A stretch of 64,000 nt of DNA from Akkermansiaceae bacterium (GTDB taxonomy: Bacteria > Verrucomicrobiota > Verrucomicrobiia > Verrucomicrobiales > Akkermansiaceae). This document shows, one piece after another, positions 1-64,000 of the stretch; the first letter of the stretch is position 1, and each line of letters begins with the position of its first letter. The notes under the pieces are model-generated. The model had not been told where the DNA came from, did no database searches, and was given only the letters and a program-made list of their open reading frames with translations. The DNA lies in NCBI GenBank assembly GCA_028822935.1, contig JAPKCM010000001.1, positions 124,001 to 188,000 of the forward strand, in the 5' to 3' direction. A program made the position numbers and the translations under genes.

Positions 1-666
1 AAGTACGCGGTGGCTTCGATTGGCTATCGTCTTACCGATGAGGTGCAATGGCCGGCGCAGATTCACGATTGTAAGTCCGCAATTCGCTTCCTGCGCGCCA
101 ATGCCAAAACGTATCAGCTCGATCCAGATAAGGTCATGGTTTGGGGTGGCTCCGCCGGAGCTCATTTGGCGACAATGCTGGGAGTGACTGATGAAAAGGA
201 TGGTCTCGAAGGGAAGATTGGACCTCATGAGAAAGTTTCCTCGAAGGTCATTGCCGTGGTGAATTTTTTCGGTCCTTCAGATTTGGTGAGCATGGATAAG
301 CAGGGGAGTTCGATGAATCACAATGGGCCCAATTCCCCGGAAGGGAAGCTGATTGGAGGTGCTATTTCGGAGAATTTCGAGAAGGCGAAGTCTGCTTCAC
401 CGCTTTATTTCGTTTCGAAAGGAGATGCTCCCATTCTTACGGTTCACGGGACGAAGGATCGCTTGGTTCCTTATCAGCAATCTGTCGCTCTCGATGCCGC
501 TTTTGAGAAGGTGGGCGTTTCTTCGGTGATGCTCACCGTCGAAGGAGCAGGGCATGGAAGAGGGTTTGGATCCTCGGTTATCAAGACGGTTGGTGATTTT
601 CTTGATCAGCAGCTTCTGGGAGAAAAGAAAGTTCTTAAGGATTTTACTGTTTCAGCAAATCAATAA
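1..666 (+). CDS. alpha/beta hydrolase (esterase/lipase), 5' end outside window
   Basis: The frame is open from the first base, so the N-terminus lies upstream; 221 residues are visible. The nucleophile elbow GGSAGAH (near bases 145-165) is that of the hormone-sensitive-lipase/acetyl-esterase branch of alpha/beta hydrolases. A later HGTKDRLVP stretch supplies the probable acid and GAGHG the probable catalytic histidine. Secreted relatives in Planctomycetes and Verrucomicrobiota are often annotated as acetylxylan or feruloyl esterases, but the substrate cannot be read from this fragment. The stop is separated by one base from the ATG of the next gene, so the two are probably co-transcribed. A GTG at base 10 is the first start-like codon but is unlikely to be the true start, because the fold begins earlier. 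Confidence 0.8.
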   Translation, partial: KYAVASIGYRLTDEVQWPAQIHDCKSAIRFLRANAKTYQLDPDKVMVWGGSAGAHLATMLGVTDEKDGLEGKIGPHEKVSSKVIAVVNFFGPSDLVSMDKQGSSMNHNGPNSPEGKLIGGAISENFEKAKSASPLYFVSKGDAPILTVHGTKDRLVPYQQSVALDAAFEKVGVSSVMLTVEGAGHGRGFGSSVIKTVGDFLDQQLLGEKKVLKDFTVSANQ

Positions 667-667
667 A

Positions 668-1075
668 ATGGCGGAAAACTTTCATGAATACCGGATCATG
701 GCTGACGCCGAGGTCATCGATGGAAATGGCCACGTCAACAATGTCGTCTACGTGGACTGGATGCAGCGCGCAGCTTTGTCTCACGCAGCAACCTGGAGAG
801 TCGAAGAACTGATGGCACGTGACGAGGCTACTTGGTTTGCCCGACGTCACGGTATCGAATACCTGAGACCGGTATTTGAAGACGAGGAGATCAAGGTTTG
901 CACTTGGATCGAGTCGGCGGAGCGAGTGAAGAGCCTGCGCCGCTACGAATTTTTCCGAGGGGAGGAAATGGTCGCGCGAGGGGAGACCGAATGGGTCTAC
1001 GTCAATACAATCACGGGGAGGCCCAGGCGGATTCCTCTCGAAATGCGCGAGTTCATTCGGCAAGTAGATCAGTAG
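668..1075 (+). CDS. acyl-CoA thioesterase, hotdog fold (YbgC/FadM-like)
   Basis: This 135-residue protein has the size and opening of a 4-hydroxybenzoyl-CoA-thioesterase-type hotdog enzyme. The VIDGNGHVNNVVYVDWMQRA region matches the D-x-x-G-H-V-N-N helix motif of YbgC/FadM-like acyl-CoA thioesterases. The ATG at 668 is chosen because it follows the upstream stop by one base and gives the family length; the frame stays open further upstream, over the end of the esterase gene. Such enzymes hydrolyse acyl-CoA in the cytoplasm, and the chain-length preference is unknown. The 3' end overlaps the convergent nagZ-like gene by seven bases. Confidence 0.82.
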   Translation: MAENFHEYRIMADAEVIDGNGHVNNVVYVDWMQRAALSHAATWRVEELMARDEATWFARRHGIEYLRPVFEDEEIKVCTWIESAERVKSLRRYEFFRGEEMVARGETEWVYVNTITGRPRRIPLEMREFIRQVDQ

Positions 1076-2145
1076 TCTTCAACCGGGCTCTGGCTGGGGC
1101 GAGCTGGTTCAAAGCGGTCCTGTCCGATGATTTCATGAGTCAGTTCGGTAGTCATGCGATTAATCTTCTCCCAGCTTTCTGTCGAAAATCGGGGAGGGAT
1201 GGAAATTCGCAGCTTCGCTGTTTCGATTCGACGTAGCGAGTCATTGACTCTTCCATAAGGAAGGGAGGAGAGGCTTTTGCAGGCTTCCTTGATCGTGCTC
1301 ATTTCGTGGCAAACGATAGGAATGTCCGCTCCCGCTTCCATGGCGAGGCGGAGATCATTTCCTCGTCCGTAGTGATTGACGATGGCTCCCATATCAAGGT
1401 CGTCCGTTACGATAAGGCCTTCGTATCCGAATTGGTCTCGAAGAAGTCTTGTCAGGATGGGGTAGGAAAGTGAGGCCGGAAACTCCGCGTCCAGCTGAGG
1501 AAAATTGAGGTGGCAGGCCATGATGGCGTCGAGCTCTGGCATCAAAGCGGTGAATGGGAGGAGATCTTCCTTAAGAAGATCCTTTAGTGAGATGTCGGCC
1601 ACCGGAAGCTCATGGTGAGGGTCGGAGAGGGCGAGGCCATTGGTGGGGAAGTGCTTTCCGCATGAGAGGACTCCCTGCTTACGCATCCAGCGATTGAAGG
1701 TGCCTGCATAATCGATGACCTTTTGGGAATCGTTCCCCCAGCAGCGTCCCCGGAGTCCGTTGTTTTGATTGGGGAAGTGATCGAGATCAAGAACGGGAGC
1801 GAAGTTGAAGTTGATTCCTAGCAATTCAAGAAGCTGTCCGGTTAGGGCGCCAAACCGGGCGACTTGATTCATGCTCGCTTTCGCAGAAAAGGTGGCGGCG
1901 TCGGGTGGCGCGGCGCTGAATTCTTTGGTTCTCCAGACTCGTCCTCCTTCTTGGTCGATGGAGATGAATGGTGGCGCAAGGCTGAGGTCACGGAGAGAAT
2001 CAGTGAGATTCCGAATTTGCGATGGTGATTCCAGGTTTCGTGAAAAAAGGATGTAGCCAGCAGGCTGGAGGTCCCGGAAAAGCGCAATCTCTTCCGGGGT
2101 CAATTCGAGACCCTGAAGTCCAACGATGAGGCAGGACGCGCTCAT
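1069..2145 (-). CDS. nagZ: beta-N-acetylhexosaminidase, GH3 family (NagZ-like)
   Basis: 358 residues of glycoside hydrolase family 3, single catalytic domain. [11 protein letters not shown] (residues 60-70), KHFPTNG (164-170), the acid/base loop SDPHHELP (174-181) and the nucleophile motif [10 protein letters not shown] (246-255, D248 expected as nucleophile) are all in order. The usual KHFPGHG is KHFPTNG here. NagZ removes GlcNAc from GlcNAc-anhydroMurNAc muropeptides during peptidoglycan recycling in the cytoplasm; no signal peptide is seen. Its ATG overlaps the pyrG stop by four bases, so it is the last gene of a kdsB-pyrG-nagZ operon. Peptidoglycan recycling also fits with mpl at 36085. 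Confidence 0.88.
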
Positions 2146-3746
2146 GAACGGTTCAAGCAGGCTTCCAGAAATCCAAAGAAGAGGGGATGAGGGAGATTGG
2201 GCTTGGATTTAAATTCCGGATGGAATTGGGCGGCCACGAAAAACGGATGGTCTGGATTCTCGATGATTTCGACGAGGCCCTCTTTTTCCGAGACCGAGGC
2301 GATGACGAGTCCGGCCTCTTGGAGTCGGTTCTGGTAATCGGAGTTGAATTCATAGCGGTGGCGGTGGCGCTCATGGATTCGGTCGGCTCCTCCATAGAGT
2401 TCATGGGATTTCGTGCCGGCAATGAGGATGGACTCGCAGGAACCCAGTCTCATGGAGCCTCCCATGTCGGTGACGCCCTGCTGTTCCTCTTGTAAGCAAA
2501 TGACAGGATGGGGGCTGTCTTTGGTGAACTCCGTAGAATTCGCTTCTGCCAGTCCGCAGACATTGCGGGCAAACTCGATGGTAGCGATTTGCATCCCAAG
2601 GCAAATTCCAAAGAAGGGGATCTTTTGCTCTCTCGCATAGCGGGCTGCTTCAATTTTCCCTTCGATGCCGCGATCGCCAAATCCTCCTGGAATAAGGATT
2701 CCGTCTACTTTGCCAATGATTTCGGCGGCGTTCTTGTCATCGATTTCCTCGGCGTCGACTTTAAGAACGTTGACCTTGGTGCGGTGAGCGGCTCCGGAAA
2801 TGGTGAGTGATTCGTAGATCGATTTATAGGCGTCCTGAAGCTCGATATATTTTCCGACAACGGCGATGTTTACTTCGTCCGTCGGGTTCACAATGCGATC
2901 GACGAAATCTTGCCAAGCGCTCAAGTCGGGGGTTTCCGATTTTAGGTCCAAGACGTCCGCAACAAGGCGGTCGATCTTGTCTTTCCGAAGATCGAGGGGG
3001 CATTCGTAAATGGTGTTTTCGACATCACGGAAGGCCACAACATTCTGAACGGGGACGTTACAAAACATGGCAATTTTGGCCTTGTTTGCGTCATCGAGAT
3101 CATGCTCGGTGCGACAGATGATGATATCGGGCATGATGCCGATCTCACGAAGTTTGGCGACGGATTGCTGGGTGGGCTTCGTTTTGATCTCACCAGCAGC
3201 GCGAACAAGAGGAAGAAGGGTGACGTGGATGAAGCAGACTTTATCTCTACCGACCTCAAGGGAAAACTGGCGGAGGGCTTCTAAGAAAAGGTGACCTTCA
3301 ATATCGCCTACAGTGCCTCCAATCTCCGTGATGATGACATCGACATCAGGATTCCTCTCCGTGACTAGATTGATGCGATCTTTGATTTCATCGGTTACGT
3401 GGGGGATGAATTGGACCGTTTTTCCAAGGTAGTCTCCCCGGCGTTCTTTCTTGATGACGTTTTCAAAGACCTGGCCGGAGCTCAGGCTATTGATTTGAGA
3501 AAGGGGCGTTTTGGTAAAGCGCTCGTAGTGGCCCAGATCGAGATCTGTTTCTGCGCCATCATCGAGGACGTAGACCTCGCCGTGTTGGTAGGGGGACATC
3601 GTCCCCGGATCGACGTTGAGATAGGGGTCGAACTTTTGGAGAAGGATTTTTAGGCCCCGGTGCTCAAGGAGAGTTCCGATGGAGGCGGCGGCGAGTCCTT
3701 TTCCAAGGCTGGAGACAACGCCTCCGGTGACAAAAATGTATTTCAT
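2142..3746 (-). CDS. pyrG: CTP synthase
   Basis: 534 residues, the normal length. The amidoligase domain begins [16 protein letters not shown], the signature that binds UTP/ATP. The C-terminal glutamine amidotransferase domain carries the nucleophile cysteine in FFGICLGMQ (around 375-380) and QFHPEF near residue 515 for the His/Glu of the triad. It makes CTP from UTP, ATP and glutamine. It sits between kdsB and nagZ with 4-base ATGA overlaps on both sides. The coupling to kdsB makes sense because KdsB consumes CTP. Confidence 0.98.
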
Positions 3747-4495
3747 GTGGGACAGTTAGACAGAAGAGATTCGATCAAAGGAACTTGGTCTGGAGAGTCG
3801 AGGCCGGGAGCTTGATGCTCGGTGATTAAGACGTGAATGCGCGCGCCGTCCTCTAGGGCCCGGAGCTGTTCAAGGCCTTCGGCTCTTTCCAGCGGGGATG
3901 GAGGAAGGGAAACGAAGCGTTTCAGGAAGTCGCTACGATACCCGTAGAGGCCCAAGTGGCGGTAGGTGGGGAGCTCGGGGACTGGGTCCCGGCGGAAGGG
4001 AATGGGCGAGCGGGAGAAGTAAAGAGCATCGCCACTGGAGGTGAGGGTGACTTTAACAATATTGGGGTCGTCGATGAGGATTTGGTCGGCTACCGGACTG
4101 GCTGCGGTGATCATTGGGAGATCGCGATCTTCCCGGAGGGTCTTGGCCAGGGTGTCTACGAGGCGGGGGTCGAGAAGAGGTTCGTCGCCTTGGATGTTTA
4201 GGACGTGGGTGGCGTCGTCGAGCTGCGACGCGGCCTCCGCGATCCGGTCGGTGCCGGAGGGATGGTCGGATCGGGTGAAGCAGATTTTGGCTCCTAGAGA
4301 GGTTGCCATTTCAGCGATGCGGTCGTCATCGGTTGCGATGACGAGGTCATCGAGTTCCTTGCATTGAGAAGCGCGCTCGAAGACGTGCTGAAGGAGCGGC
4401 TTGCCAAGTAAAGGAAAGAGGGGCTTTCCGGGGAAGCGGGAGGAGGCCCAACGGGCCGGGATGATTCCAACGATTCTACTATGTTGTGGTGAAAT
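3743..4495 (-). CDS. kdsB: 3-deoxy-manno-octulosonate cytidylyltransferase, apparent ATT start
   Basis: Activates KDO as CMP-KDO for LPS synthesis. The frame gives 250 residues, close to E. coli KdsB (248). It contains [17 protein letters not shown] near the start, the nucleotide-binding motif of the family, then TDDDRIAE and [11 protein letters not shown]. No ATG, GTG or TTG occurs between the upstream in-frame TAA and this motif; the first ATG (4309) would remove the active-site N-terminus. An ATT at 4495-4493 lies five bases after a GGAGG on the minus strand and gives the expected length, so I place the start there. The stop overlaps the pyrG ATG by four bases. The family call is very secure; the start is an inference from the sequence as given. 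Confidence 0.9.
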
Positions 4496-4500
4496 AAGAT

Positions 4501-4507
4501 CCTCCTT
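4501..4507 (-). promoter_or_regulatory. strong Shine-Dalgarno deciding the kdsB start
   Basis: On the minus strand the sequence reads AAGGAGG, then ATCTT, then ATT. This is one of the best Shine-Dalgarno matches in a window where many genes have none. Its spacing points to the ATT at 4495 rather than to any downstream ATG. Confidence 0.7.
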
Positions 4508-4608
4508 TTAAGGTTTCTGCAAACTAGGAAGTAACGACTCTGGTCACAAGGCTAATGTGTCGTGAAGAGGAATATCGACAGCTCGGAAGCATTCGGGCAA
4601 CTTCTTGC

Positions 4609-6234
4609 ATGCCTGATTATTTTACCAATATCGATATCCTGGTGCTCGTGGGTTACCTCGTGCTGACCACGGTGATCGGGCATCGCATGGGCGGTAAGCA
4701 GGCGACGATCAAAGATTTCTTTGCGGGCGGAAAATCACTTCCTTGGTGGGCTGTTTCAGGGTCGATCATCGCGACCGAAATCAGTGGGGTGACCTTTATC
4801 GGGGTGCCTGGTGGAGTGATGGCTGCCGGAGGGGATTTCACTTACATGCTTTGGGGGATTGGTTCGATCATTGGGCGAGTGATTGTGGGGATGGTGTTTG
4901 TGAAAGTGTTTTATGAGGATGAGATATACAGCCCCTATGACTACATGGGGCGTCGCATCAAGCCTCAGCTAAAGACATTGGCGACTATTTTCTTCACCGT
5001 AGGATCGATTTTGGGTCAAAGCGTCAGAGTGCTGGTGGCGGCTCTTCCGCTTACGGTGGTGACGGGTTGGTCCTTTGATCTTTGTATTTTGGTAATCGGG
5101 GTTTTCGCGATTGGTTGGACTCTTATGGGCGGGATGAGGACGGTGATCTGGACTGATGTGATGCAATTTGTGCTCTTCACGATTGGTGGGCTAATCACGA
5201 TCTTTTGGATTGTGGGTTCTTTGGACGGAGGTTGGTCTCAATTTTGGACTCAAGCAGGGGATGCCGGGAAGACAAAGATGTGGGATGGCCGCTTCGGGTT
5301 TGGTCCTGAATTACAGTTCACATTCTGGGTCGCGATTTTTGCGGTGCCCTTTCAAAATCTAACGGCATTCGGGGTCGATCAGTTGAATGCGCAAAGAATG
5401 TTCTGCTGCAAAAATGCGGGAGACGCACGGAAGGCGATTATCTGGAGTTCCGTGGGGCAAGGTCTCACATATTTGATGCTCCTGGTAGGGGCAGCCCTGT
5501 TCGTCTTTTACCTCAATAATCCTCAAGAAGGCGTCATTGCAGAGTCGCTCAATTTCATGAAAGATGGGGCGTCTGCCTCCATCGCGGATGGCGGAGTTCC
5601 CAAGCCCAGTGGCGATCACGTCTTTCCGGTATGGATTGTAAGCGAGCTTCCACCTGGGCTTGCGGGTTTGATCTTGGCGGCAGTTTTTGCGGCGGCCATT
5701 TCGAGTTTGGATTCAATTCTCGCGGCTCTCAGTCAGACGACTATTTCACTCATTCATAATCCGGAGAATGGAAATGTTAAAGTGAGTCAGGCTTCTCTGG
5801 TGAGCCAGTCACGCCGTTGGGTCGTAGTTTGGGGAATCGCGCTGACCTCTTTCACCTTGCTCATGCGCTACGCGCAAGCGGAGATGGAAATCCCGATCTT
5901 GCCTCTCGCTTTCGGGATGACGACCTACACGATGGGACCTTTGTTGGGGATGTTCCTGTGTGCTCTGTTAGGTAAGGGGAGTTTTCGTGGAATCTTGATT
6001 GGTGCGGTAATCTCCTTTGTCATTACGATGTTCGTGAGGCTGGATGTCTGGATTCTTCTGGAAAAGGCCGGATGGTCCTTTGATTCTGAGCTTGCGGCTT
6101 TGCCTTGGTATGAGCTGAAGGAGGGAAAGTTATCCGCATTATTTTATTCACCGTGGATGTGGCCCATCGGAACCTTCCTTACTCTCGGAGGTGGTCTGTT
6201 GGGGGCCTTGATGGAGCCTAAAAAAGAGGACTAA
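4609..6234 (+). CDS. sodium:solute symporter (SSS family)
   Basis: About 541 residues with roughly 13 hydrophobic segments. The N-terminal region DFFAGGKSLPWWAVSGSIIA is the classic SSS signature, followed by EISGVTFIGVPG. The substrate cannot be assigned; relatives carry sugars, proline, pantothenate or sialic acid. The frame is open back to an ATG at 4555, but the residues before 4609 are polar and unlike the family. The ATG at 4609 puts the N-terminus just before the first membrane helix, so I prefer it. Neither start has a clear Shine-Dalgarno. It is monocistronic, divergent from kdsB and upstream of dnaA. Confidence 0.9.
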   Translation: MPDYFTNIDILVLVGYLVLTTVIGHRMGGKQATIKDFFAGGKSLPWWAVSGSIIATEISGVTFIGVPGGVMAAGGDFTYMLWGIGSIIGRVIVGMVFVKVFYEDEIYSPYDYMGRRIKPQLKTLATIFFTVGSILGQSVRVLVAALPLTVVTGWSFDLCILVIGVFAIGWTLMGGMRTVIWTDVMQFVLFTIGGLITIFWIVGSLDGGWSQFWTQAGDAGKTKMWDGRFGFGPELQFTFWVAIFAVPFQNLTAFGVDQLNAQRMFCCKNAGDARKAIIWSSVGQGLTYLMLLVGAALFVFYLNNPQEGVIAESLNFMKDGASASIADGGVPKPSGDHVFPVWIVSELPPGLAGLILAAVFAAAISSLDSILAALSQTTISLIHNPENGNVKVSQASLVSQSRRWVVVWGIALTSFTLLMRYAQAEMEIPILPLAFGMTTYTMGPLLGMFLCALLGKGSFRGILIGAVISFVITMFVRLDVWILLEKAGWSFDSELAALPWYELKEGKLSALFYSPWMWPIGTFLTLGGGLLGALMEPKKED

Positions 6235-6451
6235 TTTACCTCTCTTAAGAAAAAAAAATGCGAGCTTTTAAAGAGTGATAGCGTGGAACACTTGTGGAAA
6301 TGTTGGAAAAATACTTTATTTTATTTTTCTCAGTTTTGGCCTTTTGGACAATGTGAATATCCCCATTGTAACTGCGGTGTCTCCCGCGACGAGGAAAGTT
6401 TGCGGACCCTCCTAATTCTGCACAACACTATCCAATATTCACACGCACCAC
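6235..6451 (+). promoter_or_regulatory. dnaA upstream region with candidate DnaA boxes and AT-rich stretch
   Basis: The 217 bases contain no convincing gene. The 9-mer TGTGAATAT at 6352-6360 recurs as its exact reverse complement at 6435-6443, a few bases before the dnaA ATG. Each differs from the DnaA-box pattern TGTGNATAA at one position. A weaker TGTGGAAAT lies at 6293-6301. An A/T-rich run covers about 6306-6330. Together this is compatible with dnaA autoregulation or an origin, but the boxes are imperfect and few. Confidence 0.35.
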
Positions 6452-7909
6452 ATGAAAAACGAGCAAGACGGGGGTCGAAGTAAAGAGAAAGAAACAAGCG
6501 CAGCTGTAGATGCCGCCGGATCCTCAAATGAGGTTTGGGAAAAGGTCAAAAATAAGCTAAACGAGTATCTTAGTGCAGATGCATTTAGCCGTTGGTTCAA
6601 GAACGCGGAGCTCATCGAAGATGACGAACGCGGGGCTGCTGTCATTGGGGTCAACTCAGACATGCAGCAGATTTGGATTGAGACCAACTACATGGATGAA
6701 GTGCGTGCGGCCTTTGCTGAAGGCGCTGGAATTCACACTCAAGCGTTCATCAGAGTTCTCGGTGAAGAAGTAGCGCCTTCTGTTAAGAAAGCCGCTCGTG
6801 GTTCGGCAAGCGCTAGCGATCAAGTGAAGGTCGTTAAGCAGGATGAGGAATCACCCAAGACAGTCGCTCTTGAGCGGAAGCTCAAAAAAATGGGAATCAA
6901 TCCTGAGTTCAATTTTGAGAGTTTCGTGGTGGGTGACAATAGCCAGTTTGCGCATGCGGCTTGCTCCGCTGTTGCTTCAGGTGAAGGGCGCAGCTTCAAC
7001 CCACTTTTCATCCACGGCCGTGCGGGCCTCGGCAAAACTCACTTGATGTCTTCCATTGCCCAACAATTGCTTATCAGTGACCCGAAAGCTAAAGTGGTTT
7101 TCCTGACGGCGGAGCAATTTGCCAATGAATTTATCGAAGCGGTCAGGAAGGGGAATCTTGATTCCTTCCGAAAGTCCTACCGCACGGCCGATATCATGCT
7201 CATCGATGATATCCAATTTCTCGCTGGAAAAGAGCGAACTCAAGACGAATTTTTTCATACCTTCAGCGGACTTCTGAATACCCAGACCCAACTCGTGTTG
7301 ACTTGTGATCGGCCGGCCCATGAAATCCAGCAGCTCGAGCCACGGCTCGTCAGCCGCTTTGAGAGTGGACTCACGGTTGAACTTCAGACTCCGGGTTTTG
7401 AAACTCGAGTCGCCATTCTTCAGCGGAAAATGGACCAGTGGAATGTCGTTCTCGAAGACGAGGTAATTTTTCACATTGCCAATCTCATTCAGAGCAACGT
7501 GCGTCGTCTTGAAGGGGCTTTGACGAGAGTCGCAAGCTTCAGCTTCCTTTCTTCGGAGGAAATGACGATCGCGAAAGTCGACGATCTCCTTCGTGATTTG
7601 ATCCGCGATGAGAACTCACGCCAGATTACGGTGGATGCCATTCAAAAAGCAGTTTGCGAGCAGTATGATTTGAGCTTGGCCGATATGTCGAGTCGACGCC
7701 GTCCTGCAAGTATTGCCTTCCCGAGACAAATTGCGATGGCGCTGAGTCGACAGCTCACCAATCACTCTCTCGTGGAGATTGGGGAAGCGTTTGGTCGACG
7801 TGATCATGGCACCGTGATTCATGCCTGCAAAAGGGTCGAGCAGGAGATTGAGGTTAATACTGAGGTCAAAGCGGTGGTTGAGAAGCTGATCGCTGTTTTA
7901 CAGCGCTAA
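6452..7909 (+). CDS. dnaA: chromosomal replication initiator protein DnaA
   Basis: 485 residues with the four-domain layout. Domain I is near residues 26-105 and a polar linker follows at 106-150. The AAA+ domain has Walker A GRAGLGKTHL (189-198) and Walker B IMLIDDIQF. The C-terminal DNA-binding domain includes FGRRDHGTVIHACK, matching the DnaA signature. The glycine usually seen second in GG(V/A)GLGKTH is Arg here. The protein binds DnaA boxes and melts the origin. It is followed by dnaN on the same strand 89 bases later, the common dnaA-dnaN order. Confidence 0.98.
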   Translation: MKNEQDGGRSKEKETSAAVDAAGSSNEVWEKVKNKLNEYLSADAFSRWFKNAELIEDDERGAAVIGVNSDMQQIWIETNYMDEVRAAFAEGAGIHTQAFIRVLGEEVAPSVKKAARGSASASDQVKVVKQDEESPKTVALERKLKKMGINPEFNFESFVVGDNSQFAHAACSAVASGEGRSFNPLFIHGRAGLGKTHLMSSIAQQLLISDPKAKVVFLTAEQFANEFIEAVRKGNLDSFRKSYRTADIMLIDDIQFLAGKERTQDEFFHTFSGLLNTQTQLVLTCDRPAHEIQQLEPRLVSRFESGLTVELQTPGFETRVAILQRKMDQWNVVLEDEVIFHIANLIQSNVRRLEGALTRVASFSFLSSEEMTIAKVDDLLRDLIRDENSRQITVDAIQKAVCEQYDLSLADMSSRRRPASIAFPRQIAMALSRQLTNHSLVEIGEAFGRRDHGTVIHACKRVEQEIEVNTEVKAVVEKLIAVLQR

Positions 7910-7928
7910 GAGAAAGTTCCGAATTCTT

Positions 7929-7940
7929 AAGTAATTACTT
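7929..7940. promoter_or_regulatory. 12-base perfect palindrome between dnaA and dnaN
   Basis: AAGTAATTACTT is a perfect 12-base palindrome in the 89-base dnaA-dnaN spacer. It shares the core AGTAATTACT with the operator before the GbsR-type regulator at 41504. One such palindrome is expected by chance about every 4 kb, so function is only a possibility. Confidence 0.2.
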
Positions 7941-7998
7941 GCAAAGCTGGGGCGGTAGGGTCAACTTTCTGATCTCCCGAACTGGGTAATTTATTTGT

Positions 7999-9096
7999 AT
8001 GAAGTTTCAGATTGCAAAAGAGGCTTTCTTGGATGGGCTGCAGCAAGTGCAGCATGTGGTGAGTAGTCGGACGACACTTCCAATCCTTTCTAACGTCCTG
8101 ATTGAGGCCTCCGAGTCTGGTCTGCGTCTAACGACGACTGATCTCGATGTTGGTGTCAGTGGAACCGCTGAGGCCGAAGTTTCCAAAACAGGATCGACGA
8201 CCCTGCCCGTCAAACGCTTGGTGAATATTATTCGAGAGCTTCCGTCCGCTGAGGTGGAGGTTTCAGTCGATTCCAAAAACGTGGCCAGCATTAAGAGCGG
8301 CCCCAGTTTTTTCAAGATTATTGGCCTGCCTGATACTGAATTCCCACCCCTCGCTGATTTCCAGGATGCCAAAGAATATCAGATTCCGCAAAATCTTCTC
8401 CGAGATGGCCTCAAGAAGACTTCGTATGCGATTTCTACTGATGAGACCCGCTACGTTCTCAATGGAATCTTCACATCATTTAAAGAGGGGAAATTGACCC
8501 TCGTTGCCACCGATGGACGTCGTTTGGCGATGGTTGACAATGATTTGGAGTTCCCTGCGAGTCATGAGACTGACTTTATTATTCCAACTAAAGCCGTGCA
8601 AGAGCTCCAGCGGCTCCTCAATTCGGAGGGTGATTTGACTCTTCGATTGAGTGATAATCAAGTTTGCTTTGAAATTGGAAGTAGCATTATCGTCAGTAAA
8701 TTAATCGAAGGGAATTACCCCAATTATCGCCAGGTAATCCCGGCTGAAACGAAAGAGCGTCTCACCGTTGGACGCGAAGCTCTCCTTGAGACCGTTCGTC
8801 GTGTTTCCCTTCTCTCTTCTGAAAAATCAAATTCGGTGAAGCTCAGCTTTGGAGCCAACGAACTAGGTGTTGCGGCAAACAGCCCGGACATCGGTGAGGC
8901 TAACGAATCTGTCGAGGTGAAGTATGACGGAAAGGAATTCGCAATCGCCTTCAATCCAGACTTTCTGCAGGCGCCTCTTCGTGCGCTCGATGATGAGAAT
9001 GTGCATCTCGATCTCATCGATGAGATGAGCCCCGGAGTGCTAAGAACCGAGGACGCGTTCCTTTATGTTCTGATGCCGATGCGTGTTACCTCATAA
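7999..9096 (+). CDS. dnaN: DNA polymerase III subunit beta (sliding clamp)
   Basis: 365 residues, the standard clamp length, opening MKFQIAKEAFLDGLQQVQHV and containing SRTTLPILSNVLIEA and EGNYPNYRQVIP. These are the conserved blocks of the three-repeat beta clamp. The C-terminus ends YVLMPMR, close to the canonical ending that forms part of the protein-binding pocket. It encircles DNA and tethers polymerase III. A strong terminator follows immediately. Confidence 0.98.
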   Translation: MKFQIAKEAFLDGLQQVQHVVSSRTTLPILSNVLIEASESGLRLTTTDLDVGVSGTAEAEVSKTGSTTLPVKRLVNIIRELPSAEVEVSVDSKNVASIKSGPSFFKIIGLPDTEFPPLADFQDAKEYQIPQNLLRDGLKKTSYAISTDETRYVLNGIFTSFKEGKLTLVATDGRRLAMVDNDLEFPASHETDFIIPTKAVQELQRLLNSEGDLTLRLSDNQVCFEIGSSIIVSKLIEGNYPNYRQVIPAETKERLTVGREALLETVRRVSLLSSEKSNSVKLSFGANELGVAANSPDIGEANESVEVKYDGKEFAIAFNPDFLQAPLRALDDENVHLDLIDEMSPGVLRTEDAFLYVLMPMRVTS

Positions 9097-9115
9097 AGGG
9101 ATTTACAACTTTAAC

Positions 9116-9152
9116 AACGGCCCCTCGGTGAAACCCGGGCGGGCCGTTTTTT
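9116..9152 (+). terminator. intrinsic terminator after dnaN
   Basis: ACGGCCC (9117-9123) pairs with GGGCCGT (9141-9147), followed by a run of T to 9152. The T-run overlaps the stop codon of convergent hisH. Confidence 0.8.
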
Positions 9153-9762
9153 ATGCGTCAAGAAAGTTCTCGAGCAATTGTAGTCCGCGGTGCTGGCTCT
9201 TCTCAGGGTGAAACTGGGTGGCAAGGAGATTGCTACGCTCGATGGCAGCACAAAATTGTTCATCGCCGTAGTGGCAGGTAGCCGCAACATCGCTCTCATT
9301 TTCCGCAATGGGATAAAAGGAATGAACGAAGTAGAAATAGGGATCCTCAGTGAGCTCCTTCCAATATCGGGATTGGGGATTCGAAAGCTGGACGTTGTTC
9401 CATCCCATGTGAGGGATCTTAACGTTGGAGCTGGTGAAGCGCTTGCAATCTCCTGAAATCACTCCGAGTCCAGCGACGCCCGGTGATTCTTCGCTGGAGC
9501 GAAAAAGCAGCTGAAAGCCCACACATATTCCAAAATAAGGTCGATCTTCTTCGATCCACTGGCGAAGCGGGTCGATCAAATCGAGCCGAGCCAAGCTCTC
9601 CATACAATCGCCAAAAGCACCTTGTCCTGGAAAGATGATGTGCGTGAGTTCCTCGAAGTCTGCTCGCTTGGTGACTATCTGAGGTTCGTGGCCCAAAGCA
9701 CGGCAGGCGTTCATAACGCTGCGGAGATTTCCCCGCCCGTAGTCGATCATTCCTAACTTCAT
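9151..9762 (-). CDS. hisH: imidazole glycerol phosphate synthase, glutaminase subunit HisH
   Basis: 203 residues, normal length. It begins MKLGMIDYGRGNLRSV, typical of HisH, with the glutaminase nucleophile C80 in YFGICVGFQ and the partner histidine in TQFHPEKSQ. It supplies ammonia to HisF in step five of histidine synthesis. HisF is not in this window. It follows hisB with a four-base gap, so the two form an operon. Confidence 0.97.
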   Translation of the reverse strand: MKLGMIDYGRGNLRSVMNACRALGHEPQIVTKRADFEELTHIIFPGQGAFGDCMESLARLDLIDPLRQWIEEDRPYFGICVGFQLLFRSSEESPGVAGLGVISGDCKRFTSSNVKIPHMGWNNVQLSNPQSRYWKELTEDPYFYFVHSFYPIAENESDVAATCHYGDEQFCAAIERSNLLATQFHPEKSQHRGLQLLENFLDA

Positions 9763-9766
9763 CTGA

Positions 9767-10357
9767 TCAAAGGACTTCCTTAGTCGAAGGAATTCCTACT
9801 TGGCGCGGGTCCTTTTCAATGGCAACTCGAAGGGCTCGGGCCAGAGATTTGAAGATGGACTCAGCGATGTGGTGTCCATCCCGCCCGTAGAGTAATTCGA
9901 TGTGCACATTTGCCCTAAGATTGGCTGTCACAGCACGGCAGAATTCCTCCACATAGGTGAAGGGAAAGTTCTGCGCCGAAGGGGTATTCGCGGGCGCGTT
10001 GAATTCAAGATGAGGTCGATTGCTGAGGTCGATAACAGTTCTGCTTAACGTCTCGTCCATCGGAATATAGGCGTGTCCGTAGCGTCTGATACCTGCTTTA
10101 TCTCCGAGAGCCTCTTTGAGGCATTCGCCCAGAACGATTCCAGTATCTTCGACAGTGTGATGGTAATCGACTTCAACATCGCCATCGACTTTGACCTCGA
10201 GGTCGATCGCCGAGTGACGTGAAAAGAGGGTCAACATGTGGTCGAAAAAGGGGACTCCGGTATTGATGTTGGATTTCCCTTCACCGTCGAGATTCAGACT
10301 CAAGCTGATCTTGGTTTCGGCAGTCTGGCGGTTCTGTGACGCTCTGCGGTCGCTCAT
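9767..10357 (-). CDS. hisB: imidazoleglycerol-phosphate dehydratase
   Basis: 196 residues, the length of the monofunctional HisB found outside enterobacteria (no phosphatase domain). The two metal-binding repeats are visible: VDYHHTVEDTG and GRDGHHIAESIFK, both with the HH-x3-E pattern that binds Mn. It dehydrates imidazoleglycerol phosphate to imidazoleacetol phosphate. It lies between hisH and an unrelated membrane-anchored gene. Confidence 0.97.
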   Translation of the reverse strand: MSDRRASQNRQTAETKISLSLNLDGEGKSNINTGVPFFDHMLTLFSRHSAIDLEVKVDGDVEVDYHHTVEDTGIVLGECLKEALGDKAGIRRYGHAYIPMDETLSRTVIDLSNRPHLEFNAPANTPSAQNFPFTYVEEFCRAVTANLRANVHIELLYGRDGHHIAESIFKSLARALRVAIEKDPRQVGIPSTKEVL

Positions 10358-10366
10358 GATACTAGT

Positions 10367-11644
10367 TTACTCCCGTCCGTCAGTTTTGCGACTCTTGAGA
10401 ACCAATCCAACAAGAATGCCGATGATAGCGAGGCCCAGAATTCCGTAGATAAGTCCCATCATCGATGATTCTTCCTCAACTTCCGATGATTCTTCAGATT
10501 CCGTCTTTTCAGGTTTCGTGTTTTTAGGCTTCTCTTTGACTGGCTCAGGCTTGGGTTCGGCCTCCTTAGTCTCTTCCTTAGGGGGCTCCGGCGCAGGATT
10601 AGCCTCAAGTTGAGCTTCAAGAAGCTCCAGATACTTGTCTGCAACTTTGCCTGAGCGGAGGTTGGAAACAATCTTTTCGGTTGTTTTTACGTCACTCTCG
10701 CTGGCGGCGGCCCATGCATCCCGGTAGAGTTGGCTAAAGTTCTTCTTGTCGCGGGTTGGGCGGCTGTGGCTGGAGATTGCAGTCGAGATGCTTCGCTCAA
10801 GATTTTTGAGCCCTTTCTCATCAAAGTCGTTTTCAGGGAGCCATCTGGTCCGTGATTCTCGAGCTTCTTCCATTTCCGCATTGTGGCGAGCAGTTTGGGC
10901 ATCGATTTCCAGTTTGACGCGTTTGGCATCTCGGGAAGGGAGGTTGTTGAGGTTCTTTTCTCGTTGTTCGAATTTCTCCTTAGCGGTGGCTGCTTTCGCT
11001 GAAATGATTCTAAGATATTTTGGGAGGATGATTTTCGCGATATCCTCCGCCTCATCGAGCGCCTCGGAGAGGGGGAAGGAATTGCTTAGTTCGTCACTGG
11101 CGAGCATGGCCTGCCGATATTGTCCACGACGGGCGGCCAACTTTATTTTTCCCAAGGCAAGCTGAGCATCCAATTCGTAGGCGTCGGAATCCCAGTCAGC
11201 TTTAGAAACCCATTCGCCACTCAGCCTGACATCTCCCGCTTTTACTCGCTTTGATTCCTCTTCAAGAGTGGAGAGCATCGTTTTGACTTCGTCGATATAC
11301 TCGGATTTCGGGTATTTTTCGACAAAGCTACGAACTGGCTCAATCAATCCTTGATAAGCTCCCTCTGAAAGTTGGTCAGGAGTTGGAAGGGTATCCTTGA
11401 GAGCCTCATAAGGTTTAAGATCTGGCGCTTCAGCGACAATCGATTCGACGTCAGTTTTCTTGACTGTCTTTCGGTCTTTAATGGTAGAGGTGATTTGGAC
11501 TTCGAGGATATACTCGGTCGCGTTTTCCTCTAATACTTTACCCTCAAAAACCTTCCCTGATTTTAGGGTGATCGTGTCAGCGAGTGATGAACTCATCCCA
11601 AGTGCCGTGGCGGCTAGAATGTGAAGAAAGATTTTGTTTTGCAT
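10367..11644 (-). CDS. secreted, C-terminally membrane-anchored protein of unknown function
   Basis: 425 residues. A signal peptide ends near ALGMSSSLADT (about residue 22). A beta-rich opening follows (ITLKSGKVFEGKVLEE). A long charged helical region contains PTPDQL. Then come a Pro/Glu/Lys-rich linker with repeated PEP/KPE units and one transmembrane helix near the C-terminus (GLIYGILGLAIIGILVGLVL) with a basic tail. The topology suggests an exported body tethered at the inner membrane. I do not recognise a catalytic motif. The start has no obvious Shine-Dalgarno. The downstream neighbour hisB is nine bases away, which may be read-through rather than function. Confidence 0.75.
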   Translation of the reverse strand: MQNKIFLHILAATALGMSSSLADTITLKSGKVFEGKVLEENATEYILEVQITSTIKDRKTVKKTDVESIVAEAPDLKPYEALKDTLPTPDQLSEGAYQGLIEPVRSFVEKYPKSEYIDEVKTMLSTLEEESKRVKAGDVRLSGEWVSKADWDSDAYELDAQLALGKIKLAARRGQYRQAMLASDELSNSFPLSEALDEAEDIAKIILPKYLRIISAKAATAKEKFEQREKNLNNLPSRDAKRVKLEIDAQTARHNAEMEEARESRTRWLPENDFDEKGLKNLERSISTAISSHSRPTRDKKNFSQLYRDAWAAASESDVKTTEKIVSNLRSGKVADKYLELLEAQLEANPAPEPPKEETKEAEPKPEPVKEKPKNTKPEKTESEESSEVEEESSMMGLIYGILGLAIIGILVGLVLKSRKTDGRE

Positions 11645-11681
11645 GCGGAGCGATCTTTATATTCCTAATGTCACCTGCCAA

Positions 11682-13919
11682 TCATTCTTTTTGCAAGAGT
11701 GCTTGCTGAAGAAGTGTCCGGAATTCTGCGACATCAGAAGCTTGTCCTATGATTTTCTCGCCACTAAGCAAGGTGATTCCTGTTGCTGTGCTTGGTCGCT
11801 CGAATTCGGGAAGTGGGGTGAGCAGTTTGCTTTCGTGATCATCCCTGATGACAATGAATGAGATGAACTCGGGAGCATTGATCTCTCTGAGGAGGGTTTG
11901 GAATGAGGCGTTTTCGAGCTGACCACTTAGAACGGCAACGAGAGGGTCGTCACCCAAGCTGCAGGAGTTGATGAAATCTGTATGAATGATGGGGAGGCGT
12001 GCGCTGGAACTCGAAAGTGTTCTCCCGAGGCGGTTTCGCAACGAGGTGATTTCTTCATCCTCGGTGAGTGCTGCGATTTTTGAGACTGCTTGGGAAAAAA
12101 GACCAAGAGTGGACTCGGAGAAAATCATCGACTCATTGTAAAGATGTAGCGGAATGATCCGATCTTCGGCGGGAGTTTCTTGGATAAGAGGTCGTTCCTC
12201 GCTGGAAAGGTGCTCGAGAGCCTCGTGAGTGAGTGCAATCGACCATTCAAGCCATTCAGGGTCGAGGGTCGCTTGATGAATGCGCACGCCAGCCAGAACT
12301 GCGCGAGCATAGTCAGCGCCTCTTGCCTGAACCTTAAACGACGAAGGGAATCGCATGAGCCTTTTTCCCTCAGGTCGATGTTCATTGCGCAGGACGTTGG
12401 CGCTCGCGACGGCATCCGCCAGATCAAAGGAAGATCCTGTTGTGGTCCAGTTCGCAAGCTGAGCAAGGCAGAACTGTGCTCGATCTTGAGCGGAAACCTG
12501 AGTTTCTCTAAAAATGGCACCAGTGTGTTCACGGTGTTCCTTCAGTTTTTTGATCACTTGCCCAAGGCGTGATCTGATTTTTTCTGGAGTTGAAGATAGA
12601 GAGGTGGCAATTTCTTGAAGATCGTTAGGGTAAGAAAGGTTATTCAGTTGGAAGAACTGAGAAGTTGGAGCGGAGACGATAGGAATGTTACCAGATCTTT
12701 TTAGGTTAAAGGCAAATGCTGCCAGCTTCATTTCCTCAGGGTTCAGTGTTTTCTCTAGGGCAATCCAATCCCAAAGAAATACCCCCGGGATCTTCTTTTC
12801 TAGTAGCGACGATTCATTGGTGTAGTTATTACTGAGCCAGTCGTCTTTGAGGATCTTGATAATCTTGGCCCCCGAATTGATGAGATTGGGATCGTTGATG
12901 GCTTGGCCACAATGAATGAGTGCGGAGGCATACTGCGCCTGGGTTCCGAGATCTTTTGAGAACGCGGGGAGACTCCAATCCTGGCTTCGTCGGGCGTAGA
13001 AATAGAGGCTATCGAGCGGATCATGGATCGCTCCTTCTTCGACAGCGGAAATGACGCCTGAGATGCCCTCACGAGCTCTTTTACGAATTCCTTCCGAGAT
13101 CCGGGGCGATAGATAAGCTTTGGCGAGTAATTCCAAGGCGCTGGAGGGAATGAGGCCACCGGCACCATCGATGCTTCGGGAAATGGGATCGTAGAGGGAG
13201 ACGATCTGTCGAGCCTGTCTGGAAAAAAGGTTGTTCCTATTGATGTCTTCTTCCGCTTCGGGAACCATTGAATCAAGGCGGTTTTGGCGAGCCTTGGAGT
13301 CGCGGCGGCTGTTTCTTACGGCGTAGTCCGAGGACTCGATCCAGATCTGATTCACCATGGAGGCTGAGTTCTTAATGACCGATTTTAGATTTTGTTCTTC
13401 TAGGTCCGCAATTGGGATCCAGCCGAGAGGTAAAGCTTCATGACTCATCCAAATGAGCATTGGAAATCCGACTGGCTGGCGGCCCTCATTCGCCAGATGA
13501 TACGACAGCAGCCCAATTTCAGGGTTCGCATGAATGTCGATGATGGTGCAAACGTTCTTGTCTTTAAATAGGGAGAGGAGTTCTTCGTTAGCGCATATCT
13601 TGAGTGCGGTGTCCCGACATCCACCTTCCATTGATGAGACGACGAAGGCGAGGATGGGAGCCTGGCAAGATCTCGCTTTATCAGTGATCGATGAGTTCCA
13701 TGCCTGCCAGGGGATGGGGTCGTCTTTGAAGAGTCTTAAAAAATCAGTCGGGGCGTCTCCAATTTCGTTTTTAAAATCGCTTAGGCTGCTCACTGCCGCT
13801 TCATCAAAATACTGATCTTCGGCGATACGATCGGCCTTTGTTTTTCGTTTTCCCCCCTCACATCCGGAAAAAAAGATCACTGCAACGAAGAACAAAAGTA
13901 GCTGAATTTTAGGGCGCAT
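11682..13919 (-). CDS. lipoprotein with DUF255/YyaL-like layout, thioredoxin cysteines missing
   Basis: 745 residues from the ATG at 13919, preferred because it begins a clean lipoprotein signal (MRPKIQLLLF..., lipobox FSGC, Cys20); an upstream ATG at 14066 would bury the signal. Residues about 85-190 read like the thioredoxin-type domain of the YyaL/SPATA20 (DUF255) family, followed by a long helical region that could be the (alpha/alpha)6 barrel. The family's CHWCH motif is replaced by SMEGGC (96-101), so redox activity is doubtful. Assignment to the family is tentative. It is divergent from the ParA gene, with a shared promoter region at 13920-14049. Confidence 0.7.
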   Translation of the reverse strand: MRPKIQLLLFFVAVIFFSGCEGGKRKTKADRIAEDQYFDEAAVSSLSDFKNEIGDAPTDFLRLFKDDPIPWQAWNSSITDKARSCQAPILAFVVSSMEGGCRDTALKICANEELLSLFKDKNVCTIIDIHANPEIGLLSYHLANEGRQPVGFPMLIWMSHEALPLGWIPIADLEEQNLKSVIKNSASMVNQIWIESSDYAVRNSRRDSKARQNRLDSMVPEAEEDINRNNLFSRQARQIVSLYDPISRSIDGAGGLIPSSALELLAKAYLSPRISEGIRKRAREGISGVISAVEEGAIHDPLDSLYFYARRSQDWSLPAFSKDLGTQAQYASALIHCGQAINDPNLINSGAKIIKILKDDWLSNNYTNESSLLEKKIPGVFLWDWIALEKTLNPEEMKLAAFAFNLKRSGNIPIVSAPTSQFFQLNNLSYPNDLQEIATSLSSTPEKIRSRLGQVIKKLKEHREHTGAIFRETQVSAQDRAQFCLAQLANWTTTGSSFDLADAVASANVLRNEHRPEGKRLMRFPSSFKVQARGADYARAVLAGVRIHQATLDPEWLEWSIALTHEALEHLSSEERPLIQETPAEDRIIPLHLYNESMIFSESTLGLFSQAVSKIAALTEDEEITSLRNRLGRTLSSSSARLPIIHTDFINSCSLGDDPLVAVLSGQLENASFQTLLREINAPEFISFIVIRDDHESKLLTPLPEFERPSTATGITLLSGEKIIGQASDVAEFRTLLQQALLQKE

Positions 13920-14049
13920 AGGGCGATTGATGAAACAGGAGTGACAAAAGACTAAGAATTTTGGGGAAAATGACCAGACAAAGCCCATGGGAAATGCTTT
14001 CCTTCGTCGTTGTCTAACCCTTAAATTCTTAATAGTTGATTCCTCTTCT

Positions 14050-14829
14050 GTGATTACTCTTGCCATAACCAGCCAAAAGGGGGGCGTCGGAAAGACGACC
14101 GTGGCAATTAATCTAGCGCACGCCTTTGCTCGAAGCGGGAGGAGGACTCTTTTGGTCGACTCGGATCCTCAGGGGTCGGTTGGGCTTTCTCTAACGAGGC
14201 AGTCGCGCCATTTGACCGGCTTTTTCGATATGTTGACCGATCCTTCGCTGAGGGCGGAATCGATCATCGTTCCCACGCGCTTGGAGACCCTAAGCCTTGT
14301 GGCATCGGGGCACAGCAGTGCTTATGAACTTGGCGGTGGTGTGATGGGCGCGAATTTACACCGGGTTCGATCCTTTCTAAGGGAGACCGAGGGCCTTGGA
14401 TATGACATCTGCATCATCGATACTGCGGCCGGGCTTTTCGGAGCGACGGCTGATATCTTGAGTTCGTCAACGGGAGTTCTCGTGCCTCAGCAAGCTGAGC
14501 CTCTGGGAGTAAGATCCGTGCCTAAGATGCTCGAAGCTCTTGCCCGAATGCGTGTCGTTAATCCCAACCTGCAAGTGCTTGGGGTCGTCATGACCATGGT
14601 ACAGCCTCATCTTGCCGAGAGTTTAGAGGCAGTGGAGGCTCTTCGGAACATTCTTCCTCCGGAAATGGTCCTGCGAGCGGTGGTTCCGCGGGACGATCTT
14701 TTTATTAGAGCGAGTGCCAAGGGATTACCTGTGGGTGTCATGGATGAGGGGGCAGGGGCCTTGGCTGTTTTTGACGGCCTTCGAGCGGAGCTTGAAGGAA
14801 AGCTTACTTTTGAATCTTATCACCGCTAA
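14050..14829 (+). CDS. ParA/MinD-family ATPase
   Basis: 259 residues from GTG 14050, which places the start directly before the first strand; an ATG at 13987 would add 21 residues and is the alternative. The deviant Walker A KGGVGKTT and the DSDPQGS motif place it among ParA ATPases. DICIIDTAAG is the expected DxxG-type switch. No ParB gene or parS-like cluster is adjacent, so a role in chromosome partition cannot be assumed. It is followed by a two-base gap and a protein with a roadblock-like C-terminus, which points to a dedicated ATPase/partner pair, as for positioning or gliding proteins. Confidence 0.88.
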   Translation: MITLAITSQKGGVGKTTVAINLAHAFARSGRRTLLVDSDPQGSVGLSLTRQSRHLTGFFDMLTDPSLRAESIIVPTRLETLSLVASGHSSAYELGGGVMGANLHRVRSFLRETEGLGYDICIIDTAAGLFGATADILSSSTGVLVPQQAEPLGVRSVPKMLEALARMRVVNPNLQVLGVVMTMVQPHLAESLEAVEALRNILPPEMVLRAVVPRDDLFIRASAKGLPVGVMDEGAGALAVFDGLRAELEGKLTFESYHR

Positions 14830-14831
14830 TC

Positions 14832-15839
14832 ATGGAAGGAGATGCCGTCAATCAATGGATCGATGCCGGGGAGCTACGGCAGCTAGCCGAGAGTCTTTTG
14901 GTCAAAGCACCGAGTTCCCCCCCCACTGCCGCCGACGCAGCTTATGGAAGTAGCTTTATTGGTTATGCTGAAGTAGAACCGATCGATTCCCGCGCGGCTA
15001 CTGGAATGGCACGAGCAAGTGCATTAAGGGGGCTTTCGGAAGCAAAGGGACGGGCTGATTCCGCTGAAATTATGTCGCCTCAAGGGCAGCCGGAATTCCC
15101 TCAGACGGTTGCGGATTATCAAGATTCCCAGCTCCACGCGCAACAAGTGGTGCAGCAGGAAGCGGAGGCGGTGTGTGATGATCCTATTCAGGTCACCGAG
15201 CCAGTTCAGGCGGATCCTGTCACTTATCAATACGCTCCGGTGGAGTCGGATTTTGATCAAATAGCGAAGCCCGAACAACTTAAGTCAAATGTTTGCCATT
15301 CGATTGAATCGCCATTTAAAATTATTAAGCAAGCGACGAGGACAGAGCTGCCTCAAGGCAGAGTGGTTCAGCAGGTAACTGAGGTTCATCAGGTCGCTGA
15401 GTTTAAGCAGCCTCAAGTGGCATCCATTCAAGCCATCGCCAGTTCCCACGGTTCTGGTGGCCAACCTTTGTCAAAGAGGATGGCAGCGTTCGGAGCGTGG
15501 CTGAAGGCAAGTGTTCCGGCTGAGGCATTTTTCGTTTGTGACCGAAACGGGGAGATCATTTCTGATGAGATTGGAAATGAAAAGCTAGTGAAAGTAGCAA
15601 GAACGCTTGCTCATGCTTCAAGCAGCGCTAGTCGTCAGGTCGGTGATGCCGGAGGATTGGGGAGTCCCCATGTTAAAATTGGCACTGATCGTATTCTTCA
15701 GGTGATTCCAAAGAGATCGAGATTTGGACTGGTCGTTCTGGGGGTGATCGTGCCTCACGCCTTGCCGCGGGATGCCGTTACCACGATTGCCCACTCGCTG
15801 AGTAAGACTCTCGGGGACGATGTTTCAGTAGCGACTTAA
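14832..15839 (+). CDS. Gln-rich linker protein with roadblock/LC7-like C-terminal domain
   Basis: 335 residues. A short N-terminal helix (NQWIDAGELRQLAESLLV) is followed by about 180 residues of low-complexity, Gln/Val/Glu-rich sequence. A folded domain covers residues about 220-335. That domain (FGAWLKASVPAEAFFVCDRNGE, then ISDEIG, helix, strand ILQVIP, LVVLGVIV, helix) follows the secondary-structure order of roadblock/LC7 domains such as MglB. This is by eye and needs a profile search. The gene directly follows the ParA ATPase. Its last 15 bases overlap the convergent ABC fusion gene. Confidence 0.75.
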   Translation: MEGDAVNQWIDAGELRQLAESLLVKAPSSPPTAADAAYGSSFIGYAEVEPIDSRAATGMARASALRGLSEAKGRADSAEIMSPQGQPEFPQTVADYQDSQLHAQQVVQQEAEAVCDDPIQVTEPVQADPVTYQYAPVESDFDQIAKPEQLKSNVCHSIESPFKIIKQATRTELPQGRVVQQVTEVHQVAEFKQPQVASIQAIASSHGSGGQPLSKRMAAFGAWLKASVPAEAFFVCDRNGEIISDEIGNEKLVKVARTLAHASSSASRQVGDAGGLGSPHVKIGTDRILQVIPKRSRFGLVVLGVIVPHALPRDAVTTIAHSLSKTLGDDVSVAT

Positions 15840-18800
15840 AGAGAGTTTCAGGAGGTAGGTCGCTAAGGCGAGTAAGATTGCGGTCAAGATAAGCAAGGTC
15901 GAGCGACAATACCATATAGTGCTCATTTCGATTCCAAAGATCGACTTCTTTTCCGCGAGAAATACTTTGGCCTTTCGTTGGGCGCGTCCGTCTAATCGTC
16001 TGGTCTCGGCCAATTCGACGAGTCCTTCTACTCTCTGGTTTACGAAGAAATGGGTCAGAGGATTTTCTTCGAATGCAGGCTCCGAAGAATCTTTAGTCAT
16101 CAGCCGTTTCCGTTCCGTGATTGGGTCTTTTAAAATACTGTATGCGTGTGAGACATCTTTTGCCGAAGCAGCAAAGAGGACGCTAAGCTGATCTCTTTCA
16201 TCGCTGAATGATTCGTCATTCTTGGAAGAGGTGATACGATCGATCCTCTCCTGAAGTGGACGACGGTTTTTTTCGAACATGTTACTGGTTGCCTGACTCA
16301 CGATCGCTCCCTCGTAGGCATATCTCAGGGGGATGATCGTGGAGGGGACTGGCTCTGCTCCGCTGGCGCGACCTTTGGTGCCGTCATTGAAGAGGCCTCG
16401 GTTCATCTCCACGAAGGGGATCAAAGCCCCTGCGAGTAGAATTTGGGGAACGAGAATGAGGGGGATTGCTCCAAGAGCGGTTCTTTCCGATTTGGCGAGG
16501 ACAGAGATGAGGAGGGCGATCGCCGTACCGCAACATCCAGTTAGCGTCATCCATCCGAGGTGGATCCAAAGCATGTCATGGATTTCAAGAATGCGATGAG
16601 CTATCGCGATAAAGACAAGCGATTGCAGAATGATCAAAGTGGTCAGAATAAGAAACTTGGAGCCCACATAAAGAAGGGGGTGGGGGCGGCAATTTCTCTC
16701 TCTTCTGAGCACGGGACGATCGCGCAAAATTTCTGAGGCCGAGTTTGTGAGGCCGAAGAACATCGCGACCGTGACAGCTAGAAAGATGTAGGAAGGGAGA
16801 TGGAGGGCGCTGTGAAATTCGTAGCTGCCCTCCGCTGAAGCGTGGAGGGTGTAAGCAATTAGAATGGAGAGGAGAGGCGCTTCCAGGAAGATCGAATAAA
16901 ATGTTCCCCGATGTCGTAGCTTGGAGCTGAACGCTCGAGCAAGATGAGTGCGGAAGATCATCCATTTTTGGCGTCGTCCGTGTGCTGGAGGTTCGGGTGC
17001 GGGAATTTGATCGTCTGCCTTCGGGAGCTCTTGGTGTGTTGAAAAACGGGATTTCGAGGCATGGTTAAGATGTTCCATGACGCGACGATTTTCAAATCGT
17101 TCTTGCCAAAAGGTAGGAGGGAATCGTCGTTCTGTGCGCCCACTGGAAACTTGGGTTCTACGTTGGATGGGGGCTTCGAGAATATCGAAGACAAAGTCGG
17201 CACCAGTTTGTTCCTTAGAGGAAGAGTGACTCAATCCTCGGATGTTGTGCTCCTTATTGGCTTCCTCAAAATAGGTAATCATGTCCGAGGGCGGGCCAAA
17301 AAATGCCATTTTTCCGCCTCGGTCCAAGAGGAGGACACGATCAAAGGATTCGAGCACCTTTTCGCTGGGTCGATGCAGAGAGGCGATTACGATTTTGTCC
17401 TTTGCGAGATCTTTTAATGAGGTGACAACATGTTCGGCATCCTTAGAAGAGAGTCCAGAGATGGGTTCATCAAAAAGGAAAATTTCGCCGCCGCCAATGA
17501 GGTCGAGGCCGGCATTCAATCGTGAGCGTTCCCCACCCGAGAGGCTCTTGGAATCAGCGCTGCCCACCTGACGTTCGGAGACGTGGCTCAATCCCAGGAT
17601 ATCGAGAAGGTGATTCACCCGTTTTTGAATTGAAGACTTGGTTAAATGGGGTCTTCGAATGGCACAAGCGTGCGCCAGATGCTCTCGGGAATTGAGTTGC
17701 GCACTTAGGGCCTCCTCCTGGGGCATGAAGGAGATTAGGGGGGCGAGTCGACTTTGGCGTTCGTAAAGAGAAAGGCCGTTGAGCCTAACGGTTCCGCTTT
17801 GAGGGCGCCGTTGGCCGGCTAAGATTTCCAAGAGGGTGCTCTTACCGCTGCCACTTGGTCCGATGATGCAGATCATTTCACCGCGCTCGACGTGAAAAGC
17901 GAGATTGTCGATCGTTTTTCCGGCCTTCCAAAATGCGTAATTTACTCCGTCGACTTCAAGATGGCGCACGAGATTCCTCTCCTCATCGAGCATGTTCTCT
18001 GAGAATCGGCATCGCAGTGCCTGACGACTACTCAAGCGGATTAGGGAGCCGTCAGGAAGGGTTGCTTGCTGGACCGGGGCACCATTCGCGGTGATCGTTT
18101 GGCTGGATTCCAGAACGGTCATTTCTCCGAGCCCAGAAGATGGGTCGAATTCCAGTTCGAGCACGAAGCGACCTGAGAGTCCGGGGGTTAAGAGGAGGCT
18201 GTCTCTTGAATGCCGAGAGGGGTCGTTTGAGACGGTGACCTTTCTTCGGCCAGTTGGAAGGCTAAAGCGATGCCCGCTTTGAAGGCTAAGAATACGGAGT
18301 GAATCAAGGGAAAAGAGCTTGCCTGACTCGACGGTGAGACGATCGTGGTAGGCGCAGTCGTATTCCACTCCGGTGTCTAGGAATTCGCCATTGGGCGTCG
18401 CTAGCGACCCTTTCTTGAGTGCTGTGATGCGAACTCGTCTTCCGAGGGAGATTTGCGCTACTGCAGTTCTCGACTTTGAGCGACTCAGGTTGATTTCACC
18501 TCCCATGAGGTGAAGAAAGAGGGTCTGGGGAGTCTCCTGGAAAAAATAGGCCAGGTCATCATACTTGAGTCGCCAGCCAGCCACGATGATTTCATCGCTG
18601 GCGCGGAACTGAATCACCCGGTTCTTACTAATGGAATATCCACGTATCGATAGGGGCTGATTCATCAGGTTCCTGAGCAGAATCATGCCGCCAATCCGAT
18701 AGCAGCGGAAATGATGGGAGCCTTCGCTTTCATCAAGTTTGACCTCGGCCCCTGACCCCGTCGAGAAATCGATACGTGCGAGGCCCTTTTGAGGGGGGGG

Positions 18801-19241
18801 CATGACATCGCTCATTTCTTGGGCCACGATTTCCCCCATTTTTTGGATTCCAATTGCGGTGGTTACGTTAAAGAAGCGATTCTCTGGCATCTCATCTGAC
18901 TGTTCGGTCTTGATGAGAGCAAAGAGCTGTAGGGCGAAGGCCGTTTTTTGTTCTTTAGTTAGCGATCGTTTTAGGCGCTGAAGATGGGGTGAAAGAATGG
19001 GCCGATCGGCAATTACTTGTTCCAAAAAATCACCCAATTGGGCATGGTTTGCATCAGGGAAGGCATTTCGGACAAAATCAAAAGAGATCGCGATCTCATC
19101 GGCCGCAATCTTCTTGTCAGCGACGATGAAAGAGGCAAATACGGTCAAGAGCGAACGCGAGGTCTTGAGTTCGCTCAGAGCCGGAGAATCCCGTCCGATC
19201 AGTCGGGCAAGGGACTGAAGTATTTGAGCTGCTTTTCCCAT
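15825..19241 (-). CDS. TerB-like / FHA-like / ABC ATPase / ABC-2 permease fusion
   Basis: 1138 residues. Residues about 1-150 resemble TerB/DjlA-like helical domains (FASFIVADKKIAADE). Residues about 170-430 are beta-rich, and the last part (TANGAPVQQATLPDGSLIRL) looks like an FHA fold. An ABC ATPase follows, with Walker A GPSGSGKSTL (about 455-465), signature LSGGERSRL (about 565) and DEPISGL Walker B, of the ABCG/White type. The C-terminal part has about six membrane segments from residue 780 onward, with a soluble insert before the last helix, as in ABC-2 exporters. The substrate is unknown. The FHA-ABC arrangement recalls mycobacterial Rv1747; the TerB part is unusual. Confidence 0.85.
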   Translation of the reverse strand: MGKAAQILQSLARLIGRDSPALSELKTSRSLLTVFASFIVADKKIAADEIAISFDFVRNAFPDANHAQLGDFLEQVIADRPILSPHLQRLKRSLTKEQKTAFALQLFALIKTEQSDEMPENRFFNVTTAIGIQKMGEIVAQEMSDVMPPPQKGLARIDFSTGSGAEVKLDESEGSHHFRCYRIGGMILLRNLMNQPLSIRGYSISKNRVIQFRASDEIIVAGWRLKYDDLAYFFQETPQTLFLHLMGGEINLSRSKSRTAVAQISLGRRVRITALKKGSLATPNGEFLDTGVEYDCAYHDRLTVESGKLFSLDSLRILSLQSGHRFSLPTGRRKVTVSNDPSRHSRDSLLLTPGLSGRFVLELEFDPSSGLGEMTVLESSQTITANGAPVQQATLPDGSLIRLSSRQALRCRFSENMLDEERNLVRHLEVDGVNYAFWKAGKTIDNLAFHVERGEMICIIGPSGSGKSTLLEILAGQRRPQSGTVRLNGLSLYERQSRLAPLISFMPQEEALSAQLNSREHLAHACAIRRPHLTKSSIQKRVNHLLDILGLSHVSERQVGSADSKSLSGGERSRLNAGLDLIGGGEIFLFDEPISGLSSKDAEHVVTSLKDLAKDKIVIASLHRPSEKVLESFDRVLLLDRGGKMAFFGPPSDMITYFEEANKEHNIRGLSHSSSKEQTGADFVFDILEAPIQRRTQVSSGRTERRFPPTFWQERFENRRVMEHLNHASKSRFSTHQELPKADDQIPAPEPPAHGRRQKWMIFRTHLARAFSSKLRHRGTFYSIFLEAPLLSILIAYTLHASAEGSYEFHSALHLPSYIFLAVTVAMFFGLTNSASEILRDRPVLRRERNCRPHPLLYVGSKFLILTTLIILQSLVFIAIAHRILEIHDMLWIHLGWMTLTGCCGTAIALLISVLAKSERTALGAIPLILVPQILLAGALIPFVEMNRGLFNDGTKGRASGAEPVPSTIIPLRYAYEGAIVSQATSNMFEKNRRPLQERIDRITSSKNDESFSDERDQLSVLFAASAKDVSHAYSILKDPITERKRLMTKDSSEPAFEENPLTHFFVNQRVEGLVELAETRRLDGRAQRKAKVFLAEKKSIFGIEMSTIWYCRSTLLILTAILLALATYLLKLSLSRY

Positions 19242-19380
19242 TGTTCTCTGCTGGGTAAAATACGCGATGGGAGCACAAGGTGCAAGAAAGGCTAATACTG
19301 TTTTTTGCGTTGCTATTCGGAATTTCGGGAATCAGACTGCGCACGGGTCACACCTGTGACCTAATAACCCACTTCACGCT
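19242..19380. promoter_or_regulatory. intergenic region between ABC fusion gene and infA
   Basis: It must hold the divergent promoters. A short reading frame starting ATG 19267 and ending TGA 19357 is in the infA frame but is cut off from it by that stop and looks noncoding. No clear -35/-10 pair stands out. Confidence 0.3.
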
Positions 19381-19689
19381 ATCGCTAGACCAAGAAATTT
19401 CCGCAGAGGAGGCGGAGGACGCCGCCGTAATCCCCAACGTGGGCCTCGCAATAAGAATCCTACTGATGAATCAACCGAACAAAAGTCGGTTGAGATTGAG
19501 GGAACGATTTCTTCGGTGCTAGCTGGAACGATGTTCAAGGTAGCACTTCCCAGCGGGCACGAGGTTTTGGCCCATATTTCTGGGAAAATGCGTAAGCGCT
19601 TTATTCGCCTGGTCATCGGAGACCGGGTAAAAATGGAGATGTCTCCTTATGATACCACGAAGGCGCGGATCGTCTTTCGTCTTGGTTAG
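19381..19689 (+). CDS. infA: translation initiation factor IF-1 with N-terminal Arg-rich extension, apparent ATC start
   Basis: The C-terminal 64 residues are unmistakable IF-1, an S1/OB fold with HISGKMRKRFIRLVIGD and MSPYD. The frame is open from the TGA at 19357. It contains no ATG, GTG or TTG before a GTG at 19516, which lies inside the first strands of the fold. The ATC at 19381 would start a basic extension (ARPRNFRRGGGGRRRNPQ) before VEIEGTISSVL, giving 102 residues. No Shine-Dalgarno is seen. IF-1 binds the 30S A site. It is expected to be a single essential gene, so a broken copy is unlikely unless another exists elsewhere. Identity is secure; the start is inferred. Confidence 0.88.
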   Translation: MARPRNFRRGGGGRRRNPQRGPRNKNPTDESTEQKSVEIEGTISSVLAGTMFKVALPSGHEVLAHISGKMRKRFIRLVIGDRVKMEMSPYDTTKARIVFRLG

Positions 19690-19813
19690 TTGAGAGCCAG
19701 GTTGTTGTGCCTCGGGGGGCATGGTAATGGGGCTTGATTTTAGTATTTTTCGGGGCTAAGCCTTTTAATATAGTAAGAGATCTTAGTTCGATCCTTCTTC
19801 AATCGATAATCTT

Positions 19814-21448
19814 ATGGGATTGGTAGATGAATTTAGACGATGGCGATTGGTCCAACGGGGGTTCTCGTCAGGCAAGAAGCGAAGAACCGCGGACGAAAAG
19901 GGGCTGTTTTGGTTTCTGAGCCGTAGTCATTCGGTTCGTGCCGGAATCTATCTGGCCTTCGCGCTCGGCTTTGCTGCGCTTATTTATGCGACCAGTGGGA
20001 TTGAGGGCGTGGGGAAACAAGGGTCTCTCATGGTGGGAGGTGTGTTATTGACCTGTGCGATTGCTATATTTCATCTCAATCATGGAGTTTCAGCCGTAAG
20101 AAACGGAAACGTCCTTCTTATTTTTGGAGGAATCCTTTTCCAACTCTGGCTCATTCATCTCACCCGCGGTATTTCTTCCAGATGGCTACCGGCAGATGCT
20201 CAGTTCCTCCTGATTCCGATGGCTTTTGCTCCCATGGTTCATTCGGTCCTGCTGGGGCAACGAGCCGGTGTTTACTCTTCGGTGTTTGCGAGCCTATTTG
20301 GAGCCTTCTTAATTTCGTCAGAAAACCGCTGGCCGTTTTTGGTGCTCAGTTTGTTTTGTGGCCTCGTTGCGGTCTTTGGCACGAAGAACGTTAGGAAACG
20401 TGGGAAACTTCTTCGGGCGGGCTTCTACGTGGGAATTGGTGGGCTTCTTCTTGGGTTACTTTTTGGTAAGATTTCAATGGTGGGCCTCAATGATGTCGTC
20501 GAGTGGCAAAGCTTCGGGCAGGCCTGTTTGCTCTCAGTCGGAGTGGGGCTTGTCACCGGATTGGTGGCTGGTGGAATTTTGCCGATGCTGGAGAATGTTT
20601 TCGATCTTACAACTGAGATTACATGGTTGGAACTTAGTGATCTTAATCATCCCTTATTGCGTCGGATGCAACTGGAAGCTCCGGGAACGTTTCACCACAG
20701 CCTTATTGTGGCAGCCTTGTCAGAAACAGCGGCGGAGGCCATCGGGGCGGATGCGATTATGAGTAGGGTGTGTGCCTATTTTCATGATATTGGGAAGCTC
20801 AACAAGTCGGAGTATTTCATTGAAAACCAAGGGGATGTGAATCCTCACGACGGGCTGACGCCGACCATGAGCGCGCTCATCATTGTCGCTCACGTCAAGG
20901 ATGGTGTGGATCTTGCAATCAAGAATAAGCTCAATCCAAGAATCATCGAGGTCATACAAGAGCATCACGGAGATTCCTTGGTCTATTTTTTCTATCGCAA
21001 GGCCCAAGAGCGTGTTGCGGCTAAAGAGAGCAAAGGTGAATCATCCAAAAATCAGGATGATCTGCCAAAGGTCGATGAAAAGAGCTTCCGCTATCCTGGG
21101 CCCATTCCGCAAACCCGGGAGAGTGGTATAATATCCCTAGCAGACGCCGTCGAAAGCGCATCGAGAACACTTAAAAAACCATCGCCCGGAAAAATCAAAG
21201 CTCTGGTTAATGAGATCGTTCTTAAGCGGGTTCGTGATGGTCAGCTAGATGCCTGTGGGCTAAATCTTTCCGAACTCACAACGATTCGCCAAGTCTTCTC
21301 CAAGACGCTCCGAAGCATGCTTCATTCCCGTATCGAGTATCCTAAAGAGCGGGTCGAGGATCCGCCCACGGGTTTAGGGCTGGAAAAGGGGAAAGTTGTT
21401 TCTGTTGAGTCCGTCGAAAGGATTCGTCGTCAACGTCAGGGGGACTAA
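19814..21448 (+). CDS. membrane HD-domain phosphohydrolase, PgpH-like (probable c-di-AMP phosphodiesterase)
   Basis: 544 residues. About seven hydrophobic segments lie between residues 45 and 265, then a cytoplasmic HD domain. Key elements are LEAPGTFHHSLIV, AYFHDIGKLNKSEYFIENQ and VIQEHHGDSLVYFFY, the blocks of the 7TM-HD family. PgpH enzymes cleave c-di-AMP. The large extracellular sensor domain of longer PgpH proteins is absent; only a short leader precedes the helices. Position directly upstream of ybeY is the usual context of this family, which supports the call. Confidence 0.88.
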   Translation: MGLVDEFRRWRLVQRGFSSGKKRRTADEKGLFWFLSRSHSVRAGIYLAFALGFAALIYATSGIEGVGKQGSLMVGGVLLTCAIAIFHLNHGVSAVRNGNVLLIFGGILFQLWLIHLTRGISSRWLPADAQFLLIPMAFAPMVHSVLLGQRAGVYSSVFASLFGAFLISSENRWPFLVLSLFCGLVAVFGTKNVRKRGKLLRAGFYVGIGGLLLGLLFGKISMVGLNDVVEWQSFGQACLLSVGVGLVTGLVAGGILPMLENVFDLTTEITWLELSDLNHPLLRRMQLEAPGTFHHSLIVAALSETAAEAIGADAIMSRVCAYFHDIGKLNKSEYFIENQGDVNPHDGLTPTMSALIIVAHVKDGVDLAIKNKLNPRIIEVIQEHHGDSLVYFFYRKAQERVAAKESKGESSKNQDDLPKVDEKSFRYPGPIPQTRESGIISLADAVESASRTLKKPSPGKIKALVNEIVLKRVRDGQLDACGLNLSELTTIRQVFSKTLRSMLHSRIEYPKERVEDPPTGLGLEKGKVVSVESVERIRRQRQGD

Positions 21449-21455
21449 AAAAAGC

Positions 21456-21896
21456 ATGGATCCTGTGATTGAGATCTACTCCGACCGCTCTCCTCATCAG
21501 TTCGATTCGGATGAACTCGCAACACTCCACGAGGGGTGGCAAAAAGTTGCCTCAATCTTGAAGGGGATTGGCGTTGGGGAGATCGCGATGTTGGAGGTGA
21601 TAGAATTCACTTTTTTGAACGACGTTACGATGGCTGAGGTGCATCGGGACTTCCTGTCAGATGAAACTCCGACGGATGTTATTACCTTTGAGCACGGAGA
21701 GATTCTGATTGGTATCGAGGTGGCTAAGCGGCAAGGGCTGCAATTTGGGCAGGACTTCCTACGTGAGCTTGCTCTGTATGGCATCCATGGAATGTTGCAC
21801 TTATCAGGTTTTGATGACCGAACTCCGGATGAAGCCAAGGGCATGAAAATTAGGCAAGAAGAGCTTTTAGATGCTTACTTTCCCATTGCCAATTAG
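21456..21896 (+). CDS. ybeY: endoribonuclease YbeY (rRNA maturation factor)
   Basis: 146 residues from ATG 21456, seven bases after the upstream stop. ETPTDVITFEH and the zinc motif HGMLHLSGFDD identify YbeY. The third ligand of the classical H-x3-H-x5-H motif is Asp here instead of His, a substitution also known in Bacteroidetes-type YbeY proteins. It acts in 16S rRNA 3'-end processing and ribosome quality control. The linkage to the PgpH-like gene is conserved in many bacteria. Confidence 0.92.
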   Translation: MDPVIEIYSDRSPHQFDSDELATLHEGWQKVASILKGIGVGEIAMLEVIEFTFLNDVTMAEVHRDFLSDETPTDVITFEHGEILIGIEVAKRQGLQFGQDFLRELALYGIHGMLHLSGFDDRTPDEAKGMKIRQEELLDAYFPIAN

Positions 21897-21969
21897 TATT
21901 CTGTTGCACTTGTCCAGCTTCATTTTTGTTTGTTTTTTCAACCTTTCTGCCTCGGCGTATTGACAGGCT

Positions 21970-21992
21970 CCAGATGGTTTACCAAACTCTGG
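21970..21992. other. imperfect inverted repeat upstream of the pilus ATPase operon
   Basis: CCAGA (21970-21974) pairs with TCTGG (21988-21992) and GTTT with AAAC inside it, with a two-base bulge. A TTGACA lies just before it at 21959-21964, so it could be an operator within the promoter of the pil cluster. No good -10 is visible at the matching distance. Confidence 0.2.
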
Positions 21993-22046
21993 CAATCCTA
22001 GGGTATGACAATCAAATTTCTGGGCTAAGCACACTGAAGACACGCC

Positions 22047-23711
22047 GTGTATTCGAACGAAGATTATTTAATAGAACTGTTGGTCGAAGCCGGGCATCTT
22101 GATGCCGGCTATGTCCAGGAATTTAAGGCCGCGATGGGAGATGAGCACACCATCCAGCTCATGCTCGACCGGGGGGACGTGAATGAGACCGTTATTGCTC
22201 AGGTATCAGCTGCAAATGCTGGTGCCGAGGTCTTGGATCTCCAGAACACTTTCATCGACGCCTCACTAGCGGACCGCATCTCTTTGGCAGATGCTAAGCG
22301 GTTCCACGCGGTGCCGGTGGCAGATGATGGGTCTTACCTGAGTATGGCCGTCGCCGATATTCTCGACTTCGAGTCCCTTGACTCCATTCCACATGTTGTT
22401 GGCAGAGAAGTGACATTTTATGCGGCAACGCCGACCGGAATCACACACGCCCTGACTCAACTCTACGGAGAGGAAGCAGGCGCAGTCGATTCCAGCGCTC
22501 TTACGGTTGTTGGTGAGGCTGGTGCAGATGGTGATAGCGAAGCTCCCGTCATCAAGATGGTTTCGGGCATCTTAGTCGATGCCTTCAAGATGCGAGCGAG
22601 TGACATTCACATCGAGCCGCTGGAGACAAGTCTGCGCATCCGCAACCGAGTCGATGGTAAGTTGATTGATTGCGCTAATCACCCCAAAAAGCTTCTTCCC
22701 GCGGTTATCGCCCGTTTGAAGGTGATGAGTGGGTCGATGAGTATTGCGGAAAAAAGGCTTCCTCAGGATGGACGAATTCAGGTCAGGATGGGCGGAAAAG
22801 AAGTCGATCTTCGTGTTTCGTCCGTTCCAAGTAATCACGGTGAAAGTATCGTAATGCGTATTCTTGATAAGTCTGCTCTCAACCTTGGGTTGGGGCAATT
22901 GGGCTTCTTCTCGGATGATCAAGAAACCTTTAAGGAGCTGATCGGACTTCCCGACGGGATCATTTTGGTCACCGGGCCGACTGGTTCTGGTAAAACAACG
23001 ACCCTCTACGCCTGTCTGAACCAGATTAACAAACCTGACAGGAAAATCATTACGGTGGAAGATCCGGTCGAATATGAAATGGCCGGAATTAACCAGGTGA
23101 TGGTAAGGACGGACATTGGAATGACCTTCGCGGCTGCTCTACGCTCCATGCTTCGTCAGGCTCCTAACATTATCATGGTTGGAGAGATTCGAGATAAGGA
23201 GACCGCGGAGATTGCCATCCAGGCGTCACTCACTGGTCACTTGGTTTTCTCTACCTTGCATACCAACGATGCTCCAAGTGCGGTTGCTCGTCTCGCTGAT
23301 ATCGGAATCAAACGATTCTTGGTCGCTTCTGCCGTTCGTGCCATTATCGCGCAGCGTCTGGTCCGGAAGCTCTGCGACAAGTGCAAGGCACCAGCTACCT
23401 TGACAGAAAAGGAGCTGCGGATGCTCAGTATTGATCCCGCCTTGATGGTCGAAAGCACGATCATGGGCCCTGTCGGTTGCGAAAACTGCCGAGGAGGTGG
23501 ATATCGTGGTCGAATCGGTATTTTCGAAATGTTCGTGATTGATGACGAAGTTCGTCACCTCATTAACCAAAATCTAAGCACTCCGCAGTTACGTAGACGC
23601 GCCCGAGAATTCGGAATGCGAACTCTTCGTGAAGACGGTATCCGCAAGGTGCTGGCCGGAGCGACTTCCGCTGAGGAAGTCATTGGTGTCACCATGTCTG
23701 ATGCCGAGTAA
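22047..23711 (+). CDS. type II secretion/type IV pilus assembly ATPase (GspE/PilB), first copy
   Basis: 554 residues from a GTG start. An N-terminal MshEN-type domain is followed by the secretion ATPase. Walker A is GPTGSGKTTT; Asp box ITVEDPVEYE, Walker B NIIMVGEIRD and His box LVFSTLHTNDA are all present. A tetracysteine zinc site is formed by CDKC (near residue 441) and CENC (near 479). It is a cytoplasmic hexamer that powers pilus or pseudopilus extension with PilC. A second paralogue follows after 29 bases. Confidence 0.93.
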   Translation: MYSNEDYLIELLVEAGHLDAGYVQEFKAAMGDEHTIQLMLDRGDVNETVIAQVSAANAGAEVLDLQNTFIDASLADRISLADAKRFHAVPVADDGSYLSMAVADILDFESLDSIPHVVGREVTFYAATPTGITHALTQLYGEEAGAVDSSALTVVGEAGADGDSEAPVIKMVSGILVDAFKMRASDIHIEPLETSLRIRNRVDGKLIDCANHPKKLLPAVIARLKVMSGSMSIAEKRLPQDGRIQVRMGGKEVDLRVSSVPSNHGESIVMRILDKSALNLGLGQLGFFSDDQETFKELIGLPDGIILVTGPTGSGKTTTLYACLNQINKPDRKIITVEDPVEYEMAGINQVMVRTDIGMTFAAALRSMLRQAPNIIMVGEIRDKETAEIAIQASLTGHLVFSTLHTNDAPSAVARLADIGIKRFLVASAVRAIIAQRLVRKLCDKCKAPATLTEKELRMLSIDPALMVESTIMGPVGCENCRGGGYRGRIGIFEMFVIDDEVRHLINQNLSTPQLRRRAREFGMRTLREDGIRKVLAGATSAEEVIGVTMSDAE

Positions 23712-23740
23712 TTAACATCTCAAATTCAACTTTTTTTTAA

Positions 23741-25414
23741 ATGGATAATCAACAAGTCCTCGACCTTTTTGTCGGACGCGGAATGGTCGACACTGCGCTT
23801 GCGCAGGACATTCTTTCCGAAATCGAAAGCAGCGGCAAGGAAGTCGGAGAGATTCTCGCCGACTACCAAGTCATTTCCTCAAGTGACGATATTTGGCCGA
23901 TCATCGCCCAAGAGCTGGGCACCCAGCTGATCGATCTTGCCAACTTTGAACCTCCAGAAGCCCTTTTGGGTCTGGTGCCTGCCGGAATGGCACGTCTTCA
24001 TGGCGCGCTTCCTGTTTCTTACGATTCCGATGGTATTTCGGTATGTCTCACTGATCCACTCAATCCTCAGATTCTCGAAGACCTTCACTTTGCGATTGGT
24101 CAGGAAGTGAAATTGATGGTCGCTCCCGATTACCTTGTAGAGCAGAAGATCAATGATCTCTACGGAGGTCAGGAAAAGGCCATGGAGGATATCCTCAGCC
24201 AACTGGATGGGGGCCTCAATTTTGAAGGAAGCGAAGGTTCGATGGAAGAAGAGGCCAATTCTGCGCCCATCATGCGCTACGTTGATCTCGTCCTTTTCCA
24301 GGCAATCCGGGAAAAGGCGTCAGACATTCACTTCGAGCCTTTTGAGAATGAATTTAAGATCCGTTACCGGGTCGATGGCTCGCTTTATGAAATGGCTCCA
24401 CCGCCAAAGCATCTCGCTCTGCCGATCATTTCGCGGGTGAAGGTCATGTCGAACATGAACATTGCCGAGCGCCGTGTCCCTCAGGACGGGCGGATCGTTA
24501 AGCAAATCGGCGAGCAGCACATCGATATGCGTGTTTCCTCGCTCCCAACCCAGTATGGTGAAAGTGTCGTGCTCCGTGTTCTAGATCGGAACTCTGTGAA
24601 TCTGAATCTTACAGCTTTGGGGCTTCCTCCACATGTTCACGAGTATGTCATCGACACGATGAATATGCCCAACGGGATTTTTATTGTTACTGGTCCTACT
24701 GGAGCGGGAAAAACGACGACTCTTTATGCGGCACTTCGTGAGATCAATAAAATTGAAACGAAGATTCTTACGGCGGAAGATCCGGTGGAATATGATGTCG
24801 ATGGCATCATCCAGATTCCTACTAATGAGGCGATTGGCTTGAGCTTCGCTCGTGTTCTCAGAGCATTCCTTCGACAAGATCCCGACAAGATCCTTGTGGG
24901 AGAGATGCGAGACTTTGAGACCTCTCAGATTGCTATTCAGGCCTCGTTGACGGGTCACTTGGTGCTCTCAACTCTTCATACTAATGATGCCTCGGGGGCG
25001 ATCACCCGTTTGGTTGATATGGGTTCGGAGCCGTTCTTGGTGGCAGCCTCCCTTGAGGGAATCTTGGCGCAACGACTTCTCCGGACGATTTGCAGTGAAT
25101 GCAAGTCTCCGTATGAGCCGAGCCAAGCAATTTTGAGTCAACTTGACGTCTCTCCTCATGAGTTGGGCGACAAGTCGTTCTACACTGGTAAGGGCTGTCA
25201 GAAATGCGCTCAATCCGGATATAAGGGCCGAGCTGGGCTTTTTGAGCTTCTCAATGTTACTGACCCCCTTCGCGAACTGATTATCGAGCGTGCTCCAAGC
25301 GTCGTTATTAAGCAAAAGGCGATCGAACTCGGCATGACAACTCTCCGAGAAGATGGGCTTCGCTCCATTTACGAAGGAAAGACAACCATCGAGGAAGTCC
25401 TGAAATACACCTAA
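23741..25414 (+). CDS. type II secretion/type IV pilus assembly ATPase (GspE/PilB), second copy
   Basis: 557 residues. Same architecture as the preceding gene: MshEN-like N-terminus, Walker A GPTGAGKTTT, TAEDPVEYD, KILVGEMRD, LVLSTLHTNDA and zinc cysteines CSEC/CQKC. The two proteins are similar throughout but clearly diverged, so this is an old duplication. Both keep all catalytic motifs, so both are probably active; neither looks like a PilT retraction ATPase. It may form a mixed hexamer with the first copy or serve a second fibre. Confidence 0.93.
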   Translation: MDNQQVLDLFVGRGMVDTALAQDILSEIESSGKEVGEILADYQVISSSDDIWPIIAQELGTQLIDLANFEPPEALLGLVPAGMARLHGALPVSYDSDGISVCLTDPLNPQILEDLHFAIGQEVKLMVAPDYLVEQKINDLYGGQEKAMEDILSQLDGGLNFEGSEGSMEEEANSAPIMRYVDLVLFQAIREKASDIHFEPFENEFKIRYRVDGSLYEMAPPPKHLALPIISRVKVMSNMNIAERRVPQDGRIVKQIGEQHIDMRVSSLPTQYGESVVLRVLDRNSVNLNLTALGLPPHVHEYVIDTMNMPNGIFIVTGPTGAGKTTTLYAALREINKIETKILTAEDPVEYDVDGIIQIPTNEAIGLSFARVLRAFLRQDPDKILVGEMRDFETSQIAIQASLTGHLVLSTLHTNDASGAITRLVDMGSEPFLVAASLEGILAQRLLRTICSECKSPYEPSQAILSQLDVSPHELGDKSFYTGKGCQKCAQSGYKGRAGLFELLNVTDPLRELIIERAPSVVIKQKAIELGMTTLREDGLRSIYEGKTTIEEVLKYT

Positions 25415-25428
25415 AAATTACTAGGGCC

Positions 25429-25470
25429 GTGGAACGCACAAAACACGATTTTGTGATTTGGAGCTTCCAC
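25429..25470 (+). other. two-tier hairpin between second ATPase gene and pilC
   Basis: GTGGAA (25429-25434) pairs with TTCCAC (25465-25470), enclosing CACAAAA (25437-25443) with TTTTGTG (25449-25455). No T-run follows, so it is not a standard terminator. It could stabilise or process the operon mRNA. Confidence 0.4.
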
Positions 25471-25517
25471 ACCCTTCATCATCTTCAATAGAACTACTTA
25501 CACACACGTATCTTCCA

Positions 25518-26798
25518 ATGGCAAATTTCCAATACATCGCACTCGACGCAAAAGGCGAGCAGACGACCGGAGTGGTCCAAGCTGGCAATGATGCCGAGGC
25601 CATCCAACAACTCCGCGGCCAAGGTCTCTACCCGACTCAGGTCGTCGAAGAGGGCAAAGGATCTCTCGCTGCCGGCGCCAAGAAAAGGGGCGCTAAAGGC
25701 AAAAAAAAGGTCAAAGGCAAGACCGGAGGCAAATTGAAGCCGAAGGTCCTTATGATTTTCACTCGCCAATTGGCTACCCTCATTGACTCAGGTCTCCCAC
25801 TTCTCCGTGGATTGACGGTGCTGGGTAAGCAGGAGCCTAATCTGGTTCTTAAGGCAACCATCGATAAGCTTTCCGAATCCGTGCAAGGGGGATCGACCTT
25901 TTCCGAATCTCTGGGGCAGCATCCAAAGATTTTCAATAAGCTCTTTGTGAACATGGTGAAAGCCGGTGAACTTGGTGGTGTCCTCGAAGTGGTGCTCAAG
26001 CGTCTCGCTGAATACCAAGAGAAAGCCCATAAGTTGAAAGGGAAAATCGTCTCGGCGATGGTTTATCCTGTTATCGTGATGTTCATCGCAGTCGCGATTT
26101 TGACTTTCTTGATGCTCTTTATTGTTCCTCGTTTCCGCGACATGTTCGCCGATATGGGTGGGCAAGAGCTTCCCCTCATTTCACGCGTCGTCTTCGGTTT
26201 CTCCGATTGGATGCTTGCACGGGACGTTATCCTTCCCAACTCCGTCTGGCTTCTTGGTGGCTCAGTCGCCATCTGGCTTGGCATGGCGGCATGGGGGAGA
26301 ACTAAGAAGGGTCGCCGTTTTGTTGACAACTTAAAGCTGAAGATCCCGATCTTTGGAGATATTCAGCAAAAAAGTGCCATCGCTCGTTTTACTCGGACCC
26401 TTGGAACGTTGGTCACCTCCGGTGTGCCGATTCTGCAAGCCCTCAATATTACACGTGATACCGCTGGAAACGTGATCGTTTCTGACGCCATTGATAAGGT
26501 TCATGAGGCGGTGAAAGAAGGTGAGTCGATTGTCACTCCACTCCAATCTACTGGAATCTTCCCCAATCTTGTGGTATCTATGGTTGATGTGGGTGAGGAA
26601 ACGGGGCAGCTCCCTGAAATGCTTCTAAAGATTGCGGACGTCTATGACGACGAAGTCGACGGAGCTGTGACAGCGCTGACCTCTATTCTGGAGCCAATTA
26701 TGATTGTCATTCTGGCCCTTGTGGTGGGTGCGATCGTCTTTGCTCTCTTCCTTCCTCTCATCAAAGTGATTCAGCAAATGCAGTCCGGAGGAGGTTAG
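25518..26798 (+). CDS. type II secretion/type IV pilus inner-membrane platform protein (GspF/PilC)
   Basis: 426 residues from ATG 25518, whose product MANFQYIALDAKG matches the GspF/PilC opening; an in-frame ATG at 25458 adds an unrelated leader. A Lys-rich linker follows residue 50. Two GspF domains repeat (FTRQLATLIDSGLPLLRGL and FTRTLGTLVTSGVPILQAL), with three membrane helices in the expected places. It anchors the ATPase and pseudopilin assembly in the inner membrane. Confidence 0.94.
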   Translation: MANFQYIALDAKGEQTTGVVQAGNDAEAIQQLRGQGLYPTQVVEEGKGSLAAGAKKRGAKGKKKVKGKTGGKLKPKVLMIFTRQLATLIDSGLPLLRGLTVLGKQEPNLVLKATIDKLSESVQGGSTFSESLGQHPKIFNKLFVNMVKAGELGGVLEVVLKRLAEYQEKAHKLKGKIVSAMVYPVIVMFIAVAILTFLMLFIVPRFRDMFADMGGQELPLISRVVFGFSDWMLARDVILPNSVWLLGGSVAIWLGMAAWGRTKKGRRFVDNLKLKIPIFGDIQQKSAIARFTRTLGTLVTSGVPILQALNITRDTAGNVIVSDAIDKVHEAVKEGESIVTPLQSTGIFPNLVVSMVDVGEETGQLPEMLLKIADVYDDEVDGAVTALTSILEPIMIVILALVVGAIVFALFLPLIKVIQQMQSGGG

Positions 26799-26837
26799 TC
26801 CCTCTACGTTCCTAGCAAGCCCAACCAAACTTCTGAG

Positions 26838-27389
26838 ATGAAATTAAACTTATCCCGAAACCAGCGCCGCGGATTCACCATTGTGGAGCTCCTGACAGTG
26901 ATCATGATTATCGTTATCTTGGCGACTCTGATCATGGGAGCGCTCAACAAGGTGCAATCACTCAAGGCTCGAAAATTCACGACAGTGAACCGGAAGAATA
27001 TCGAATTGCATCTTGAGAGTTACTTCACGGATAATGGCTTCGTTCCTGTTGGTGAGAATGTTCTCAGCACCGAGATCTACAAAGCCTTGTCGGGCGACTT
27101 TACCGGACGTGGCGAAGATGAGCCTGAAGGTGAGATCTATTGGCCGGAGCTTCTCAAAGAGGGTGGAAGTGTCTTGGTTGGAAAAAATAACGGGCTTCGT
27201 GTAATTCTCGATGGTTACGGACAATCCTTCCGATATCGCTCTGCCATAGATCAAGAGGGCAATGCTGAACCGAAGGCGAAAAATCCTGACTTTGACATCT
27301 GGTCCGTTGGGCCTGATGGCTTACCATCTGATTTAAACATTGATAGTAACCTCCAGAGTGAGGAAACGATTGATGATATCTGGAATTAA
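26838..27389 (+). CDS. type II secretion/type IV pilus pseudopilin (GspG-like)
   Basis: 183 residues. A basic leader (MKLNLSRNQRR) precedes the prepilin peptidase site G|FTIVELL, with Glu at +5, then the hydrophobic helix LLTVIMIIVILATLIMGAL. The globular part ends with FDIWSVGPDGLPSD, reminiscent of the calcium-binding C-terminal loop of GspG pseudopilins. It is processed by a prepilin peptidase encoded elsewhere and assembled by the ATPases and platform upstream. A strong terminator follows, so this is the last gene of the cluster in this window. Confidence 0.92.
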   Translation: MKLNLSRNQRRGFTIVELLTVIMIIVILATLIMGALNKVQSLKARKFTTVNRKNIELHLESYFTDNGFVPVGENVLSTEIYKALSGDFTGRGEDEPEGEIYWPELLKEGGSVLVGKNNGLRVILDGYGQSFRYRSAIDQEGNAEPKAKNPDFDIWSVGPDGLPSDLNIDSNLQSEETIDDIWN

Positions 27390-27412
27390 TCATTCTCAAT
27401 AATCCTTACTTC

Positions 27413-27445
27413 GAGGGCGGTAGAAATTCTTCCGCCCTCTTTTTT
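27413..27445 (+). terminator. intrinsic terminator after the pseudopilin gene
   Basis: GAGGGCGG (27413-27420) pairs with CCGCCCTC (27432-27439), with AGAA/TTCT extending the stem, followed by a T-run. It ends four bases before the next ATG. Confidence 0.85.
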
Positions 27446-27449
27446 ACCC

Positions 27450-28049
27450 ATGTCCGAAGACAGTTCCCCTAAGAAAAAAACCGTGCGCAAGAGTGCCCGG
27501 AAGAAAACAGCGAAGAAAGCCACCTCGACCGATTCGGTGGCTGAAGAGTCGACTCAAGAGCAGACCCTTCCTCTCGTATCTGTAAACGATTCTCCAATCC
27601 CTGAATCCCAAGATCCGTCTAAAAAGGAGGATCAAGAAAGGCGCCCTTCGCGTGAGCCGAAAAAAGGCGTGAGGGATCGTCGGAGAGAGCCTCGTCAGGA
27701 TGACGAGGATAGAGACGGTGGCAATCAAGAGAGCAATCAATCTGAGCAGGCCGGTGATGCCCCAGCGGCAAGAGACTCCAATAGTGGTGGCGATGATCAG
27801 GACGGACGTGGACGCGGAAAAGGACGTGGACGTGGTGGCCGAGGGCGTCGCGGAGATGAATCTCAGCCCAAGGCTCGTACGCCCATTGATGAATCTCAGC
27901 TCCAGAAGAAAGCTTGGAAGATCTACCTTTCCGAAGTCACCGAAGAGGGCTTGGCTCTGCTCGACGATAACGGTCTTCGTTCCTTTGCTCGAGGAAGCTT
28001 TCAAGCCGCGCGCGTCTTCCTGGAAGAGGAACAAAGGCACGGGAAATAG
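27450..28049 (+). CDS. disordered Lys/Arg-rich protein with RG repeats and a short C-terminal domain
   Basis: 199 residues. The first 40 residues are Lys/Ala-rich like histone H1-type or AlaKPro tails. The middle is acidic/basic low complexity and includes an RG/RGG-type stretch (GRGRGKGRGRGGRGRRG). Residues about 145-199 (PIDESQLQKKAWKIYLSEVTEEGLALL..., FARGSFQAARVFLEE) look folded. The composition suggests nucleic-acid binding, probably RNA; this is inference. It starts immediately after a terminator, so its promoter is unclear and may lie inside or before the terminator. Confidence 0.75.
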   Translation: MSEDSSPKKKTVRKSARKKTAKKATSTDSVAEESTQEQTLPLVSVNDSPIPESQDPSKKEDQERRPSREPKKGVRDRRREPRQDDEDRDGGNQESNQSEQAGDAPAARDSNSGGDDQDGRGRGKGRGRGGRGRRGDESQPKARTPIDESQLQKKAWKIYLSEVTEEGLALLDDNGLRSFARGSFQAARVFLEEEQRHGK

Positions 28050-28077
28050 GGCTCGGGTGGGTCCTGATTTTTGAGAT

Positions 28078-28854
28078 CTACTTCATAGAGCAGCGTTTGA
28101 TCGCGTCAGCGAGAGCGGCTTTATGATCGGGCCAAGTCGGTTTAAATTCTTGGGCTACGAAGCCCTCGAATTGGGTGTCCTGAATCGCCTTGATGATGGC
28201 CGGGTAATATAATTCCTGAGTCTCATCCAACTCATGACGTCCAGGTACGCCGGCGGTGTGGTAGTGGAAGAAATGTTGGGAGTGCTCCTTGATGGTCGCG
28301 ATGACATCGCCCTCCATCACCTGCATGTGGTAAATGTCGTAGAGAAGACCGAAGCGCTCGGAGTCTAACTTTTCGCGTAGCGAAATTCCCCAACTACTGA
28401 AATCACATTGGTAGTCAGGGTGATCTACCTTGGAATTCAGAAGCTCCATGACGAGCTTGATGTCGTATTTTTCGGCCAGAGCGAGCAAAGGTTCTAGACC
28501 ACTTGCGCAATTCTCAAGCCCTTCTTGGTCGCTTAGACCGTCTCGATTCCCGGAGAAAACGATGACGTTGGAGATGCCAGCTTCGGCAGCCTCAGGAATC
28601 CACTTTTGGTAGAGCTCTAAGAGTGGCGCATGATGCTCGGGCCTATTGAAGGCTTTTTCGATACATCCCAGACCGTTTTCGTCTTGGGGGAAGGTGGAGA
28701 CAGGACAGACCAAGCTGTGCCCCTTGATTTCCAGGGTTTCGGAGGGGGTCAGAAGATCAATCCCTTGAATCCCCATCTCTACACACCAATCGGCGAGTTG
28801 GAGGAGGGGAGTTTCGCCAAAGCACCAACGACAAACAGAATGCGAGAAGGCCAT
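28078..28854 (-). CDS. hydroxypyruvate isomerase-like TIM-barrel protein
   Basis: 258 residues of the xylose-isomerase-like TIM barrel family. MELLNSKVDHPDYQCD, LLYDIYHMQVMEGD, HTAGVPGRHELD and a late QEFKPTW carry the Glu, Asp, His and Glu metal ligands of Hyi-type isomerases. E. coli Hyi interconverts hydroxypyruvate and tartronate semialdehyde, but many relatives in this phylum have other sugar substrates. A TAT or Sec signal is not present. It lies 18 bases downstream of hpf on the same strand and may be co-transcribed. Confidence 0.85.
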   Translation of the reverse strand: MAFSHSVCRWCFGETPLLQLADWCVEMGIQGIDLLTPSETLEIKGHSLVCPVSTFPQDENGLGCIEKAFNRPEHHAPLLELYQKWIPEAAEAGISNVIVFSGNRDGLSDQEGLENCASGLEPLLALAEKYDIKLVMELLNSKVDHPDYQCDFSSWGISLREKLDSERFGLLYDIYHMQVMEGDVIATIKEHSQHFFHYHTAGVPGRHELDETQELYYPAIIKAIQDTQFEGFVAQEFKPTWPDHKAALADAIKRCSMK

Positions 28855-28872
28855 GGCGAAACCATAGTGGAT

Positions 28873-29463
28873 TTAAGAAACATCAACCATGCCATAATCA
28901 CCATTGCCCTTGCGCCAGACGATGGATGTCACGCCGCGTCGAGCGTTATCGAAGACGACAAAGGGGCGTTCCGTGAGATCGAGCTCCATGATCGCTTCTT
29001 CTTTGAAGAGCTTGCGAAGACGGAACTGTTCTTTGTGAACGTAGAGGGGCTCCGGTTCTTCGATGACCTCCTCGGGGAGATTGTCCAAAAAGTCTGCTTT
29101 GTAAGAGCGCTCGTCAAAATACTTGATGGTTCCATCGGGCTTGGGGCGATGTCTTTTCATCAGACGCGTCTTATGCTTCCGCATACGACGGGCAATTTTA
29201 TCGATCGTCTCATCGATGCTCTTGTACATGTCCTCAGTTTCGCTGGAGGCATCAATGACGATGTGGTTGGCACAAAAGAGAATAATCTCGGCCTTGTGGC
29301 GCCTGCCACCCTCGACATCGAGGATTGCTTTGGCCTCAATGATTTTCGGGTAATCTAGGTGGAGGCCCTGTATTTTTTTCTCAGCGTAATCGCGGAGAGA
29401 GTCAGTGATTTCTTCGTGACGAACAGTCACGACTACTTTTGGGTTCACATTTGCGGTCTGCAT
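28873..29463 (-). CDS. hpf: long-form ribosome hibernation promoting factor
   Basis: 196 residues, the length of long HPF. The N-terminal S30AE domain runs to about residue 105 (TVRHEEITDSLRDYAEKKIQGL...). The C-terminal dimerisation domain ends with MELDLTERPFVVFDNARRGV, the typical block that mediates 100S ribosome formation. It inactivates ribosomes in stationary phase or stress. A 12-base palindrome sits just upstream of the ATG. Confidence 0.94.
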   Translation of the reverse strand: MQTANVNPKVVVTVRHEEITDSLRDYAEKKIQGLHLDYPKIIEAKAILDVEGGRRHKAEIILFCANHIVIDASSETEDMYKSIDETIDKIARRMRKHKTRLMKRHRPKPDGTIKYFDERSYKADFLDNLPEEVIEEPEPLYVHKEQFRLRKLFKEEAIMELDLTERPFVVFDNARRGVTSIVWRKGNGDYGMVDVS

Positions 29464-29474
29464 AATTGTAAATT

Positions 29475-29486
29475 TTGTTCGAACAA
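29475..29486. promoter_or_regulatory. 12-base palindrome upstream of hpf
   Basis: TTGTTCGAACAA is a perfect palindrome 12-23 bases before the hpf ATG. It could be an operator; chance occurrence is also likely at this length. Confidence 0.25.
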
Positions 29487-29530
29487 CTACCGTTAACAGG
29501 TTTTACCAATAATTTCCATATCGTTTTGCC

Positions 29531-29567
29531 AAAAACAAAAAAAGGCCCTCAGACGACTGAGGGCCTT
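29531..29567 (-). terminator. intrinsic terminator for the SDR gene
   Basis: AAGGCCCTCAG (29542-29552) pairs with CTGAGGGCCTT (29557-29567) around a four-base loop. On the minus strand it is followed by a T-rich run (29541-29531). Confidence 0.85.
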
Positions 29568-29589
29568 AAGGTAAATAATACGCCAGAGC

Positions 29590-30378
29590 CTATATGGTCA
29601 TTGAGTTGAAGCCGCCATCGACCACGATTTCCGTTCCAGTGATAAATCCGCCGGCCGTATTGGATGCGAGAAGGAGAGTGGCTCCAATCAGTTCTTCAGG
29701 GCTGCCAAAGCGGGACGATGGAGTATGGCGGAGAATGTCCGCGACGCGGGATTCATCGAGTACTTTTCGGTTTTGTTCTGCTGGAAAGAATCCCGGAACC
29801 AAGGTGTTGACACGGATGTCGCGGTCGGCCCATTCACGCGCGATGTTGCGTGTCAGGTTGTGGACTGCCGCCTTTGAGGCAGAATAGGTAAAGACACGAG
29901 AAAGGGGATTGAGACCGGAGATGGATCCCAGATTGATAATGGAGGCTTGGACGTCACGGCTGAGGAAATAGTTTCCAAAAACCTGACAAGCTCGGAGGAC
30001 GCCGACGAGGTTGATATCGAAAATGCGGTGTGCTTCCTCATCCGTGATTTCTACCAAGGGAGTGGGGGAGTTGATGCCAGCTCCATTGATCAAGATGTCG
30101 ACCTGACCGGACTGTTCTACGACGGAGTCGAGTAGCTCGTTAAGAGACGAGCGATCACCGGCATCAGCATGGGCAAAGTATCCACGGCCGCCGACTTTCT
30201 CAATTTCGGCAAGCCGGGCGTTTGCTTTTGCTTCATCGCGACCTACGAGAACAACTTCTGCACCGGCCTGGGCCAGTCCCATCGCCATGTGGCCGCAAAG
30301 TTCGCCCGTTCCGCCAATAACTACGGCTGTTTTTCCACCGAGACCAAATAAATCCTTGAGATAGGAAGCAGTATTCAT
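29590..30378 (-). CDS. SDR-family oxidoreductase
   Basis: 262 residues. The Rossmann motif is [14 protein letters not shown] (a G-x3-G-x-G variant with Glu/Leu/Cys inside), NGAGIN, then the catalytic set Ser in GSISG and YSASK. A C-terminal [10 protein letters not shown]-like block ([12 protein letters not shown]) is present. It resembles gluconate 5-dehydrogenase or 2-deoxy-gluconate 3-dehydrogenase types that act in uronate catabolism, but the substrate is not fixed by sequence. It is single, with its own terminator. Confidence 0.9.
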
Positions 30379-30458
30379 GAGGCGAGAGGGTGAATGGGTC
30401 GGTCCTAGGGGGCAAGAAATGTTCCAAGAACTTTCTGCTCTTCTGCGTTACTCCCTTG

Positions 30459-30905
30459 ATGAAAAGAAATCGAACAGCCTCCCAATACCGCTTTCAGACC
30501 GATGAACCTCATTTGGATGTCTCGTCCTTGATTGACGTATGCTTCCTGCTCTTGATCTATTTTTTGGTCACGACGACGATTGTGAAGAAAAAGCAGGATA
30601 TCGATATGCTACTTCCTTTGGCCTGTTCGCTAAATGCGGACTTTCCGTCTTTTGTGATCGCCTTGGCTGAGAATGGGGAGGTGTCCGTGAATCCGGACAT
30701 TTTCCCGGAGATTGTGGCTTTTCCCGGAGGAGATCGTGACCTTCCGAAACTGGCGGAGCGACTCGATCTCATCGCACGGAGCCAGAGAGGCGATACGACG
30801 GTGCAGCTTAGGATCGCCCGAGGATTCGAGTATCAGGGATTTATCGATGTGATGAACTGCTTGGCTAAAGAGGGAATCTCGAAGACCGTAATTGCCGATC
30901 TTTAA
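30459..30905 (+). CDS. ExbD/TolR-family biopolymer transport protein
   Basis: 148 residues from ATG 30459; the open frame extends upstream to 30390 without family similarity. One membrane helix follows a short cytoplasmic tail. LDVSSLIDVCFLLLIYFLVT contains the critical membrane Asp of ExbD/TolR. A periplasmic domain of about 85 residues follows. ExbD works with ExbB and TonB or with TolQ; none of these partners is adjacent, so it may serve a complex encoded elsewhere. Confidence 0.88.
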   Translation: MKRNRTASQYRFQTDEPHLDVSSLIDVCFLLLIYFLVTTTIVKKKQDIDMLLPLACSLNADFPSFVIALAENGEVSVNPDIFPEIVAFPGGDRDLPKLAERLDLIARSQRGDTTVQLRIARGFEYQGFIDVMNCLAKEGISKTVIADL

Positions 30906-30924
30906 CGAAGAATGACAAAATTCG

Positions 30925-30954
30925 TTGGCAATTCGCTGAGGCGGCGTCTAATCT
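30925..30954 (+). promoter_or_regulatory. candidate promoter of the mcsA-mcsB-clpC cluster
   Basis: TTGGCA (30925-30930) and TCTAAT (30947-30952) are 16 bases apart, with TAATCT two bases further as an alternative. Transcription would begin only a few bases before the mcsA ATG at 30965, giving a very short leader. No CtsR-like direct repeat is seen. Confidence 0.4.
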
Positions 30955-30964
30955 CTGGCTGTTG

Positions 30965-31486
30965 ATGAAGTGCGACCTCTGCGAGGAAAAAGCGACCGTG
31001 TTTTACACACAGGTCACGAATGGAAAGATGAAGAAAACCGCACTCTGCGAAAGCTGTGCGCAAAAGCAGGGCGTTACTGACCCTAATGGTCTTTTAATGG
31101 CCGACCAACTCATGGGAATGCCTCTTGCCCAAAAGGTTGCCGAGACTCCTGATTTTTTGAAGGAGGGCGCTGCTGCTGTGTGTCCTTCATGCCAGTTTTC
31201 ACTCGAAGATTATCGCAAAGTTGGGCGACTGGGTTGTGGTGATTGCTACCTCGCTTTCGGAGCGGAGATCGAACAGCGACTTTCTACTCTTCATAAGGGG
31301 TTGGAACACAGTGGTCGGGCTCCTTCCGGGCTCCTGGAGTTGGAGCTGAAACGTTCACTGATTGATCGCCTTAATAACGACTTGGAAAAAGCAATCGCGT
31401 CCGAAGATTATGAGGCTGCGGCCACAATTCGCGACGAACTACAGCTTGCCACGAAGAACCTAAGTGAGGAGGAAAGCCAGCTATGA
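30965..31486 (+). CDS. mcsA: McsA-like protein-arginine kinase activator
   Basis: 173 residues. Two pairs of zinc-binding cysteines (CDLC...CESC and CPSC...CGDC) match McsA. The C-terminal UVR motif is RSLIDRLNNDLEKAIASEDY followed by EAAATIRDEL. McsA activates the arginine kinase McsB. Its stop overlaps the mcsB ATG by four bases. The ATG at 30965 is preceded directly by an in-frame TTG, which is not needed. Confidence 0.93.
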   Translation: MKCDLCEEKATVFYTQVTNGKMKKTALCESCAQKQGVTDPNGLLMADQLMGMPLAQKVAETPDFLKEGAAAVCPSCQFSLEDYRKVGRLGCGDCYLAFGAEIEQRLSTLHKGLEHSGRAPSGLLELELKRSLIDRLNNDLEKAIASEDYEAAATIRDELQLATKNLSEEESQL

Positions 31487-32574
31487 TGAGGTTTTCCACT
31501 CTTTTGAAGCATCCGTCGGATTGGATGACGGGGCATGATGCCGAGACATCGGTGGTTGTTACCAGTCGAGTGCGACTCGCGCGCAACTTGAAGTGCGTTC
31601 CTTTTCCTGGTTGGGCCAAGAAGGGGCGGCGGGGAGAGGTTTTTTCTCACTTAAAAGGGCTTCTCCAAGAATTGCCAGTTATGAGTGAGGGTTTTGCCCA
31701 TGAACTTTCGGATCTCGATTCCCTTCAAAAGCAAGTTTTGGTCGAGCGCCATCTCATTAGCCGTGAACAAGCGGCGCGCAGTGAAGGCAGTGGCTCGGTG
31801 GTAAATCGGAAGCAGACACTTAGTTTGATGATCAATGAGGAAGATCACCTTAGAATTCAAGCGATTCGCCCCAGTTTACAGCTGCATGAGGCTTATGAGC
31901 TCGCTCTCTCAGTCGATAAATTTCTCGAGGACAAGATCGACTACGCTTTTCATCCGAAGTGGGGATTTTTGACGGCGTGCCCAACGAACTTGGGGACAGG
32001 GATGCGGGCCTCCTCGATGCTGCACCTGCCGGGATTGGTTCTAAGCGACCAGATTGGGCAAGTTCTCAAAGGGATTGGTAAGCTAGGTTTGGCGGTCCGT
32101 GGACTTTATGGTGAGGGAACTGAATCTCTTGGGAATTTATATCAAATTTCGAATCAGTCGACTTTGGGGGAATCAGAGACTCAGATTCTCTCTCGACTGA
32201 CCAAGGTAATCGGCGATGTTGCACGGTACGAGCTCCAAGCTCGCGCCAAGCTACTCGAGGATGATCCCTTGATGGTTCAGGACCACATTGGTCGTGCCAC
32301 TGGAATTTTGACCTTCGCTAGAATCATCACGTCTAAAGAAGCGCTGACTCATCTGTCGATGTTACGGTTGGGATCAGACCTAGGGATTCTTCCTGAATCT
32401 CTTCTCGAGATTTGCGACCGACTTTTCATGGAAACCCAGCCGGCACACCTGCAGTGGCGCGCGGGGCGCAAGCTGCCCCCCGATATACGGGATGCCATGC
32501 GCGCACAAATGATTCGCGAGCAGTTGCAACCAGCCCTTCCCGCTGCTATTAATATCTCAGATTCAGAAAAGTAA
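31483..32574 (+). CDS. mcsB: protein-arginine kinase McsB
   Basis: 363 residues of the phosphagen-kinase family. VTSRVRLARN, INEEDHLRIQ, the CPTNLGTGMRASSMLHLP loop with the reactive Cys, and SNQSTLGES are the conserved blocks. The RDAMRA motif near residues 337-342 matches the RDxxRA phosphoarginine-binding site of McsB. It phosphorylates arginines on proteins, which marks them for ClpC-ClpP in Bacillus. Placement between mcsA and clpC supports the same role here. Confidence 0.95.
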   Translation: MMRFSTLLKHPSDWMTGHDAETSVVVTSRVRLARNLKCVPFPGWAKKGRRGEVFSHLKGLLQELPVMSEGFAHELSDLDSLQKQVLVERHLISREQAARSEGSGSVVNRKQTLSLMINEEDHLRIQAIRPSLQLHEAYELALSVDKFLEDKIDYAFHPKWGFLTACPTNLGTGMRASSMLHLPGLVLSDQIGQVLKGIGKLGLAVRGLYGEGTESLGNLYQISNQSTLGESETQILSRLTKVIGDVARYELQARAKLLEDDPLMVQDHIGRATGILTFARIITSKEALTHLSMLRLGSDLGILPESLLEICDRLFMETQPAHLQWRAGRKLPPDIRDAMRAQMIREQLQPALPAAINISDSEK

Positions 32575-32592
32575 TCTCCTCCTGTTTATCTC

Positions 32593-35106
32593 ATGAATAA
32601 TTTCACCCCCCGCGCTCAACAGGTCCTCGCTCTTGCTCGAAAAGAGGCGGATCGATTCAATCACAATTACATTGGCACTGAGCATGTTCTTCTCGGCCTC
32701 ATCAAGTTGGGCCAAGGAGTTGCCGTCAGTGTGCTGGAACGCATGGGCCTTGAACTCGAAACGGTCCGCCGCGAAGTAGAGAAGGAAGTCGGAACCGGTC
32801 CTGATCAAAAGACCGCGGCCAACATTCCTTACACACCTCGCGTCAAAAAGGTGCTGGCTTTAGCAAATAAGGAAGCCCAGCAACTCTCTCACTCCTATGT
32901 GGGGACCGAGCACATTCTCCTCGGCTTGCTTCGAGAGGGCGAGGGCATGGCCGCCCGGGTTCTCGAACGGTTGAATGTTGATCTACAAACCACTCGAAAT
33001 GAGGTGCTGGCGGAAATTGACCCTAATTTTTCAGCCGACGATCTCGATGATGACTTTGACTTCGAGGATGAAGATCAAGAAGAACGGGCAGCAGTCGAGG
33101 GCGAAAGCAAAACCAAAACACCTGCTCTCAAAGCTTTCGGGCGTGATCTTACCAAGCTGGCTCAAGCCGGAAAGCTTGACCCTGTGATCGGGCGAAGCAG
33201 CGAGATTGAACGCGTCATTCAAATCTTATGCCGCCGCACCAAAAATAACCCTGTCCTAGTGGGTGAGGCTGGTGTCGGTAAAACCGCAATCGTGGAAGGT
33301 CTCGCTCAAGAGATTTTCGCGGGCGACGTTCCCGAGATTCTCCGCGACAAGAAGGTGGTCACACTTGACCTGGCCCTGATGGTCGCAGGTACGAAGTATC
33401 GCGGTCAGTTCGAGGAACGGATCAAGGCGGTCATGGATGAGATTCGGAAGGTCGGGAATGTCATTCTCTTTATCGATGAACTCCACACCATCGTGGGAGC
33501 TGGTTCGGCAGAGGGCGCGATGGATGCTTCCAATATTATCAAGCCGGCGTTGAGTCGGGCGGAACTTCAGTGCGTTGGTGCAACGACGCTCAACGAATTT
33601 CGTAAGCACATCGAAAAAGACGGAGCGCTCGAGCGTCGATTCCAGCAAGTGAAGGTGGATGAACCCTCGGTCGACGATGCCATCGCGATCATGCAGGGAC
33701 TTCGTGAGAAATATGAATCTCACCACAAGGTCCACTACAGTGAAGAGGCTCTCGAAAGCTCAGTGAAGCTCACTTCACGTTATCTCACGACTCGTTTTCT
33801 GCCGGACAAGGCGATCGATGTGATCGATGAAGCCGGAGCTCGTGCCCGTATTCACACGATGACCCGTCCTCCAGAACTCAAAGAATTGGAGGCCCGCATA
33901 GCACTCATTAACGTGGACAAGGTCGAAGCGATCAACGACCAAGATTTTGAAAAGGCAGCCGCTCTTCGTGACGAGGAGAAGAGCGCCAAGAAGGAACTCG
34001 ATGATCAGTTGGAAGGCTGGCGTGATGCTTCCGAAGAGAAGATCGTTGAGATTTCGGAAGACGATATTATGTCGGTTGTTTCCAAGTGGACGGGCGTTCC
34101 TCTCCAGCGCATGGAGCAGAAGGAGAAGGCCAAGTTGCTCAATATGGAAAAGGACCTGCAGTCTACTGTGATTGGTCAGGACGAAGCCGTCAGTGCTATT
34201 TCCAAAGCCCTTCGCCGCTCGCGTGCTGATCTTAAAGATCCACGCCGTCCGATTGGATCGTTCCTTTTCCTAGGACCTACCGGAGTCGGTAAGACTTACC
34301 TTGCACGGAATCTCGCCAACTTCATGTTTGGTGATCCTGAAGCCCTGATCCAACTCGACATGTCGGAATACATGGAGAAGTTCAGCTCCAGTCGACTGAT
34401 CGGCTCGCCACCTGGCTACGTCGGTTACGAAGAAGGGGGACAACTTTCAGAGGCGGTTCGCCGGCGTCCATATGCAGTCGTTCTTTTCGATGAGATCGAG
34501 AAAGCACACCCCGATGTCATGAACCTTCTTCTTCAGATTCTTGAAGAGGGAATGGTGACCGATAGCTTTGGCCGTAAGATTGATTTCCGAAACACCATCA
34601 TCATTCTCACTTCGAATGTAGGTGCCGAAAGCATCAAGCGTCAGACCAGTCTTGGATTTGGTGCAATGAACGAGAATGAAGCCGATCACGAGGGCATGAA
34701 GGCCAAGATCAATGAAGTTGCCAAAAAGCACTTCCGTCCGGAATTTCTCAATCGACTTGATGAGCTGGTTGTCTTCCACATGCTTGAGAAAGGCGACCTC
34801 AACAAGATCGTCGATCTTGAAGTCGCGAAACTTGTCCAACGTTTGAATGAGAAAGACATCACTCTCAATCTTGCTGAAAGCGCCCGCGATCTCCTTGTGA
34901 AGGAGGGATACGATCCTGACTACGGTGCGCGTCCGATGCGCCGTGCTGTCGAACGTTTCTTGGAGGATCCTCTTGCCGAAGCTCTCCTTACGGGAGATAT
35001 CGAGGAAGGTGATACCGTGGACGCTCATGTGAAGGAAGATGAGGTCGAGATCTCTTTCGTGCCACAGACTCGTAAAGAGGAACCGGCAGCGACTCCGAAG
35101 TCATAG
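32593..35106 (+). CDS. clpC: ATP-dependent Clp protease ATP-binding subunit ClpC
   Basis: 837 residues. The N domain is a double Clp-N repeat to about 145. The first AAA+ has Walker A GEAGVGKTAI (about 228). A middle region with a UVR-like DFEKAAALRDEEK follows, then the second AAA+ with GPTGVGKTYL (about 566). A ClpP-binding loop of the (I/L)GF type is present (SLGF). It unfolds substrates into ClpP and, with McsB, degrades arginine-phosphorylated proteins. It lies 18 bases after mcsB, completing the three-gene set. Confidence 0.96.
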   Translation: MNNFTPRAQQVLALARKEADRFNHNYIGTEHVLLGLIKLGQGVAVSVLERMGLELETVRREVEKEVGTGPDQKTAANIPYTPRVKKVLALANKEAQQLSHSYVGTEHILLGLLREGEGMAARVLERLNVDLQTTRNEVLAEIDPNFSADDLDDDFDFEDEDQEERAAVEGESKTKTPALKAFGRDLTKLAQAGKLDPVIGRSSEIERVIQILCRRTKNNPVLVGEAGVGKTAIVEGLAQEIFAGDVPEILRDKKVVTLDLALMVAGTKYRGQFEERIKAVMDEIRKVGNVILFIDELHTIVGAGSAEGAMDASNIIKPALSRAELQCVGATTLNEFRKHIEKDGALERRFQQVKVDEPSVDDAIAIMQGLREKYESHHKVHYSEEALESSVKLTSRYLTTRFLPDKAIDVIDEAGARARIHTMTRPPELKELEARIALINVDKVEAINDQDFEKAAALRDEEKSAKKELDDQLEGWRDASEEKIVEISEDDIMSVVSKWTGVPLQRMEQKEKAKLLNMEKDLQSTVIGQDEAVSAISKALRRSRADLKDPRRPIGSFLFLGPTGVGKTYLARNLANFMFGDPEALIQLDMSEYMEKFSSSRLIGSPPGYVGYEEGGQLSEAVRRRPYAVVLFDEIEKAHPDVMNLLLQILEEGMVTDSFGRKIDFRNTIIILTSNVGAESIKRQTSLGFGAMNENEADHEGMKAKINEVAKKHFRPEFLNRLDELVVFHMLEKGDLNKIVDLEVAKLVQRLNEKDITLNLAESARDLLVKEGYDPDYGARPMRRAVERFLEDPLAEALLTGDIEEGDTVDAHVKEDEVEISFVPQTRKEEPAATPKS

Positions 35107-35196
35107 GATTTTGGACGCGATCTTGAATCAATCCTTCATTACCACGCATAACGCACCTTTGACTTTTACCAGGTGAAGAGGCAGCCTCAAAAAGAG

Positions 35197-36078
35197 ATGT
35201 CAGTCCCTCAAAATACGATCGCGCTGGTTTATGATTATGACCAGACACTCAGTCCTGCTTACATGCAGGACGATGTTTTGTTTCCAAGATTTGGGATTAA
35301 TCCAGAGCAGTTCTGGGCCAAATGTAATATCCTCGTAAAGGAACGTTCATGGGATGGTGAGTTGGCCTATATGAAGTGCCTTCTCGACTACCTTGGAATG
35401 GACAATGTTTCGAACGCAGACCTGACCGAACTCGGAAAAGGGCTCAATTATTACCCCGGGGTTGAAGACGTTTTTGATGAACTTCGCCAGAATTGCATTC
35501 GTCCTGATCACGAAGCTGCAGGGATCAAGGTGGAGCACTACATCGTGTCCTCTGGTCTACAAGCGCTTCTCGATGGTTGCTCGCTAAAAAGAAAAGTGAA
35601 GGCGATCTTTGGTTGTGAATTCGGGGAAGACGAGAACGGGCGCATTAGCTTCCCTAAACGAACGATCTCTCACACGACAAAGACCCAGTATCTTTTCCGG
35701 ATCAACAAGGGAATGTTGGATCCGCAGGATGACGTGAACGACCACATGCCTCCGGAATCTAGGCCAATTCCGTTTCAAAATATGATTTATGTGGGAGATG
35801 GTCCTACCGATGTTCCGTGCTTCACCGTGATGAAGAAGAGTGGGGGCCACGCGATCGCTGTCTACAACCCTAAGGATGTTACAGGACGTAGCTTTCGTAA
35901 GTGCTATCAGCTCTGCACGCACGCGGACCGGGTGAAGCACATTGCGCCGGCTGATTACCGGAAAGGGAGCCACCTCCGCCTTCTCCTCGAAGAGATGGTC
36001 AAGGAGGTCGCAGATCGAATCCTTGAGGAGCGCTTAGCCGACAGAGAGCATGGTCGGGTTGCCGCTCCTGGTTTCTAA
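35197..36078 (+). CDS. HAD-family phosphatase
   Basis: 293 residues from ATG 35197; an in-frame GTG at 35173 adds eight residues. The nucleophile motif is [10 protein letters not shown] (DxDxT) at the start, with a Ser in IVSSGLQ (motif II) and [12 protein letters not shown] (motif IV). These identify a haloacid-dehalogenase phosphatase with a large cap between motifs I and II. The substrate is unknown; small-molecule phosphates are typical. It is seven bases upstream of mpl and likely in one transcript. Confidence 0.88.
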
Positions 36079-36084
36079 ATTTTA

Positions 36085-37464
36085 ATGAAAGACGAGCAAT
36101 TTCACTTCATTGGAGTTTGTGGCACTGCCATGGGTTCCGTCGCTGCCGCAATGGCCGAGCAGGGCTACCGGGTCACTGGTTCTGATGAGGCCGCCTATCC
36201 TCCGATCTCAGATTTCCTGGAGGAAAAGGGGATCAAAATCTTCGAAGGATACCGTGCTGAAAATATTCCAGCGGAAGCGACGACAGTCGTAATCGGAAAC
36301 GCTATCAGCCGAGGCAATGAAGAGGCCGAAGCCGTGTTGGATCGTCGGCTGCGCTACCAGTCTCTTCCAGAAGTGCTCAAGGAGTATTTCCTGAGGGGGC
36401 ATCGTAACCTGGTCGTCAGTGGAACGCATGGTAAGACGACAACAGCTTCCATACTGGCTTGGGTCTTTGAGTCTTCGGGAAAGAATCCCAGCTTCATGAT
36501 TGGGGGGATTCCTCGTAATTTCGGACAGGGGGCACGCTTCACCGATTCTGAATTCGTGGTGATGGAAGGGGACGAATATGACACTGCCTTTTTCGACAAA
36601 CGATCCAAGTTTCTCCACTACCTTCCCGAGGTGGTGGTCATCAATAATATCGAGTTCGACCACGCTGATATTTTTGACTCGCTTGATCAGATCAAGCTGA
36701 GTTTCGAAAGGCAGCTTCGTGTGGTGCCTCGCAATGGTCTAGCCTTGATTAACGGCGATGATCAGAACTGTCTCGATGTTTCTAAAGACGCGCATTGCCC
36801 GATTAAAAGCGTTGGGTTTTCCGACTCGTGTGATTTAAAAATCACGAACGTAAGCTACGAGGGATCAAAGAGCTGCTTCCAACTTGATGGAGACGATTAT
36901 GAGATTCCCATGGTGGGAGAGTTCAATGTTCGCAATGCGGTGATGGCTCTGAGCGTCGCAAAGTTTGCGGGGCTTTCCGTTGAGGAAGTTCAAAGGGGAC
37001 TCGCAACATTCTCCGGTATTGCTCGTCGCCAAGAGGAGCGTGGCGAGGTGAGGAGAGTTGCGGTAGTCGATGATTTTGCGCATCACCCAACGGCGATAGC
37101 TCAAGCGATCCAAGGGCTGCGCCAACGTTATGAAGGGCGTCGACTTTGGGTTCTTTTTGAACCTCGCTCAAACACCTCCCGGCGGAACATATTTCAGCAG
37201 GATTTGGCGGAGGCACTTTCGCATGCTGATCTCGTGGTTCTCCCAAGTATTCCTGATCCCGAAAAATTTTCCGAGGACGAGCGGCTCGATCCTAAAAAGC
37301 TGGTTAACGACATCAAAGCGACTGGAACGGAGGCTTGGTATCTTGGAGAGGTCGATGAGATCGTTACCCACGTGACTGAACGTGCGGTGGAAGGCGATGT
37401 CATCGTTGTCCTGAGTAACGGCGGCTTTGGAGGGATCCATCAGAAGCTTCTTGCAGCCCTTTAG
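36085..37464 (+). CDS. mpl: UDP-N-acetylmuramate:L-Ala-gamma-D-Glu-meso-DAP ligase (peptidoglycan recycling)
   Basis: 459 residues. The MurC-like N-terminal signature FIGVCGTAMGSVAAAM distinguishes Mpl from MurC. The ATP loop is SGTHGKTTTASIL, followed by MEGDEYDTAFFDKRSKF and the C-terminal ligase domain with VVDDFAHHPTAI. It ligates recycled tripeptide to UDP-MurNAc in the cytoplasm. Together with nagZ and dapF it shows a meso-DAP wall with turnover recycling. Confidence 0.94.
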   Translation: MKDEQFHFIGVCGTAMGSVAAAMAEQGYRVTGSDEAAYPPISDFLEEKGIKIFEGYRAENIPAEATTVVIGNAISRGNEEAEAVLDRRLRYQSLPEVLKEYFLRGHRNLVVSGTHGKTTTASILAWVFESSGKNPSFMIGGIPRNFGQGARFTDSEFVVMEGDEYDTAFFDKRSKFLHYLPEVVVINNIEFDHADIFDSLDQIKLSFERQLRVVPRNGLALINGDDQNCLDVSKDAHCPIKSVGFSDSCDLKITNVSYEGSKSCFQLDGDDYEIPMVGEFNVRNAVMALSVAKFAGLSVEEVQRGLATFSGIARRQEERGEVRRVAVVDDFAHHPTAIAQAIQGLRQRYEGRRLWVLFEPRSNTSRRNIFQQDLAEALSHADLVVLPSIPDPEKFSEDERLDPKKLVNDIKATGTEAWYLGEVDEIVTHVTERAVEGDVIVVLSNGGFGGIHQKLLAAL

Positions 37465-37466
37465 CA

Positions 37467-38342
37467 CTAATTGCCCGCGCGCTCTGCGAGGAGCTTGTTC
37501 CACTGAATTGAGCTTCTTAGAAGACGGATCTGATCTAGTAAGCCTCGATGTTCCAAGCAGGCTTTTTTGCACTCGGGGATTTTTGAATTGAGATTAAGAT
37601 AGCGTCCCACTTCCCGGCAAAGTTTTGCGTGTTCTTCTACGAGAAGTCCAAGCTTTGCCTTTGACTTGGTGATTTCTCGGTTCGCGGCACTGATCTGTCC
37701 GAAAGTCTCGGAAGCTTCGTTTTTATTGCCTTTCAACTTCGTGTCGATGCTCTCTTGTAGTTCTGCAAGTCTGTCCTGTTCAGAGTCAATTTCGGCGTCA
37801 ATCTTTTTAAGATCAATTTTGTATTCTTTGAACTGGTCTCTGAGTTCGTGAAGAGTGGTACGAGTCGTAAGGTAGGCTTCGTCCTGATCACCAGCCTCCT
37901 CTTTGAGGACGGTAGCCTTGGTCTTAAGAGCTTCGAAGCGACGCTTTATCTGCTGGGCTATTGACATGGAGTCATCTCGACGAAGATTCAGCTCTTCGAG
38001 TGAATCAAAGAGTTTTTCACGTGCGCCATAGAGCTCTTGGCCAATATTTTTCGAGCGATCAGTAACGGTTGTTCGAGCGAGGTGTGCAGCGTGGAGAATC
38101 TTGTTAGATTCTTGGATTTTCTTTTCCAGAGAGAGTCGCTCGCTCTCGATCCGGCGGATGCTCCAGTATTCCATCGAGATATCCTCGATATGCTCGGCTC
38201 CAGGCCAGCAAAGGGCTCCTAGAAATTCTTCTCCTTCCTGCATGAGGTGGAGTTCGTAAGCAGCGTCGGTCATTCTCTTCAGCTTTCGGTAGAGTCCGAA
38301 AGATTGGAGGATGGTAGCAATACCGTAGCGGAGGTGGGTCAT
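37467..38342 (-). CDS. coiled-coil protein of unknown function
   Basis: 291 residues, almost entirely predicted helical. Heptad-like runs of Leu/Ile with Glu/Lys extend from about residue 55 to 250 (LSLEKKIQESNKIL, RRFEALKTKA, LKKIDAEIDSEQDRLAEL). No signal peptide or membrane segment is seen. It may be a structural or scaffold protein. It lies 13 bases downstream of acs on the same strand and two bases from the convergent mpl stop. Confidence 0.8.
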   Translation of the reverse strand: MTHLRYGIATILQSFGLYRKLKRMTDAAYELHLMQEGEEFLGALCWPGAEHIEDISMEYWSIRRIESERLSLEKKIQESNKILHAAHLARTTVTDRSKNIGQELYGAREKLFDSLEELNLRRDDSMSIAQQIKRRFEALKTKATVLKEEAGDQDEAYLTTRTTLHELRDQFKEYKIDLKKIDAEIDSEQDRLAELQESIDTKLKGNKNEASETFGQISAANREITKSKAKLGLLVEEHAKLCREVGRYLNLNSKIPECKKACLEHRGLLDQIRLLRSSIQWNKLLAERAGN

Positions 38343-38355
38343 TAAAGGAGGAAGG

Positions 38356-40305
38356 TTATTTCTTGAGGCTTTCTTGAAGTGATTTGATTACCTCAACGTC
38401 CTCAAGGGTGGTCACGTTTCCAGTCACCTCACCGGTCGCTACGAGTTCCTTGAGGAGCCTACGCATGATTTTTCCGGATCGAGTTTTTGGAAGAACAGCA
38501 GTGAAATGGATTTCGTCGGGTTTGGCAATTGCGCCGATCACTTTTCCGACATGATTGCGCAATTCTTTGTTCAGATCATCGGAACCAGTAGATTTCCCTT
38601 TCAAAGAAACAAAGGCAACGACTCCCTGTCCTTTGATTTCATGAGGACGTCCCACGACCGCTGCTTCAGCAACGGAGCGGTGCGAGACAAGGGCGCTTTC
38701 GACTTCGGCCGTTCCGAGGCGATGGCCGGAGACATTGAGGACATCGTCAAGACGACCGGTGATCCAGAAATTACCTTTCTTGTCCTTACGGGCTCCATCT
38801 CCAGCGGTGTAAATGCCTTTGTAGTCAGACCAATAAGTGTCGCGATAACGTTTTTTGTCTCCGTAGATCGAGCGAAGCATTGATGGCCACGGCTGTCGGA
38901 TGACGAGCTTGCCGCCTTCTTCCACACGACATTCTTGGCCGGTCTCATCGAGGATGGCGGCATCCACTCCGAAGAAAGGAAGGGTGGCGGTTCCGGGCTT
39001 GGTGGGAGTGCAACCGGGTAGGGGGGAAATCATGATGGCTCCGGTCTCGGTTTGCCACCAAGTGTCCACAATCGGGCAGCGTCCTCCTCCGATTTTTTTG
39101 TGATACCAGATCCAGGCTTCCGGGTTAATCGGTTCACCGACGGTTCCGAGAAGTCTGAGAGAAGAAAGATCACGTGCCTCAGGAAATTGATCACCCGCTT
39201 TGATGAAGGCGCGGATGGCCGTGGGGGCGGTGTAAAAAATGGAGACCTTGTATTTTTCAACGATATCCCAAAATCTCCCGAAGTCGGGGAAGTTCGGGGC
39301 ACCTTCATACATTACCTGAGTGGCTCCATTTGCGAGTGGACCGTACACGATGTAGCTGTGACCAGTGATCCAACCGACATCGGCAGTGCACCAGTAGACG
39401 TCATTGTCCTGCATATCGAAGATATACTTTGTGGTGGCGTAGGTCCCCATGAGGTAACCCCCAGAGGTGTGAAGGATTCCTTTTGGTTTCCCTGTGGAGC
39501 CTGAAGTGTAGAGGATAAAAAGGGGGTGCTCGCTATCGAAGCCTTTAGCGATATGCTGGTCGCTGACCTTGGCGACTTCGTCATGCCAGTAAACATCACG
39601 GCCCTTTTTCATCGTCACCTTTTCGCCAATGCGCTGGTGCACGATGACGGTTTCGACGTCTTTGTACTTCTTGAGGGCTTCGTCGACATTCGCCTTGAGG
39701 GGAACGACTGAACCTCGCCGGTATCCGCCATCAGAAGTGATGACTGCCTTGGCCTTGCAGTCCTCGAGTCGGTCTGCAATTGATTCTGCGGAAAAGCCAC
39801 CGAAAACTACGGAATGAACCGCTCCGATACGAGCGCAGGCCAACATGGCGATGGCAGCTTCAGGCACCATGGGCATGTAGATTAGAACGCGATCTTTGGA
39901 TTTGATGCCCTTTGCGAGGAGAACATTGGCAAATCGGCAAACTTCGCGATGGAGCTGTCGATAGGTGAGAGTGCGTGACTCACCGGGCTCCCCTTCCCAA
40001 ATGATAGCCGCTTTGTTGGCGCGGCCATTGGTGAGGTGACGGTCGACGCAGTTTTCGCAGACATTGATCTTTCCTCCGACGAACCATTTGGCATTGGGAG
40101 CTTTCCAGTCGAGGACCTTGGACCACTTCTTTTGCCATAAAAGCTGCTTTGCTTCTCGGGCCCAAAAGGTGGCAGGTTTTTCGATCGATTCTCGATGAAG
40201 CCGTTTGTATTGAGCAAGGCTGGAAATACGGGCCTTCTTTGAAAATTTCTGGGCTGGTTTAAACTCCAGTTCTTCGCTCGCGACGCTTTGGGATTTGCTG
40301 CTCAT
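38356..40305 (-). CDS. acs: acetyl-CoA synthetase (AMP-forming)
   Basis: 649 residues, the normal length. The AMP-binding signature is [19 protein letters not shown] (about residues 266-284). WWQTETGA confirms the acyl-AMP site. The C-terminal [14 protein letters not shown] contains the conserved catalytic lysine that is acetylated in many bacteria (near 613). It converts acetate, ATP and CoA to acetyl-CoA. Confidence 0.97.
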
Positions 40306-40377
40306 CGTGTTGAGCGGATGCTAGCAGGACTGAAGGCGAGGGGACAATGCGCAAAGTTCATCTTTCCAAAGGAAGTA

Positions 40378-41091
40378 TTACTTTTGCTCCGCCATCTTGA
40401 GGAGGTCCTCACGTTCTTGATCTGTAAGGGGGCGCCACTTTCCTGAGCGGAGAGAGCCTAGTTTCAAGGGGCCAATTTGGAGACGAATGAGGCGCTTCAC
40501 TCGGTGATGCACGGCCTGCATCATGTAGCGGATCTGGCGCTTCATTCCGGTCGTGAGGACAATCTGCAAGCGCCGCGATGAAATTCGTTCTACCGAATGA
40601 GCCTTGGCCTTTCCTTCTTCGGTGTAGACGCCCTTTAGCAGCTTATCGAAAATCTCGTTCTCAAAGGAAGAATCAAGGGTGACGTGATAGACCTTGGGGA
40701 TCTTGTGTTTAGGGTGGGTGAGCGCTTGTGAGAGTTCCCCGTCGTTACTCAAGATGATCAATCCCTCGGACTCGAGGTCCAGTCGGCCAACGTGCATGAG
40801 ATGCTGCATGCGTCCTGGAAGGAGGTGATAAATGGTTTCGCGATGACGTTCGTCGTTTCGCGTGCAGACGAGGCCCGCTGGCTTGTGCAGAACAATGCTC
40901 TGGATGTTGAGAGGCTCGATCCTCTTCCCGTTGGCGCGAATCTGATCGTCTGGTTGCACCCGATAGCCAGGCTTGATACAGCTCTGCCCATTGACGACGA
41001 CATCGCCAGCCAGAACCATGGCATCACAGGCTCGGCGTGATCCTACTCCACATGAAGCCAGGTATTTATTGAGGCGGACACCATCGCTCAT
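40378..41091 (-). CDS. pseudouridine synthase, RsuA/RluB/RluE family
   Basis: 237 residues. An N-terminal S4 domain (RLNKYLASCGVGSRRACDAM) is followed by the catalytic domain with VGRLDLESEGLIILSND, where the Asp of GRLD is the nucleophile. TGMKRQIRYMM is the second conserved block. It modifies rRNA uridines; the precise site (16S 516 or 23S) cannot be told by eye, though size and S4 layout suit RluB/RluF-like enzymes. Confidence 0.93.
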   Translation of the reverse strand: MSDGVRLNKYLASCGVGSRRACDAMVLAGDVVVNGQSCIKPGYRVQPDDQIRANGKRIEPLNIQSIVLHKPAGLVCTRNDERHRETIYHLLPGRMQHLMHVGRLDLESEGLIILSNDGELSQALTHPKHKIPKVYHVTLDSSFENEIFDKLLKGVYTEEGKAKAHSVERISSRRLQIVLTTGMKRQIRYMMQAVHHRVKRLIRLQIGPLKLGSLRSGKWRPLTDQEREDLLKMAEQK

Positions 41092-41120
41092 GAATTCAGG
41101 GCAGGTAAATGGGGTGCAAG

Positions 41121-41148
41121 AAAAAGGCGAAGCCGGTGAGGCTCCGCC
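41121..41148 (-). terminator. intrinsic terminator after the small basic protein gene
   Basis: On the minus strand GGCGGAGCC (41148-41140) pairs with GGCTTCGCC (41134-41126), loop of five, followed by TTTTT (41125-41121). Confidence 0.75.
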
Positions 41149-41174
41149 GAGAAAGTTTGGTCAAAGCGGAAGAC

Positions 41175-41330
41175 TTACGAATCCGCAGCAGTCTTAGGAA
41201 GACCAATTGGGCTGGTTCCTTCTTTCCAAAGGCCACGTTGTTTGAGGGCCTTCACGCGCTCAAAGCGCTTCATCACAGAGCGCTTTCCAGTAGCTCCGCC
41301 TTGACGTTTTAGACTATTGTGCTTCGACAT
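41175..41330 (-). CDS. small basic protein (51 aa)
   Basis: 51 residues: MSKHNSLKRQGGATGKRSVM opens it, then a basic helix RFERVKALKQRG, and it ends with WKEGTSPIGLPKTAADS. Spacing and the motifs GKRSVxKRxER and GLPKT fit, from memory, the 'small basic protein' family of Verrucomicrobiota and relatives, whose function is unknown. It has its own terminator, so it is an independent transcript and probably well expressed. Strong basic character suggests RNA or ribosome association, which is inference. Confidence 0.85.
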   Translation of the reverse strand: MSKHNSLKRQGGATGKRSVMKRFERVKALKQRGLWKEGTSPIGLPKTAADS

Positions 41331-41484
41331 GGGTCAAAATTCCGGTTAGGGGCGCGGAACCTATGAGCAGGTTGTGGGCTTGGCAAGGATGAACTTGGGA
41401 TTTGTTAAGATACTCCTACAGTTTTTGGAGTGAATCATCGCTCGTCGAAGCGCAATTGTATTTTAGGGAAATTAAAAAGCAGGA

Positions 41485-41518
41485 TTGACAAAACTTGTAT
41501 TTTCAGTAATTACTGTAA
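41485..41518 (+). promoter_or_regulatory. promoter with palindromic operator for the GbsR/MarR regulator
   Basis: TTGACA (41485-41490) is followed after 16 bases by TAATTA (41507-41512). The perfect palindrome CAGTAATTACTG (41504-41515) covers the -10 box. A near-copy lies before the next operon at 42083. Autorepression is the simplest reading. Transcription would start about three bases before the ATG. Confidence 0.65.
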
Positions 41519-41521
41519 GGG

Positions 41522-42043
41522 ATGAATGAGACGGCAATTAAGTTAGCTGAGATCCGCGCAGAGTTCGTGGCTCAATGGGGAGTGATGGGCACCCAATGGG
41601 GGATCAATCGCACCATGGCTCAAATTCACGCTTTCTTGATGATTGGGGCCGCGCCAATGAGTACGGATGAGGTTATGGAAGCTCTCGAGATTAGCAGGGG
41701 CAACGCGCACACCAATCTTAAGGACCTTGTTGGCTGGGGCTTGGTTCGCATTGTGACCAAAAAAGGAGAACGAAAGGAATTTTTTGAGGCCGAAAAAGGA
41801 GTTTGGGAGATGTTTCGTCGGATTACCGTTGAGCGCAAACGTCGGGAAATTGACCCCGCTCTGGCCGTTCTCCAGCGCTGTAAGGTCGAAAGTGAGGGAA
41901 TGGAAGGTAAGGATGCTCTCGCTTTTCACGAGCAAATGAAGGAGCTGGAAGAATTTGTCAGTTTCGCCTCCAAGATGGGAGATCGTGTTGCCGCGATGCA
42001 ACACGGAAAGGCGATGCAGCTCGCTTTCAAACTCTTCGGTTAG
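41522..42043 (+). CDS. GbsR/MarR-family transcriptional regulator
   Basis: 173 residues. The opening AEIRAEFVAQWGVMGTQWGI and the winged helix PMSTDEVMEALEISRGNAHT followed by NLKDLVGWGLVR fit GbsR-type regulators (MarR-like HTH). The C-terminal half is helical and probably dimerises. Such proteins in Bacillus sense choline or osmolytes; the ligand here is unknown. The two palindromes flanking this gene give it a plausible local regulon: itself and the operon from 42120. Confidence 0.88.
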   Translation: MNETAIKLAEIRAEFVAQWGVMGTQWGINRTMAQIHAFLMIGAAPMSTDEVMEALEISRGNAHTNLKDLVGWGLVRIVTKKGERKEFFEAEKGVWEMFRRITVERKRREIDPALAVLQRCKVESEGMEGKDALAFHEQMKELEEFVSFASKMGDRVAAMQHGKAMQLAFKLFG

Positions 42044-42082
42044 GATTCAGAAATTTTACTAACTCAGACATCTAGAAAGATC

Positions 42083-42112
42083 TTTCAGTAAATACTGAAA
42101 AAACAATATAAA
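42083..42112 (+). promoter_or_regulatory. second copy of the regulator palindrome, promoter of the DCC/acyltransferase operon
   Basis: TTTCAGTA-AA-TACTGAAA (42083-42100) is an 18-base inverted repeat differing from the one at 41501-41518 at three positions. TATAAA at 42107-42112 is a likely -10, so the operator would cover the -35 region. It lies 20 bases before the ATG at 42120. Confidence 0.65.
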
Positions 42113-42119
42113 AAAGAAT

Positions 42120-42602
42120 ATGAAGCTCCCACTCTACCTCAATTGGATCGAAGTTTACTACGATGGACGCTGCGGGATGTGCTGCACCTTTCATGAGTGG
42201 CTTAATCGGCAAAAACGGGCTTTCAGGGTTCGCTTCATTCCCTATCAGGCAGAGGAAGCGGCAGAGCAGTTCCCGGAAATCGCCGATCTTGATCCTGCTC
42301 GGGAAATGGTGGCCCGGACGAGTGAAGGGCAGATTATTCGAGGGGCAGAAGCCTGGGTCTGGTGCCTCTACAGCTGTGCGAACTATCGCAAAATGGCGCG
42401 AAGGTTGGCGAGTCCCGCCTTGTTGCCGATGGCGAAGAGAGCATGTCAGCTCCTTGCCGCCAATCGTCGTGGCTTGAGCCGGGTTTTTTTTCGTAGAAAA
42501 GATCACGAAGTGAGGGAGACCCTTCACGTGATGACCGGGCCGAGCTGCGACGGGGATTTTTGCGCTGTCGATCAGGACGAATGGCGCAAGGAGCTTCTCT
42601 GA
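42120..42602 (+). CDS. DCC-family thiol-disulfide oxidoreductase-like protein
   Basis: 160 residues. VYYDGRCGMCCTFHEWL holds the D-x2-C-x2-C motif (D15, C18, C21) of the DCC (YuxK) family, a thioredoxin-like fold. IRGAEAWVWC is another conserved block. The usual family length is about 130 residues; the Cys-containing tail (GPSCDGDFCAVD) is extra. It is the first gene after the second regulator palindrome. Confidence 0.88.
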   Translation: MKLPLYLNWIEVYYDGRCGMCCTFHEWLNRQKRAFRVRFIPYQAEEAAEQFPEIADLDPAREMVARTSEGQIIRGAEAWVWCLYSCANYRKMARRLASPALLPMAKRACQLLAANRRGLSRVFFRRKDHEVRETLHVMTGPSCDGDFCAVDQDEWRKELL

Positions 42603-42630
42603 AATTCGGTTCTCACAAAGAAATAAAACC

Positions 42631-43011
42631 ATGAATGAAACAACCATTACCTATAGCCTCTATCTCTTAATTGCCATTCCCGTGACCATTTGGGTGGCGA
42701 AAACCCTTCACCGAAATGGGCGAGTGTTCCTCGTCGATTGCTTCCATGGAAATGCTGAAATGGCCGATAGTGTGAACCACCTTCTTGTGGTGGGATTCTA
42801 CCTGATCAATATCGGCTTTGTGACTCTCTTTCTGAAGATAGAGAGCAAGGTTCAAGAAGTGACCGGGGTTTTCGAAGCACTGAGTGAAAAGCTAGGAGTT
42901 GTTCTCCTTGTCCTCGGAGGAATGCATTTCTTGAACCTCTACATCTTTAGCAAGCTTCGCCAGAATCCGAATGCGCAGCCGCCGATCATGCCAGTCAAAG
43001 GAACCTACTAA
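42631..43011 (+). CDS. small integral membrane protein
   Basis: 126 residues with three hydrophobic segments, near 5-25, 48-67 and 86-107 (LYLLIAIPVTIWVAK, HLLVVGFYLINIGFVTLFL, LGVVLLVLGGMHFLNLYIF). I do not recognise the family. It is 28 bases downstream of the DCC gene in the same direction and belongs to that operon. Confidence 0.8.
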   Translation: MNETTITYSLYLLIAIPVTIWVAKTLHRNGRVFLVDCFHGNAEMADSVNHLLVVGFYLINIGFVTLFLKIESKVQEVTGVFEALSEKLGVVLLVLGGMHFLNLYIFSKLRQNPNAQPPIMPVKGTY

Positions 43012-43322
43012 CGAATTGAAAACATGAAGAAGCTACTCGCACGATTATTCCATTGGAAATTGGAAACAAAGAAACGGCACCGGAGACTAACTTGGATGTT
43101 TGGAAACTGAACTGAGAAAGGAAGAATAATGAGGGAAGATAAATTAGCGACAAAAGAGGAGGTGTTCTTGGAGGACCTACTTTTGCTCTGCCATATCTTG
43201 GTGTCGAAATTATCAATGGTGGTTTTGGTGGTGTTCCATGGCTGTTTCCAATCGGAGAATTTATTGCGCAGTCACAGCCTTTGCCGTCATTTGAGCCTGT
43301 AGAAAAAAGCTAGAACAATGAA
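43012..43322 (+). other. 311-base gap with two doubtful small reading frames
   Basis: A frame at 43024-43110 encodes 28 residues (MKKLLARLFHWKLETKKRH...). A second begins at ATG 43129, after a fair Shine-Dalgarno (AAAGGAAG), and runs to 43302 (57 residues, MREDKLATKEEVFLED...). From about 43164 the neighbouring frame instead reads protein-like (TFALPYLGVEIINGGFGGVP then WLFPIGEFIAQSQ) to a stop at 43313. One lost or gained base would join the two into a small protein, so this may be a frameshifted gene relic. Confidence 0.35.
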
Positions 43323-43703
43323 ATGATCTTACTCCGAATCGCCGGGCTGATGTGCCTCGGCTTGGTGGTGGCCAACCTCGTGGGAGTGAAGCGCCTGAAA
43401 TATGCGGTTAACTTGGAGACATCTGAGCCGATTGTGCGGCAGATCTTTTATGTGTATTGCGGCTATATCGTGATGCTGATTATGGGACTGACGGTTCTCT
43501 GTCTCGGCTGGCCGGAGCTTCTGCTCACCGATGGCATGGGACGTGTCGTCTGCTGGTTTTTCGGAATTTTCTGGGGAAGCTAGGTCGTTGTGCAGCTGAC
43601 TTATTACGATAAGGATCTTCGTATGAAAGAGCGGGGCTGGGATCTCTTTTTTCTGGGTGTTTTTGCGGCATTGGCCATCATTTTTATCAACGGCGCATTA
43701 TGA
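43323..43703 (+). pseudogene. membrane protein gene interrupted by an in-frame TAG
   Basis: The frame encodes 86 residues with two membrane helices, then TAG at 43581-43583. It continues in the same frame with VVVQLTYYDKDLRMKERGWD and LFFLGVFAALAIIFINGAL, a third helix, to TGA at 43701. That TGA overlaps the next ATG in the same ATGA style as the other operon junctions. The continuation is clearly protein-like, so the amber codon most likely interrupts a 126-residue protein. Alternatives are translational read-through, a sequencing error, or a genuinely shorter protein with a relic tail. A shift of frame is not needed. Confidence 0.75.
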
Positions 43704-44143
43704 AAGAACTCCTCGATTTAGGATTACAAGTGTCGGGCTGGTCGCTGGTGCTTCTATGTATTGGTAGCATCTGGATTCCCAAGGTGCTGGGCTGGCGCGA
43801 GAAGCTGGTGAGTCTCACGCCCTTGATGAAGGAACTCTGGTGGACCTACTCGCTCTACGTTTGGGGGAGTCACATTTTCTTCGCTGTGATGGCACTTGCG
43901 CATCGCGATTGGTTCCTGAGTGGGAGTCCGGTCGCGGCGAGCCTGGCTGGCTTTATCTGCCTCTGGTGGAGCGTGCGGCTTTACCTTCAATTCTTCGGCT
44001 TTGATTTCGATGAAGTGGAGGATGGGTTCTTGCATAAAGCGGCGAAGCACATCCTGACGCTGCTCTTCATCGGGCTCGTGTTCGTTTTCGGGATGACGGT
44101 GGCGTGGAATCTGGGCTTGCTGGGAAAGGGAGGAGCGCTGTGA
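43700..44143 (+). CDS. integral membrane protein of the acyltransferase operon
   Basis: 147 residues with four hydrophobic segments (VSGWSLVLLCIGSIWIPKVLG; LYVWGSHIFFAVMALAH; VAASLAGFICLWWSVRL; HILTLLFIGLVFVFGMTVAW). No known motif. It overlaps the upstream interrupted gene by four bases and the acyltransferase gene by four, so it is tightly coupled and may be a subunit of the same membrane system. Confidence 0.82.
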   Translation: MKELLDLGLQVSGWSLVLLCIGSIWIPKVLGWREKLVSLTPLMKELWWTYSLYVWGSHIFFAVMALAHRDWFLSGSPVAASLAGFICLWWSVRLYLQFFGFDFDEVEDGFLHKAAKHILTLLFIGLVFVFGMTVAWNLGLLGKGGAL

Positions 44144-45042
44144 TCGGAATCGTCTTTCTTCTCTTTGCCGGGCTTTTCGGCGGACGCTTGCTGGCGAAGC
44201 TCGCGCCGAAGGGGCATCGTCGCACCTTCGGCTGGCTCATGGTTTTCGCGTTGCTTGTCGCCGCTCATCTCAACCTCTTGGACGCGGATCCTATCGTGCG
44301 CATGGTGGGAATTTGTGCCGTGCTATTGGCCGCCATGAAGGGGCTCGTTTATGCCGAGTGGGCTGGGCCGAAACAGTTGACTTGGTCGCGTTATTTCATT
44401 TTCGGATTGCTGTGGTTTGGAATGGATCCGGGCACCTTCGCGAAGAAGAGAGCCGGGCTGAGCTACAAAGGTGATCTTGGATGGGGTCTCTTAATGCTGG
44501 TGGTGGGATTTACGATGGCCTGGGTGGTTTGGACGCTCGAGTATCGTGACATTATCCTGATGTTTGTGCCCATGAGTCTCGGGTTTCACTTTGGGGCTCT
44601 TCGGGTTTTGAAGGCGATCCATCGCTCCTTTGGCTTTCCCGTGCGGACTCTGTTTCCCAATCTCTTGAAAGCGCAAGGAATCGGAGACTTTTGGAGCAGA
44701 CGATGGAACGTCGGCTATTCGCAGATGATGCAAAGGGTCGTCGGGAGGCCGCTGGGAAATATCGTGGGGCGAGATGGGGGAGTGATGGCGGTGTTTCTCG
44801 TTTCGGGGCTTCTGCATGAAGTTGCGATCACGCTTCCGGTGATGGCGGGGTGGGGATGTCCCACGCTTTACTTTGTCTTCCATGGAGGACTTGCGGTGTG
44901 GGAACGGCGGACCGGTCGACAGCTGGGCAAGGTGCTGACGCTCATTTTGGTGGGTGCCCCGCTTGGTTTCTTGTTTCCTCAGGTCTTTCAAGTGGAAGTG
45001 ATTGAGCGATTTCTCGGAGTGATGAAATGGATCAATGGATAA
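44140..45042 (+). CDS. wax-synthase-like MBOAT membrane O-acyltransferase
   Basis: 300 residues from GTG 44140, whose GTGA overlaps the upstream stop; a frame extension to 44104 is less likely. Eight or so membrane helices. GIGDFWSRRWNVGYSQMM and SGLLHEVAITLP carry the FWxRRWN and the HE (probable catalytic His) blocks of plant-type wax synthases and related MBOAT enzymes. They transfer an acyl group from acyl-CoA to an alcohol. The product here (wax ester or other) is unknown. It is the last intact gene of the operon. Confidence 0.85.
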   Translation: MIGIVFLLFAGLFGGRLLAKLAPKGHRRTFGWLMVFALLVAAHLNLLDADPIVRMVGICAVLLAAMKGLVYAEWAGPKQLTWSRYFIFGLLWFGMDPGTFAKKRAGLSYKGDLGWGLLMLVVGFTMAWVVWTLEYRDIILMFVPMSLGFHFGALRVLKAIHRSFGFPVRTLFPNLLKAQGIGDFWSRRWNVGYSQMMQRVVGRPLGNIVGRDGGVMAVFLVSGLLHEVAITLPVMAGWGCPTLYFVFHGGLAVWERRTGRQLGKVLTLILVGAPLGFLFPQVFQVEVIERFLGVMKWING

Positions 45043-45043
45043 G

Positions 45044-45401
45044 ATGTAAAAGGCGATCGTTATTGCCGCAGCGAATGGGTTCCTCGGGCGCTATCTGAGC
45101 CGGTGGTTTCTGGACCGGGGTTGGCGGGGCGCTCGGTGAATTGTCGCTAAGGGCCTAAAAATCAGAATTTGATCCCGGAGAGCCGGGAGGAAAGTAATCA
45201 GGCGCTGGGAAAAAGCGATTGCGGGTTGCTGGGTAGCGCCCAAGGTCTGGATCAAATCATGCGCGGCAACCATTGATCGTTGAAAACTGCCGATTCAAGT
45301 GGCCGAATCTCAAAGAGGCTTTGGCACATTTGAGAGCTCGTCCTGGTGAGCGATCACTGACTGAAAATGCCTTAGCGAAGAATTTGAGGTCTCAAGACTA
45401 G
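45044..45401 (+). pseudogene. relic of an SDR-type NAD(P)-dependent epimerase (TIGR01777/YfcH-like)
   Basis: Protein-like scraps appear in order but with stops and deletions. ATG is followed at once by TAA, then KAIVIAAANGFLGRYLSRWF (Rossmann start), then in another frame RSVNCR. Next comes KAIAGCWVAPKVWIKSCAAT, matching the family's ...PPKVWINSSTAT block, and finally RFKWPNLKEALAHL, matching the DUF1731 tail. An intact homologue would be about 300 residues; here about 120 codons remain. The relic directly follows the acyltransferase gene by one base and would have been the operon's final gene. Bases 45402-45508 show nothing else. Confidence 0.75.
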
Positions 45402-45508
45402 GTGTGACAGAAGAGACTTCTAAAAAAACGACGATTGGATACTCTTTTTTTTTTGTGGTTTTTCTGGAACTAGCTTAAACTCCCACATCGATTGCGGTCA
45501 TTGTTACA

Positions 45509-46699
45509 GTGAGGGAAGTGAAAAATCAAAAGCAGAAAAATACGCCGGTCCATCTGTTGGTGACTGTTGCTTGCGCTGTGATCTTGATCGGCGGAATGAA
45601 GCTTGCGCAGAGTTTTTTCATTCCCATTCTTCTTGCTGCTTTTATTGCCACCATCAGTTTTCCCATTACGGGCTGGTTGAGGAAGAACCGGGTTCCTCAG
45701 TCTATCGCTGTCCTTTTGACCGTTCTAATAGACTTTGCCTTCTTGATCGGCATTATTTTGATCTGTATTTCGCTGTTAGGGGATCTCGAGACGAAGTGGC
45801 AAGATACTTATTATCCCGCTCTCACCCAGCGCATCGACGAGGCCTCGGAAGCAACGGTGGGTTTGTTGGAAAAATTTGATGTGAAAGACGCACGGATGAA
45901 GGTCGAGGCTTACGGATTGTCGAATATTCAGGAGCAATTCACCGGTAAGGAGTCGATGGTCAAGCTTCTCGACTTGGGAACCGACGTGGCTTGGAAGGCC
46001 CTTTCGTTTTTGGGAACGACATTTATGGTGCTTGTTCTAACGATTTTCATGTTGAGCGAGGCGCGCATGTTTGGTCGGAGAGCGGATGCGATTCTCGATG
46101 CTCGTGGGCCAAACTTTCAGCGGATCCTCTCGGCGACATCTGACATTCAGCGCTACCTTGCGATCAAGACCTTGGTGAGTTTGGCGACGGGGATTTTGGC
46201 GGGCTTCCTTTGCTGGTCGGCACGCCTCGATTTTTTCTTACTTTGGGGGATTTTGGCCTTTGCGCTCAACTTCATTCCTGTTTTGGGCTCGATTATTGCT
46301 GGGGTGCCGCCACTTATTCTCGCGCTTTTGGTGCACGGAGGGCCGAGCGCGATGGCGATTGCGATTGGATTCATTTCGATTAACGTTTTTCTGGGGAACT
46401 TTTTGGAGCCGATGCTGATGGGTCGCCGTTTTGGACTTTCGACCCTGGTGGTGATTGTTTCCGTCCTGTTTTGGGGGTATGTCTGGGGACCGGTGGGAAT
46501 GCTCCTAGGGGTTCCTCTTACGATGGTTTTGAAAGTGATGCTCGATAACAGTGATGAATTTCGCTGGCTGTCGGTGGCGATCACGAAAGAGAAGAGGCGT
46601 GCGATCCTTGATGATGATGATGAACTCGATGATGAGGATTCGATGTTGGATGGTGATGTTGGCTTGTCTGATCGGTTCACAGAAGGGACGCGGAGCTAG
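45509..46699 (+). CDS. AI-2E-family (PerM/YdiK-like) membrane transporter
   Basis: 396 residues from a GTG; another GTG nine bases on is possible. About eight membrane helices in the family pattern. FIPILLAAFIATISFPITGW opens the domain, then LWGILAFALNFIPVLGSIIA and GPVGMLLGVPLT, which are the conserved C-terminal blocks. The tail is Asp/Glu-rich. Relatives include the AI-2 exporter TqsA and Na+/H+ antiporters, so the substrate is open. Confidence 0.9.
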   Translation: MREVKNQKQKNTPVHLLVTVACAVILIGGMKLAQSFFIPILLAAFIATISFPITGWLRKNRVPQSIAVLLTVLIDFAFLIGIILICISLLGDLETKWQDTYYPALTQRIDEASEATVGLLEKFDVKDARMKVEAYGLSNIQEQFTGKESMVKLLDLGTDVAWKALSFLGTTFMVLVLTIFMLSEARMFGRRADAILDARGPNFQRILSATSDIQRYLAIKTLVSLATGILAGFLCWSARLDFFLLWGILAFALNFIPVLGSIIAGVPPLILALLVHGGPSAMAIAIGFISINVFLGNFLEPMLMGRRFGLSTLVVIVSVLFWGYVWGPVGMLLGVPLTMVLKVMLDNSDEFRWLSVAITKEKRRAILDDDDELDDEDSMLDGDVGLSDRFTEGTRS

Positions 46700-46736
46700 A
46701 GTTTGTAAGTCCTTAATTTCAGGTTAGGTTCCTTCT

Positions 46737-47726
46737 GTGCGAAAGACGAGTGTGCAGAGGTTGGCTTTTCTGAGTCTAGTTAGTGTGATTATTTTGGTCT
46801 TTGTGGGCGCGATTGTTCGGGTGACTGGGGCAGGCCTGGGCTGTCCTGACTGGCCGAAGTGCTGGGGAGAGTTGATTCCGCCGTGGAAGGTTGAGCAGGT
46901 TGATCCGGCATCATTTAGTGATCGTAAACTGAAGACTTTTAAAAGGAAGGCCGAGCGCCTTGGTCGGGATCCTGATTTGGTGACGAGGGAATCGCTGAAA
47001 GATGACTTTAACCCGGTGCATACGTGGACGGAATTTATCAATCGTCTCTTCGCACTTCCGGTGACCATTTTGAGTCTGGCGCTCATGATTGTGGGGTGGC
47101 GCAGAAAGAATTTACCTGGTCGGGTGAGGAAATGTGCCGTGCTGAGCTTCGGGCTCGTGATTGTGAATGCTCTTTTGGGAGCAGCTGTGGTCTTTAGTGG
47201 ATTGCATACCGGAGTGATTACCGCGCATTTGGTGGCGGCTTTTGTCCTTCTCCTCCTCCTGACTTTTGTTGTCTGGGCTGGAGTGGAAAAGGGGACGCAA
47301 TTGAAATCGATTGATGGGGCTTCACGGGCTCAAGTGGGTATCCTTTTAGCGGTCGTTCTGATCGAGGGATTCCTAGGTGCGCAGATCAGGGAGATGACCG
47401 ATGATCTTCAGATGAAATTTGGAACAGACTCGCGTGCAATCTGGATCATACAGATTGAAGATTCGATCGTCTTTCTGATTCATCGCAGCTTTTCGTGGGT
47501 CATTTTTGGAGCTGCTCTTTTTGTGGGTTGGAAGGTGAAGTGGCGGGGGCTCGTCCCTCGATCGATCCTGGTGATCGTCTTTGCTTTCATGTTGATGGGG
47601 CTCTTTTTCTCGTATGTTCAGATCAATGCGGTCGTGCAGGTGCTTCACGTGGGGCTGGCTTCAGTGCTCGTGAGTCTGGTGTTCTACTGGTGGCTTGCGG
47701 CAGATCAAGGAGGCCAACGTGCCTAA
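46737..47726 (+). CDS. ctaA: heme A synthase, COX15/CtaA family
   Basis: 329 residues from GTG, eight membrane helices. TGAGLGCPDWPKCWG, HTWTEFINR, LHTGVITAHL, LIHRSFSW and QVLHVG bear the four conserved histidines that bind heme. It oxidises heme O to heme A for aa3-type cytochrome oxidase, implying aerobic respiration. Its end overlaps the MFS gene by eight bases. Confidence 0.93.
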   Translation: MRKTSVQRLAFLSLVSVIILVFVGAIVRVTGAGLGCPDWPKCWGELIPPWKVEQVDPASFSDRKLKTFKRKAERLGRDPDLVTRESLKDDFNPVHTWTEFINRLFALPVTILSLALMIVGWRRKNLPGRVRKCAVLSFGLVIVNALLGAAVVFSGLHTGVITAHLVAAFVLLLLLTFVVWAGVEKGTQLKSIDGASRAQVGILLAVVLIEGFLGAQIREMTDDLQMKFGTDSRAIWIIQIEDSIVFLIHRSFSWVIFGAALFVGWKVKWRGLVPRSILVIVFAFMLMGLFFSYVQINAVVQVLHVGLASVLVSLVFYWWLAADQGGQRA

Positions 47727-48930
47727 CCAGGGCTTTCGTAGGAGAACGTTCGTTGTTGATAGTGTCCGGGCGGTTCCCGCCGGGGTGATCGAGACGGTGA
47801 GCACGACCTTTTCGATTCTTTTAGCGGATCGGGTTTTTGGTGCCGGAATTTGGTCGAAAGCATCCCTGGTGGCGATCCCGAGTATGGGGCTGTTGCTGAG
47901 TCTCTTTGTGGTGCAAGCGGTGCGGCGATCAGGAGTATCGGTCAATGCGGCGCTCGCGGTGATTTTTTCGATGGCGGCGGTGGGCTTTGGAGTTGCTTCG
48001 TTTGCGGGCGATAGTTTTGAAACATACATGATGGGGATGACCATTGGGTTGATCGGAGTGACCTTGAATATCCCGCTCTTTTCTCAGATTTATCGACGTC
48101 ACTATCCCGATGAATCGCGAGGGCGGCTCTTCTCGATCACGGCTTTTGTGCGGAAGGTTTTCGCGATTGGCGCGGCTCTTTTGTTTGGCTGGATGCTGAC
48201 GGTCTCACTTGACTATTTTCCGTGGCTCCTACGCGTGTATGCTCTGGCTTGTTTGATCATGGCTGCTCTCGTATTGGCGATCGAACGGGTGACTCTGAGG
48301 TCATCGAATTCCGTGCGCCTATTTGATGCCTTTCGCCATACTACTGAAGACGTGGCGTTTCGGAAGTTGCTGATTTCGTGGATGATTTTAGGGATGGGAA
48401 ATCTGCTTTGTTTTTCACTCTTCGTGGAATACGTGACGAATGAAGATTATGGATTCAACCTGAGCGAGAGTCACGTGAGCATCATCACCACGGTGATTCC
48501 CGAGACGCTTTTTCTTTTCTTTATTTTGGTTTGGGGAAGGTTGTTTGACCGGATGAATTTTTATGTTCTCCGCTGCTTGATTAATGTCATCTTTGCGGTA
48601 GGAATTCTCTTCTACTTCTTGGGCGACGATTTATGGGCTCTTTACATCGGAATTGGCCTTCACGGTGTGGCGCGAGCGGGTGGGAATGTCGCGTGGAGTC
48701 TCTGGGTGACGAAGTTTGCCAGGGAGGAAAATGTTGCGGAATATATGAGTGTTCATACCTTCCTGACTGGGTGCCGTGGAGTGATTGCGCCTTTTATTGC
48801 TTTCCGTATGGCATCGACAGTGGGGCCAATGTGGGTGGGTCTTATCGGGTCCGGAATGATCTTTGTAGCGACGGCGATGCTAGGGCCTGCGATTATGAGC
48901 CATCGGAGAGATCAGAAAAAGAATCGGTAA
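47719..48930 (+). CDS. MFS transporter
   Basis: 403 residues from GTG 47719, chosen because AAGGAGG lies at 47707-47713 with a five-base spacer, whereas a TTG at 47695 has none. About twelve membrane segments. It lacks a clear substrate signature; the GLIGVTLNIPLFSQIYRRHY block is a cytoplasmic loop region. A transported metabolite or drug cannot be named. Overlap with ctaA suggests co-transcription. Confidence 0.85.
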   Translation: MPNQGFRRRTFVVDSVRAVPAGVIETVSTTFSILLADRVFGAGIWSKASLVAIPSMGLLLSLFVVQAVRRSGVSVNAALAVIFSMAAVGFGVASFAGDSFETYMMGMTIGLIGVTLNIPLFSQIYRRHYPDESRGRLFSITAFVRKVFAIGAALLFGWMLTVSLDYFPWLLRVYALACLIMAALVLAIERVTLRSSNSVRLFDAFRHTTEDVAFRKLLISWMILGMGNLLCFSLFVEYVTNEDYGFNLSESHVSIITTVIPETLFLFFILVWGRLFDRMNFYVLRCLINVIFAVGILFYFLGDDLWALYIGIGLHGVARAGGNVAWSLWVTKFAREENVAEYMSVHTFLTGCRGVIAPFIAFRMASTVGPMWVGLIGSGMIFVATAMLGPAIMSHRRDQKKNR

Positions 48931-48933
48931 AAC

Positions 48934-48961
48934 TTGCCAGAGGGGGCGGGATTTGTATTCT
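48934..48961 (+). promoter_or_regulatory. candidate promoter for tRNA-Thr
   Basis: TTGCCA (48934-48939), 16-base spacer, TATTCT (48956-48961), placed 24 bases before the tRNA. Confidence 0.5.
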
Positions 48962-48984
48962 GCCGCCCGTCGCGTAAGTGATGA

Positions 48985-49060
48985 GCCAGCTTAGCTTCAA
49001 CGGTAGAGCTCTCGATTTGTAATCGAGTGGTTGTCGGTTCGAATCCGACAGCTGGCTCCA
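48985..49060 (+). tRNA. tRNA-Thr (anticodon TGT)
   Basis: 76 bases. Acceptor GCCAGCT pairs with AGCTGGC, the anticodon stem is CTCGA/TCGAG with loop TTTGTAA (anticodon TGT at positions 34-36), and the T arm is GTCGG-TTCGAAT-CCGAC. The 3' CCA is encoded. It reads ACA and, with wobble modification, other Thr codons. Confidence 0.96.
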
Positions 49061-49138
49061 TTTTTCTTCCCTTCATTTTTTGAGGTCTGAGTTCTTTACC
49101 CAGTCGGTCGGAATGATAGCATTTTTCCAATCTTACCC

Positions 49139-49849
49139 ATGGGAAAGCTAGAACGGCGACTTGATACACTCCAAACTGTGGAGCTGGCGGAGGGGATGGA
49201 AATCCATCTTCGGATCGCGGGACCCTTTTTGCGTCTTTACGCTTATTTGTTGGATCTGGTGATCATGATTGCTGCAGTGATTCTCATTTGGATTGTGATC
49301 GGGATTTCGTCTTTTGCCCTCGGCGGGAATGTGGCGGTGGGATTGATCAATCTGGCCCTGTTCGTTTTGCTCTGGTTTTACTCGGTATTCTTTGAGGTGA
49401 GCCGAAAGGGAGCCACTCCGGGGAAGATGGTATTGGGTTTGCGTGTCGTGAATGAAGCGGGAGGAACGCTGACTTTCGGGGCTTCGATGGTTCGAAATTT
49501 CGTTCGGATTGTGGAAATTATTTTTCCCTTTCTGCCTCTCTTCTGTTTCTTGAATCCTCGATTCCAGCGTCTGGGAGATTTGGCCGCGGGAAGCCTCGTT
49601 GTTTACACGCGGGTTCGACAAGATCCGGTATATTTGGGTCCTCCAGCTTTAAATTCCATTCCGGTAAATGTGGCACTGACCCGGGAGGAGCGGGCCGCCA
49701 TTATTTCCTTTCGTCACCGATCTGGAAATTGGTCGGAGGCCCGTCGGGCGGAATTGGGCAATCATTTAAATCCACTCACGGGGCAAGCCGGTCCCAAAGG
49801 GGTCGCAACAATCGTCGGCATGGCTCATTGGTTAGAAGATCATTCATGA
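49139..49849 (+). CDS. RDD-family membrane protein
   Basis: 236 residues. Three to four membrane segments with the RDD family layout (LRLYAYLLDLVIMIAAVI, then KGATPGKMVLGLRVV, then LGDLAAGSLVVYTRV). The usual Arg-Asp-Asp near the first helix is LYAYLLDL here. A soluble C-terminal tail of about 75 residues follows. It is the first gene of a six-gene cluster linked by overlaps and is separated from tRNA-Thr by 78 bases. Confidence 0.88.
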   Translation: MGKLERRLDTLQTVELAEGMEIHLRIAGPFLRLYAYLLDLVIMIAAVILIWIVIGISSFALGGNVAVGLINLALFVLLWFYSVFFEVSRKGATPGKMVLGLRVVNEAGGTLTFGASMVRNFVRIVEIIFPFLPLFCFLNPRFQRLGDLAAGSLVVYTRVRQDPVYLGPPALNSIPVNVALTREERAAIISFRHRSGNWSEARRAELGNHLNPLTGQAGPKGVATIVGMAHWLEDHS

Positions 49850-50814
49850 ATCGGCAGGAATTTGAGCAGCGAAAATCTGCCGAGTGGAGCAATCTTGATC
49901 TGAGGATTAAAGGACTGGAAGGTCGTGGTCCTGCGGTGGAGCCGGAGAAGGTCCCGGGAATGTTTCGTCGGGTTTGTCACGACTTAGCTCTGGCTCAGTA
50001 TCGCATGTATGGGAGCCGGATTTGTGATCGTCTGAATTCACTGGCGATTCGAGGGTATCGTCTGATCCATCGGAGCAAAGGTGGATTCGGAGAAGGCTCG
50101 ATTCGATTCGTTTTCAATACCTTTCCTAATTCGTTGAGAAGAGAGTGGAAGCTCTTTGTCGTGTCCTCGCTCGTGTTCTGGGTCCCGTTTTTCCTGATGT
50201 GGTGGTCGGCCTCCCACGAAATTGCTTGGGTGCAGGCGATTCTAGGGCCGGAGATGATGATGCAAGTCGAGGGAATGTATGGAAAAGATGCTGATACGGT
50301 CGAATACTTGAGAGGGGAACACGGGGCGAATTTCCAGATGTTTACCCATTATATTAAGAACAATGTGGGCATCGATTTTAAGCTCTTCGCAGGGGGGATT
50401 CTCTATGGCATTGGGACCCTTTTCTTTTTGGTTTTCAACGGCCTCTATATCGGGGCGGTTTTCGGCTACGTGGATTATGCGGGAGATCCCGAAAAGCTGC
50501 TTACTTTTGTGGCAGGACATTCTTCCTTCGAATTGCTAGGGATGATTGTGGTGGGAATGGCCGGGTTAAAAATAGGGTTTGCGCTATTGGCTCCGGGGCG
50601 ATTGAGTCGTGCCCAGTCGCTGACGCAGGCAGGGAGATACGCTCTGCCCCTCTTAATCGGTGGCGCGTTGATGACTGGTTTGGCGGCAGTGGTGGAAGGT
50701 TTTTGGTCCGCTCAAGCAATATCTGGGAATGTCAAATATGGGGTGGGAATTTTCTTCTGGGTTCTCCATTTGGTTTACTTTCTTTTTGTAGGCAGGGGGT
50801 ACCGTGGAGCTTGA
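49846..50814 (+). CDS. SpoIIM/DUF95-like membrane protein
   Basis: 322 residues from ATG 49846, overlapping the RDD stop by four bases. A cytoplasmic N-terminal part (MNRQEFEQRKSAEWSNLD) precedes about five membrane segments. GHSSFELLGMIVVGMAGLKIG matches the conserved GH(G/S)xxE block of stage II sporulation protein M relatives. In non-sporulating bacteria such proteins occur in RDD/MoxR/DUF58 clusters; the molecular role is unknown. Confidence 0.87.
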   Translation: MNRQEFEQRKSAEWSNLDLRIKGLEGRGPAVEPEKVPGMFRRVCHDLALAQYRMYGSRICDRLNSLAIRGYRLIHRSKGGFGEGSIRFVFNTFPNSLRREWKLFVVSSLVFWVPFFLMWWSASHEIAWVQAILGPEMMMQVEGMYGKDADTVEYLRGEHGANFQMFTHYIKNNVGIDFKLFAGGILYGIGTLFFLVFNGLYIGAVFGYVDYAGDPEKLLTFVAGHSSFELLGMIVVGMAGLKIGFALLAPGRLSRAQSLTQAGRYALPLLIGGALMTGLAAVVEGFWSAQAISGNVKYGVGIFFWVLHLVYFLFVGRGYRGA

Positions 50815-52324
50815 AAAGGTGACGGCGGAGATTCGTCCGCGGAGTGATTGGGAAGCGGTTGATCTCGGCGTGAGCTTGTCGCGTTCTCATCTGGGGACTC
50901 TGTGGCGGGCTTGGCTGGTTACGGTCTTGCCCCTGAGTCTTTTGATTCTGCTGCTCTTTTTTAAGACAATGGGTTGGGGGATCTTTTTGATTTGGTGGCT
51001 CAAGCCTATTTGGGATCGCGTGGCTCTCTTTCCTTTAAGTCGAAATCTCTTCGGCGAAGAACCCGATACGAAGGCCACCATTAAGGTTCTCCCTCAGCAG
51101 CTGCGGCAAAATTGGGTTCTGGTGATTTTGGGAATCGCCTTTGCTGTTCTTGGGCATTTCGTTCATCGCGAGAATGTCGATGGAGGCCTGATTGCCCTCT
51201 TCTGGCTCTGTTTGCTGGGTGTCTTGTTTTATCGCTCATCGATCTACCGCTCCTTTGTTCTTCCGGTGGGATTTCTTGAGGGCTTAAAAGGGAAAAAATA
51301 TCGCGCTCGCGTGAGTCTGCTGTCGCGCCGTAGTTCGGGAGCTGCTCTTGGGCTCACGGCCACTTGTGTGCTGATGGAGATCGGGCTTTTTTTGAGCCAG
51401 TTTTTTTTTCTGCAGTTTATGGTGCCAGAGGGCACTGATTGGAGCTTTTGGCAGGTCATGGAAGACTTCTTCCAAAGCGAGGGTGATGCCTTTCCGTTTT
51501 GGTTGATGGCGCTGATCGCGGCGGCCTATTTTGTCTCGATGTCACTGACGTCCTGGTTCTATACCGGGGGTGGTTTTGGTCTTTATGTCAATTCACGGAC
51601 ATGGAGTGAAGGCTGGGACATCGAACTTGCGTTTAAGAGATTGGGGCAGCGGATTGCTTTGGTGGTTTTTGCGATGTCTCTTTTTTTTGTTGTTTCGGAA
51701 GTGTATGCAGAGACGAGTCAGGAGCGTGTCGAAGAAGTCTTGGCGAGCGACGACTTCGAAGTGCAAAAGGGAATCCGAAGGGATTATCAAGAGGAAGAGG
51801 ACTCGGATTCGAGCATGAGATTGTCCGGGGGGCTCGGATTCATCGGCGCTCTTGGGAATTTGCTCTTCTGGGGTGTTGCGATTGCGATCGTCGGAGGAAT
51901 CATCTGGACCATTGTTCACAATGCACAGGCGTTTAGTGGAGGCATGAGTCCATCAGAGAAGGAGAAGGGGAAAATCAAGACCTTGGCGGGAATGCAGATC
52001 TCACCAGAATCCTTGCCGGACGATATTTTAGCGACGGCAAAGAAACTCTGGGCTGAAGGTCGAAAAAAGGATGCGCTTGGATTGTTGTATCGAGGCGCGA
52101 TTAGTTCGATGGTTTCAGGTGATCTCGTGGAGATTGAAGAATCGGATACCGAGAGCGAATGTCTGCGACGATTGAACGGGAAGGATCTGCCAGAGTATCC
52201 TTATTTTGCCACGCTAACGAATGCTTGGGTAAGTATGGCTTATGCCAAAGAAGACCCCGATGAGGGGACGATGGGGCAGCTCTGGGAAGAGTGGCCTTTT
52301 CCGGTGGAAGGGAGGTCTCGATGA
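50804..52324 (+). CDS. DUF4129-domain membrane protein
   Basis: 506 residues from GTG, starting eleven bases before the upstream stop. About six to seven membrane helices. A cytoplasmic C-terminal domain of about 120 residues (AKKLWAEGRKKDALGLLYRG...) fits DUF4129. The acidic stretch EEEDSDSS lies in a loop before the penultimate helix. It is part of the MoxR cluster, where such proteins pair with DUF4350 and DUF58. Confidence 0.85.
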   Translation: MELEKVTAEIRPRSDWEAVDLGVSLSRSHLGTLWRAWLVTVLPLSLLILLLFFKTMGWGIFLIWWLKPIWDRVALFPLSRNLFGEEPDTKATIKVLPQQLRQNWVLVILGIAFAVLGHFVHRENVDGGLIALFWLCLLGVLFYRSSIYRSFVLPVGFLEGLKGKKYRARVSLLSRRSSGAALGLTATCVLMEIGLFLSQFFFLQFMVPEGTDWSFWQVMEDFFQSEGDAFPFWLMALIAAAYFVSMSLTSWFYTGGGFGLYVNSRTWSEGWDIELAFKRLGQRIALVVFAMSLFFVVSEVYAETSQERVEEVLASDDFEVQKGIRRDYQEEEDSDSSMRLSGGLGFIGALGNLLFWGVAIAIVGGIIWTIVHNAQAFSGGMSPSEKEKGKIKTLAGMQISPESLPDDILATAKKLWAEGRKKDALGLLYRGAISSMVSGDLVEIEESDTESECLRRLNGKDLPEYPYFATLTNAWVSMAYAKEDPDEGTMGQLWEEWPFPVEGRSR

Positions 52325-53472
52325 AATGGCTTTTTTCAGTGATTTTGCTCCTTCTTGTCAGTTGCGGAGAGGATGAGAAATACGAAGAGGTCGAATTTGA
52401 TCTGGGATACAAGGGCGCGGCGCGGGTCAATCCCTACCTTGCGGCAGAGCGCTTTTTGAAGACCGGAGGCTGGGAAGTTTCGAGTTCCCGAGTTTGGAGT
52501 GATTTCGACACGGAAACGGCGACCATTATCATGCCTGGGTCTTTTCTCTCGACCAAAGGGATGGGAATGCGGGTTCTGGAATGGGTGGAAGGGGGAGGAA
52601 TGCTAGTGGTTACCTTGGAAGGTGGAGAAGGTCAGATCAATGACTTCAATCGCAATCACTGGTTGGATCTCGCGGAAGAGGAAGAATATCGAGGTCTGGA
52701 TCATCTTCTCGGCGAACTGGGCATCACGATCGAGGGTGTGGAAGTCGATGCGGTGACGGTCGGGGAGGGAGAGACCGGCGGACATTTAGGGGAGCCCTGG
52801 AATGTCGCAGAAGTCTGGGTCGCCTTGGGTGATGAGGAATACGACATGCGCGTTGAGTTTGAGGGGGAGACCGGAATGAGGGCACCCCAAGGGGAAACCT
52901 GGGATGGCGAAGAAGTGTCCCGCGTGGTGACGGTGTCGCACGGTGATGGCAAAGTGATGGTGCTTGCCCACGCGCGGCCCTTTCGAAATCCTTATCTGGG
53001 CCGAGCTGATCATGCGACTTTCCTGGAACTTGTGGTAGACTGGCACTATAAAGGAAATATTATCTTCCTTTATGGTTCCGGAAGCTCGTTCAAAGATCTC
53101 ATTTGGCAGCACGCCTGGCAGGTTGTTGTCGCCGGATTGGTCCTCCTGTTTGTCTGGTTATGGATGCGGATTCCTCGATTTGGTCCGATTAAGGAAGACG
53201 ATTCTACTTATCGGATACCCTATGGAGAAGGATTGAGGGCGGCGGCAAAATTCCTCTGGCGCAAAAAGGCATTGGGTCATTTGGTGAGGCCCCTTCGATC
53301 CGACTTGGAGCGCGAAAATTCCAACGAATCCGGTGTGCTCTATGAGAAGCTTGCAGCCGAATCAGATCTCCAAACCGATGACGTCATTGAAGCGATGACG
53401 TCCGAAAAGTTTCAAGACCCAGGCACCGTCACACGGATGGTGCGAAAACTTCAAATCCTCAGGAACCGATGA
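52321..53472 (+). CDS. DUF4350-like lipoprotein
   Basis: 383 residues from ATG 52321, which begins a lipoprotein signal (MKWLFSVILLLLVSCGEDEK, lipobox LVSC) and overlaps the previous stop by four bases. A Rossmann-like exported domain of about 230 residues (TATIIMPGSFLSTKGMG; GGMLVVTLEGG) precedes a membrane helix (QVVVAGLVLLFVWLWMRI) and a cytoplasmic helical tail. This agrees with the DUF4350 family. Confidence 0.83.
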   Translation: MKWLFSVILLLLVSCGEDEKYEEVEFDLGYKGAARVNPYLAAERFLKTGGWEVSSSRVWSDFDTETATIIMPGSFLSTKGMGMRVLEWVEGGGMLVVTLEGGEGQINDFNRNHWLDLAEEEEYRGLDHLLGELGITIEGVEVDAVTVGEGETGGHLGEPWNVAEVWVALGDEEYDMRVEFEGETGMRAPQGETWDGEEVSRVVTVSHGDGKVMVLAHARPFRNPYLGRADHATFLELVVDWHYKGNIIFLYGSGSSFKDLIWQHAWQVVVAGLVLLFVWLWMRIPRFGPIKEDDSTYRIPYGEGLRAAAKFLWRKKALGHLVRPLRSDLERENSNESGVLYEKLAAESDLQTDDVIEAMTSEKFQDPGTVTRMVRKLQILRNR

Positions 53473-54464
53473 TAGAAAACGACGCCCTCCCTCCCGCAGA
53501 AAGCCCGGACCTTACTAGTGTGACAGCCCTAGCAAATCGTCTCCGAGAAGAAGTCTCTAAGGTTGTCTTTGGCCAGGATGAAACGGTGGTGCAGGTTGTC
53601 GCCGCTCTTCTTGCTGGAGGTCATGTGCTCCTGGAAGGAAAACCGGGGCTGGGCAAGACTCACATGGTCCTCGCGCTTGCGAGCACCTTTGGAGGAAATT
53701 TCGGAAGGATTCAGTTCACGCCCGATATGATGCCATCGGACATTACTGGTTTTACTCTCTTTGATATGAAGAGCCAGACCTTCAAGACGAGACGTGGCCC
53801 GGTCTTCACGAACTTACTTTTGGCAGACGAGATCAATCGTGCTCCGGCGAAGACCCAAGCGGCTCTTCTTGAAGTGATGCAGGAAGAGCAGGTGACGATT
53901 GATGGTGAGTCGCTGCCAGTAGCACCTCCGTTTATGTGCTTTGCGACGCAAAATCCGATCGAACAAGAAGGGACTTATCCGCTTCCGGAAGCACAGCTCG
54001 ATCGTTTTTTGGTCAAAGTAGTGATCGACTATCCCTCGCTTGAAGACGAGCGGCGCGTGGTATCCGAGGTGACGGCCCAGGCAGGAGGAAAGGGCGTGGA
54101 TCCTCGGCAAGTGGAGCAGGTTTGTAATTCCGAAATTATTATCGAAGCTCAGCGACTTACGGCACAAGCCAAGGTCGTTCCTGAAGTGATTGACTACGCT
54201 CTGCGGATGACTCGTTACACGCGTGAGGCTCCGGGATTGAGTCTCGGTGCCGGAACAAGGGGAGCGATTAGTTTGGTTCAGTTGGCGAAAGCATATGCCG
54301 TCATTGAAGGGCGAAACTACGTCATTCCCGACGATATTAAACGTGCGGCAATTCCGGTTTTTCGTCATCGGGTTCATGTCGCTCCTGAAGTCGCAATCAG
54401 TGGCCAGCGAGTTGACGATCTTCTTACTAAGGCCTTGGAAAGCGTTGAGGCTCCTCGCAACTAA
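53469..54464 (+). CDS. MoxR-family AAA+ ATPase
   Basis: 331 residues. Walker A is EGKPGLGKTHMVLALA, followed by Walker B LLLADEINRAPAKTQAALLE, sensor region FATQNPIEQEGTYPLPEAQLDRF and a C-terminal helical domain. This is the MRP-type MoxR pattern. MoxR ATPases act as chaperones that mature proteins with VWA/MIDAS domains; the next gene (DUF58) has such a fold. The start overlaps the previous stop by four bases. Confidence 0.95.
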   Translation: MIENDALPPAESPDLTSVTALANRLREEVSKVVFGQDETVVQVVAALLAGGHVLLEGKPGLGKTHMVLALASTFGGNFGRIQFTPDMMPSDITGFTLFDMKSQTFKTRRGPVFTNLLLADEINRAPAKTQAALLEVMQEEQVTIDGESLPVAPPFMCFATQNPIEQEGTYPLPEAQLDRFLVKVVIDYPSLEDERRVVSEVTAQAGGKGVDPRQVEQVCNSEIIIEAQRLTAQAKVVPEVIDYALRMTRYTREAPGLSLGAGTRGAISLVQLAKAYAVIEGRNYVIPDDIKRAAIPVFRHRVHVAPEVAISGQRVDDLLTKALESVEAPRN

Positions 54465-54467
54465 ACG

Positions 54468-55772
54468 ATGCTTCTTCGACCTACAAAGTGGCTTGTGCGC
54501 CTCTTGATCCTCTGGGTTCTGCTGAGTCTGGTGGTTGTTTTTTGGGAGCCTGCATTTTCAGCATGGAAATGGATGGCTGCTATTCTAGGCGGGGCGGCTT
54601 TGTTCGACGCATTGGCTGTTCTTACTGCGAAACGACCAAGAGCGGAGAGGACGCTACCCGGACGGTTCGCGGTCGGTGTCGAGGCCGAGGTCGCGGTCCG
54701 GCTGCTCAATCGCAGTGGTCGCGCCATCCATCTGGCGATGTTTGATGGCGTTCCTGAAGCGAGTGATTGCAACCTCTTGCCTTGGGAAGGTTGGGTGAAG
54801 AAAGCGGGCTATGTTGATGTGATTTATCCGGTGGCATTGAGAGATCGTGGTGAGACGATGTTTGGAAAAGTTCACGTTTTAGAGAGTTCTCTCCTGGGAC
54901 TATGGGCGCGTAGCTCCCTGATCGGGGAAGGAGGAAGCACTAAGGTTTATCCCAACTATCAACCGGTTCTTCGGTATGCGCTCTTGGCGATCGAGCATCA
55001 GCAAGAGCAGAGCGGAATCGTGCGCAAAAATCGCGCGGGACTCAGCCGTGATTTTCATCAGCTGCGCGATTATCAAATGGGAGATTCGCTGGCACAGATC
55101 GATTGGAAGGCTTCCTCGAAACGGCAGACGCTGATTAGTCGGGATTTCCAGGAACAGCGGGATCAATCGGTGATTCTTATGCTGGATTGTGGTCGGAGAA
55201 TGCGCACTCTTGATGGCGAAATCCCCCAGTTTGATCACTGTTTGAATTCGATGCTTCTTTTGAGCTACATTGCGTTAAGGCAGGGAGATAACGTTGGGGT
55301 GCTCAGCTTTGGTGGGACGGATCGCTGGCTTCCGCCGGTCAAGGGTGCTCATGCGATGACGACGGTTCTCAATCATCTGTATGATTATGAAACAGCACCG
55401 TTTCCAAGCGATTTTAGTGAAGCTGCGGAACGGCTCTTGAGTCACCAGCGGAGGCGGTCCTTGGTTGTGATCTTAACCAATCTTCGCGGTGAAGATAGCA
55501 GTGAGCTGAGTGAGCCATTGAGGCGCTTGAGGCAGAAGCATCCGGTTGTGCTGGCAAGTCTGCGGGAAGAAGGGATTGGAGATCTTCTGAAACGGGAGGT
55601 GAAGACCTTTGATGATTCCCTCGGATATTTGGCAGTGGCCGATTATGCGAAAGAGCGAGAGTCTACTTTGTCGAAATTGAGGTCGGAAGGAATTGTGACG
55701 ATTGATGAGACGGCGCAAGCTTTCCCGGTGGCGTTGGCGAATTGCTATCTCGATACTCGCGAGATTATTTGA
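54468..55772 (+). CDS. DUF58-domain protein (VWA-like)
   Basis: 434 residues. Two membrane helices near the N-terminus precede a beta domain and the DUF58 block DFHQLRDYQMGDSLAQIDWK, then a VWA-like fold with VILMLDCGRRM in place of the full MIDAS (DxSxS). It starts three bases after moxR and ends the six-gene operon. The pairing with MoxR is widespread; the role is presumably envelope-stress related but not proven. Confidence 0.93.
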   Translation: MLLRPTKWLVRLLILWVLLSLVVVFWEPAFSAWKWMAAILGGAALFDALAVLTAKRPRAERTLPGRFAVGVEAEVAVRLLNRSGRAIHLAMFDGVPEASDCNLLPWEGWVKKAGYVDVIYPVALRDRGETMFGKVHVLESSLLGLWARSSLIGEGGSTKVYPNYQPVLRYALLAIEHQQEQSGIVRKNRAGLSRDFHQLRDYQMGDSLAQIDWKASSKRQTLISRDFQEQRDQSVILMLDCGRRMRTLDGEIPQFDHCLNSMLLLSYIALRQGDNVGVLSFGGTDRWLPPVKGAHAMTTVLNHLYDYETAPFPSDFSEAAERLLSHQRRRSLVVILTNLRGEDSSELSEPLRRLRQKHPVVLASLREEGIGDLLKREVKTFDDSLGYLAVADYAKERESTLSKLRSEGIVTIDETAQAFPVALANCYLDTREII

Positions 55773-55822
55773 TCGAGAGGAGAGAGGAGATACGGCGATC
55801 GCCTATCCTTGCTGAGACTGGA

Positions 55823-58009
<2,187 letters not shown>

Positions 58010-58417
58010 TTAAAGCAGAACCCGATGGACTTTTCGAAAAACAAGGGTGCCGCAGAGAGCGCCTAAGGTATCGGCGAGCCAATCGCCCGGGTCGTTTCCA
58101 GTCCGGTTGGCAAAGAATGACTGATGCCATTCATCAAGCACGCCAATGATCGAAAGACTCACGGTCACGATGAGGATGAGCTTAAGCCATGTAGGTCTGG
58201 CCTTTTTGAAAAATAAAGTGGCAGCCAGAAACCCGCCTCCGCCGAAGAAGTAGCCAAAATGGAGAACCTTATCGAAGTGGGGAATATCGAGGTTGAAGAA
58301 ATTCCCGGGTGGATGAAATCTATTCCCATGGGAAAGCAGGTTCAAGAGGATGAACCAAAGGACCACACAAGCGCCCAAAAATCGTGCCGAGCGGAATCGA
58401 TCGTGAAAGCGAATCAT
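58010..58417 (-). CDS. VanZ-like membrane protein
   Basis: 135 residues from ATG 58417. Four membrane segments with DKVLHFGYFFGGGG, DEWHQSF and DPGDWLADTLGA, which are the conserved VanZ blocks. In glycopeptide-resistant bacteria VanZ confers low-level teicoplanin resistance, but chromosomal homologues have unknown roles. It lies between ligA and a toxin-antitoxin pair. Confidence 0.9.
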   Translation of the reverse strand: MIRFHDRFRSARFLGACVVLWFILLNLLSHGNRFHPPGNFFNLDIPHFDKVLHFGYFFGGGGFLAATLFFKKARPTWLKLILIVTVSLSIIGVLDEWHQSFFANRTGNDPGDWLADTLGALCGTLVFRKVHRVLL

Positions 58418-58426
58418 CACCAAAGA

Positions 58427-58711
58427 TTACTCGCCGTCGCCATTGCGGCGCATTTCTTCCTCCATGCGCTCGGCAAGCCATTGCTTCATCATGGACTGAT
58501 AGTTGAGGAAACGAGAACGTGCGATGCGCTTGATTCGCGAGAGCATTCGTGGGTCAAAGCGCAGGGTGATCGTCGTCGATTCACGTGAATCAGGCGAGTG
58601 AATCGAGGCATTGATGAGGCGGGGATTGAGCGCATGGCCGTTCCAAAATTCGGCTTCCGCTTCGTCAGATTCAAACTCGGGAATTTCGCTCCAGGCAGAT
58701 ATGATGTTCAT
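58427..58711 (-). CDS. CopG/BrnA-like antitoxin
   Basis: 94 residues. IPEFESDEAEAEFWNGH followed by a ribbon-helix-helix-like end (TITLRFDPRMLSRIKRIARS, QSMMKQWLAERM) is the layout of the CopG antitoxin family (COG5304 type). It lies 13 bases downstream of a BrnT-like toxin gene. It probably binds both the toxin and the operon promoter. Confidence 0.82.
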   Translation of the reverse strand: MNIISAWSEIPEFESDEAEAEFWNGHALNPRLINASIHSPDSRESTTITLRFDPRMLSRIKRIARSRFLNYQSMMKQWLAERMEEEMRRNGDGE

Positions 58712-58724
58712 CGGGTGGGAAGTG

Positions 58725-59003
58725 TTACTTGATTTCGGCGAGCTTGCGCTCGTAGTAGGCGGACTCGTCTACGCTCATTTCGCGTGCAGCAACGACGCGC
58801 GCCTTTTTACCATCGCCCCAGAAGCTCAGAAAAAGGGATCTATTTCCGATGGTGCAACCGAGGAGGTAGTAGCGGGTTTCGCCATCCTCGCGGTCGACAT
58901 CCGGGAGAAGACGGATGGAAAAAGGATCTTCAAAAATCTCTTCGATCTCGTGGGGTTTGATAAACTTGGTATCAAACGGGGTGTCGGTAAAATCGAGTTC
59001 CAT
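58725..59003 (-). CDS. BrnT-like toxin
   Basis: 92 residues. EIEEIFEDPFSIRLLPDVDR, then RYYLLGCTIGNRSLFLSFWGD and ARVVAAREMSVDESAYYERK, match BrnT-family RNase toxins (E-x-F-x-D-P; ISAR-like block). The pair is toxin-first, as in brnT-brnA. Toxicity is not shown by sequence. Confidence 0.78.
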   Translation of the reverse strand: MELDFTDTPFDTKFIKPHEIEEIFEDPFSIRLLPDVDREDGETRYYLLGCTIGNRSLFLSFWGDGKKARVVAAREMSVDESAYYERKLAEIK

Positions 59004-59075
59004 GAAATTAAGCTTGGTTTAACTAACCACAGCCAGCTTCCGCTGAAAAGACGAATCTGTGAGCGATTTCGAGGG

Positions 59076-59888
59076 TTAAGCTTCAATTTCGCCTTCGAAG
59101 ACGAAATCCGCAGGTCCGGTCATGGTGACGTTGGCAAACTTTTGATCATCAATGGTTTCGAAGCCGATGGAGATGTTGTCGCCTCCGCGGACGCTCACTT
59201 TGATGGGAGAGGGGGCTCCGGTGAGGAGATGATGAATGAGTGCACACGCTGTGATCCCGGTGCCGCAGGCGAGCGTTTCTCCTTCGACGCCCCGCTCGTA
59301 GGTCCGCACGAGAAGGTGCTGGGGCGAGAGAATCTGCGTAAAATTGGCATTGGTGCCGCTCGGTTGATAGTGCTCGTGATAGCGAACGGCGGCGCCATTT
59401 TTGACGATCTCCGTCGCTTCGACGTCTTCGACAAAGGCGATGGCATGCGGGACTCCGGTATTGAGGTTGTGGACCGGGACGCCCAGTGAGTCGATTTCGA
59501 CAGGAGAATTGATTTCAAGCCCGAATGGCTCGGACATCTCGATGCAGACTTCTTCGCCGATGATTTCGGCACGGAGGGTTCCGGCGATCGTTTCGAAAGT
59601 GATCTCATTTTGTTCACCATCGAGGAGTCGGGAGACGTAGCGGCCAAAGCAACGGGCGCCATTTCCACACATTTCAGCCTCGCCTCCATCGGCATTATAG
59701 TATCGAAATCTGACGTCGGCTCCTTGTTCCGCTGGTTCCACGGCGAGGAGACCATCTGCACCTACACCACGATGGCGATCGCAGAGCTTTGCGATTTGCT
59801 CTCTGGAGAGGGAGCAGTCGAGCGCTAGGTTATCGATGACGACGAAATCATTTCCGGCACCATTCATCTTGGTAAAATTCAGCTTCAT
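59076..59888 (-). CDS. dapF: diaminopimelate epimerase
   Basis: 270 residues. FTKMNGAGNDFVVID, EMCGNGARC (acid/base Cys near residue 75) and ETLACGTGITAC (second Cys near 207) are the two-cysteine racemase motifs. It converts LL- to meso-DAP for lysine and peptidoglycan synthesis. It follows trpA by 41 bases and precedes the toxin gene. Confidence 0.97.
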   Translation of the reverse strand: MKLNFTKMNGAGNDFVVIDNLALDCSLSREQIAKLCDRHRGVGADGLLAVEPAEQGADVRFRYYNADGGEAEMCGNGARCFGRYVSRLLDGEQNEITFETIAGTLRAEIIGEEVCIEMSEPFGLEINSPVEIDSLGVPVHNLNTGVPHAIAFVEDVEATEIVKNGAAVRYHEHYQPSGTNANFTQILSPQHLLVRTYERGVEGETLACGTGITACALIHHLLTGAPSPIKVSVRGGDNISIGFETIDDQKFANVTMTGPADFVFEGEIEA

Positions 59889-59929
59889 GGCAGATAGATC
59901 GGTTTGATTGTGGGAAACCGCAAGTTGAT

Positions 59930-60733
59930 TTAAGCGCGGTGCGTGGCCTCGATCAGCGGGGTGACAAAGTCGCGAAGCTTGCTGACGACGTCGGGAGAAT
60001 CGGCGTTGATTTCGATCGTTTTGACAATCGCTGATCCGACAATCACGCCATCGGCTTTCTCGGCGACCATCGTGGCGTGCTCCGGCGTGCCAATTCCGAA
60101 TCCCACACAGATCGGAGTGTCGGTGTGCGCCTTGATGCTCGTGACTAGCTCGCCGATTGTTTCAGAAGGGGCTGAGTGCCCCCCGGTGACTCCGGTGCGG
60201 GAGAGGGCGTAAATGAAGCCTTGAGAGGACTGTGCGAGGATCGCTTGACGGTCAGCGGGAGTGGTGGGCGCGATCAAGTGGATGTGATGAAGTCCTTCAC
60301 CTTTTGCGAAATCTGGATTCGCGGCGGCTTCGGAGGGCGGGAGGTCTAGAAGAAGGATGCCATCGGCTCCTGCAGCTGCCGCATCGGTGTGGAACTCCTC
60401 GTAGCCGTAGGCGTAGATTGGATTCAGGTAGGTGAAGAGAACGAGCGGGGTCTCGTGGGTCTCGCGGAAGGCGCGGATGAGTTGAATAATCCTTGGAGTG
60501 CTCATTCCTGCTTTGAGGGCGCGATCGGCTGCCATTTGGTTGACGATGCCATCAGCCATGGGATCGGAAAAAGGGACTCCGACCTCGATGATATCCGCTC
60601 CGGCATCGGCAAGTGCTTGGAGAATCTCCAGTGAGCGGTCGAAATTGGGATCTCCCCCGCAGACATAGGCGACAAAGGCCGTGGTGGAAGTCTCGCGAAG
60701 GCGGGCGAAGGTGGTATCGATGCGGTTGACCAT
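59930..60733 (-). CDS. trpA: tryptophan synthase alpha chain
   Basis: 267 residues. AYVCGGDPNFDRSLEIL, IIEVGVPFSDPMADG with catalytic E50 and D61, and VGFGIGTPEHA in the phosphate loop. It cleaves indole-3-glycerol phosphate; trpB is not in this window. The gene is isolated from other trp genes. Confidence 0.97.
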   Translation of the reverse strand: MVNRIDTTFARLRETSTTAFVAYVCGGDPNFDRSLEILQALADAGADIIEVGVPFSDPMADGIVNQMAADRALKAGMSTPRIIQLIRAFRETHETPLVLFTYLNPIYAYGYEEFHTDAAAAGADGILLLDLPPSEAAANPDFAKGEGLHHIHLIAPTTPADRQAILAQSSQGFIYALSRTGVTGGHSAPSETIGELVTSIKAHTDTPICVGFGIGTPEHATMVAEKADGVIVGSAIVKTIEINADSPDVVSKLRDFVTPLIEATHRA

Positions 60734-60802
60734 GGAAGTGCTTTAACTTGGCGATGGACGGCAGGAGAGACAAGACTATCCTCGCGCCAAGAAAACATCG
60801 AT

Positions 60803-61168
60803 ATGCGTGCACGACTCATCAAGGACTTCAATTTCGAAGCCGCCCATACTCTTCCCAGCCTTCCTGATGACCACAAGTGTCGTCAAATGCATGGCCACAG
60901 CTTCAAGGTGGAGATCCACATCGAGGGAGAAGTGGATGAAACCGTCGGCTGGGTCTACGACCACAAACGTATCTCCAAAGCGATGGCTCCTCTGCTGGAA
61001 ATGATGGACCACGCTTACCTTAATGACATCGAGGGCCTGGAAAGCCCCACGATTGAGATCATGGCGGCTTGGTTTTGGAGGAAGCTTGAGCCTGATCTGC
61101 CCGGTCTTTGTGAGATCGTGATCTACGAGACACCAACGGCTCGTTGCTCCTTCAAAGGTGAATTCTAA
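60803..61168 (+). CDS. queD: 6-carboxy-5,6,7,8-tetrahydropterin synthase
   Basis: 121 residues. FNFEAAHTLPSL supplies one zinc His (H15), KCRQMHGHSFKVE the catalytic Cys26 and zinc His30/His32, followed by DHAYLND and ESPTIEIMA. It acts in queuosine (preQ0) biosynthesis. It is divergent from trpA. Confidence 0.95.
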   Translation: MRARLIKDFNFEAAHTLPSLPDDHKCRQMHGHSFKVEIHIEGEVDETVGWVYDHKRISKAMAPLLEMMDHAYLNDIEGLESPTIEIMAAWFWRKLEPDLPGLCEIVIYETPTARCSFKGEF

Positions 61169-61217
61169 GCGGAAGGGGATTGTCATTTGCTCAATCCTCG
61201 ATTAATGAATCCCCGCG

Positions 61218-61397
61218 ATGAAACCACTTGCCTTCGTTTTTGCCCTCGTCTTTCTCGGTCTTAGTTCCTGTGAACGTCACGAATGGGAATCCAAGCCTGG
61301 GAAGCCAGGCACGGAAGAGCTTTTCCCTGCCCACCACGCTGATGAAGGAAAAGAAGGCGATCACGCCAAGAAAGAGGGCGAGCATAAGGAGCACTAA
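61218..61397 (+). CDS. small lipoprotein (59 aa)
   Basis: Signal MKPLAFVFALVFLGL then lipobox LSSC with Cys at residue 18. The mature part is short, hydrophilic and His/Lys/Glu-rich (GDHAKKEGEHKEH at the end). It lies 49 bases after queD. The His-rich tail could bind metal, which is speculation. Confidence 0.7.
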   Translation: MKPLAFVFALVFLGLSSCERHEWESKPGKPGTEELFPAHHADEGKEGDHAKKEGEHKEH

Positions 61398-61816
61398 GGC
61401 TCTTATGGGCGGTGCTGCGGGTGGGTGCGATAGAAGGATCTCTCATCATCAAAGATCGCGCAAAAGCGCCTGACTTGGGTCCTTAAGTTCAAGTTAGCCC
61501 CCTTCTCGGGCCTTCATTCTATAACTGCGTCGGGAGATCGGGCAGCAGCGAGAGTGGGATCCAAGCCTTGATCAGTAGCGGCGATCGCCACTCCTTGTGA
61601 AAAATAGGCAAAAATAATCAGGGCATATAACGAGGTGAAATCTCCGAATCCACGCAACAGCGGTGATCTTATGGTCGGGTGAAGCGGGGTAGAATGGCGC
61701 AGAAATGAGTCTTTTCGGTGGATCGAAAGGACCTAGATCGTCCCGCTTGGGGCTGGGAACCTGGCTGAGGGGCGGGGTATCAGCTAGGGTGGGAAGTCAG
61801 AGGCTAAGAGCCTCTG
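61398..61816. other. 419-base gap without a convincing gene
   Basis: All six frames are interrupted often. Two short palindromes stand out: GGCGATCGCC at 61580-61589 and the hairpin at 61798-61816. No promoter or RNA gene is evident. Confidence 0.6.
61798..61816. repeat. short palindromic repeat candidate
   Basis: CAGAGGCT-AAG-AGCCTCTG is a perfect 8-bp stem just past the stop of the RNA methyltransferase gene. No T-run follows. It resembles the short interspersed palindromes seen in Verrucomicrobiota intergenic DNA; only one copy is visible here. Confidence 0.4.
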
Positions 61817-63040
61817 CTACGGGCGGCTTAGAGTGACGACGCACTCTAGATGCCTTGTCTGTGGGAAGAGGTCGAAGGGCTGGATCTTGTCGATTTGATA
61901 GCCGTGCTCGAGGAAGCTTTTGAGGTCCCGCATTTGGGTCGAGGGATTGCAGGAGATGTAGACGACCTTGGAGGGGCCGTAGTGGAAGAGCTGGGTGAGA
62001 AAATCTTCACTGCAACCCTTGCGCGGGGGGTCGACGATGACGGAGGTTTCCTTTGCTCGGAGTTTGATGTCGGCGAAGAGTTGCTCGGCGGAGGCGGCGA
62101 TGAACTCGGTGTTTTCGATGCCATTGGTGAGGGCGTTCCGGCGGGCCCAGTCGGCAGAGGTTTCCGAGAGTTCGATGCCGATGACTTTTTCAAAGTGCTT
62201 GGCGAGGCTGAGGGCGAAGAGGCCAGAGCCGCAGTAGGCATCGAGAAGGAAGCGCTGGCCCTCTCCGGCGGCTTGTTCCGCGGCGTAGGCGGTGAAGGCA
62301 GGAAGGATGAAGGGATTGTTCTGGAAGAAGTCTCCCGCGAGGAAATTAAATTTTAGATCGCCGACTTGCTCAGAGACAGGGTTTCGGTGGTTTGTCTCGA
62401 CCCGGCCAGCAGTGGCACGGAGGAGGAGAGTGGAACCTTTTTTATAGGAGCTGGCATTATCCCGAACTTCCTGACGCGCGCGGGGGAGGTCGGTATTGAT
62501 CTCATCCATCGCGATGGGGCACTGGGGCACATCGAGGATCAGGGAGCGGCGGTTGTGCTGGAGGAAGCCGATGGGGTTCGGCTTTCCGTGCTGAGGTTTT
62601 TGGAAATGCGGAGTAATTTTTGAGCGATAAGCCCACTCCATCGGCGAGGGAATAGCGGGCTCGACAGGAGCTTCGACCCCGATCATGCGTGGCAGAAGTT
62701 CCGCGACTTGGCGGGTCTTCCACTCGAGCTGCTTCGGGTAGCTGAGGTGCTGATACTGACATCCTCCGCAGTTGCCAAAGAGATGGCACTTGGGCTCGAC
62801 CCGGTCGGGGGCTCGTTCGAGGATCTCGACGAGATCGGCGTGAGAGCAGTTGCCTTCATTACGCCAGACGCGGGCGGTGACTTTTTCACCCGGGAGAGTA
62901 AATGGAACGAAGACGACCCAGTCATTGGGTTTGGCGATTCCGGCTCCGAGATTGGAGAGGGAAAGGATTTCCAGTTCGATGATTTCGTGGAACTGGTAAG
63001 GATCGGCCTTGAACTTTTTGGGAGGTGAAACGGTGGACAT
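61817..63040 (-). CDS. 23S rRNA (uracil-5-)-methyltransferase, RumA/RlmD family
   Basis: 407 residues. An N-terminal TRAM-like domain (IIELEILSLSNLGAGIAKP) is followed by an iron-sulfur cluster site (CHLFGNCGGCQYQHL). The SAM domain has LLDAYCGSGLFALSLA and the C-terminal catalytic DPPRKGCSEDF and SCNPSTQMRD. It methylates U in 23S rRNA; the exact site (747 or 1939) is not decided. Confidence 0.93.
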   Translation of the reverse strand: MSTVSPPKKFKADPYQFHEIIELEILSLSNLGAGIAKPNDWVVFVPFTLPGEKVTARVWRNEGNCSHADLVEILERAPDRVEPKCHLFGNCGGCQYQHLSYPKQLEWKTRQVAELLPRMIGVEAPVEPAIPSPMEWAYRSKITPHFQKPQHGKPNPIGFLQHNRRSLILDVPQCPIAMDEINTDLPRARQEVRDNASSYKKGSTLLLRATAGRVETNHRNPVSEQVGDLKFNFLAGDFFQNNPFILPAFTAYAAEQAAGEGQRFLLDAYCGSGLFALSLAKHFEKVIGIELSETSADWARRNALTNGIENTEFIAASAEQLFADIKLRAKETSVIVDPPRKGCSEDFLTQLFHYGPSKVVYISCNPSTQMRDLKSFLEHGYQIDKIQPFDLFPQTRHLECVVTLSRP

Positions 63041-63043
63041 CGT

Positions 63044-63379
63044 TTAGTTCGAGGGAGGTGTGGGCAAGTCAGAGGTGGGAAGAGGTGGAGGCACGGCGAT
63101 GACTTTGTCGGCTTCCGTTTCTTCTTTTTTGGCTGCAGGGCCTCTAACTGTCTTGGTGGTTTCGGCCGTGATGAGATCGCCCGTCGTATTGGGATCCGCG
63201 AAATCGAGGGGCTGGATCACGGGTGCTTCTTCGGGAAGGGGTTCCTCGATCGGTTTTGGCGCTTCGATCACTTCGGGAGCTGGAGCGGGTATTTTCTTAT
63301 TCTTCTCTGACTCAAGAGCACAGGATGAGAAGGAAAGAGCGGCCAGGAGGCTGACTGCTTTGGTTTGGAAAGAGGTCAT
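63044..63379 (-). CDS. Pro/Glu-rich lipoprotein (111 aa)
   Basis: From ATG 63379: MTSFQTKAVSLLAALSF then lipobox FSSC with Cys near residue 20. The mature part is low complexity with many Pro, Glu and Lys (PAPAPEVIEAPKPIEEPLPEE). It is three bases upstream of the RNA methyltransferase ATG and probably co-transcribed with it. Frames opening at 63625 ignore the signal and are rejected. Confidence 0.7.
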   Translation of the reverse strand: MTSFQTKAVSLLAALSFSSCALESEKNKKIPAPAPEVIEAPKPIEEPLPEEAPVIQPLDFADPNTTGDLITAETTKTVRGPAAKKEETEADKVIAVPPPLPTSDLPTPPSN

Positions 63380-63458
63380 GGTGTGAGAAGATCTTGAAAC
63401 GAAGAGAGGGCGGTGACAATCAGGAATAGTGATGAGGCGGGTGTAGTCGAGAACCCGA

Positions 63459-64000
63459 TTAGGGGAGCTTTTTGAGCCATTTGGTGATGTCAGCGATGAC
63501 GCGGTCACTTTCATGATCGAAGAAAAGGAGGTGGTAGCTTTCCGGGTAATAGATGCGGGTGGCTTTCTCGGGATGAGGGAGCTGGGAGGCGAAGCTCGCA
63601 ACATCCTTGGGGTCAGAGAAGACATCTTTTCCTCCGTGTAGGAAAAGGAGGGGGATTTCGATGAATTGAGCGGCCTGGTTTGACTTCCGGATCATGTCTC
63701 CAAGGGTGGAGAGAAGGCGGAGAGTGTGGCGCTCGATGTGGTAGGAGTTTTTGGTGGCTTGCTCCTGGTGGGTTCCGTCTTTGATGACCGCGACCTCGTC
63801 CTTTTCTGAGAGCGATTCCAGCGAGACGCGATACATCGGTAAAATGGCGGCAAGGACGTGAGCGGACTTTTCCTTCCAAGCTGGGAAGTCACCCCGAATG
63901 TTGACAATCGGCGAGGAGAGAATCAGGGCGTCGCATCGGTTTTTGGGGTCATCGGTCGCGGCGTAGGCCTGGAGGACGATGAGAGAGCCCATGCTTTCGC
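63459..64000 (-). CDS. alpha/beta hydrolase (monoglyceride-lipase-like), 5' end outside window
   Basis: 180 residues visible; the N-terminus lies beyond base 64000. The nucleophile elbow ESMGSLIVLQAY (Ser in G-x-S-x-G, first Gly off the edge) is at the window border. LLFLHGGKDVFSDPKD supplies the acid and YPESYHLLFF the histidine. This fits serine aminopeptidase-S33/lysophospholipase-type hydrolases. An internal ATG at 63992 is not the start because the elbow needs the residues before it. Confidence 0.85.
   Translation of the reverse strand, partial: ESMGSLIVLQAYAATDDPKNRCDALILSSPIVNIRGDFPAWKEKSAHVLAAILPMYRVSLESLSEKDEVAVIKDGTHQEQATKNSYHIERHTLRLLSTLGDMIRKSNQAAQFIEIPLLFLHGGKDVFSDPKDVASFASQLPHPEKATRIYYPESYHLLFFDHESDRVIADITKWLKKLP

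Follow-up and report, generated by a model that had tools for sequence, protein, structure and literature searches.

Two closely similar palindromes stand on either side of a gene for a predicted MarR-type regulator in an Akkermansiaceae bacterium, and the question raised by this locus is which protein binds them and what is controlled from them. The window, the whole stretch of DNA that was analysed, comprises 64,000 nucleotides of contig JAPKCM010000001.1 (assembly GCA_028822935.1, positions 124,001 to 188,000). An earlier sequence-only reading had proposed that the palindromes are a shared operator of the regulator and define a local regulon. Comparison with relatives in the Verrucomicrobiales suggests, with a probability put at about 0.87, that both palindromes serve as operators for the product of the intervening gene, a GbsR-like MarR regulator, and that this protein is an autoregulated repressor with a regulon of membrane-lipid and isoprenoid genes.

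The two palindromes and their surroundings

The sites (Table 1) lie where they had first been placed and are identical at 16 of 18 positions, not at the 15 originally counted. Both are inverted repeats as described, site 2 being perfect but for its central 2 bp and site 1 having one broken pair. The chance expectation is 0.22 matches in the window at up to three mismatches, which agrees with the claim that two such flanking sites are unlikely to be fortuitous. A genome scan, the check proposed at the time, found TTTCAGTAWWTACTGWAA at up to two mismatches in only four places in the 4.59-Mb genome (site 1, site 2, C57:44952 and C57:82001, the last a weak match) and its reversed pattern in none; elsewhere in the genome the motif is rare. 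With one mismatch allowed, the looser motif TTTCASWNNNNWSTGAAA occurs in 15 places in the same genome against 8 for its reversed control, and the places beyond three A/T-centred sites are mostly chance matches.

Promoter positions had been claimed for both sites, and here the outcome was divided. For site 1 a place over the -10 region is plausible: its centre lies 16-18 nt from TTGACA, a TTGAC is conserved ~15 nt upstream of the site in close orthologues, and the distance from the start of the site to the start codon is a constant 20-26 nt across orthologues. The conserved spacing and the short distance to the start codon point to an operator over the -10 region and a very short leader. Site 2, which is 39 nt past the regulator stop codon and 20 nt ahead of the next gene, is less certain, as no conserved -35 was seen ahead of it across the orthologues.

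Table 1. Predicted sites and genes around the regulator (positions in the window)
Feature	Position	Strand	Basis or remark
TTGACA, probable -35 box (regulator promoter)	41485..41490	+	Sequence; TTGAC conserved in close orthologues
Operator site 1 (predicted), TTTCAGTAATTACTGTAA	41501..41518	+	Over presumed -10 region, 21 nt upstream of ATG
GbsR-like MarR_2 regulator, 173 aa, recognition helix SRGNAHTNL	41522..42043	+	PF12802, CudC model, PDB 1ku9
Operator site 2 (predicted), TTTCAGTAAATACTGAAA	42083..42100	+	Between regulator and following genes
DCC1-like (DUF393) thiol-disulfide oxidoreductase, first downstream gene	42120..42602	+	Pfam PF04134, E 6.8e-13; same order in relatives
Small membrane protein, 126 aa, conserved neighbour	42631..43011	+	No Pfam family
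Small membrane protein, frame broken by in-frame TAG	43323..43583	+	Some homologues lack this stop
Small membrane protein, 147 aa	43700..44143	+	Downstream of site 2
MBOAT_2 (wax-synthase-like) O-acyltransferase	44140..45042	+	Pfam PF13813, E 2e-9

Conservation of the sites and of the recognition helix

Most relatives have an orthologue of the regulator. The named genomes that were scanned yielded 59 Verrucomicrobiales loci, including Roseibacillus, Akkermansiaceae, Rubritalea and Prosthecobacter, and the motif counted was TTTCAG-N6-CTGAAA with at most one mismatch unless stated. It was found in 51 of 58 orthologous regulator promoters (58/58 at up to two mismatches) and in 42 of 57 regions past the stop codon, with only 2 occurrences in 3341 control windows; site 2 was missing in some Roseibacillus relatives. 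Single copies in distant genomes that had G/C-rich centres or lay inside genes (e.g. L133, L137, L139) were set aside as chance. Since both places have retained the palindrome throughout the order, autoregulation is very probable, and so is the regulator's control of the membrane and lipid genes that follow.

The conservation falls on letters and not on pairings, which bears on whether the palindromes could be RNA hairpins (a terminator, attenuator or mRNA stabiliser) instead of DNA operators. Site 2, directly past a stop codon, does fold slightly better than its shuffles (z -2.1), but the folding of site 1 is no better than that of shuffles (z 0.6), nothing resembling a terminator was found from the regulator to the DCC gene, where A-rich and not T-rich sequence follows, and the polyprenyl-diphosphate synthase sites considered below keep TTTCAG opposite GTGAAA, a broken stem pair, in 18 species. 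With site 1 folding at shuffle level and no terminator-like site, the hairpin reading was rejected as hardly credible.

A sister subfamily of regulators, 37-45% identical to that of the window, has the recognition helix ARSNVS-SL in place of SRGNAHTNL. Most of its members have TTTCTGT-N4-ACAGAAA 13-17 nt upstream of the start codon and similar sites occur past the stop codon too, the same two positions around the gene thus carrying TTTCTG-N6-CAGAAA as against TTTCAG-N6-CTGAAA. All 10 ARSN-type promoters having a site carry T at position 5 of the left half-site, and 66 of 68 of the SRGN type carry A or G there (Fisher 9e-12, for sequences that are not independent). That the operator follows the recognition helix connects the motif with this very regulator. 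The two-site arrangement is accordingly old, and the helix and its operator have changed in step.

These comparisons also bear on the suggestion that a different, unlinked regulator uses the palindromes as its operators, their position around this gene having another cause. Two of the genes treated below, for a sigma factor and a polyprenyl synthase, are indeed unlinked candidate targets, as for a global regulator. However, the motif is tied to the regulator gene in ~60 species and very rare elsewhere, its altered form accompanies the sister regulators at the same two positions, and a genus whose nearest counterpart of the regulator is a distant homologue (g3) is almost devoid of copies, the SRGN-type motif occurring in 2 of 23 genomes against 1 of 23 in the control. 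An unlinked regulator is therefore regarded as quite improbable, and a shared operator of the resident regulator, as originally proposed, is strongly supported by the conservation of both positions, the rarity of the motif elsewhere and its change with the helix.

Candidate targets and mode of action

Relatives add a TIGR01777-type epimerase (DUF1731) and a fatty-acid desaturase to the genes that follow the regulator. Where the DCC gene has been lost from loci of the same genus, site 2 is imperfect or absent in 5 of 5, compared with 5 of 15 where that gene is retained (p 0.016). Literature searches on DUF393, TIGR01777 and MarR regulons, with most subscription papers outside their scope, turned up nothing relevant. 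Among the small membrane proteins, one reading (43323-43703) is split by an in-frame TAG at 43581-43583; as relatives have homologues lacking this stop, the interruption is taken as a broken gene copy or an assembly error.

The regulon appears to reach beyond the locus, and the word "local" in the original proposal was too narrow. A third good copy of the motif, near-perfect, is found at G000:C57:44952-44969 (L005:6953), between a DUF58-type gene and a divergent gene for a sigma-70 factor of 285 aa, 95 bp ahead of the latter. This sigma factor has several paralogues per genome in the genus, and paralogous promoters in five other genomes have a copy at up to two mismatches; it is a likely further target in the bacterium's own genome. 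In 18 of 25 same-genus genomes the promoter of a polyprenyl-diphosphate synthase gene has the site at a fixed position with no more than one mismatch, and in the own genome the left half-site has decayed. The synthase is likely to be a target in most same-genus relatives but not here; loss of the site is weakly associated with absence of the regulator (p 0.07). A reading in terms of light or carotenoids, prompted by the polyprenyl matches, was dropped because the synthase resembles long-chain quinone-type enzymes. To judge from gene content, membrane lipid and isoprenoid metabolism would be the common theme of the regulon.

In two same-genus genomes only (L080:6568 and L084:7602), perfect copies of the motif stand ahead of a two-gene set whose second protein is a membrane protein with PEMT and DCC1-like matches; the own genome has no such gene with a perfect site.

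In the proposed mechanism a homodimer of the regulator would bind one operator, with one half-site per subunit. Bound at site 1 it would block RNA polymerase at the -10 region, giving negative autoregulation, and bound at site 2 it would block transcription into the DCC1-like, membrane and MBOAT genes. The block at site 2 might be a roadblock to transcripts reading through from the regulator promoter, or the protein might cover a second weak promoter; with no terminator-like site before the DCC gene, a roadblock, as reported for GbsR, is a reasonable guess, and so is a weak promoter. A ligand, probably tied to the state of membrane lipid, isoprenoids or redox, would release the regulator. Both the repressor sign and release by a ligand are taken from what is usual for MarR proteins.

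Some MarR proteins are activators, and action of the regulator as an activator, or as activator and repressor together, would suit the want of a recognisable strong -35 at site 2. Site 1, by contrast, overlaps the presumed core promoter downstream of the conserved TTGAC, a repressor position like those of CrtR (PMC5401885) and OpcR (PMC7396694), and activation is considered unlikely.

A broader proposal, which can be advanced only tentatively and at somewhat less than even odds, is that of an order-wide autoregulated GbsR-type switch forming a new functional class. It would sense the membrane-lipid or isoprenoid state and control the module of DCC1-like, epimerase, desaturase and MBOAT genes together with prenyl synthesis for quinone chains and a sigma factor, with helix and operator having been switched together between sister subfamilies (SRGN with TTTCAG, ARSN with TTTCTG). 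For a branch of the GbsR family with no known function, the analysis provides a predicted operator and names a few likely targets, and the one-letter operator switch paired with a switch of the recognition helix is a clean case of its kind. It also ties the poorly understood DCC1-like, small membrane and MBOAT_2 proteins to prenyl synthesis and a sigma factor.

The regulator among known systems

The regulator matches the Pfam winged-helix family MarR_2 (PF12802; E 1.2e-6; score 29 bits, cut-off 27). Among solved structures the nearest to it in sequence is MJ223 (PDB 1ku9; E 1.4e-11, over residues 19-143). A palindromic operator of 16-20 bp near the own promoter, as expected in this branch, is present as a predicted site. 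The winged helix and the MJ223-like length and fold, as judged from sequence, place the regulator in the MarR superfamily, in its GbsR-like branch. With 47.1 bits it is far under the 218-bit cut-off of the NCBIfam CudC model (NF047500), and by this test it is GbsR-like but not a choline GbsR. Aromatic residues stand after its winged helix; in the CudC/GbsR choline regulators an aromatic cage holds the ligand. No genes for glycine-betaine synthesis or Opu transport were found among the six annotated genes of the window and the annotated conserved neighbours in relatives (DCC1-like, MBOAT_2, epimerase/DUF1731 and fatty-acid desaturase). The description "GbsR/MarR-type" holds at the level of the superfamily, and nothing links the regulator to osmoprotection. 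A second, distant GbsR-like regulator, 28% identical, is encoded at G000:C145:11083-11451 (L008) beside genes for a NusG-like protein and a sugar-nucleotide epimerase, with a separate inverted repeat, GTTCATTTTAAATTGAAC, upstream.

With GbsR, OpcR, OpuAR and CydE (PMC6207618, PMC7396694) the present system shares a PF12802-type winged helix related to MJ223, which served as template for GbsR models (PMC6207618), a regulator gene beside its targets and A/T-rich inverted-repeat operators. For GbsR, a roadblock action downstream of the start site has been reported (PMC7396694), which resembles the action proposed at site 2. The present regulator differs in its CudC score, in its 18-bp TTTCAG-N6-CTGAAA operator and in its targets, the neighbouring genes including none for osmoprotectants or cytochrome bd. 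MJ223 itself is archaeal and has no known operator or targets.

A useful analogue, with no kinship claimed, is CrtR of Corynebacterium glutamicum, a MarR-type repressor responsive to isoprenoid pyrophosphates (PMC5401885). CrtR is likewise a pfam12802 protein which, from an operator covering the promoter, keeps down both its own expression and that of isoprenoid genes. It targets an isoprenyl-diphosphate synthase gene, as the predicted site suggests for the relatives here. It differs in being actinobacterial, in a recognition site reported to contain TTAA and in its crt gene targets. That the present regulator might sense isoprenoids as CrtR does is pointed to solely by the polyprenyl-diphosphate synthase target in relatives. 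A literature search with the operator letters, most subscription papers being outside its scope, found no 18-bp site among the papers listed. Set beside these systems, the phenomenon would be that of an ordinary autoregulated repressor, a switch of the normal kind; what is new is the previously undescribed target set and the paired change of recognition helix and operator.
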